From positions 1 to 25,625 of IMG/VR virus record IMGVR_UViG_3300025131_000374: a stretch of 25,625 nt of DNA; one strand, written 5' to 3'. This stretch comes from a virus. This document shows positions 1-25,625 of the stretch, piece by piece. The position numbers and the translations under genes were made by a program. The notes below the pieces were generated by a model that saw only the letters and a program-made list of their open reading frames with translations, was not told the origin of the DNA and searched no databases. Each line of letters begins with the position of its first letter. Position 1 is the stretch's first letter.

Positions 1-690
1 ACATTGTCAAGTTTAGTAATAAGTGGAACTGCAACATTGGGTGCGATGTTAGTGAGTGGAACTGCTACTTTCTCCACTGTCCCTATACTTCCTGATGATA
101 CAATCGAGACAGACGATATTCAAGATAACGCAGTTACGTTAGCTAAAATGGCAGGATTAGTTCGAGGAAAAATTATTTATGGTGATGCTTCTGGTGATCC
201 AGCAGCATTGACAGTTGGTTCAGCAAATTATGTATTAACGGCTGATGGAACGGATATTGCATGGGCTGCGGCTGCTGGTGGTGGAAAGGTTCTTCAGGTT
301 GTGAACATGACGAGTAACACAGTTACTACCACGACCTCAGCTTCATATGTCGATACCAATCTAACACTTGCTATCACCCCTGCTGCGTCTTCTTCTGTAA
401 TTATAGTGCAGTACAATGCTACGTTCAACCTTGGCGGCACTAGAGGTAACTGGGCTGACATTGGGTTAGAGAGAGGTGCTTCAGATATTCATAATTTCTC
501 TGGTCATTACGCAGAAGGATTAGCAACAGGTAATTTTGATTTACACTTTCCTACTTCAGGTGTTATGGAAGATTCACCAAATACTTCTGGAGCAGTTACT
601 TATACGGTGAGAATAAAAACATCAGCAGGCACAGCGAAATTGATAAGTCGAGGTACAGGTAGTTTGGTTCTAACGGAAATTGGAGCATAG
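1..690 (+). CDS. Tail fibre-like protein, C-terminal part (5' truncated)
   Basis: The reading frame is open to the first base of the window, so this is the end of a longer protein and the TTG at base 4 is not a real start. The visible 229 residues begin with two short repeats of the type SGTATLGA / SGTATF. A spacer typical of phage fibres follows (DDTIETDDIQDNAVTLAKMA, then GKIIYGDASGDP and LTADGTDIAW), and then a beta-rich, Ser/Thr/Gly-rich C-terminal domain with no cysteine. These low-complexity modules are common in fibre or fibre-adaptor proteins of marine and other environmental phages. The next gene looks like a fibre-assembly chaperone, which fits. The role in host recognition is inferred; the C-terminal domain matches nothing I can name. 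Confidence 0.7.
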   Translation, partial: TLSSLVISGTATLGAMLVSGTATFSTVPILPDDTIETDDIQDNAVTLAKMAGLVRGKIIYGDASGDPAALTVGSANYVLTADGTDIAWAAAAGGGKVLQVVNMTSNTVTTTTSASYVDTNLTLAITPAASSSVIIVQYNATFNLGGTRGNWADIGLERGASDIHNFSGHYAEGLATGNFDLHFPTSGVMEDSPNTSGAVTYTVRIKTSAGTAKLISRGTGSLVLTEIGA

Positions 691-692
691 AT

Positions 693-1010
693 ATGATAGA
701 TATTATTGATGCAGTTTTAGCCTTAGACCCCAATGCAGTAATAACTATGCAAGGGGAAGAAATAGAAGAGTTAACATGGGAAGATGGCAATCCAAATAAC
801 ATTACCAACCAACAAATATTAGATAAACAAACAGAGTTAGAAACTAAACATACTAACGAGGAATACAAGAGAAATCGAAAAAAAGCGTATCCTGTATTGA
901 GTGATTTTGTAGAAGCGTACACTGAGAAAGAGATTTTAAATAGAAACGATAAATGGGATGCGTATGTGGAGAATTACAATAAAGTAAGAAGCGATTTTCC
1001 AAAACCATAA
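693..1010 (+). CDS. Tail fibre assembly chaperone-like protein
   Basis: This 105-residue acidic protein follows the fibre gene by two bases, with an SD (GGAG) in the end of that gene. The N-terminus (MIDIIDAVLALDPNAVITMQ, then an ITWEDGN-like stretch) resembles the XkdW-like domain of small proteins encoded beside phage fibres. The C-terminus has the pattern R..AYP...D...AY followed by a closing FPKP, a signature common in tail-fibre assembly and DUF4376-like chaperones. Such proteins usually help fibres fold or trimerise and are not always in the virion. There is no signal peptide or membrane segment. The identification rests on motif resemblance and position and was not tested by a search. 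Confidence 0.55.
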   Translation: MIDIIDAVLALDPNAVITMQGEEIEELTWEDGNPNNITNQQILDKQTELETKHTNEEYKRNRKKAYPVLSDFVEAYTEKEILNRNDKWDAYVENYNKVRSDFPKP

Positions 1011-1021
1011 GGATATAATAT

Positions 1022-1117
1022 ATGAACTGTCAATGTAAATTTCCATGTATATGTAGTGTGATAGCAATTATTGTCGGTATTATCGCTGGCATTATTATTT
1101 ATAGAATAGGATTTTGA
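1022..1117 (+). CDS. Cys-rich 31-aa membrane microprotein
   Basis: This very small gene has a good start: AAGGA lies about eight bases before the ATG, and the stop is one base before the next gene. The product begins with four cysteines in the pattern C-x-C-x3-C-x-C within its first 12 residues. One hydrophobic helix rich in Ile, Val and Gly and a short basic end (YRIGF) follow. It is therefore likely a single-span inner-membrane peptide with a short N-terminal segment that could bind metal or form disulfides. I do not recognise a family. Its place beside another single-span protein hints at a shared membrane role, possibly in lysis or superinfection control, but that is a guess. Confidence 0.5.
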   Translation: MNCQCKFPCICSVIAIIVGIIAGIIIYRIGF

Positions 1118-1118
1118 T

Positions 1119-1352
1119 ATGGCTAATTTAGGGGTAGTCATAAGTGCAATAGTAGCATTGATAGGTGGTTTATACATTGTATTGCAACTCTATGCGTATC
1201 CTTTGCCAGAGGGAAAGAAATTGGAAGTTCGTGTCAATACCAATGAGAAAATGGTAGAGAGTATGGACATGAGACAGAGGTCGATAGCGGATAAGGTGGG
1301 AAAGATACATGGAATTTTGGTTGATCAAATTAAAGATAAGAATCACGATTAA
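1119..1352 (+). CDS. Small membrane-anchored coiled-coil protein
   Basis: This 77-residue protein has one N-terminal hydrophobic segment (about residues 4-26) and then a charged, helix-forming tail (residues about 32-77) with heptad-like spacing. That topology is seen in i-spanins, some holin accessory proteins and membrane-tethered phage accessory factors. The true spanin pair seems to be in the lysis cassette near 10.6 kb, so a spanin role is less likely here. The SD (AGGA) lies inside the last codons of the upstream microprotein. No family is recognised and no function is assigned. Confidence 0.6.
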   Translation: MANLGVVISAIVALIGGLYIVLQLYAYPLPEGKKLEVRVNTNEKMVESMDMRQRSIADKVGKIHGILVDQIKDKNHD

Positions 1353-1369
1353 CCGCCCTAGAGGTGTAT

Positions 1370-2317
1370 ATGGATAACGCAGGTCTTCTAAAGAAGGAAC
1401 AGTTAAAAGCTAGGAACGAAAAGATAATGCAAGGTTGGTTACACAGATGGGTATCCAATACTGCAACTAACTATGGAAGTAAATTGTTAGGTGAAGAAGA
1501 AAACTTTGCTAACTTGTTCATGGCACATAAAAACAAACCTGCATTGATTACAGGATCAGGACCTAGCCTTGAAGATACAATACCTCACATAAAGAATTTC
1601 GATGGGTTGGTTATCAGTACCAATAGTTCTATGAGTCTGTTGATGAAGAATGGTATTAAACCAGACTATGTACATATTTTTGATGGTCAATATAAACCAG
1701 AGAGAATAGGGAACCTTCCCATAGATGACGTTACATTGATATGTGCAACCTTTGTTTTGCCAGAGATGGTAAAGTTCTGGAAAACGAAAGGGAAAGTATA
1801 TGGGTTCAGTGCCTTCGATCCAGAGGAAGCATGGTTTAAAAAGTATATGTGGTATATGTACCGAGACTATGTAGGTATTCCCACTAGTGGTTCGGTAGGT
1901 CCTAACGCTATTCGGTTAGCAGCTTATATGGGTTGCAATCCCATTATCTTAACAGGGTTAGACCAAACCTTCACTGATGGAAGATATAGAGTAGATCAAT
2001 ATGACTACGTTGATGGCAAATATGTATTGAAAGATTTTGACCACGAAGAAGCGATTAACAAGCAACCTATCAGTTATCACAATGGGCAACAGCTTTGGTA
2101 TATCACTGGGATGATGTACCGAACAGCGATTGTGGGGATAGCAGATGAGTTAAGGGATAAGGGATTATCGGTTGTTCGTTGTCACAATCAGAATGACCCA
2201 AATTTTTATAAGGTAGAAGGTGTTCTACTAGAGGAAACTAAAGGAATCGAAGTAAAAAACGCTACTATGGGTGGCGTATGGAAGAATGAACTTCCGAGAT
2301 ATGATTTAGTTGCATAG
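1370..2317 (+). CDS. DUF115 / Maf-like protein (possible sugar transferase)
   Basis: This 315-residue protein has the hallmarks of the DUF115 fold: a glycine-rich loop ALITGSGPSLED at residues 59-69, then a Rossmann-like region with ISTNSS, PDYVHIFD and later SGSVGPNAIRLA and LTGLDQTFTDGR. The family includes MptE-type pterin pyrophosphokinases and motility accessory factors (Maf), which attach nonulosonic acids to flagellin. Phage copies often lie among structural genes. I chose the ATG at 1370 over a GTG six bases upstream because GAGGTG at 1361-1366 then sits as a normal SD. Here it sits between fibre-region genes and giant virion proteins, so it may modify a virion or host-surface protein. 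Substrate and reaction are unproven. Confidence 0.7.
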   Translation: MDNAGLLKKEQLKARNEKIMQGWLHRWVSNTATNYGSKLLGEEENFANLFMAHKNKPALITGSGPSLEDTIPHIKNFDGLVISTNSSMSLLMKNGIKPDYVHIFDGQYKPERIGNLPIDDVTLICATFVLPEMVKFWKTKGKVYGFSAFDPEEAWFKKYMWYMYRDYVGIPTSGSVGPNAIRLAAYMGCNPIILTGLDQTFTDGRYRVDQYDYVDGKYVLKDFDHEEAINKQPISYHNGQQLWYITGMMYRTAIVGIADELRDKGLSVVRCHNQNDPNFYKVEGVLLEETKGIEVKNATMGGVWKNELPRYDLVA

Positions 2318-2326
2318 GGGAAAATA

Positions 2327-4561
2327 ATGGCTATAAACAATTTAGAGCAAGCAGCGATGACTGCGGCATCTACAGGAGTAAAGACTCCCACTTATCAGGA
2401 CAGAGCTCCTTTGGATTGGATGTCTTATGTTCCAGAATCGTATTCTGAGTTGCCTGCTGCAGTAAAAACACAGCGAGAAAGAGAAGTAACACAATTAGAG
2501 TCAGGCATACCAGAAGCTATAAGACAAGCTGCCCAACCAATGGCTAGGCGTGGTTTATATGGATCAGGATTGCAACTGGAAGATATAGGACAGGCTTCTT
2601 TAGATAGACAAATAGCTATAGATAAAGCAAAAACTTTGGCTGAAATTGATCCCATAAAAGCAAGAATGGCTTTGGGCGATGTTGCTAGACAGAGAGCAGT
2701 GCAAAGAGGGACAGAGGAAAGAAGACGTTTTGAACAACAAGAAGCATATTCAGAACAACAAAAAGCAAGAGACCAGTTAATGGAACAACAGACTGGAAAA
2801 ACAATTACCGATATGCTTACAGGGACAGGGGGAGTGAGTGATTTATTGTTTGGACAAAAAATGTCTCCTGCTGTGCAAGCATTGATTGCTTCTGAAACAG
2901 ACCCTGTAAAAAGGGCAGCATTAGTTAAAGCACTAGGACCACAACCTAGTGGAGTTTTATCCAGTATATTAGGAGAAAGTACCGCAAGTAAAATAGCAAC
3001 AGGAGGCGTTCTCGGAGCAGTAGGTGGTGCACTTTTTGGAAGTCAAGGTCTTCTTGGTCCTCAAATACAAGAATTAGGGGGAGGTATACGCAAAGCTCTC
3101 ACTGGTGGAGTAGATGATACAGTTCCTCGTCCAGTAAATTTAGATCAGGATTTGGATTTAGTAGACCCAACAATAGGATCAATAGAATCCGAGGCATTTA
3201 AAAGTGCAGGTCCAGAAGTTGGTGGAGCAGGTCTGCTACATTATGACTCCGAGGGTAATCGAGTTGACGCTATTGGTAATCGAGTTGACGATCTTGGAAG
3301 AAAGATAAATTTTTCTAATGATTTAGAAAATCAAGCAAGAATAGAAAACATTTCTCTAGAAACTGGTGGAGATGTAACTCAAAAAATATATTCGGATGAT
3401 CCAAGAATAACCCATCCTAACTCTTTTGAAGTAGACCCTGAAAAAGTAAGGGCATTAAATCAGTTGCAGGAAGCAGCACTGGCGGAAAGCGGTTCCAACA
3501 TTATTGATGAAGGTCTAGCTGCTACGATGGATGCTGATTATTTTCAAGATGACTTAAATACAACTTTTGAAGAATTTGCCGATGAGTATTCTCCATCTCT
3601 ACAAGGAATATCTGACGCACTGCCGGGGAATATTCTAGATACAGGACTATCATTAGCGATATCGTCTGCTTTGAATCCTGAAGGACTTAAGGGTGTTGCT
3701 TCTAATCCATTTTCTTTCATTGGCCCTCAAATAATGGCTCAAAGTGGAGTAGGAGCTCTTTCTATTGGTAAAATGTTAGCAACACAAACTCTCCCCACAG
3801 GAGCAGCATTAAGCTCAGCATTGGCTGGAAGTTTGGTAGGAATCCCCATGGCTTTAATGGGTATGGGTGCAGCAAAAGACAAAAAAGATAGAGCCAGAGA
3901 TGAGGCAGAGGAAATTAGGAATTTATCTGGTAGTGCTCGGTTTAACTTTGTTCCCGGCGGCTTGTGGGGAGCAGGGAATCAAAGGCGTTCTCCTGCTCTT
4001 GATGAAGCTAGCGGACACTTTACAGTTACAGATCAGCTTACTGGTTTAGGTAAAATATATACAGAAGACCCAAGAAGGTCAGTAATGGGTGGAGACTCTC
4101 TATCAAAACGTGGACAAGACTTTGCTAGGGAAGCTGGTATTGAATACACCAATCCTGATCCTGATGTTCAAAATACAAGTCAGAAATGGTTAGGAAAACA
4201 ACAATTCTATAGCGAACTAATTCCAGATTTGAAACCAATATTTATGGCTGGTTTAAGAGGAGAGATGTCTAGGGAACAAACTGAAGATGAGGTATCCAAA
4301 TATACCAATAAATTTTTTGAAGAAAATCCTGCCATCCGTCAAATACATACAATAAATAAGAGAATAAAAGATATAGAACATCGAGAAGCAGATGAAATTG
4401 ACACTGTGCAAGATCAAATAATGGCATTGAAAGAACAGGCAAACGTATTATACGAACAAGTGCCTTTAGCATGGAAAAAGGCTACTGGTTTAACTACTCA
4501 GGTAATTTCTTTAGAAGAAATACTAGAAAAAGCTAGATTTATTGAAGACGAACAGGAGTAA
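2327..4561 (+). CDS. Large virion-associated protein, likely internal/ejection type
   Basis: This 744-residue protein follows the DUF115 gene after a GGGGA ribosome site. The first ~170 residues are polar and helical (PMARRGLYGSGLQLED, then a Gln/Glu/Arg-rich stretch), like N-termini of several phage virion proteins. Two Gly/Ala-rich hydrophobic stretches follow (near residues 222-243 and 480-520, the latter ending PMALMGMGAAK) and could insert in membranes. The C-terminal ~150 residues are charged and probably coiled coil. Residues ~310-323 carry a 7-residue tandem repeat (GNRVDAI / GNRVDDL) from two identical 16-nt copies at 3254-3269 and 3275-3290. Size, hydrophobic helices and position before two more giant proteins and the lysis genes suggest an internal or DNA-ejection protein. 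No enzyme motif is visible. Confidence 0.55.
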   Translation: MAINNLEQAAMTAASTGVKTPTYQDRAPLDWMSYVPESYSELPAAVKTQREREVTQLESGIPEAIRQAAQPMARRGLYGSGLQLEDIGQASLDRQIAIDKAKTLAEIDPIKARMALGDVARQRAVQRGTEERRRFEQQEAYSEQQKARDQLMEQQTGKTITDMLTGTGGVSDLLFGQKMSPAVQALIASETDPVKRAALVKALGPQPSGVLSSILGESTASKIATGGVLGAVGGALFGSQGLLGPQIQELGGGIRKALTGGVDDTVPRPVNLDQDLDLVDPTIGSIESEAFKSAGPEVGGAGLLHYDSEGNRVDAIGNRVDDLGRKINFSNDLENQARIENISLETGGDVTQKIYSDDPRITHPNSFEVDPEKVRALNQLQEAALAESGSNIIDEGLAATMDADYFQDDLNTTFEEFADEYSPSLQGISDALPGNILDTGLSLAISSALNPEGLKGVASNPFSFIGPQIMAQSGVGALSIGKMLATQTLPTGAALSSALAGSLVGIPMALMGMGAAKDKKDRARDEAEEIRNLSGSARFNFVPGGLWGAGNQRRSPALDEASGHFTVTDQLTGLGKIYTEDPRRSVMGGDSLSKRGQDFAREAGIEYTNPDPDVQNTSQKWLGKQQFYSELIPDLKPIFMAGLRGEMSREQTEDEVSKYTNKFFEENPAIRQIHTINKRIKDIEHREADEIDTVQDQIMALKEQANVLYEQVPLAWKKATGLTTQVISLEEILEKARFIEDEQE

Positions 4562-4564
4562 ATT

Positions 4565-6547
4565 ATGGTATCTCCATGGGTAGCAGGTGCACTGCAAGGT
4601 CTTGAAAAAGGCATGGCAGAACGAGAACTTGTGAAAGAAAAAGATTTAAAAAATCTACTTGCAATTCGTAAGTTGCAAAGAGAATCAGCCTCACAAAAGA
4701 TTATAGATCAACTCAAGATAGAGACAACAAAGAAATTAACAAGGGAAGCCACAGACAAGAAAGACATAAACAAGTTAATAACAAAATCTTTTGATGACAG
4801 AAGAAAAAGTTTGTCTGCATTTGAAAAATTTGCCCAAGAAAAAAGAAAGAGTGCCGATAAATATGGGAAAGGGTTGGTAGAAGAGGCAAGAGTTGTTGGC
4901 TCTGGTATAATCGAAGACCCAACTGACGAAGGTACGATTACGGAAGAGTTAGACAAGCAATCAGAAAGGTATGTACAAACAGAACAAGATTATGCCAAAA
5001 GGCTTCTTCAACCTTTTGATTCAGGGTTAAGACAGATTCAGGAACAGAAATCATTTCTTGATTTACAAGAAGCAGGGGCTAAGGCTGACACTTCCAAATT
5101 TGTTATAGAAGAAATGAAACGAAGAACAACAGGGTCTAGAGATTGGGAAAAAAATATCAGCAACGCTATGGTAATAGCTATAAGATCTTTGTTGATGAAA
5201 CATAATTTAAAAACACCGACATACGCAATATATAAACAAGCTGAAAAAGACGTAGCAGCGAGACAAGCGGAATTAGCAGGAGGAAAAAAGAAAGCACAGT
5301 TTGAAGCAGAGTGGAAAGCAAAAAAAACTGTTCTTAAAAGAACAATTAATCCAAGAACAGGAAGATATTATACTGATGCGGAAGCAGACCAGTTATTAAC
5401 AGAAACGTTTAGGGTAAATCAGTATAGAAATCAAAGAACAAATATGGAAATTGTTATGCAAGAAAATAAGATATTTTTTGATGGATTGACCCCAAAAGAA
5501 AAGTCGATGGCTTACAAAATGGGCTTTACTCCTGAAAACTTTGGAACAATAGACGCTAAAAAAAGACGAGCACTTTCTTTACTTGTTAAAGACAAGGAAT
5601 ATAAAGACGATGCTAATAAATATTTGGCAATGAGAGATGCAAAAATTACTTCCTATATGAACGAACATAAGGTAGGAAGGCCAACAGCAGCTGCGTTTAT
5701 AGATAAAAGATTTGGTTTCTCTATTAGTGAAGAAGGAGTAATAACTGTAATTGACAAAGCTGAAGGAAGACCTCTTTTCCGTGCTATCCCAAATTGGTTA
5801 AAAGAGAAAAAACACCCATTTACACCTACTAAATTGAACGAGTTTTACACCAAAACGATAAAAGACAAAACAACAGGAAAAACAAAACAAGTCATAGATA
5901 CAAGTAAAGGTCTGTTTGGAACATTGAGGGATATGCAATTTGGTATTGTAGGTATATTTGCTAAACTTGGTTCAGACCTTAGAGCACAAACAATGGATAA
6001 GAAAGAATATGATTTCGTTAAAGCACAATGGGATTATCGGTTAAAAAACTTCAGAAGACTATATATTCAATATGAACAATCTTTATCAAAGTCAAAGAGA
6101 ACATTAACCGCAGAAAGAAGAAGAGAAATTGATAAAATTTTAGAAGGAATTACTCAAGGTAAGTGGCGTAATTCAACAACTAAAGCAGTAGCTACTCTTC
6201 AAGGAATAAGAGGGGCTCTTAAAGAAGATATTCTATGGGCAAACGATATTCTGTCAAATCAGGATCATGAAGACAGTCGTATACGACCCACAAAATTACA
6301 GGTAATTGAAGCAAAAGCAATTTTGGGTGGTGTTACTAGAGCCAGTAGATTAATAAGAGAAATTGGACCTGTACATCTAATAAAAAGTATTCCAAAAGGA
6401 AAGTCATTCAAAGAAAATATCCGTGGGTGGTTTCAAGGAATAATACCTCCTCCCCCTGTACTTCCTGAAGAAGGTTTGGGAATAGGTAAACGTAAAAAAA
6501 ATATCACACCCCCAGACAGTAAAGAAAGAATCGAAAGGGTGCAATAA
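4565..6547 (+). CDS. Large Lys-rich helical virion protein, likely internal
   Basis: This 660-residue protein begins three bases after the previous stop, with AGGAG as its ribosome site. It is very rich in Lys, Arg, Glu and Gln with almost no cysteine, and long stretches (about residues 15-180 and 450-530) look like continuous helix or coiled coil. No signal peptide or convincing membrane segment is seen. A segment with NPRTGRYYTDAEADQ near residue 260 looks structured. The composition and its place between two other giant proteins match internal core or ejection proteins of podovirus-like phages. I recognise no specific family, and the assignment comes from context. Confidence 0.5.
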   Translation: MVSPWVAGALQGLEKGMAERELVKEKDLKNLLAIRKLQRESASQKIIDQLKIETTKKLTREATDKKDINKLITKSFDDRRKSLSAFEKFAQEKRKSADKYGKGLVEEARVVGSGIIEDPTDEGTITEELDKQSERYVQTEQDYAKRLLQPFDSGLRQIQEQKSFLDLQEAGAKADTSKFVIEEMKRRTTGSRDWEKNISNAMVIAIRSLLMKHNLKTPTYAIYKQAEKDVAARQAELAGGKKKAQFEAEWKAKKTVLKRTINPRTGRYYTDAEADQLLTETFRVNQYRNQRTNMEIVMQENKIFFDGLTPKEKSMAYKMGFTPENFGTIDAKKRRALSLLVKDKEYKDDANKYLAMRDAKITSYMNEHKVGRPTAAAFIDKRFGFSISEEGVITVIDKAEGRPLFRAIPNWLKEKKHPFTPTKLNEFYTKTIKDKTTGKTKQVIDTSKGLFGTLRDMQFGIVGIFAKLGSDLRAQTMDKKEYDFVKAQWDYRLKNFRRLYIQYEQSLSKSKRTLTAERRREIDKILEGITQGKWRNSTTKAVATLQGIRGALKEDILWANDILSNQDHEDSRIRPTKLQVIEAKAILGGVTRASRLIREIGPVHLIKSIPKGKSFKENIRGWFQGIIPPPPVLPEEGLGIGKRKKNITPPDSKERIERVQ

Positions 6548-6577
6548 TAAAGTTGACTGTAGAAAAGGAACATAATT

Positions 6578-9500
6578 ATGGCTAAAGTTACAATACCAAT
6601 TCCTAAAGAAAGCCCATTAAAAAATATAGTTAAACTTCCAGAGGATGAAAATGTTATGGGTGCTGGAGGAACAGGAGTCGGAGATCAGGGAATATACGGA
6701 CAAGAGATTAAAAGAGCGTTACGAAAAAAACCTACTGGAATCATTTCTCTTACTCCAAAAGAAAAAAGACTGATTCCTCAATTTCCAAGAAAATATAAGG
6801 GAATCACGTCTGGAAGAGACAAAGATTTGCAAAAATCTCTTGGCTATGGAGAAGGACCTTTTGCAAGACAAGAAAAAAGATTAAAAAATATTGAAGAAGA
6901 ACAAAAGGAAAAAGAAAGATTAATGGGAGCTTTGGCTCCAGAACCAGCAGACCCAACTCCAGACTCTGCTAATGTTGCTCTTCTAAAAGGACAAAAAGCC
7001 GATTTAGAAGATGTAGATAGAAGTGTAGGAGGATATTTGTCATATCCATTTTCTAAAGAAGGTGGGTCTTCGCCTAAAAAACTAATAAGTGGATTTTGGA
7101 CTTACAATCCAAACCTTTCATTTACTACTAGAGCATTTTTAGGTGGTATCAATAAAGAAGGAAGAATAGAAGAAGGAAAAGGAAAAGTAAATGATCCAAA
7201 AGAATTTTACGAGTTTACGGTTCAAGTTCCTTGGTCTACTAAACCTTCCGTTTGGCATCTCAATGTACCTCCCACTGAAAAAATTAGAAACCAATTAATT
7301 CAACAGGCAAAAGATGAATACTGGAATCAAAGTCCAGCAAAGCAAACAGAAGATTTTTTAATATGGGCCAAAAACAATATAAGAAACGCTATTAAACACG
7401 CTACGGGAGGAGAGTTTTGGAACGAATTTGCTTTTGAATCTTTGGTTGGTATGCAAGTTGGAGCAATAAACTACAATTACTTAAATAAAAAGATGTCTCC
7501 TACTTATTCAAGGTTAAGTGGATTGTCGAAAAAAGGAGGTCAACTAAGAAGTCCCATTCGTGCAGGTTCTGGCAGAGGATTTATTCCTCTTATGCAAATG
7601 GCTGTCGCAATGTTTGCAGATTGGTCTTCGGAATTTGCTTTGCAACAGACAGGTGTTTTTCCTAAAGATAGTTTGTCTTTGTGGATGATACCATTTATGC
7701 CAATTGCATTTGGGGTCGCAGGAAAGGTATACAGGGGTGGAAAAGCAGCACTGGCACACGGTCCATTAAGTTCATTGGCAAAACAAAACAGAGCACAAAG
7801 GACTGCTGTAAAGTGGCTTAGCCAATTCGCTGAGTCGGCAAGTAATAAGGTATTGAAAAGTAGAAGAATGAGAGCGCTTTTGGGACTGGACACAAGGATA
7901 GTAAACTCAAAAATAATGTACGAGAGGTTGGAGACTCTATATCCAAACTTCGAGTTACCAACAGAGATGTTTAATAATTACAATAAAGCCTTAGACAAAG
8001 TATTGGCTGATGCGTCATCGTACATAAAAGTAGGAAACGTAGACGCAGTAGCATTAGCGGAGCGAGCAAAATTGTTTAAAGAATTACTGAAAAATGAAGT
8101 TGTTACTTATAAAGATATTACAGCTTTATCTTCTGAAATAGGACACTATATTAGAAAAATAGGAAATGATACTGCAAAAGAAGCGGCAGAAAAAGGAATG
8201 TTTGGAAAAGCATTTAATGGTGCTGAAAGTGGAAGAGTATTATTCAATAGTTTAACTGATGATTTAGATGGCTTTATATTTAAACATGGTCGTGGTAGTT
8301 CAGGGAAAAAACAATTTTATCCAGATACTTTATCAAGAAGGAGGTTAGACAGGAAAGGTGATCAAAACCAACCTCTTGGTATTGAATGGATAAAAGCAAA
8401 AAGAGCAGAATTTAGAGAAAAAGGATTGAAAATTCCAGAGAAAGGTCAACTGCTTCATGAAGAACTATATAAGAGAAAGGTCAAACGCTTCATGTCTGAG
8501 TTTAAGCTTTTAAAAAGAGATGAGGTTCAAAACTTATATAATATACGAACTCGTGGAAATCTAACTCCCCTACAGAAAAAGCAACTTGCAAATTATGAAT
8601 ATGGAAGAAAAATGGCTTCTGCTCGAACAACACAAGACACTGCCCGTGTTCTTAACCGTTTTAAAAAAGCGAGACAAATGGCTAACGCAGAATATGTTGC
8701 TGCGGACTGGAATGATGTTTTAGATGCCGCAGGATTAACAAATGCTGCTTGGATGAAAGGTGTGCGTCTTGCCAGAAGTCCGAAAGAACAAGTTTTAGGT
8801 CAAGTGGATGAAATAGATTTTGGAAAAGTAATAAAAGGTTTTAGGGAGAGGGCATTTGATCCAGATGGAAAAATAAGTAGCGTATGGAAATCGGTCATAC
8901 CAGAAAAAGACATAAGAAGGTTAAATAAATTTTTAGGTTGGATGGAGACCCAAGCTGGAAAAGGAGGGTTCGGACCCGGCGGCTTGGTTATTCGTGGGAG
9001 ATCAGCAAACATAGCGGATAGAGTTATGAGTGCCATGTTAGGTGGAAGTTTAGCGAACAGTGCGTTGGGTGCTATCCCAACAGCAGCTGCGGCTACTGCG
9101 GCAGCACAACTGCCAGAAATTCTACAAAGATGGACTACAAAGTCTAGGTTAGGTGCTGCTTTCTTAGAAAATATTTTACGAAGATCAAAAATGTCTAAAG
9201 TACAACAAGTTCAAATGGCTCATATGATGGTAAGTGTGATACGTTCAGAAAATAAAGATGGCGTAAACACAGGTGAAACAAATAGTAGTCTTAGGGAATT
9301 TATAGAAAAAGATGTCCCCCTGTTCCTTTCTTATATAAACAAATCAAGAGAAGACCTTTTTGAATATGCTAAAATGCAAATAATGCCTACAGGAGGAAAA
9401 ATAGATTTAGGAGTCATTCAAAAACATAAAATAATGGGGACTTTTGACACAGAGAAAGAAAAAACGATTCAAAATTACATGGATATGACAGGAGCAGATA

Positions 9501-9592
9501 GAGAAACAGCAGAACGTAGAATGACTTTAGCGATAGAGCAACAAAATGAAAAAGAATCTCAACAAACTATAGATGCATTTGATGAAGAATAA
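6578..9592 (+). CDS. Giant (1004-aa) virion protein, likely internal/ejection type
   Basis: This is the largest gene in the window, with an AAGGA ribosome site nine bases before the ATG. The N-terminal ~130 residues are basic and probably disordered. A central part contains an aromatic- and hydrophobic-rich region (near residues 335-400, including MAVAMFADWSSEF and PFMPIAFGVAGKVY). A long helical region follows. Near residues 815-860 there is a Gly/Ala-rich segment (MLGGSLANSALGAIPTAAAA) that could cross a membrane. I looked for a lytic transglycosylase or peptidase motif, as found in some ejection proteins, and saw none I can defend. Together with its two upstream neighbours it probably forms an internal head complex or ejectosome. 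This is inferred from size, composition and order. Confidence 0.5.
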   Translation: MAKVTIPIPKESPLKNIVKLPEDENVMGAGGTGVGDQGIYGQEIKRALRKKPTGIISLTPKEKRLIPQFPRKYKGITSGRDKDLQKSLGYGEGPFARQEKRLKNIEEEQKEKERLMGALAPEPADPTPDSANVALLKGQKADLEDVDRSVGGYLSYPFSKEGGSSPKKLISGFWTYNPNLSFTTRAFLGGINKEGRIEEGKGKVNDPKEFYEFTVQVPWSTKPSVWHLNVPPTEKIRNQLIQQAKDEYWNQSPAKQTEDFLIWAKNNIRNAIKHATGGEFWNEFAFESLVGMQVGAINYNYLNKKMSPTYSRLSGLSKKGGQLRSPIRAGSGRGFIPLMQMAVAMFADWSSEFALQQTGVFPKDSLSLWMIPFMPIAFGVAGKVYRGGKAALAHGPLSSLAKQNRAQRTAVKWLSQFAESASNKVLKSRRMRALLGLDTRIVNSKIMYERLETLYPNFELPTEMFNNYNKALDKVLADASSYIKVGNVDAVALAERAKLFKELLKNEVVTYKDITALSSEIGHYIRKIGNDTAKEAAEKGMFGKAFNGAESGRVLFNSLTDDLDGFIFKHGRGSSGKKQFYPDTLSRRRLDRKGDQNQPLGIEWIKAKRAEFREKGLKIPEKGQLLHEELYKRKVKRFMSEFKLLKRDEVQNLYNIRTRGNLTPLQKKQLANYEYGRKMASARTTQDTARVLNRFKKARQMANAEYVAADWNDVLDAAGLTNAAWMKGVRLARSPKEQVLGQVDEIDFGKVIKGFRERAFDPDGKISSVWKSVIPEKDIRRLNKFLGWMETQAGKGGFGPGGLVIRGRSANIADRVMSAMLGGSLANSALGAIPTAAAATAAAQLPEILQRWTTKSRLGAAFLENILRRSKMSKVQQVQMAHMMVSVIRSENKDGVNTGETNSSLREFIEKDVPLFLSYINKSREDLFEYAKMQIMPTGGKIDLGVIQKHKIMGTFDTEKEKTIQNYMDMTGADRETAERRMTLAIEQQNEKESQQTIDAFDEE

Positions 9593-9596
9593 AACA

Positions 9597-9626
9597 TTGA
9601 CAACCCTATAGAGAGGGTTTTATGAT
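9597..9626 (+). promoter_or_regulatory. Sigma70-like promoter of the lysis cassette with palindromic spacer
   Basis: TTGACA at 9597-9602 is a perfect -35 box. TATGAT at 9621-9626, 18 bp away, matches five of six -10 bases. The spacer holds an inverted repeat, AACCCT at 9602-9607 and AGGGTT at 9614-9619, suitable for a dimeric repressor or a hairpin. The -10 box overlaps the ATG of the gene starting at 9622, so transcripts from here should begin inside that gene and serve mainly the endolysin, holin and spanin genes. The same bases also hold that gene's ribosome site. Confidence 0.55.
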
Positions 9627-9918
9627 ATACAAGACTGCAATTCTAGCATTGAGTATGTTTTTTATGCTTGGTGCTACTACTCCGACCCAAGAGAAAAAAG
9701 AAGTAATTCGATTTGTTATGCCTGCAAATATGTCTAATTGTTTCATTCCTTTGCCCTGTAATGCGTATGCGATAGGCTATAACACTATGGGTACAGGTAT
9801 AAGGTTTTCAGATGAGATCGTTATTCGAGTGGATCAGAAATGCTTACGAGAAAAAATTCTGCCCTTGCTTAAGAAAGATGGGAATGGAGAAGAACTCAAA
9901 ATTCGATTCGGCTTTTAA
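9622..9918 (+). CDS. Small exported protein of unknown function
   Basis: This 98-residue protein has a typical signal peptide: MIYK, a hydrophobic core (ILALSMFFMLGA), then a polar region, so it is probably exported to the periplasm. The mature part has three cysteines (within NCFIPLPCNAY and QKCLRE). A lipobox is not evident. It lies just before the endolysin gene and overlaps its start by 35 bases, so it is probably part of the lysis or host-takeover unit. GAGAGGG serves as ribosome site and lies inside the hairpin and promoter described separately. No family is recognised. Confidence 0.55.
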   Translation: MIYKTAILALSMFFMLGATTPTQEKKEVIRFVMPANMSNCFIPLPCNAYAIGYNTMGTGIRFSDEIVIRVDQKCLREKILPLLKKDGNGEELKIRFGF

Positions 9919-10393
9919 GAGGTTAATGATATTTGAAGGTGGGCACGTTATAGATGAACGAGATGCAGGTGGTGAAACGAAGTACGGAATCTCTAAGCGT
10001 TCCTATCCACACCTAAATATAAAATCTCTCACTAAGAAACAGGCGAAAGAAATATATCGCACAGACTGGTGGGAGAAATACAAGTACGACAAGATGGCTA
10101 CCATGTGTGACGGAGACTACTCAGAAGTAGCGTATCGGTTGTTTATCCTCGCAGTGAACATAGGGCCCAAGTCCGCCCACAAATGTTTGCAACGAGGATT
10201 ACTAGCCTGTGGTGAGGAATTAGATATTGATGGAATCATAGGAGAGCAAACAAAGAGACTGTTATTAAGTAACGGGCATAAAATAATATATCCGTTCAGG
10301 TCTGAAGCTGCTGGTTTTTACAGAGCCTTAGTAGCAGGTAGACCAGAACTAAAACCCTTTTTAAAAGGTTGGCTCGATAGAGCCTATTCATAA
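9884..10393 (+). CDS. Endolysin, glycoside hydrolase family 108 (N-acetylmuramidase type)
   Basis: This protein of about 169 residues has the GH108 (COG3926) pattern. Near the N-terminus, FEGGHVIDERDAGGETKYGI carries the catalytic glutamate (residue 18 from this start). LTKKQAKEIYRTDWW follows, and the C-terminal part (RALVAGRPELKPFLKGWLDR) matches the peptidoglycan-binding region of these enzymes. It should cut the glycan backbone of murein. The frame is open much further upstream, to 9812, but that stretch overlaps the previous gene and adds a Cys-rich run unlike the family. ATGs at 9878 and 9884 both fit the family length, and the choice is uncertain by two codons. There is no signal peptide, so release should depend on the holin-like protein encoded next. 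Confidence 0.87.
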   Translation: MEKNSKFDSAFKRLMIFEGGHVIDERDAGGETKYGISKRSYPHLNIKSLTKKQAKEIYRTDWWEKYKYDKMATMCDGDYSEVAYRLFILAVNIGPKSAHKCLQRGLLACGEELDIDGIIGEQTKRLLLSNGHKIIYPFRSEAAGFYRALVAGRPELKPFLKGWLDRAYS

Positions 10394-10405
10394 GGAGCAA
10401 CACAA

Positions 10406-10600
10406 ATGTTTATAATTGAGTATATATCAAAGCTACCAGACGTACTTCATGCGATTACATTAATTATATCTGGTGCAAGTATTATTGCATCTATCACCCC
10501 TTCACAGGTGGATAACAATTTCTTGAATATGATATCTAAGATTATCAACACACTTTCATTCAACATTGGCAAAGCAAAGAATGCTGATGATGATGTGTAA
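10406..10600 (+). CDS. Holin-like small membrane protein
   Basis: This 64-residue protein has one hydrophobic helix (about residues 12-32, with AITLIISGASIIASITP). A C-terminal region of the form NMISKIINTLSFNIGKAKNADDD follows. Short proteins with a helix ending in a T-P motif and a closing L-x-x-N-[VI]-G-[KR]-A-K are common next to endolysins in Gram-negative phages and are usually called holin-like. AAGGAG lies eight bases before the ATG. The gene sits between endolysin and spanin genes, as expected. It probably forms or regulates the inner-membrane hole; single-span topology suggests a class III or pinholin-like form, which is inference. Confidence 0.65.
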   Translation: MFIIEYISKLPDVLHAITLIISGASIIASITPSQVDNNFLNMISKIINTLSFNIGKAKNADDDV

Positions 10601-10602
10601 TT

Positions 10603-10824
10603 ATGTGGGGATTTATAGGAACTATCCTAAACTCCATAGGTGGTACATTTCTGAAATGGTTTTGGAGAAAGAAAGAAAATGACAGGATTGCTGACTCAGT
10701 TCATGCAGACATTGAGATTAAAAACTTGGAGAAGATCAATAAAGGTCTTCGGAGTCGTGATGCTCTTAACCATTTGCGTTGGAGGGACAGGCTGCTCCAC
10801 GCTAAATACAAACGCAAGGACTGA
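10603..10824 (+). CDS. i-spanin-like inner-membrane protein
   Basis: This 73-residue protein begins two bases after the holin-like gene and has no clear SD, so translation is probably coupled. It has a short hydrophobic N-terminal segment (WGFIGTILNSIGGTFLKWFW) and then a highly charged helical tail (RKKENDRIADSV to the end), the topology of Rz-type i-spanins. Most of the gene overlaps the lipoprotein gene in another frame, the classic nested Rz/Rz1 arrangement. It is shorter than lambda Rz. The assignment relies mainly on the partner gene. Confidence 0.6.
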   Translation: MWGFIGTILNSIGGTFLKWFWRKKENDRIADSVHADIEIKNLEKINKGLRSRDALNHLRWRDRLLHAKYKRKD

Positions 10825-10933
10825 CGTGAGTTGCGAAGTCTTTAAGGTAATTACTTGGTCCGACAAAGATACTAAGCCTACGTTGGAACAGGTGTTCGCC
10901 CATAACAAAACTTGGGATACTATATGCCAGTAA
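10679..10933 (+). CDS. o-spanin (Rz1-like outer-membrane lipoprotein)
   Basis: The gene starts inside the i-spanin gene in a different frame and ends ten bases into the phosphoesterase gene. The 84-residue product has a basic N-terminus (KTWRRSIK), a hydrophobic core and a lipobox ending TGC, so it should be processed by signal peptidase II and acylated on that Cys. The mature part has two further cysteines and a motif common to phage Rz1-like proteins: C..FKVITWSDKDTKPTLEQV..HN..W...C. With the i-spanin it would bridge the periplasm and fuse the two membranes in the last step of lysis. This implies a Gram-negative host. The ATG at 10703 is an alternative start. Confidence 0.8.
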   Translation: MTGLLTQFMQTLRLKTWRRSIKVFGVVMLLTICVGGTGCSTLNTNARTDVSCEVFKVITWSDKDTKPTLEQVFAHNKTWDTICQ

Positions 10934-11679
10934 CTTATGCTATTTTAAATGATCTCCACGCTCCCTACCATGATAAAAAGGTACTGAACTTAGTTTTATC
11001 TTTCCTTAAAAAGAAAGAGGTGAAGATAGATGAGATTATTTTGAATGGAGATATAGTCGACTGCTATCCGATAAGTACATTTGACAAGAAACCATTTAGC
11101 CCTTCGTCTATAGATTTAGAGATAGAGGAACTAGAAAAGTTTATCAAGGAACTGCAAAAGATAACACCCAAGATTACCTATATAGCAGGAAACCATGAAG
11201 ATAGAACTAGGAAATGGATATGGAAAAATGAAGCTATCCATAGACTAGGACAAGATAGAGGAATACAGGTAAGTAAATTATCCTTCGCTACCCTGTACGG
11301 ACTAGATGAATTAGGCGTAAAGTATTTAGAGTATGGTGATGGTGTATGGCTCGGAAAATTATGGGTAACTCACGGGGAGGTCATAAGGAAGAATGCAGGA
11401 TATACAGCTAAAGCAGAATTTGACCGCAATGGGGTTTCTACATTAACAGGACATACACATAGAGTAGGAAGATATTCCCATACCAACAGAGGCGGTAGCT
11501 ATGCCTCTTGGGAGAATGGTTGTCTATGTCAATTGAAACCAGAATATATAAAGGGCATTCCAGACTGGCAACATTCTTTTGCAATAATTAACGTGGGAGA
11601 TAAGGGAATGTTCAATGTTCAACAGATAGATATTTTAAATAGGAGTTTGCTGTTCTATGGTGGCAAAGAGTATTCTTGA
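10924..11679 (+). CDS. Calcineurin-like metallophosphoesterase
   Basis: The 251-residue protein has all five blocks of the metallophosphoesterase fold: D10-x-H12 in NDLHAPYHD, GDIVD (residues 42-46), GNHED (89-93), H150 in THGEV and GHTHR (176-180). These residues bind two metal ions and cleave phosphomono- or diesters. The ATG at 10924 is preferred over an in-frame TTG at 10912, because it gives the usual short lead to the first motif. It overlaps the o-spanin gene by ten bases. Phage members of this family include nucleases, protein phosphatases and enzymes that remove nucleotide-based signals; nothing visible decides between these. It is the last confident gene of the rightward late region. 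Confidence 0.85.
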   Translation: MPVTYAILNDLHAPYHDKKVLNLVLSFLKKKEVKIDEIILNGDIVDCYPISTFDKKPFSPSSIDLEIEELEKFIKELQKITPKITYIAGNHEDRTRKWIWKNEAIHRLGQDRGIQVSKLSFATLYGLDELGVKYLEYGDGVWLGKLWVTHGEVIRKNAGYTAKAEFDRNGVSTLTGHTHRVGRYSHTNRGGSYASWENGCLCQLKPEYIKGIPDWQHSFAIINVGDKGMFNVQQIDILNRSLLFYGGKEYS

Positions 11680-11845
11680 ACTTCTAGATAATAAACCAAA
11701 TGCAAATCAATTTGATTTCTTAAATAAAAAGGGCACACCCCCAGTCATAGAAAGGGTGTGCCCTGAGTCACATCATCAAGAAGAAACTGGAGGAAAACTC
11801 CCTGATGATGCACCACGTAATGAATCCTCTCTCTCACAGCAATGA
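11657..11845 (+). CDS. Doubtful small open frame after the phosphoesterase
   Basis: A 62-codon frame starts within the phosphoesterase gene. AGGAG lies about 11 bases upstream, which is rather far for a ribosome site. The first ~27 codons read like ordinary coding sequence (ILELLDNKPNANQFDFLNKK). The rest runs through the hairpin terminator of the opposite operon and overlaps the end of the minus-strand gene at 11776-11955. I see no family. It could be a real late gene or chance. Confidence 0.28.
   Translation: MVAKSILELLDNKPNANQFDFLNKKGTPPVIERVCPESHHQEETGGKLPDDAPRNESSLSQQ
11726..11763 (-). terminator. Rho-independent terminator of the leftward operon
   Basis: GGGCACACCC (11731-11740) and GGGTGTGCCC (11754-11763) form a perfect 10-bp stem with a 13-base loop. 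Read on the minus strand, the stem is followed by TTTTTATTTAA, so it ends leftward transcription. There is no T-run on the plus side. A second, weaker stem lies at 11771-11778 / 11803-11810 (CATCATCA / TGATGATG), overlapping the end of the last minus-strand gene. Confidence 0.88.
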
Positions 11846-11955
11846 ACAATTTTAGTTATCAAATAATCTCCATCGCTTAAATACTTTTTAACAGTAAATC
11901 CTTGAGAGAGATGTTCCACTAAGTGAACGTGGTTAACTACTTTTGTTTCTTCCAC
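11776..11955 (-). CDS. 59-aa protein, last gene of the leftward operon
   Basis: A GTG start at 11955 has an excellent ribosome site (AGGAGAT, seven bases away). It overlaps the end of the nuclease-like gene by 23 bases, as other gene pairs in this operon do. The product reads METKVVNHVH-like at its start (with one extra Glu), continues through LVEHLSQGFTVKKYLSDGDY and ITKIVHCCERED, and ends in a Ser/Gly/Pro-rich tail. It has a Cys-Cys pair and no membrane segment. No family is recognised. The stop lies just before the operon terminator. Confidence 0.65.
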   Translation of the reverse strand: MEETKVVNHVHLVEHLSQGFTVKKYLSDGDYLITKIVHCCEREDSLRGASSGSFPPVSS

Positions 11956-12292
11956 TCTCTATCTCCTTTGGATCAATTTGAATTACAAATATTGCTAAAC
12001 CAGAATCGTCTAACATCAACGCAAGACCATCATCACTGAGAGCCTTGCGTATTGGTACTGGTATTGCCTTACATCTCTTAACCTGAAATGCGAAGGACTT
12101 TCCACTATCTAGAACCAAGTCTCCGCCAAACTGGTCTCCAGATCGTTTGTGTATATTCCAACATCTTTTTCCTTTAAACATATTTAGAAGAAAGGATTGG
12201 AAAATTCGATTTCCTTCCGAACCCCTTCTCCTGTTAGACCGAGCAATAGAGGCTTTACTTCTCGAATTCAAACTGTGTTTCCGTTGTACCAT
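11933..12292 (-). CDS. PD-(D/E)xK-like nuclease (Holliday-junction resolvase / VRR-Nuc type)
   Basis: The 119-residue protein has a basic N-terminus (NRRRGSEGNRIFQSFL, with E26). KRSGDQFGGDLVLDSGKSFAFQVKRC follows as two halves, giving D58 and Q70-V-K72. An acidic residue in the first helix, then D, then [E/Q]-x-K on a strand is the metal-binding core of PD-(D/E)xK nucleases. The QxK form is known from VRR-Nuc and some resolvases. The size suits a phage resolvase acting late in replication or recombination. The ATG at 12292 (GAGG and GGAG upstream) is preferred to an in-frame TTG at 12307. Function is inferred from the motif pattern only. Confidence 0.6.
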   Translation of the reverse strand: MVQRKHSLNSRSKASIARSNRRRGSEGNRIFQSFLLNMFKGKRCWNIHKRSGDQFGGDLVLDSGKSFAFQVKRCKAIPVPIRKALSDDGLALMLDDSGLAIFVIQIDPKEIESGRNKSS

Positions 12293-12494
12293 ATCTCCAT
12301 TCCTCAAAATCCGACTGATAAATTCTTATGTGTCCTCTCCTCCCGTTCCCTAAATCTGCTCTGTGTACTCTTCTAAAAACACCTGCTTTGACCATCTCTC
12401 TCACTGTATGAGTAGAGTACCCCATTATAGTTGCGATATCATTTACAGTCAACATACGTTCTATTCCATCGTCATGTTCTGCCTTTGTTTCCAT
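12255..12494 (-). CDS. Small helix-turn-helix DNA-binding protein (excisionase/MerR-like)
   Basis: The 79-residue protein carries LTVNDIATIMGYSTHTVREMV (given here in two halves: LTVNDIATIMGY and STHTVREMV), the standard HTH_17/excisionase winged-helix start, followed by a basic wing (GRRGHIRIYQ) and the common ending SDFEEW. Such proteins bind short DNA sites as architectural factors or repressors. It overlaps its upstream helicase gene by 23 bases and its downstream nuclease gene by 38. It is the only obvious site-specific regulator in the window, so it is a candidate binder of the repeat array and palindromes at 20.6-21.0 kb; that link is inference. Confidence 0.8.
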   Translation of the reverse strand: METKAEHDDGIERMLTVNDIATIMGYSTHTVREMVKAGVFRRVHRADLGNGRRGHIRIYQSDFEEWRYGTTETQFEFEK

Positions 12495-13764
12495 ATCCCG
12501 ATTCTCCTTTGATTAAATCGTGTTCGTTATAAGGTACTTGTTTTTTCCATTCAAAATTTCCATCTGAATATATTTTATATTCTAAACTTGCTTGACGTAA
12601 TGCCAGATTTGATTTGACATGAACAATAACACTTCTATCTGATGTTCTGTCTAAGTCTATTTCTTCCTTAACCACTCCCACTAACATCATACTTCTCGCT
12701 AACCCTGACAAACCACTACTACCTGATAACCTGTAAATAGCTTCAGAAGACTGAGATTTGTTTAGATGACTGACACAAACGATTGCACAGTCTTGCTCTC
12801 TCGCTTCCACTAATAAATCAGACAATACTTCTCTTATCTCGTTGTCCGAACTTGTATTAATGTAAGAGGGAAAGAAATGGTTTAGAGGATCAATGACAAC
12901 CATCTTTGCTCTAGTTTCTCTTATCATCTGTTTTATTTCTTCTATACCGTCTTCTGTAAAGTGAATCCCTTCGTCGTAGGAATAAATTTGTCGCATATTC
13001 ACATTGCCTTCGCCAAACCCTTCGAGTCTTTCTTTTAATATGCTACTACTATCTTCTCCTAATAAGAAAAGACTCCTAAATGGTTTAAAAGAGGGTTGAA
13101 ATGGAAGTCCAGTTCCCACAGAACCTGCTGATGCCAGTGCTGAGGTTATGAAACTTTTACCACAGCCGGGCAATCCGAACAGGATTGTCAGATACCCTCT
13201 CGGTATCCTATTATCCCACAACCAGTTTACCTTTTCAGTTTCCACTTCACTCATTCTCTTCAACTTCTGTGAAGGCATCTCAATCACCTTCGCATTTTTA
13301 ACTATGCCTTTTAAACGTGGTAGTGTACCTCTTCTTTCCTCTATCCACTCCACAAAATCTTCTGTAGGGAACAGGTCGGGTAAGGATATAATCTTACAAC
13401 TTATCTTCTCTTTCAATAAATCGGTAGCAAAGTCCTTCGCATATTTCTCTCCTGCATTGTCATTGTCTTTGATAATTACTGCTCTTTCCACATTCATTTC
13501 CTTTAACCATTTTGCACAAGAAGGATCGACGTTACTTCCATTCGGAGAACAAGTAGCTTTCCACCCTGTAAACTCAATAAACTTCTCTACCGCCTTCTCC
13601 CCTTCTAGAATGAACACAGTTCTTTGGTTTCGGAGAGTATCTAGTTTATAAGGAATCGCTCTTTTTAATGGCTTTTTCCAAAAGAAAGTCTTTCCCTTGT
13701 CGGTATCTTTTCTTGTTTTTATGCCGACTGTTCTTCCTAGATGATCTTTGTACTCGTACTCCAC
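12472..13764 (-). CDS. Primase-helicase: Toprim domain plus RecA-like ATPase
   Basis: The 430-residue protein has a Toprim domain (EGEKAVEKF at 54-62; DNDNAGEKY at 100-108) and then a RecA/AAA_25-type ATPase with Walker A GLPGCGKS (197-204) and Walker B MVVIDP (288-293), followed by SHLNKS and SGSSGLSGLARS. It should unwind DNA and, with the zinc-finger protein encoded just upstream, make primers. It starts with GTG at 13764, with AAAGGAGG nine bases before it, inside the zinc-finger gene, and an in-frame stop directly precedes the GTG. So the protein is made separately and is not a visible fusion. The N-terminus (YEYKDHLGRTVG) is the usual start of the linker to Toprim, so nothing seems lost. 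Confidence 0.88.
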   Translation of the reverse strand: MEYEYKDHLGRTVGIKTRKDTDKGKTFFWKKPLKRAIPYKLDTLRNQRTVFILEGEKAVEKFIEFTGWKATCSPNGSNVDPSCAKWLKEMNVERAVIIKDNDNAGEKYAKDFATDLLKEKISCKIISLPDLFPTEDFVEWIEERRGTLPRLKGIVKNAKVIEMPSQKLKRMSEVETEKVNWLWDNRIPRGYLTILFGLPGCGKSFITSALASAGSVGTGLPFQPSFKPFRSLFLLGEDSSSILKERLEGFGEGNVNMRQIYSYDEGIHFTEDGIEEIKQMIRETRAKMVVIDPLNHFFPSYINTSSDNEIREVLSDLLVEAREQDCAIVCVSHLNKSQSSEAIYRLSGSSGLSGLARSMMLVGVVKEEIDLDRTSDRSVIVHVKSNLALRQASLEYKIYSDGNFEWKKQVPYNEHDLIKGESGYGNKGRT

Positions 13765-13978
13765 TTAAATCTTCCTCCTTTAAATTAAGGGAAGACAAGA
13801 TATCCTCAGTAGTGCAACCTGACCTACATTTAACTACGACTCTTCCACTGACATTGGATTCAAACCAGTAAAGAGAGGGATTCTTGTCATTATGACTTGG
13901 GCAAAGTCCTCTCCACCAACTACCATTGGGAGAAGACCTTGCCTTTTTTATGTAACTACTAAACTCTTCACAATTCAC
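13646..13978 (-). CDS. Primase zinc-finger protein (CHC2-like), overlapping the helicase gene
   Basis: The 110-residue protein has a zinc-ribbon: C26-x2-H29 in GLCPSHNDKNPSL and later CRSGCTTEDIL, the arrangement of CHC2-type primase zinc fingers that read the primer start site. It ends in a basic tail rich in Arg, Lys and Ser (from SSRKNSRHKNKKRYR). That tail is read in a different frame over the first 119 bases of the Toprim-helicase gene. The GTG start overlaps the stop of the sugar dehydrogenase gene (GTGA). In most phages this finger is fused to the Toprim domain; here the two are separate proteins from overlapping frames. Confidence 0.8.
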   Translation of the reverse strand: MNCEEFSSYIKKARSSPNGSWWRGLCPSHNDKNPSLYWFESNVSGRVVVKCRSGCTTEDILSSLNLKEEDLSGVRVQRSSRKNSRHKNKKRYRQGKDFLLEKAIKKSDSL

Positions 13979-15372
13979 AGTGAAAACACCTTCCTCTTAC
14001 TATCGTCGTCAGGGTGATAAAACTTTATTTTTTTTGGATAAGTGTTACAGCAATCGACTATCGCATTTGCTTCCACAAATAGTTCTGTATAGTAGTGTTG
14101 ATATTTAGAATTTGGAAGACAATGGAACTTATCTATTGTTTCTACTGAAAATGGAAATGGCTGACAGATAACCACACAGTCTGACTTCTTCACTGCGTCC
14201 ATGCCAAACTCTACGCTACTTACCTGTCTATCTTTAGAGAGCCACATCTTAGGAATAAGAGGGTCGTAGTATTCGACGTTTGCCTTCTTCTCCTCTAGTA
14301 TTTTCCAAATATCACGACAAGCACTCTCTCTACTGTCTGCAACCTCTGGTTTATAGGAAGCACCCAATAATAAAATGTTAGAACCCGCAATTTCTTTAGA
14401 TTGCGTGATTTCTAAAGATTTCCCAATCAATCCTGTTATGTGGTAAGGAACAGAATTATGTATTGCCAACGCCTTCTCTACCAGACCTAGAGTGAACCCA
14501 TTTTTTCTTGCACCAAAAGCTAAAGCGGTAGCATCTATGCCTATGCAATGGCCACCGATTCCAGCACTTGGTCTGAATGCGTGGTATCCAAAAGGTTTTG
14601 TCTCCGCTCCCTGACATATCTCCCAAATATCTAAACCAACTTCAGAAACATACTGAGACAACTCTTGTATTAACCCTATCCCAACCATTCTAAAACTGTT
14701 CTCTAGAAGTTTAATTGCTTCCGCACACTCTACCGAACTGACAGGAACTGCCTTCGTTATCTTGGTATAGAGTGTCTCGGTCAACTTCTTACAGTTCTCT
14801 GTAATACCAGATGTTATCTTTGGTACATCATGAATAGTGTATTCTTTATTGTTAGGGTCAACTCTCTCTGGTGAACAACCAACAAATACATCCACCCCCA
14901 CCTCTAATGGAGTTTCCACTTCCCCTTTTTTATCTAGGGATTGTTTCTTTAGTTTCTTTGCAATTTTTCCCCTAGTTACCCCAATAGGTACAGTAGACTC
15001 TAGTATAATCAACTTCCCTTTCAGAGAGGGGAGTCCCTTCAACGTCTTTAACACTTCTTCAATCGAAGACATATCAGGTACCCCTCGCTTACTCAAAGGT
15101 GTTGGTACACAGATGATAACTACATCTGCATTTCTTATGTGTGATGGGTCGTCGTTCACTTCAAATCTCAGTAATTGATATTCAGGTTTCGACATCATAT
15201 CCCTGAGTTTCGCAATTCGTTTGGAACTTAATTCATACCCCGTTACCTCATACTCCTGTTGTGAAAATGCAGATGCAATACTTGCACCTACAAATCCACA
15301 ACCTATTACGGATATCTTTGCAGACTTATCTTTAATCTTTTCTAATAAACTAGAATGGTATATCATCTTCAT
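13975..15372 (-). CDS. UDP-glucose/GDP-mannose dehydrogenase family enzyme (likely UDP-HexNAc dehydrogenase)
   Basis: The 465-residue enzyme is complete for the family. It has an NAD-binding GCGFVG (24-29), VPTPL (89-93), ESTVPIG (125-131), SPERVDPN (167-174), the conserved lysine in AEAIKLLENSFR (K221) and the catalytic cysteine in GIGGHCIGID (C276). The C-terminal sugar-binding domain has LLLGASYKPEVADSRES. These enzymes oxidise C6 of a UDP-sugar in two steps to a uronic acid. The GGHC context and length recall the WbpA/TviB group that uses UDP-GlcNAc or similar, but the substrate is not certain. It overlaps the annealing-protein gene by 23 bases and the primase gene by four, so it is an integral part of a replication operon, an unusual place for a sugar enzyme. 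Confidence 0.88.
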   Translation of the reverse strand: MKMIYHSSLLEKIKDKSAKISVIGCGFVGASIASAFSQQEYEVTGYELSSKRIAKLRDMMSKPEYQLLRFEVNDDPSHIRNADVVIICVPTPLSKRGVPDMSSIEEVLKTLKGLPSLKGKLIILESTVPIGVTRGKIAKKLKKQSLDKKGEVETPLEVGVDVFVGCSPERVDPNNKEYTIHDVPKITSGITENCKKLTETLYTKITKAVPVSSVECAEAIKLLENSFRMVGIGLIQELSQYVSEVGLDIWEICQGAETKPFGYHAFRPSAGIGGHCIGIDATALAFGARKNGFTLGLVEKALAIHNSVPYHITGLIGKSLEITQSKEIAGSNILLLGASYKPEVADSRESACRDIWKILEEKKANVEYYDPLIPKMWLSKDRQVSSVEFGMDAVKKSDCVVICQPFPFSVETIDKFHCLPNSKYQHYYTELFVEANAIVDCCNTYPKKIKFYHPDDDSKRKVFSL

Positions 15373-16204
15373 CTACTCCTTGCGTTTCAGTCTCCACTAA
15401 CTCCGCTTCCTCTTCCCCTTTCGATACCTGTTTTAAACCTATCTGTATGGCACTCATTATAGTTTGCTTATCGTCAGAACTAATATAACGAATACTGTCT
15501 GGACTCTGTATAGGGATTCTTTTCTTTGCTATCTTGTCGTAAACCATAAACTTACTATCGAAGATGTAATCCCAAATCTGACCGAAGGTAACTCCACTCG
15601 CCTCTCCTGCTTTTTGCATATCTCCTGCCCACTTTTGAGTGATAGCTTCATCATTCCCATTGTCATCTTTACCCCAGAACCAATGTTCAGATTTAGATGG
15701 TGCACCTTCGTGAACTTTAGGACTGGCAGGTTTGCCATTCGACGAAGGTACACTTGTGGTCTTTTGGGTAGGAGTTTTGCGTACAATCGATTCTCCGTCG
15801 TTATCCGACTCTGGACAAGATAATCCGAAAAATCCACTCAACATATACCTTTTTTGGTACGTCGTATAGCTACCGAAATCCTGTGGGTTCTCCATTACCG
15901 AATCTGGAATAGAGATACAGGACTCTTGAAACTCTTCGCTATCTTTATCCACTACCTGTAACTTTAGGATGTTTCTACCACTCCCTGCATTACAAAACTT
16001 AAACACATGGAACAATCCACTACTCTCCAATGGTCTTTTTATAACTTTATACATATCGTCTAAAGTAGAATAGTCGCTATTGAAAAATGGATTTTTACCA
16101 CTTTTCATTACAAACAACTTATCTATTTCATACTGACATTTTGCTCTTTTTTGTCTAAAGGACAAAGGTTTTTTCTTAGTACTTTTTGTTTCTTCTGTTG
16201 GCAT
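15350..16204 (-). CDS. ERF-family single-strand annealing protein with SSB-like tail
   Basis: The 284-residue protein has the ERF core: NPFFNSDYSTLDDMYKVIKR (38-57), PLESSGLFHVFKF, then NPQDFGSYTTYQKRYMLSG (106-124) and the acidic PESDNDGES. ERF proteins anneal homologous single strands in phage recombination and genome circularisation. The C-terminus ends DEDDIPF, the same type of acidic, Pro-Phe tail used by bacterial SSB to recruit partners. A linker with Ser, Pro and Lys and a second small domain (residues ~175-250) lie between. GAGGGAG lies eight bases before the ATG. It is probably the recombinase of the leftward operon. Confidence 0.82.
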   Translation of the reverse strand: MPTEETKSTKKKPLSFRQKRAKCQYEIDKLFVMKSGKNPFFNSDYSTLDDMYKVIKRPLESSGLFHVFKFCNAGSGRNILKLQVVDKDSEEFQESCISIPDSVMENPQDFGSYTTYQKRYMLSGFFGLSCPESDNDGESIVRKTPTQKTTSVPSSNGKPASPKVHEGAPSKSEHWFWGKDDNGNDEAITQKWAGDMQKAGEASGVTFGQIWDYIFDSKFMVYDKIAKKRIPIQSPDSIRYISSDDKQTIMSAIQIGLKQVSKGEEEAELVETETQGVDEDDIPF

Positions 16205-16424
16205 TTTCTACTCCCTCTTTGATTTGGTTTATTTTAATTTCTAACATACTCAACCTCTCGTCAAGCTCTGCTAAACGCAAGTCTAGTTTCCTCCTTTCCT
16301 TTTTTCCAATCTCTCCAGACTTATTTCTTTTCATTTCCATATTAACTATCCTATCTCTCATTTCCTCCATGTTTTTAGGAGGTACTATATCTGGTGTGTG
16401 ACTCTTAATTTTATATTCTTTCAT
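16176..16424 (-). CDS. Small coiled-coil protein preceding the annealing protein
   Basis: From ATG 16424 this is an 82-residue, highly charged helical protein (MKEYKIKSHTPDIVPP, then Glu/Arg/Lys-rich heptads to EGVENANRRNKK). It overlaps the ERF gene by 29 bases. The frame stays open to a GTG at 16502, but that extension is AT-rich, with no ribosome site and unlike coding sequence. The chosen ATG also lacks an SD. A promoter-like pair (16433-16461) would start RNA within a few bases of it, so a leaderless message is possible. No family is recognised; a phage accessory or recombination-partner role is only a guess. Confidence 0.55.
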   Translation of the reverse strand: MKEYKIKSHTPDIVPPKNMEEMRDRIVNMEMKRNKSGEIGKKERRKLDLRLAELDERLSMLEIKINQIKEGVENANRRNKKY

Positions 16425-16432
16425 ATTTACGG

Positions 16433-16461
16433 ATATTACAGTAATAAAATTATTTTCGCAA
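16433..16461 (-). promoter_or_regulatory. Possible promoter for the annealing/primase genes
   Basis: On the minus strand TTGCGA (16461-16456) and TAATAT (16438-16433) are 17 bp apart, each matching four of six consensus bases. The predicted start point is next to the ATG at 16424. This lies in one of the few non-coding gaps of the operon. Confidence 0.3.
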
Positions 16462-16501
16462 TTCGTTTTACAAAAATCAAAAAACATGATATTTAAATAC
16501 A

Positions 16502-16566
16502 CTCATGTACTTTGCATGAGGATATTGAGTAACAACGAAATATCCGAATGCTTGTGCGAAGCACAA
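16502..16566. promoter_or_regulatory. Three hairpins in a row in an operon gap
   Basis: The gap between two minus-strand genes holds three short inverted repeats end to end: CTCATG/CATGAG (16502-16507, 16515-16520), GGATATT/AATATCC (16520-16526, 16539-16545) and TTGTGC-GAA-GCACAA (16552-16557, 16561-16566). None has a T-run, so they are not ordinary terminators. They may be RNA-processing or stability sites, or protein-binding sites. Confidence 0.5.
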
Positions 16567-16577
16567 CCCTTTAAAAC

Positions 16578-16847
16578 CTAACTTGCTTTCTCAAACACAC
16601 TTTCTACATAGTCTCCGCTGTAATTAAACATCTTTTCATCTTCTATAAATACATACCCAACATAAACTTTAGTAGTCCTGTACACTTCTACTGATACAGA
16701 CCAGTATTTCTTAATAGCTTTCCATGCTTTGTCAAAATCTTTTCCTTTATAAACAGGCAAGAAATCTGTCCCTTCGATAACCTGTATATAATATCCGTCG
16801 TCTGTAATCTTCTTAATCGCCCTTTTCGTTTCTTCTACTTTACGCAT
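16578..16847 (-). CDS. Hypothetical 89-aa protein
   Basis: The ATG at 16847 has AGGAGG seven bases upstream; two in-frame GTG codons directly before it are less well placed. The product is basic at its start (MRKVEETKRAIKKI) and then has alternating aromatic and polar residues (DGYYIQVIEG, FLPVYKGKDFDKAWKAI, TTKVYVGYVFIEDE), which suggests a small alpha/beta fold. It overlaps the upstream gene by eight bases. I recognise no family; it is probably an early phage gene. Confidence 0.6.
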   Translation of the reverse strand: MRKVEETKRAIKKITDDGYYIQVIEGTDFLPVYKGKDFDKAWKAIKKYWSVSVEVYRTTKVYVGYVFIEDEKMFNYSGDYVESVFEKAS

Positions 16848-17088
16848 CACCACCCCTCCTTAGAAAAGTAGTTAATGTCTCCGCCACCGTCTGTTGAATT
16901 GATGGAATACATTCTATATCCCACCTTCGACTCAGTTCTTCCTTCACCGCAGCCCATTGACAGTCCGAAAACCTTCTCTCGCACCACCTTTCAACATCTT
17001 GGCGAACAATGATATCAGCAAGGATTTCATCATCTTCACTAAGTTCTTTCAGTTTCCTATTGATAGAACTTTTTTTAGTCACAAGCAT
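16840..17088 (-). CDS. Hypothetical 82-aa protein
   Basis: A start at ATG 17088 with GGGAGG nine bases away gives a product reading MLVTKKSSINRKLKELSEDDEI at its start (here in one stretch of 22 shortened to MLVTKKSSINRKLKEL). A helical, Trp- and Cys-containing middle (RQDVERWCERRF, CQWAAVKEELSRRWD) follows. The frame is open up to 17205, but that upstream part is a shadow of the 40-aa gene in another frame. No family is recognised. It lies in the run of small overlapping genes and is probably translated with its neighbours. Confidence 0.6.
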   Translation of the reverse strand: MLVTKKSSINRKLKELSEDDEILADIIVRQDVERWCERRFSDCQWAAVKEELSRRWDIECIPSIQQTVAETLTTFLRRGGDA

Positions 17089-17089
17089 T

Positions 17090-17212
17090 TTATTTAACCT
17101 CCCTAAATTTTTCCCAAGCCAATTTTTTAGCCTCTTCCTCACAATAACCTTCTTCCAAAAATTCTTCATACAACCTTTCCAAATTACACTCTTGCCAATT
17201 TTCAAGACTCAT
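17090..17212 (-). CDS. Hypothetical 40-aa acidic protein
   Basis: A short gene with a strong ribosome site (GGGAGG, about six bases before the ATG) fits between its neighbours: it overlaps the upstream gene by 11 bases and stops two bases before the next ATG. The product starts MSLENWQECNLERLYEEF and is rich in Glu, Leu and Lys with two cysteines and two tryptophans, probably a helical hairpin. No family is recognised. Support comes from the SD and the exact fit. Confidence 0.55.
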   Translation of the reverse strand: MSLENWQECNLERLYEEFLEEGYCEEEAKKLAWEKFREVK

Positions 17213-17414
17213 CACTTTCCTCCCTTTCTAAAAATTCAGCTACCTTTTCACTAGGATCACCATTTGAATTTAACTCCAACCACATATCCATAGAACCTTG
17301 ATTTAAAATCAACTCGGCTACTGCACACTCAAGGTTGTATGTAATCTCACCATCTTTCTTATACTTGTGGTAATCGTTTTCCAAATTATTTTTCTTGATC
17401 ATTTCTTTAAACAA
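17202..17414 (-). CDS. Hypothetical 70-aa acidic protein
   Basis: The start is best taken as TTG at 17414, because AGGAGG lies exactly six bases before it; the first in-frame ATG (17402) would be 18 bases from that site. It begins after the stop of the upstream gene with one base between. The product is helical and acidic (ECAVAELILNQ, DMWLELNSNGDPSEKVAEFL), ending EESDES. No family is recognised. Use of TTG may lower its expression relative to its neighbours. Confidence 0.6.
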   Translation of the reverse strand: MFKEMIKKNNLENDYHKYKKDGEITYNLECAVAELILNQGSMDMWLELNSNGDPSEKVAEFLEREESDES

Positions 17415-17415
17415 T

Positions 17416-17676
17416 TTATTCCTCCTCCTCTAATAACTCTTTTACGGATTCAGTACCTGTAATCTGCCGAAGCTGACTGGTACAAGTTCCAGTAAATTTA
17501 TATTTTCTATCCTCCAACTTCAGCTTTAACTGATACTTCTTAAGCTCAAGTGGTTCAAGTTTCTTTTTCTTATTACGTAATTGTACTGACAATCTGTTGT
17601 ACTTTTCTAGTTCTCTAAGAAATCCTCTTAAGTTTTTCTTAAGTGGGATTCCATTTACTTCCTTTGGAATTTGCAT
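17416..17676 (-). CDS. Hypothetical 86-aa Lys/Glu-rich protein
   Basis: The ATG overlaps the stop of the DUF3846 gene (TAATG), so translation is coupled, with AAGGA further upstream. The protein is a long amphipathic helix (LRGFLRELEKYNRLSVQL and onwards, very rich in Lys and Leu). A short, more structured end follows (FTGTCTSQLRQITGTESV) and then an acidic tail EEEE. No membrane segment or known motif is seen. Confidence 0.55.
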   Translation of the reverse strand: MQIPKEVNGIPLKKNLRGFLRELEKYNRLSVQLRNKKKKLEPLELKKYQLKLKLEDRKYKFTGTCTSQLRQITGTESVKELLEEEE

Positions 17677-17966
17677 TATTTAAAATATCCTTCCTTCACT
17701 ATAATCACATCTCCTACAATGAAATCATCAGTAATAAAATTATTTCGATATAGTTTAGTTGCTTCTTCGTTTATTGGTTTTTCTTTCAACTTACCTTCCT
17801 CATCAAATACCAAAGTATCTCCATTCTCTAGCGTTGCTATTTCTATCAAACCTCCTACCAATTCTTGCATTTCTTCTAGTTCTATATCTCTTTTTATAAT
17901 ATGTATCTTTGAATTTCGCATTCCTTCATTTTTCAGTTTTGCATTTCGCATTTTTTCATTTTTCAT
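17676..17966 (-). CDS. DUF3846-like protein with repeat-derived N-terminus
   Basis: Residues ~38-90 match the DUF3846 pattern: GGLIEIATLENGDTLVFDEE, GKLKEKPINEEATKLY and DFIVGDVIIV. This small domain is frequent in phages and plasmids and of unknown function. The first 20 residues (MKNEK, MRNAKLKNEG, MRNSK) come from a 30-bp repeat that also occurs inside the gene at 18126-18941. A GGAG lies ten bases before the first ATG; ATG 17921 would give a protein without most of the repeat, but its AAGGA is too close to the start. It overlaps the upstream 31-aa gene by 11 bases. Confidence 0.75.
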   Translation of the reverse strand: MKNEKMRNAKLKNEGMRNSKIHIIKRDIELEEMQELVGGLIEIATLENGDTLVFDEEGKLKEKPINEEATKLYRNNFITDDFIVGDVIIVKEGYFK

Positions 17967-17975
17967 TTTTGCATT
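17914..17975. repeat. 30-bp tandem repeat, two copies
   Basis: Two 32-base units that share two bases (17914-17945 and 17944-17975) differ at three positions. The core is TTTCGCATTCCTTCATTTTT, continuing CAGTTTTGCATT. On the minus strand they encode the peptide MRNAKLKNEG at the start of the DUF3846 protein. A third copy is at 18841-18872. Confidence 0.85.
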
Positions 17976-18051
17976 TCTCCATAATTAAGAATAGTTTTTG
18001 TTCCTTGCATTTCTTTCCTCTTTTTCTGTATCTCCAAACTTGTAACAACAT
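17956..18051 (-). CDS. Hypothetical 31-aa basic microprotein
   Basis: The ATG at 18051 is preceded by AAAGGAGATTTTAAA, an excellent ribosome site that resembles the leaders of the genes further upstream. The product starts MLLQVWRYRKRGKKCKEQKL and ends EKCKNEK, is strongly basic and has two cysteines. Its end overlaps the repeat and the DUF3846 start, so translation is probably coupled. No family is recognised; it could also be a leader peptide for the next gene. Confidence 0.5.
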   Translation of the reverse strand: MLLQVWRYRKRGKKCKEQKLFLIMEKCKNEK

Positions 18052-18095
18052 TTTAAAATCTCCTTTCTTCTTTTATACTACAGTAAACTATAATA

Positions 18096-18129
18096 ATCAA
18101 TCGTTAAAAATAGTATCTTTTCTTTTTAT
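18096..18129. repeat. Inverted repeat 1, 3' arm
   Basis: On the minus strand this segment runs from the stop codon of the Cys-rich gene into the gap. It pairs with 18988-19019. Perfect core: AAAAATAGTATC on the plus strand (minus GATACTATTTTT). Flanking blocks ATAAAA/GAAA pair with two single-base bulges, and ATCAA pairs at the outer end. Confidence 0.75.
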
Positions 18130-18941
18130 CCTGCCATTTTTAAAAGGTTATTTTTTCCTGCTCCATGAACTTCTATTGCTATACTCTTTCCGTTTTTCCT
18201 TCCGTCGCATAGTCCACATTGGTTACATTGCACTTTCGGGAATGGGCAAAGAATTTCATTTTTTGTGATCTGTTCGTTTTCTCTTAATACTCGGAATGTT
18301 CGTTTTTTGTTTTGCCATGCTTGATCCGCTTGCCCTAGTGAGTTAGCGGAGACCATCAAAAAATCATGTATTGAAGCGTTTTTTTCTGGGTACTGATTTG
18401 TGTAACCCGTCAAAGCTCTTTTTTTCTTTTCATCCAACTTATTTTGAAAAGAATCTAAAACATGAAAAGGAACAGTTCCACTATCTCCATACGATCCATG
18501 CCTCTGACCTCGATCGTCAAAACTGGGATCGTCGTTGATCCTCTTTGCTAATTCTACGGGATCAATCTTTGGATAGTTTCTCTTTTTAAACGATCTGAAA
18601 ACCTGCAAAACAGATTGATAAATTGAAACATAACAGACACGATCTTTCGCTGTTTTTGCGTTCGGATCGTCGTTGATCTCGCCTGTTAACTTGCACGATC
18701 CGCATTGAAGATCGAGACCGTTTTTATTTGCGAGCATGGGATCAAGGTTCTTATTCAATATAAAAGTTTGCATCATATTTCCAGTTTTGCGATTTTTTGA
18801 CGGGGTTAAAATTTGAATAACTACAATCTCATCTTTTAAGTTTCGCATTCCTTCATTTTTCAGTTTCGCATTGTTATATTTAGAAGTTGTGAAACATGGT
18901 TTTCCGTCGTATATCACGAACCCGCTTTCTTTAATTCTCAT
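18126..18941 (-). CDS. Conserved phage Cys-cluster protein of unknown function
   Basis: The 271-residue protein begins after GGAGG nine bases upstream. Its body matches a pattern I associate with a widespread phage family of unknown function: a start like NRKTGNMMQTFIL, then QCGSCKLTG, RVCYVSIYQSVLQVFRSFKK and NYP, then SANSLGQADQAW and a C-terminal CPFPKVQCNQCGLCDG followed by IEVHGAGKNN. The two Cys clusters suggest a metal site (zinc or iron-sulfur). Residues ~23-36 (NNAKLKNEGMRNLK) are an in-frame insertion from the 30-bp repeat. The gene is enclosed by its own inverted repeat and lies in the GATC-rich block. It is the third gene from the presumed leftward promoters. Confidence 0.72.
   Translation of the reverse strand: MRIKESGFVIYDGKPCFTTSKYNNAKLKNEGMRNLKDEIVVIQILTPSKNRKTGNMMQTFILNKNLDPMLANKNGLDLQCGSCKLTGEINDDPNAKTAKDRVCYVSIYQSVLQVFRSFKKRNYPKIDPVELAKRINDDPSFDDRGQRHGSYGDSGTVPFHVLDSFQNKLDEKKKRALTGYTNQYPEKNASIHDFLMVSANSLGQADQAWQNKKRTFRVLRENEQITKNEILCPFPKVQCNQCGLCDGRKNGKSIAIEVHGAGKNNLLKMAG
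18841..18872. repeat. Third copy of the 30-bp repeat, inside a coding gene
   Basis: This copy differs from 17914-17945 at one of 32 bases. It sits in frame in the Cys-cluster gene and encodes NAKLKNEGMRN, as in the DUF3846 protein. Confidence 0.85.
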
Positions 18942-18963
18942 TTTTAAAACCTCCAGTTTTTAA
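18939..18963 (-). promoter_or_regulatory. Ribosome-site leader, copy 1
   Basis: On the minus strand AAAACTGGAGGTTTTAAAAA leads into the ATG. The same 22 bases (counting ATG) precede the gene at 19059-19736. TTAAAA/TTTTAA can form a weak A-U stem with the SD in its loop. Confidence 0.6.
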
Positions 18964-18987
18964 GATTTTTAAAAAAAACAATTTTGA

Positions 18988-19019
18988 ATAAAAGAAAGAT
19001 ACTATTTTTTTTTGTTGAT
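18988..19019. repeat. Inverted repeat 1, 5' arm
   Basis: This lies 46 bases before the ATG at 18941 and pairs with 18096-18129 across the whole gene. Its outer end overlaps repeat arm 2 (19013-19042) by seven bases. Confidence 0.75.
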
Positions 19020-19042
19020 CGCTCGTGTTGTCTGCATCCTCC
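19013..19042. repeat. Inverted repeat 2, 3' arm
   Basis: On the minus strand this arm starts 16 bases after the stop codon at 19059. It pairs with 19756-19784: GGAGGATGCA (10 of 10), ACA, CA, and AGCGATCAACA (11 of 11), with one bulge and three mismatches between them. Confidence 0.88.
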
Positions 19043-19058
19043 GAGAAAAAAGAAAAAA

Positions 19059-19736
19059 TTAACTATCTAAGATTGATCCGTTCAGTTCCTTTTCTGTCTC
19101 TTCGAGCTTGTCTTGTGTTGCCATCAAATCAAGCTCCAAACCTTTGATCTGATCTTTGAACTGGTCGATCTCTTTCGTTTTATTAATTAGAACTTGTTCA
19201 CGGCCTCGCATAATTCCCTGAAGATAATTTCTAACATCTTTTTTTGTTTTCCCGACGAACTCGATCATGATCTTATCTTTCGAGTAACTTTGGAAAAAAT
19301 CCTCAGAATGAAAAGAATTAATACCTTGATAAAAATCCTCCGTTCTCTTGATTTGATTCTCAAAATTTTTAGCAATCAAGACGAAACCCGTTTGGTCTTT
19401 AACTTCTTGATAATCAAATTCTCCGATACTATCAAATATTCGATCTCGTGATCTTTGGGTTTCTTTAGTTATGAATCTGAAGTGAGTATCGTTTTTTTGT
19501 ATGTATGTATTTTTTAAATTGAAACATTGAAAATATAATTCGCCGTCTAGCTGACTCGCATCGATTAGACGTTCTGTTTTTGGTGAGATCATCAATTCAT
19601 TTTTAACAATCGCATTGCATTTAGAAATAAATTGTTTCAGATAATTATGGGTAACGTTCTTACCTAAGAAGTTGAAGTGTATACTTTGTAAAAGTGTGGA
19701 GAACATACTTTGGAAAAATAAAGATACTTGTTTCAT
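19059..19736 (-). CDS. Hypothetical 225-aa protein with C-terminal coiled coil
   Basis: ATG 19736 is chosen because GGAGG lies nine bases before it in a leader shared with the gene downstream; the frame is open 12 codons further, but that part would run through the ribosome site. The N-terminus (MKQVSLFFQSMFSTLLQSI) is hydrophobic and could be amphipathic. The middle is mixed (DGELYFQCFNLKNTYIQ; FRFITKETQRSRDRIFDSIG). From about residue 155 the chain is a coiled coil (KTKEIDQFKDQIKGLELDL; TQDKLEETEKEL). No family is recognised. It is enclosed by inverted repeat 2 and rich in GATC sites. Confidence 0.65.
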   Translation of the reverse strand: MKQVSLFFQSMFSTLLQSIHFNFLGKNVTHNYLKQFISKCNAIVKNELMISPKTERLIDASQLDGELYFQCFNLKNTYIQKNDTHFRFITKETQRSRDRIFDSIGEFDYQEVKDQTGFVLIAKNFENQIKRTEDFYQGINSFHSEDFFQSYSKDKIMIEFVGKTKKDVRNYLQGIMRGREQVLINKTKEIDQFKDQIKGLELDLMATQDKLEETEKELNGSILDS

Positions 19737-19744
19737 TTTTAAAA

Positions 19745-19760
19745 CCTCCAGTTTTGGAGG
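19745..19760 (-). promoter_or_regulatory. Hairpin that covers the ribosome site of the 225-aa gene
   Basis: In the mRNA, CCTCCA-AAAC-TGGAGG forms a 6-bp stem whose 3' side is the SD of the gene at 19059-19736. Its 5' side (CCTCC) is the edge of inverted-repeat arm 19756-19784, so pairing of that arm with the distal arm at 19013-19042 would compete with this hairpin and free the SD. Confidence 0.6.
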
Positions 19761-19784
19761 ATGCAAACACAACAGCGATCAACA
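19756..19784. repeat. Inverted repeat 2, 5' arm
   Basis: This lies 19 bases before the ATG at 19736 and pairs with 19013-19042 across the gene. The next inverted-repeat arm (19788-19815) begins three bases away. Confidence 0.88.
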
Positions 19785-19787
19785 ACC

Positions 19788-19815
19788 CTGTCAGTCTGTA
19801 ACGTAACCCAGTTCC
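19788..19815. repeat. Inverted repeat 3, 3' arm
   Basis: On the minus strand this arm starts 11 bases after the stop at 19827. It matches the inverse of 20344-20371 at 23 of 28 positions, with two perfect blocks: TGTCAGTCT and ACCCAGTTC. Confidence 0.8.
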
Positions 19816-19826
19816 ATGAAAGAAAA

Positions 19827-20324
19827 CTACTGAGTTAAAACTTTTTTGACTCTATCATTTTCTAGCGTTCTCACTTCTAGAATATCTTCAAAATACTTTT
19901 TTCCGTCTTCTATTCTTTCCTTTAGTTCGTCAATGTACATGAGTTCCAGAACGCTGTAGTCTTCGCCTTTCTCTTTAATCCATGCAACCTCCGCAAAGCA
20001 ATCAATCGCCATCCCTTCCGCTTTTTTTCCGTAGTTGAATTCTTCAAAATAGCGACCATGAAAAGTCCGCATGTGCCATGGGAACTCGTCGTGTGGTGAT
20101 CCGTCTTTATTGGTGTGCGTCGCTAAGTTCCACACAACGTATTCAAGCTGGTCGCCAACCATACATAACACAAGAAGATGCTCCAGTGTAAATCTTAAAC
20201 CCGTTATAGTTTCCTCTGTTTCTGGGTCGACAAAATCATCAAGGATGCGATCCTCGTATATGAATGAATCAATGACAAATCTTTTTGTTGTGCTTTGATA
20301 TTGATATCCAGTTGGTTGTATCAT
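19827..20324 (-). CDS. Hypothetical 165-aa protein, first gene of the leftward operon
   Basis: The ATG at 20324 has GGAG nine bases upstream. The protein starts MIQPTGYQYQSTTKRFVIDS and is acidic, with an aromatic-rich centre (VVWNLATHTNKDGSPHDEF, PWHMRTFHGRYFEEFNYG), a block rich in Ala, Cys and Ile (AIDCFAEVAWIKEKG) and a helical end. His, Asp and Glu residues are frequent, but I cannot define a catalytic motif. No family is recognised. It follows two promoter-like sites and a 150-base leader, so it should be among the first genes expressed; an anti-host role would be a guess. Confidence 0.65.
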   Translation of the reverse strand: MIQPTGYQYQSTTKRFVIDSFIYEDRILDDFVDPETEETITGLRFTLEHLLVLCMVGDQLEYVVWNLATHTNKDGSPHDEFPWHMRTFHGRYFEEFNYGKKAEGMAIDCFAEVAWIKEKGEDYSVLELMYIDELKERIEDGKKYFEDILEVRTLENDRVKKVLTQ

Positions 20325-20334
20325 TTTATGATCT

Positions 20335-20351
20335 CCAGTTTTGAGAACTGG
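20335..20351 (-). promoter_or_regulatory. Hairpin next to the ribosome site of the 165-aa gene
   Basis: In the mRNA, CCAGTT-CTCAA-AACTGG forms a 6-bp stem whose 3' side includes the first two bases of the SD (GGAG). Its 5' side belongs to inverted-repeat arm 20344-20371, so pairing with the distal arm would disrupt it, as in the next gene. Confidence 0.5.
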
Positions 20352-20371
20352 GTCACTTTATAGACTGACAA
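20344..20371. repeat. Inverted repeat 3, 5' arm
   Basis: This lies 20 bases before the ATG at 20324 and pairs with 19788-19815 across the gene. Confidence 0.8.
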
Positions 20372-20497
20372 GATTTTTTCGAATGTAAAAGAACGGTTAC
20401 TTTCAATTAAGAAACTCAATCAATTTTGAACATGGTCTTTAATTGGTTAATCCAAGATCGCTATCACCTAAAAAAACCTTACAAAAAACCATACCTA

Positions 20498-20525
20498 ATA
20501 CTACCATACTGATAGATAGGGTCAA
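20498..20525 (-). promoter_or_regulatory. Leftward promoter-like site proximal to the operon
   Basis: On the minus strand TTGACC (20525-20520, five of six) is 16 bp from TAGTAT (20503-20498, four of six). A transcript from here would have a leader of about 165 bases before the ATG at 20324, containing an inverted repeat and repeat arm 3. Confidence 0.45.
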
Positions 20526-20632
20526 TAGACGTAGGAAACTATTTCACTTTCTTGGATGGTAGTAGATGTACGATAATACTGTAGTAATTAAGTTTTCATT
20601 CAGAAAAAAAATTAAACGTCAAGAGAAGAAAT

Positions 20633-20661
20633 AAAATAATATACGTATATATACTTGACAA
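20633..20661 (-). promoter_or_regulatory. Leftward promoter-like site with palindromic spacer
   Basis: On the minus strand TTGTCA (20661-20656, five of six) is 17 bp from TATTTT (20638-20633, four of six). The spacer contains the perfect 12-bp palindrome ATATACGTATAT (20639-20650), a possible operator. Confidence 0.4.
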
Positions 20662-20765
20662 AATGCGATCCTTTAATAGAGGCGATCTGAGATGTCGTTT
20701 TTTCCAACGTACTATCACATTGGAGCGTGTCCGATCTCTTAACAGGCGGCTCCTATGCAGTTTCC

Positions 20766-20904
20766 ACAACATATAGTATGATCTGATAACACATGCACTA
20801 TATATGGTACTACTACATATAGTATGCTCCTATAAAATATGCACTACATATTGTGCTACTACATATTGTGCTTTCGCATTATCGCAACCACTACATATGG
20901 TATG
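20766..20904. repeat. Six-copy short repeat array with alternating spacing
   Basis: Six copies of a 14-15 base motif, consensus ACTACATAT-N-GT(A/G)(T/C)(G), start at 20766, 20797, 20812, 20843, 20858 and 20890. The steps are 31, 15, 31, 15 and 32 bases, so the array has a 46-base super-period with two motifs per period. The motif is a partial palindrome (ACTACATATAGT against ACTATATGTAGT). The spacers differ. This looks like a binding array for a replication initiator, repressor or segregation protein. Confidence 0.8.
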
Positions 20905-20919
20905 ATCATCTCGCATGAG

Positions 20920-20969
20920 ATTATGTGAGCATGGTCCCCTCAAATTATGTGAGTGCGATCGACTCACAT
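20920..20969. repeat. ATGTGAG direct and inverted repeats
   Basis: ATTATGTGAG occurs at 20920-20929 and 20944-20953 (24 bases apart). The second copy is also the left half of a palindrome, ATGTGAGT-GCGATCG-ACTCACAT (20947-20969), centred on CGATCG. It is probably a protein-binding site. Confidence 0.7.
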
Positions 20970-21010
20970 TTGTTTTCGCATTTTATTCGTCATACTTTCG
21001 CTAAATTTTC

Positions 21011-21048
21011 GCCGCGGCTGCCCACAGCTCGCTTCGCTCGCTGCGGCT
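21011..21048. other. GC-rich patch with inverted ends
   Basis: A short GC-rich island in AT-rich surroundings runs from GCCGCGGCTG to GCTGCGGCT. GCCGC and GCGGC at its ends can pair, and GCTCGC is repeated directly inside. Its base composition is unlike the flanks, so it may be a hairpin, a binding site or a foreign fragment. Confidence 0.45.
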
Positions 21049-21211
21049 AACTAAGTCACGCCACGCAATGATATACCTTTTCTCACGAGTGCCGATTTTT
21101 ACAGTTGACTAAAGCATAGGGTATGGTGGTTCGCAGGAGTGGGTCGTCCTAATTACTACTCACCACATGGGTCCGAATCGTATTTTTTGGGGTTCATTTG
21201 GGTGCGCGATC

Positions 21212-21238
21212 TTGACTTTGTATACATTGTAGTATAGT
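21212..21238 (+). promoter_or_regulatory. Rightward promoter-like site for the modification operon
   Basis: TTGACT (21212-21217, five of six) is 15 bp from TATAGT (21233-21238, five of six). The spacing is short but workable. Transcripts would begin near 21245 and have a leader of about 125 bases. Confidence 0.45.
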
Positions 21239-21244
21239 TTGGTA

Positions 21245-21348
21245 GGTACTTCATGTTGGGAAAAAGTGCATGGGAGGCGTTTTTTATCCCATTTTCGTCT
21301 CTCATGCACGATTACTCTAACAGAAAGAGATATCGCCTCCTAGGTACC
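21245..21348 (+). promoter_or_regulatory. Structured 5' leader of the rightward operon
   Basis: Several stems are possible: GTGCATG/CATGCAC (21266-21272, 21303-21309), GGAGGCG/CGCCTCC (21273-21279, 21334-21340) and GGTAC/GTACC (21245-21249, 21344-21348). The first two cross each other as in a pseudoknot. A small competing hairpin is TGGGA/TCCCA (21271-21275, 21287-21291). This suggests an RNA element controlling the next genes. Confidence 0.45.
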
Positions 21349-21370
21349 TTAAATGAAGCGAGAAGGGCAT

Positions 21371-21604
21371 ATGAAAACTAGAATCCATGTCAATCAACAC
21401 GTTATAAAAAGGAATACAAAAACAGGTGAAAGAAAACCAGTATTAACCTGTAAAACGTACAAGGGTAATAACTACGCACATGAAGCGGTGATACTTGGAC
21501 CGAGCAAGGTAATATACCGTCCCGACAAACCGCTATCCTGCGGTGCGAGGGTTTGGATAGAAACGACATCGGAGGTAATCGTTGATGCAAAAAGAACTGT
21601 TTGA
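21371..21604 (+). CDS. Conserved small phage protein of unknown function
   Basis: The ATG at 21371, with GAAGGG four bases before it, is preferred over the ATG at 21353, which has only a weak site. The 77-residue product begins MKTRIHVNQHVIKRNTKTGE and contains NNYAHEAVILGPSKVIYRP and PLSCGARVWIETTSEV. This beta-rich pattern (IHVNQH near the start; PLSCGARVWIET near the end) recurs in many phages and has no known role as far as I know. It overlaps the glycosyltransferase gene by 20 bases, so the two are probably co-translated. It is the first gene after the structured leader. Confidence 0.72.
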   Translation: MKTRIHVNQHVIKRNTKTGERKPVLTCKTYKGNNYAHEAVILGPSKVIYRPDKPLSCGARVWIETTSEVIVDAKRTV

Positions 21605-22745
21605 TCAAGGTTTGAATAAAACAGAGAAATTTAACGAAGACCACTGGAAGGGAATGCCTGAATATTACAATATAGTGGAACCAGAACCAGAAATCACAGC
21701 TACTTTTAAGTTTCGGAATGAAAAAGATTATGAACATTTCAAGGAAACAGTAAAAAAGCACTTATACGACGGAGAAAAGTGTTTTGATGGTATGCAAAGA
21801 AAGGGAAAATATCAGGCTTGGTATCCTTTGAAAGAAAAAGCGAGTAAATATAGGTATTACGACGAAAATTCTGCTAAAAATCCAATATTTTCGATTTACA
21901 TTGTGAGCAAGGGAAGATGGGAACGGAATCCGACAAGGGAATGTTTGGAAGAAATGAAAATTCCTTACAGAATGATAGTGGAAGAGTCACAATATGACGA
22001 TTATGCAAAATATATGGACAAAGAAAACCTGTTAATCCTGCCTGAAAAGTATAAAAAGGAATACGACACCTTTTGGAAAGACGAAGACAAGAGAACAGGG
22101 CCCGGCCCTGCTAGGAACTTTGCATGGGACCACTCCATTTCTGAGGGCCACGATTGGCACTGGGTAATGGATGACAATATTGAATCTTTTGAAAGGTTAA
22201 ATAAGAACAGAAAAGTGAAATGTACCAGTGGAACGATATTTTATGTATGTGAACAGTATGTTCTTCGATATACGAATATAGGACAGGCTGGATTGAACTA
22301 CACTATCTTCTGCCCTTCTTCTGATTCCAGACCTGTTGTTAAATTTAACACCAGAATATACAGTTGTCTTCTTATCAGAAACGATATTCCTTTTCGGTGG
22401 AGAGGAAGGTACAACGAAGATACCGATTTATCCCTGAGAATTATGAAAAGCGGTATGTGTACTGTTCAGTTCAACGCTTTCTTACAATCGAAAAGAGCAA
22501 CACAAACTATGCGTGGAGGGAATAGTGAGGAGTTTTACGATAAAGAAGGAACAAAGAACAAAAGTCAGATGTTAGTAGATATGCATCCAGATGTATCAAA
22601 GATGTCCTATAAGTTTAATAGATGGCATCATCATGTAAACTACAAATCTTTTGAAGTAAACAAACTGAAATTAAGAGAAGATATACACATACAGGAAGAA
22701 GCGAATGAGTATGGAATGATATTAAGGGAGAGAGATGACGAGTAA
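21585..22745 (+). CDS. TET-associated-type glycosyltransferase (predicted DNA-base glycosyltransferase)
   Basis: The start is ATG 21585 with GGAGG nine bases upstream. Residues ~1-100 form an N-terminal domain ending near KYQAWYPLKEKA. From ~102 the catalytic domain shows the TAGT pattern: SIYIVSKGRW, a GPGPARNFAWDH turn (172-183), the acidic HWVMDDNIESF (192-202), EQYVLRYTNIGQAG, NTRIYSCLLI, RWRGRYNEDTDLSLRIMKSG (271-290), FNAFL, a GGN loop and RWHHHVNY. Families of this type were found beside TET/JBP dioxygenases in phages and are predicted, and in some cases shown, to put sugars on 5-hydroxymethylated pyrimidines. No TET-like gene is in this window; the hydroxylated base could be made by a gene outside it. 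The neighbours (methylase, sugar enzymes, MazG-like) support a DNA-modification role. Confidence 0.83.
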   Translation: MQKELFDQGLNKTEKFNEDHWKGMPEYYNIVEPEPEITATFKFRNEKDYEHFKETVKKHLYDGEKCFDGMQRKGKYQAWYPLKEKASKYRYYDENSAKNPIFSIYIVSKGRWERNPTRECLEEMKIPYRMIVEESQYDDYAKYMDKENLLILPEKYKKEYDTFWKDEDKRTGPGPARNFAWDHSISEGHDWHWVMDDNIESFERLNKNRKVKCTSGTIFYVCEQYVLRYTNIGQAGLNYTIFCPSSDSRPVVKFNTRIYSCLLIRNDIPFRWRGRYNEDTDLSLRIMKSGMCTVQFNAFLQSKRATQTMRGGNSEEFYDKEGTKNKSQMLVDMHPDVSKMSYKFNRWHHHVNYKSFEVNKLKLREDIHIQEEANEYGMILRERDDE

Positions 22746-23223
22746 AGAATGGATAACGCCAGATATATTTTTTAAAAGGTGTTCGGTAGCGTTTGGTAAG
22801 TTTGATTTAGACGTAGCGTCAGATGAGAATAATGCAAAATGCGACCTGTACCTGACAGAGAAAGAGAACGCTTTGTCAATCAACTGGTCTAAATACCTAT
22901 CTGATAGAGAAATATATACTAAACATATTTGGTGTAACCCCCCTTACCATAAATTAATCTCTTGGGTATCGAAATCCATAGAGGAAGCAGAGAGAGGTTG
23001 CACTGTAGTGATGTTATTACCTTGGGGTAGATGGGCTAAGTGGCACGAATTGATAGTCAGACACGCAGAAATGGTGAGGGTAGTGGGAAGGATACAGTTT
23101 GAATTAGATGGCAATACTCCAAGTAATGCTCCCTCTTGCAATATATTAGCAATAATGAGACCTAAGATAGAAGGATTCCGCTTTCCTACAGGGTTTACTA
23201 ATTCGGAGATAGACGCAAAATGA
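22735..23223 (+). CDS. Phage Dam-type DNA N6-adenine methyltransferase
   Basis: The 162-residue protein matches the phage Dam family (DNA N-6-adenine-methyltransferase): EWITPDIFFKRC at the start, FDLDVASDENNAKCDLYLT, then HIWCNPPYHKLISWV with the catalytic NPPY (68-71), and VVMLLPWGRWAKWHE and GRIQFELDGNTPS. NPPY is motif IV of amino-methyltransferases. Specificity cannot be read from the sequence; members of the family are usually taken to act on GATC. The gene overlaps the glycosyltransferase by 11 bases and the epimerase by four (ATGA), so the three are co-translated. GATC sites are strikingly frequent at 18.1-21.2 kb. Confidence 0.87.
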   Translation: MTSKEWITPDIFFKRCSVAFGKFDLDVASDENNAKCDLYLTEKENALSINWSKYLSDREIYTKHIWCNPPYHKLISWVSKSIEEAERGCTVVMLLPWGRWAKWHELIVRHAEMVRVVGRIQFELDGNTPSNAPSCNILAIMRPKIEGFRFPTGFTNSEIDAK

Positions 23224-24197
23224 GTAATTATCTAGTTACAGGTGCATTTGGTTTCATTGGATCACACTTTGTAAATAAAATGTTGAACGAAAATCATAAA
23301 ATTATTGGGATCGACTCCATGTCCACGGATTCCGATTTCTCTCTCAAACAGGAACGCCTTCACTTTTTAAATGCCTCTAGATATTTGGAATATAGAAGTA
23401 AAATACAAAAGTTTATATTTGTAGGACTAGACCTGTCGTATTCTAGTTGTATAGAAAAACTTGGGCAATTAAACGAAGAAACAAAAATAGATGCAGTCAT
23501 CCATCTAGCAGGTAGTGCAGGAGTGAGGCGTTCCAACGAGGAACCAGAAAAGTACATTCGTAATAATGTGATGTCTACAGTGAATTGTTTAGAATTTTGC
23601 CGAAAATTTTCAGTCCCTAAATTTGTATTAGCCTCCACTTCCAGTATATATAGCGGTTCAAAGATGGTTCCCTTCATGGAACATGACCAGATAGGTGAAA
23701 TGTTGTCGGTATATGCCGAATCAAAGAAGATGGCGGAAGAGGTTTGCTCCGTATATCACCGATTTCATGGGATTGATGTCTCTATATTGCGTTTCTTCAC
23801 TGTCTATGGAGAAAAAGGCAGACCTGATATGAGTATTAGTAAGTTTATGGAATGTATCAGTAACAACAAAGAACTGGTAATGTACGGAGATGGATCGCAA
23901 TCAAGGGATTATACCCATGTACAGGATATATGTGAGGGAATACAGAAGTCTTTGATATCCGTAGGCTGTGAAATATTTAATTTAGGTAGAGATGAACCAG
24001 TCAGTGTCAGGGAAATTATAGAGAAACTGGAGAATATTATAGGGAAGAAGGCAAATATACGATCTGAACCTAGACATTCTTCGGATATAGACTGTACCAA
24101 TGCCGATATATCAAAGGCAAAACGTATATTAGACTGGGAACCGAAGATATCCATTGACGATGGGTTGAAAAGAGTATGGGAATATTATGGAAGATAG
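23220..24197 (+). CDS. NAD-dependent UDP-sugar epimerase/dehydratase
   Basis: The 325-residue protein is a short-chain-type sugar epimerase. It has GAFGFIGSH (8-16) for NAD, HLAGSAGVRRSNEEPE (95-110), STSSIY (139-144) with the catalytic Ser region, YAESK (165-169), FTVYGEKGRPDMSISKF and GDGSQSRDYTHVQD. The GRPDM and AGVR..E.P signatures resemble UDP-glucuronate 4-epimerases, although UDP-glucose 4-epimerases and dehydratases are close relatives. It may act on the product of the sugar dehydrogenase at 13975-15372 to make the donor for the glycosyltransferase. That pathway is inference from co-occurrence. Confidence 0.87.
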   Translation: MSNYLVTGAFGFIGSHFVNKMLNENHKIIGIDSMSTDSDFSLKQERLHFLNASRYLEYRSKIQKFIFVGLDLSYSSCIEKLGQLNEETKIDAVIHLAGSAGVRRSNEEPEKYIRNNVMSTVNCLEFCRKFSVPKFVLASTSSIYSGSKMVPFMEHDQIGEMLSVYAESKKMAEEVCSVYHRFHGIDVSILRFFTVYGEKGRPDMSISKFMECISNNKELVMYGDGSQSRDYTHVQDICEGIQKSLISVGCEIFNLGRDEPVSVREIIEKLENIIGKKANIRSEPRHSSDIDCTNADISKAKRILDWEPKISIDDGLKRVWEYYGR

Positions 24198-24480
24198 GTT
24201 TAATACACTCCTCGATGAGATGAAAAGGATCAACAGAGAGAAGAGACACGACTACGCTAACAAGGAAGATGTCTTCGCTAACTTCAGAATATGTGAGTTA
24301 GGGGGTATTCCTGCTTGGAAAGGATGTGCGGTACGCTTATCCGACAAGTTCAGTCGAATAATGCAATTTATGAAAGAAGAGAAACTGGAAGTGAAAGATG
24401 AAAAGATAGAAGATACCCTCCTCGATCTAGCCAATTATGCCTTAATTACCCTAATTCTATACCAAGAAAGTAGGAAATAG
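24187..24480 (+). CDS. MazG/DUF1599-like nucleotide-modification protein
   Basis: The 97-residue all-helical protein contains REKRHDYANKEDVFANFR, then RLSDKFSRIMQFMKE and EKIEDTLLDLANYALITL. This pattern (DYA..DVFANF; DKF.R; E.I.DTL.DLA.YA) is found in DUF1599/MazG-like proteins linked in phages to nucleotide modification or dNTP hydrolysis. The acidic EDTLLD would bind magnesium. It overlaps the epimerase gene by 11 bases and closes the modification operon. It could clear a normal nucleotide so that a modified one is used, but the substrate is not known. Confidence 0.75.
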   Translation: MEDRFNTLLDEMKRINREKRHDYANKEDVFANFRICELGGIPAWKGCAVRLSDKFSRIMQFMKEEKLEVKDEKIEDTLLDLANYALITLILYQESRK

Positions 24481-24511
24481 ACCCAAAACCGAATTTATTT
24501 ACTTTCACTAT

Positions 24512-24540
24512 TTGCATTATTTGCACTATTATGGTATAAT
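24512..24540 (+). promoter_or_regulatory. Promoter of the terminase operon
   Basis: A perfect -10 box, TATAAT (24535-24540), lies 17 bp from TTGCAT (24512-24517), a weak -35. It is in the 100-base gap before the terminase small subunit gene, with transcription expected from about 24547. Confidence 0.65.
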
Positions 24541-24582
24541 AGGAGTACAGTGCCGAAAGTTTAATAAAAATTGAGGTGAAAT

Positions 24583-25083
24583 GTGGCAAAATTAAACAAA
24601 AAGACTGGTTTAGAGCCTAGGGAACAAAGGTTTGTAGAGAATTATCTGGAAAATGGTGGAAATGCAACTGACGCTGCCAAGAAAGCTGGATATTCAGACT
24701 CTTATTCCAGAAATGCTTCCAAGAACATACTTGGAAAACCTCGCATTAAGACCTACCTAGAGAAATTCTTCTCCAAACAAGGAATATCGGAACGTATGCA
24801 CAGGGCATATATGCGTTTAGACCAAGCATTAGATGCGACTAGACCTATGAAGTTCGGTACTGGTGCAGGAATGACAGTTGAACACGTTGAAGATTGGCCT
24901 TCTAGGTTAGATGCGATTAATAAAATATTAAAGATTAAAGGGGATTTCTCTCCAGAGCAACACGAACACGTTTTTCAGAGTATGTTTGAGGGGAAAAGTC
25001 AAGACGAGAAACAACAGATACTAGACGAAGCAGATCAAATACTGCGTGATGCACAAGATAAACCAGAATGGGAAGAAGAATAG
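24583..25083 (+). CDS. terS: Terminase small subunit
   Basis: The 166-residue protein has the terminase_2 pattern: EPREQRFVENYLENGGNATD, AAKKAGYSDSYSRNASKNIL, KPRIKTYLEK (residues 11-62), a DNA-binding helix-turn-helix. A helical oligomerisation region follows, then an acidic C-terminus. It recognises the packaging site and activates the large subunit. The start is GTG 24583 with GAGGTG upstream; the ATG two bases earlier runs into a stop at once. The large subunit gene follows after three bases. Confidence 0.88.
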   Translation: MAKLNKKTGLEPREQRFVENYLENGGNATDAAKKAGYSDSYSRNASKNILGKPRIKTYLEKFFSKQGISERMHRAYMRLDQALDATRPMKFGTGAGMTVEHVEDWPSRLDAINKILKIKGDFSPEQHEHVFQSMFEGKSQDEKQQILDEADQILRDAQDKPEWEEE

Positions 25084-25086
25084 TAA

Positions 25087-25625
25087 TTGGCTATCACCAC
25101 AGTAACCGAAGCAACGAAAGTAAAACTCTCTGCCGCTAGAGAGGAAGCATTGAAAGCAATCGATCCAAAGATAAATGACGATGCGTTTCTAAACTTTTTA
25201 GCAATGGTCAAAACGAAAGACGAGAAAGACGAGGGAAAGGTTAAATTATTTCCTCGAAAGAAGTATATCAAAGATTTGGCACATCTATTCCAACATGAAA
25301 AGTTGTTACTGATTCCGAAAAGTAGGCAGATGACTATTAGTTGGTTAGCAGTTGCCTATTGTGTATGGAGAGCACTTACAAGACCAAATCAATTAATACT
25401 CTGGCAATCAAAGAACTTCGATGATGCTGCTGCGATGGTGTTTGATAGAGATGATCCACAAGTTGCGAGAGCCTCTTTCGTTTGTTGGCATTTGCCAGAA
25501 TATATATTTGATCGCCCAAAACCTTCTCAAGGAAACCTTCTGTGGAACAATGGTTCCATAGTGAAAGCAATTAAACAGGGAGCAGACGTGATTCGTTCAA
25601 GGGCTGCCTCGGTTATCATCTCTGA
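25087..25625 (+). CDS. terL: Terminase large subunit, N-terminal part (cut by window end)
   Basis: The frame from TTG 25087 is open to the last base (179 codons). It reads MAITTVTEATKVKL early, then LFPRKKYIKDLAHLF, the Walker A-like IPKSRQMTISWLAVAY, LILWQSKNFDDAAAMVFD and, at the very end, DVIRSRAASVIIS, which is where the Walker B aspartate should follow. This is the ATPase motor of DNA packaging; the nuclease domain lies outside the window. A TTG start without a strong SD suggests translational coupling to the small subunit. A later in-frame ATG (25204) would remove too much of the N-terminus. Confidence 0.85.
   Translation, partial: MAITTVTEATKVKLSAAREEALKAIDPKINDDAFLNFLAMVKTKDEKDEGKVKLFPRKKYIKDLAHLFQHEKLLLIPKSRQMTISWLAVAYCVWRALTRPNQLILWQSKNFDDAAAMVFDRDDPQVARASFVCWHLPEYIFDRPKPSQGNLLWNNGSIVKAIKQGADVIRSRAASVIIS

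Follow-up and report, generated by a model that had tools for sequence, protein, structure and literature searches.

Long-range sense-RNA helices predicted to close each of three consecutive genes in a phage operon

The leftward operon and its inverted repeats

The window, the whole stretch of 25,625 nucleotides analysed here, is a 25.6-kb contig of an uncultivated virus (IMGVR_UViG_3300025131_000374) and contains a leftward operon, the first three genes of which are consecutive and all encoded on the minus strand, so that the mRNA runs from 20378 to 18106. The same three genes are found in a relative, IMGVR_UViG_3300009481_000745 (hereafter L006), where genes 2 and 1 are about 87% identical to those of the window. 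In the order of the message, the promoter candidate and the genes are:

20498..20525, minus strand: sigma-70 promoter candidate for the operon; TTGACC-16-TAGTAT with TG; consensus match only
19827..20324, minus strand: gene 3, first in mRNA order; 165 aa, function unknown; 58% amino acid identity to L006
19059..19736, minus strand: gene 2, second in mRNA order; 225 aa, function unknown; 76% amino acid identity to L006
18126..18941, minus strand: gene 1, third in mRNA order; 271 aa, relative of PHROG 2554 (unknown function), with cysteine pairs

The aligned promoter site in L006 (TTGACA-16-TAGAAT) is a better match than that of the window, and the consensus scan found fewer sites than were found in shuffled sequence. 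The gene 1 protein is 94% identical to its L006 counterpart. Searches of PHROG and Pfam matched genes 2 and 3 to no family, no homologue of either was found in named phages, and none of gene 2 was found among GTDB genomes. A search for DNA-level relatives of the window in phages and plasmids returned none, the Rfam covariance-model scan of the window gave 0 matches at the gathering threshold, and the tRNA scan was empty.

An imperfect inverted repeat around each of these three genes, with the arms of neighbouring genes abutting or overlapping, was the substance of the original prediction, which had been made from this sequence and whose arm coordinates proved correct to within about ten bases. 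The arms, which bear out the abutting and overlapping layout, are as follows:

20345..20378, minus strand: pair 3, 5' arm; ends 21 nt before the gene 3 start codon; covariation
19781..19814, minus strand: pair 3, 3' arm; begins 13 nt after the gene 3 stop codon; covariation
19756..19785, minus strand: pair 2, 5' arm; ends 20 nt before the gene 2 start codon; covariation
19012..19042, minus strand: pair 2, 3' arm; begins 17 nt after the gene 2 stop codon; covariation
18990..19009, minus strand: pair 1, 5' arm (AAAAATAGTATC...); ends 49 nt before the gene 1 start codon
18106..18126, minus strand: pair 1, 3' arm (...GATACTATTTTT); begins at the stop codon, with the core 9 nt after the stop

Each stem comprises 20 to 34 columns, with mismatches or bulges inside, and the core of pair 1 is formed by 18998-19009 and 18106-18117. 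Local complementarity was scored between 90 nt upstream of each start codon and 80 nt downstream of the stop codon, which gave 29.0 for gene 3, 27.5 for gene 2 and 18.5 for gene 1. None of 5000 dinucleotide shuffles reached the observed score for either gene 3 or gene 2, and 20 of 5000 did so for gene 1, which makes pair 1 the weak one when taken alone (p about 0.004). The corresponding RNAduplex z values are -4.6, -6.2 and -3.8, respectively, and none of the 28 other genes in the window has a z below -2.7. Among 2448 gene-like-spaced placements on both strands, the top scores were mainly those of the three pairs, and the best score away from the three-gene region was 18.0. Repeats of equal quality at random points, the outcome that would have counted against the original prediction, were not seen; as the placements with the top scores are these same pairs, the observation is left standing. 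In fact, a chance origin can be dismissed for pairs 2 and 3, and the inverted repeats around the three genes are confirmed as real and beyond chance. Fortuitous complementarity in AT-rich flanks, to which only the shuffles matching pair 1 by itself lend any colour, is scarcely credible in view of the absence of any shuffle matching pairs 2 and 3, the adjacency of the three genes and the covariation described below.

Co-evolution, strand and folding of the paired arms

The alignment of related phages draws on one informative relative, L006, as the other relative (L005) is 99.8% identical. Gene order and orientation are identical in L006 and the window, and both arms of the repeats are found to be altered together. 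In pair 1, AAAAATAGTATC/GATACTATTTTT of the window is replaced by AAAAATAGTGTC/GACACTATTTTT in L006, including a clean A-U to G-C double change; in pair 2, TA is gained in both arms (2 bp), which converts GCAT-CCTCC/GGAGG-ATGC to GCGTTACCTCC/GGAGGTAATGC; and in pair 3, U-A is exchanged for C-G within CAGTC(T/C)/(A/G)GACTG. Two Watson-Crick-to-Watson-Crick double changes separate the window from L006, a count that is less decisive by itself, being matched in 4% of random trials. Across the 77 gap-free columns, however, the 14 substitutions cost only one pair, compared with an average of 6.4 pairs broken when substitutions were placed at random on the same bases, and not one of 20,000 such trials had so few broken pairs. 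Pair 3 has stayed paired despite the drift of the gene 3 protein to 58% identity. Since both halves changed together in a related phage, the pairing is real.

The changes that affect one arm only are informative with respect to the molecule that is paired. On the sense strand there are four changes from Watson-Crick to G-U, two from G-U to Watson-Crick and none from Watson-Crick to A-C. A G-U pair on one DNA strand is an A-C mismatch on the other, so that the two would be expected at equal frequency for a DNA repeat; that the one-sided changes proceed via G-U and never via A-C favours sense RNA over DNA. The sense duplex exceeds its antisense counterpart in strength by 5-12 kcal/mol in pairs 2 and 3 of both phages, while for pair 1 the two are equally strong.

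The arms are also specific for one another. Binding energies between an arm and its own partner lie between -17 and -45 kcal/mol, compared with -2.7 to -15.5 kcal/mol for the binding of a 5' arm to the arms of the other genes, and these cross-pairing energies bear out the earlier claim that the three pairs are mutually unrelated in sequence. Such divergence is understandable, since arms of identical sequence would pair across the wrong genes. When the complete 2432-nt segment is folded without constraints by partition function, an equilibrium calculation from which co-transcriptional folding may differ, all three helices form simultaneously, with mean pair probabilities of 0.89 (gene 3), 0.87 (gene 2) and 0.81 (gene 1) in the window and 0.91, 0.98 and 0.76, respectively, in L006. 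Together with the covariation, this simultaneous folding supports the proposal, made at the outset, that the message could fold as a chain of stems with one gene in each loop.

The genes might instead be DNA cassettes, moved, inverted or exchanged by way of their terminal inverted repeats, or their arms might be kept alike by template switching. The layout of gene plus repeat and the abutting arms of neighbours are what cassettes would produce, and homogenisation could mimic compensatory change. As the three pairs are unrelated, however, one enzyme could not use all of them, and PHROG scans of 30 window ORFs recovered no transposase and no integrase, the one weak match of interest being a DNA-binding/excisionase-like one at 12255-12494; the combination of shared terminal repeats with a recombinase, which characterises mobile or invertible cassettes, was not found among the scanned ORFs of the window. 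The one-sided changes are of the G-U and not the A-C type, the retained G-U pairs speak against homogenisation, and the genes have kept the same order and orientation in L006. Cassettes, the second interpretation attached to the original prediction, are disfavoured on these grounds and must be considered very improbable.

The same layout in other viruses

The search for this layout elsewhere covered 196 loci with 2.8 Mb of viral DNA and some 12,000 ORFs, spurious ones among them; the loci were chosen by motif and homology, and the frequencies obtained are consequently not unbiased. Gap-limited complementarity was scored against a same-contig background, as ranking by RNAduplex is misleading across contigs of mixed GC content. 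A score of at least 24 was observed 12 times, versus once in the background of mismatched gene ends, and once self-palindromic repeats were removed, the clear cases were the window family, G001 and G044.

In G001 (IMGVR_UViG_3300026320_000001, 147.7 kb), three consecutive small genes, which open a leftward run and are unrelated to the genes of the window, have one stem each. The stem of its gene C has a predicted P of 0 in whole-segment folding, and for its gene A the antisense duplex is stronger than the sense duplex; a search for close relatives of G001 found none. The G044 contig (L092) has one gene, of 120 aa, in a 29-bp perfect stem, the 3' arm of which adjoins the next ribosome-binding site. 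A further high score belongs to a 57-aa ORF in L051, with arms 50-77 nt away.

No gene-enclosing stem of comparable quality was seen in scans of T7, lambda and the first 50 kb of T4. Three loci with the same SD motif (L064, L065 and L025), which we take to be Felix O1-like phages, owe their high scores to one repeated local hairpin in successive intergenic gaps, which is a different thing. The possibility that the stems are a property of the gene 1 family was rejected, since 69 loci of distant gene 1 relatives (424 kb) yielded no convincing non-palindromic enclosing stem, their best matches being GC-rich and low-grade; the design thus goes with the operon rather than with the gene 1 family. 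The presence of the same layout in unrelated phages suggests that each gene in a shared message is given its own closed loop, in a way that is little known.

Helix ends, the ribosome and known systems

At initiation the ribosome footprint reaches to about -20, and at termination to about +10 past the stop codon. Relative to start and stop codons, the helix ends lie at -21/+13 for pair 3 and -20/+17 for pair 2, at -18/+16 and -20/+17 for the same pairs in L006, and at -18/+11, -19/+10 and -15/+11 in G001, where the value of -19/+10, for gene B, is counted from the second in-frame ATG. The arms of pairs 2 and 3 and those of G001 thereby appear, from their sequence positions, to fall just outside the ribosome at either end. 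Pair 1 departs from this geometry, its helix ending at -49 and directly at the stop codon. In the window, whose helices end at -21, -20 and -49, the SD starts at -13 or -12, and in none of the window pairs does the 3' arm lie directly over the SD. Arms placed outside the footprint would suit a helix that is meant to survive translation and not to block it.

With a probability of roughly 0.6, we propose that gene-closing helices in the sense mRNA, which RNase III may cut, keep the genes apart as separate, protected units of translation. A long-range helix of its own would close each of the three leading genes of the operon, a 5' arm upstream of the SD pairing with an arm just past the stop codon of the same gene, and the transcript would become a series of closed loops that contain one gene apiece. 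As the arm sequences differ between genes, each helix would join only its own gene, and as the helices of pairs 2 and 3 and of G001 end outside the ribosome footprint, they could persist during translation. Most likely, each gene would in this way be independent and protected at its ends: the ribosome-binding site may be insulated from neighbouring structure and from coupling, the two ends of the gene may be held together against nucleases, and RNase III-type cutting in the stems may free monocistronic messages. Closure during translation, insulation, stability and processing are roles that we infer from the computed structures. The mRNA domains put forward as the first interpretation in the original prediction are well supported by the covariation, the folding, the sense-strand G-U bias, the orthogonal arms and the recurrence of the layout.

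The stems might, however, be signals for host RNase III, which would cut the transcript into monocistronic mRNAs, much as the stems of pre-16S and pre-23S rRNA are processed, with no closure during translation. The stems of the window offer near-continuous double-stranded RNA of at least about 20 bp, as expected of RNase III substrates, their internal mismatches or bulges and the abutting of neighbouring stems would fit, and the three stems of G001, which differ in sequence, all contain a 2x2 CC/AA internal loop at a distance of 11-13 bp from the end next to the gene. The T7 site R1.1 has an internal loop (PMC6121014). The window's own three stems, on the other hand, share no internal-loop motif, and local hairpins suffice for RNase III, as in T7, so that pairing across a whole gene would be unnecessary. 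RNase III signalling without closure is a possibility to be taken seriously but an unlikely one.

A switch that restricts translation to complete transcripts, in which the 5' arm hides the SD until the later-made 3' arm frees it, would also account for pairing across a gene. The 5' arm of pair 2 contains CCTCC, which could alternatively pair with the SD of gene 2; the resulting CCTCCA/TGGAGG hairpin is kept in L006, where the unpaired probability of the gene 2 SD is 0.00, a value matched by only 0.3% of upstream shuffles, and gene 3 and the G001 genes likewise allow similar anti-SD stretches to be drawn. Compared with upstream shuffles, however, gene 3, gene 1, gene 2 of the window and G001 gene C show no significant effect (fraction 0.24-0.53), and occupying the arm brings only a small gain in accessibility for each of the three window genes. 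Local SD sequestration in all genes was rejected, and as masking holds only for gene 2 of L006, the switch is an improbable, minor rival.

Returning to gene-closing helices, a broader proposal can be put forward tentatively, at slightly less than even odds: that some phages build their polycistronic mRNAs as strings of sequence-orthogonal loops, each closed by one helix just outside the ribosome footprint, so that every gene would be translated as a self-contained, pseudo-circular unit, a design that would have arisen independently in unrelated phages and around unrelated genes.

In pre-16S/23S rRNA, a long helix encloses each unit of a joint transcript in its loop. The arrangement of one long helix per unit is alike, but the enclosed units there are rRNA, for which processing is established, and here protein-coding. 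The RNase III sites of T7 early mRNA are likewise intergenic double-stranded RNA of a phage, with internal loops, but they are local hairpins, whereas the stems of the window enclose genes. In E. coli operons, each ORF forms a separate, ORF-wide unit of mRNA structure (PMC5318159), compared with discrete closing helices in the flanks of the window genes.

Compared with single mRNAs whose ends are known to pair, the window stems are, by computation, 5'UTR-3'UTR pairings of the same kind as in hbs and icaR, within the same gene and on the mRNA strand. The hok and AapA type I toxin mRNAs also show long-distance 5'-3' closure of the coding part, but they are held inert until 3' trimming, with the SD masked (PMC6733600), whereas the window has larger operon genes with the SD outside the helix. 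In the icaR mRNA of Staphylococcus aureus, the 3'UTR similarly pairs with the 5' leader, which represses the gene and recruits a cut by RNase III (PMC3868564); RNase III cutting is thus known for icaR, but the 3' arm there covers the SD, whereas the window helices leave at least 20 nt between themselves and the start codon and end upstream of the SD. Paired arms before and after one gene in the mRNA are also a feature of hbs of Bacillus subtilis, where a 14-nt 5'UTR-3'UTR pairing protects from RNase Y (Braun 2017, reviewed in PMC7821165); RNAIII also pairs its 5' and 3'UTRs intramolecularly (PMC7821165). The hbs case is one cellular gene with a 14-nt pairing, compared with helices of 20-34 nt, each with its own sequence, around three consecutive phage genes.

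The original statement that no equivalent has been described was in this respect slightly too strong, pairing within single mRNAs being known from hbs, icaR, RNAIII and AapA/hok, and it holds for the tandem phage form: no description of one helix per gene in tandem along a polycistronic phage message was found in the open-licence literature, and an earlier one may exist. What is new relative to the single-gene cases is the tandem arrangement in phage operons, with an orthogonal helix for each gene and the SD outside the helix. The pairing of message ends, known for a handful of single bacterial genes, is here a repeated design element along an operon, and if closure works during translation, it would represent both a bacterial analogue of the closed-loop mRNA and a means to uncouple genes that share one transcript.

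Repeats and putative DNA-modification genes in the window

Within the window, a 42-nt stretch of the stem-enclosed gene 1 (18831-18872; encoding KLKNEGMRNLK) has a second copy, at 93% identity, at 17905-17945, close to where the gene 17676-17966 begins. Between the divergent operons, at 20764-20907, lie repeats of the ACTACATATAGTATG and ACTACATATTGTGCT types, spaced 46 nt, which may be iterons or operators. The window also carries the following genes, on account of which the DNA of this phage is suggested to be glycosylated and hypermodified:

13975-15372, UDP-glucose dehydrogenase
21582-24197, TET-associated glycosyltransferase (Pfam TAGT), DNA methyltransferase-like protein and nucleotide-sugar epimerase

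Stem-enclosed genes in unrelated contigs

In G001, a phage unrelated to the window, three small genes with enclosing stems are found at ~144-145 kb of G001:C1 (positions 10400-11900 of its locus L036). Each of the three stems is interrupted by a 2x2 CC/AA internal loop, which lies 11-13 bp in from the end nearest the gene and may serve for recognition by a protein or for processing. In L092, a further unrelated contig, a 29-bp perfect inverted repeat surrounds a 120-aa gene (7550-8065, minus strand), with its 3' arm adjoining the ribosome-binding site of the next gene.

A recurrent hairpin ahead of small genes

Set apart from the gene-enclosing stems is a long hairpin, AAAGTGCTTTACATGGGGTTTA...TAAGCCCCAGATAAAGAGCTTT, which recurs ahead of successive small genes in the viral locus L064 (5485-6985), and also in L065 and L025. 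It resembles a promoter, a terminator or a processing signal present in several copies, and the three loci seem to come from Felix O1-type phages.
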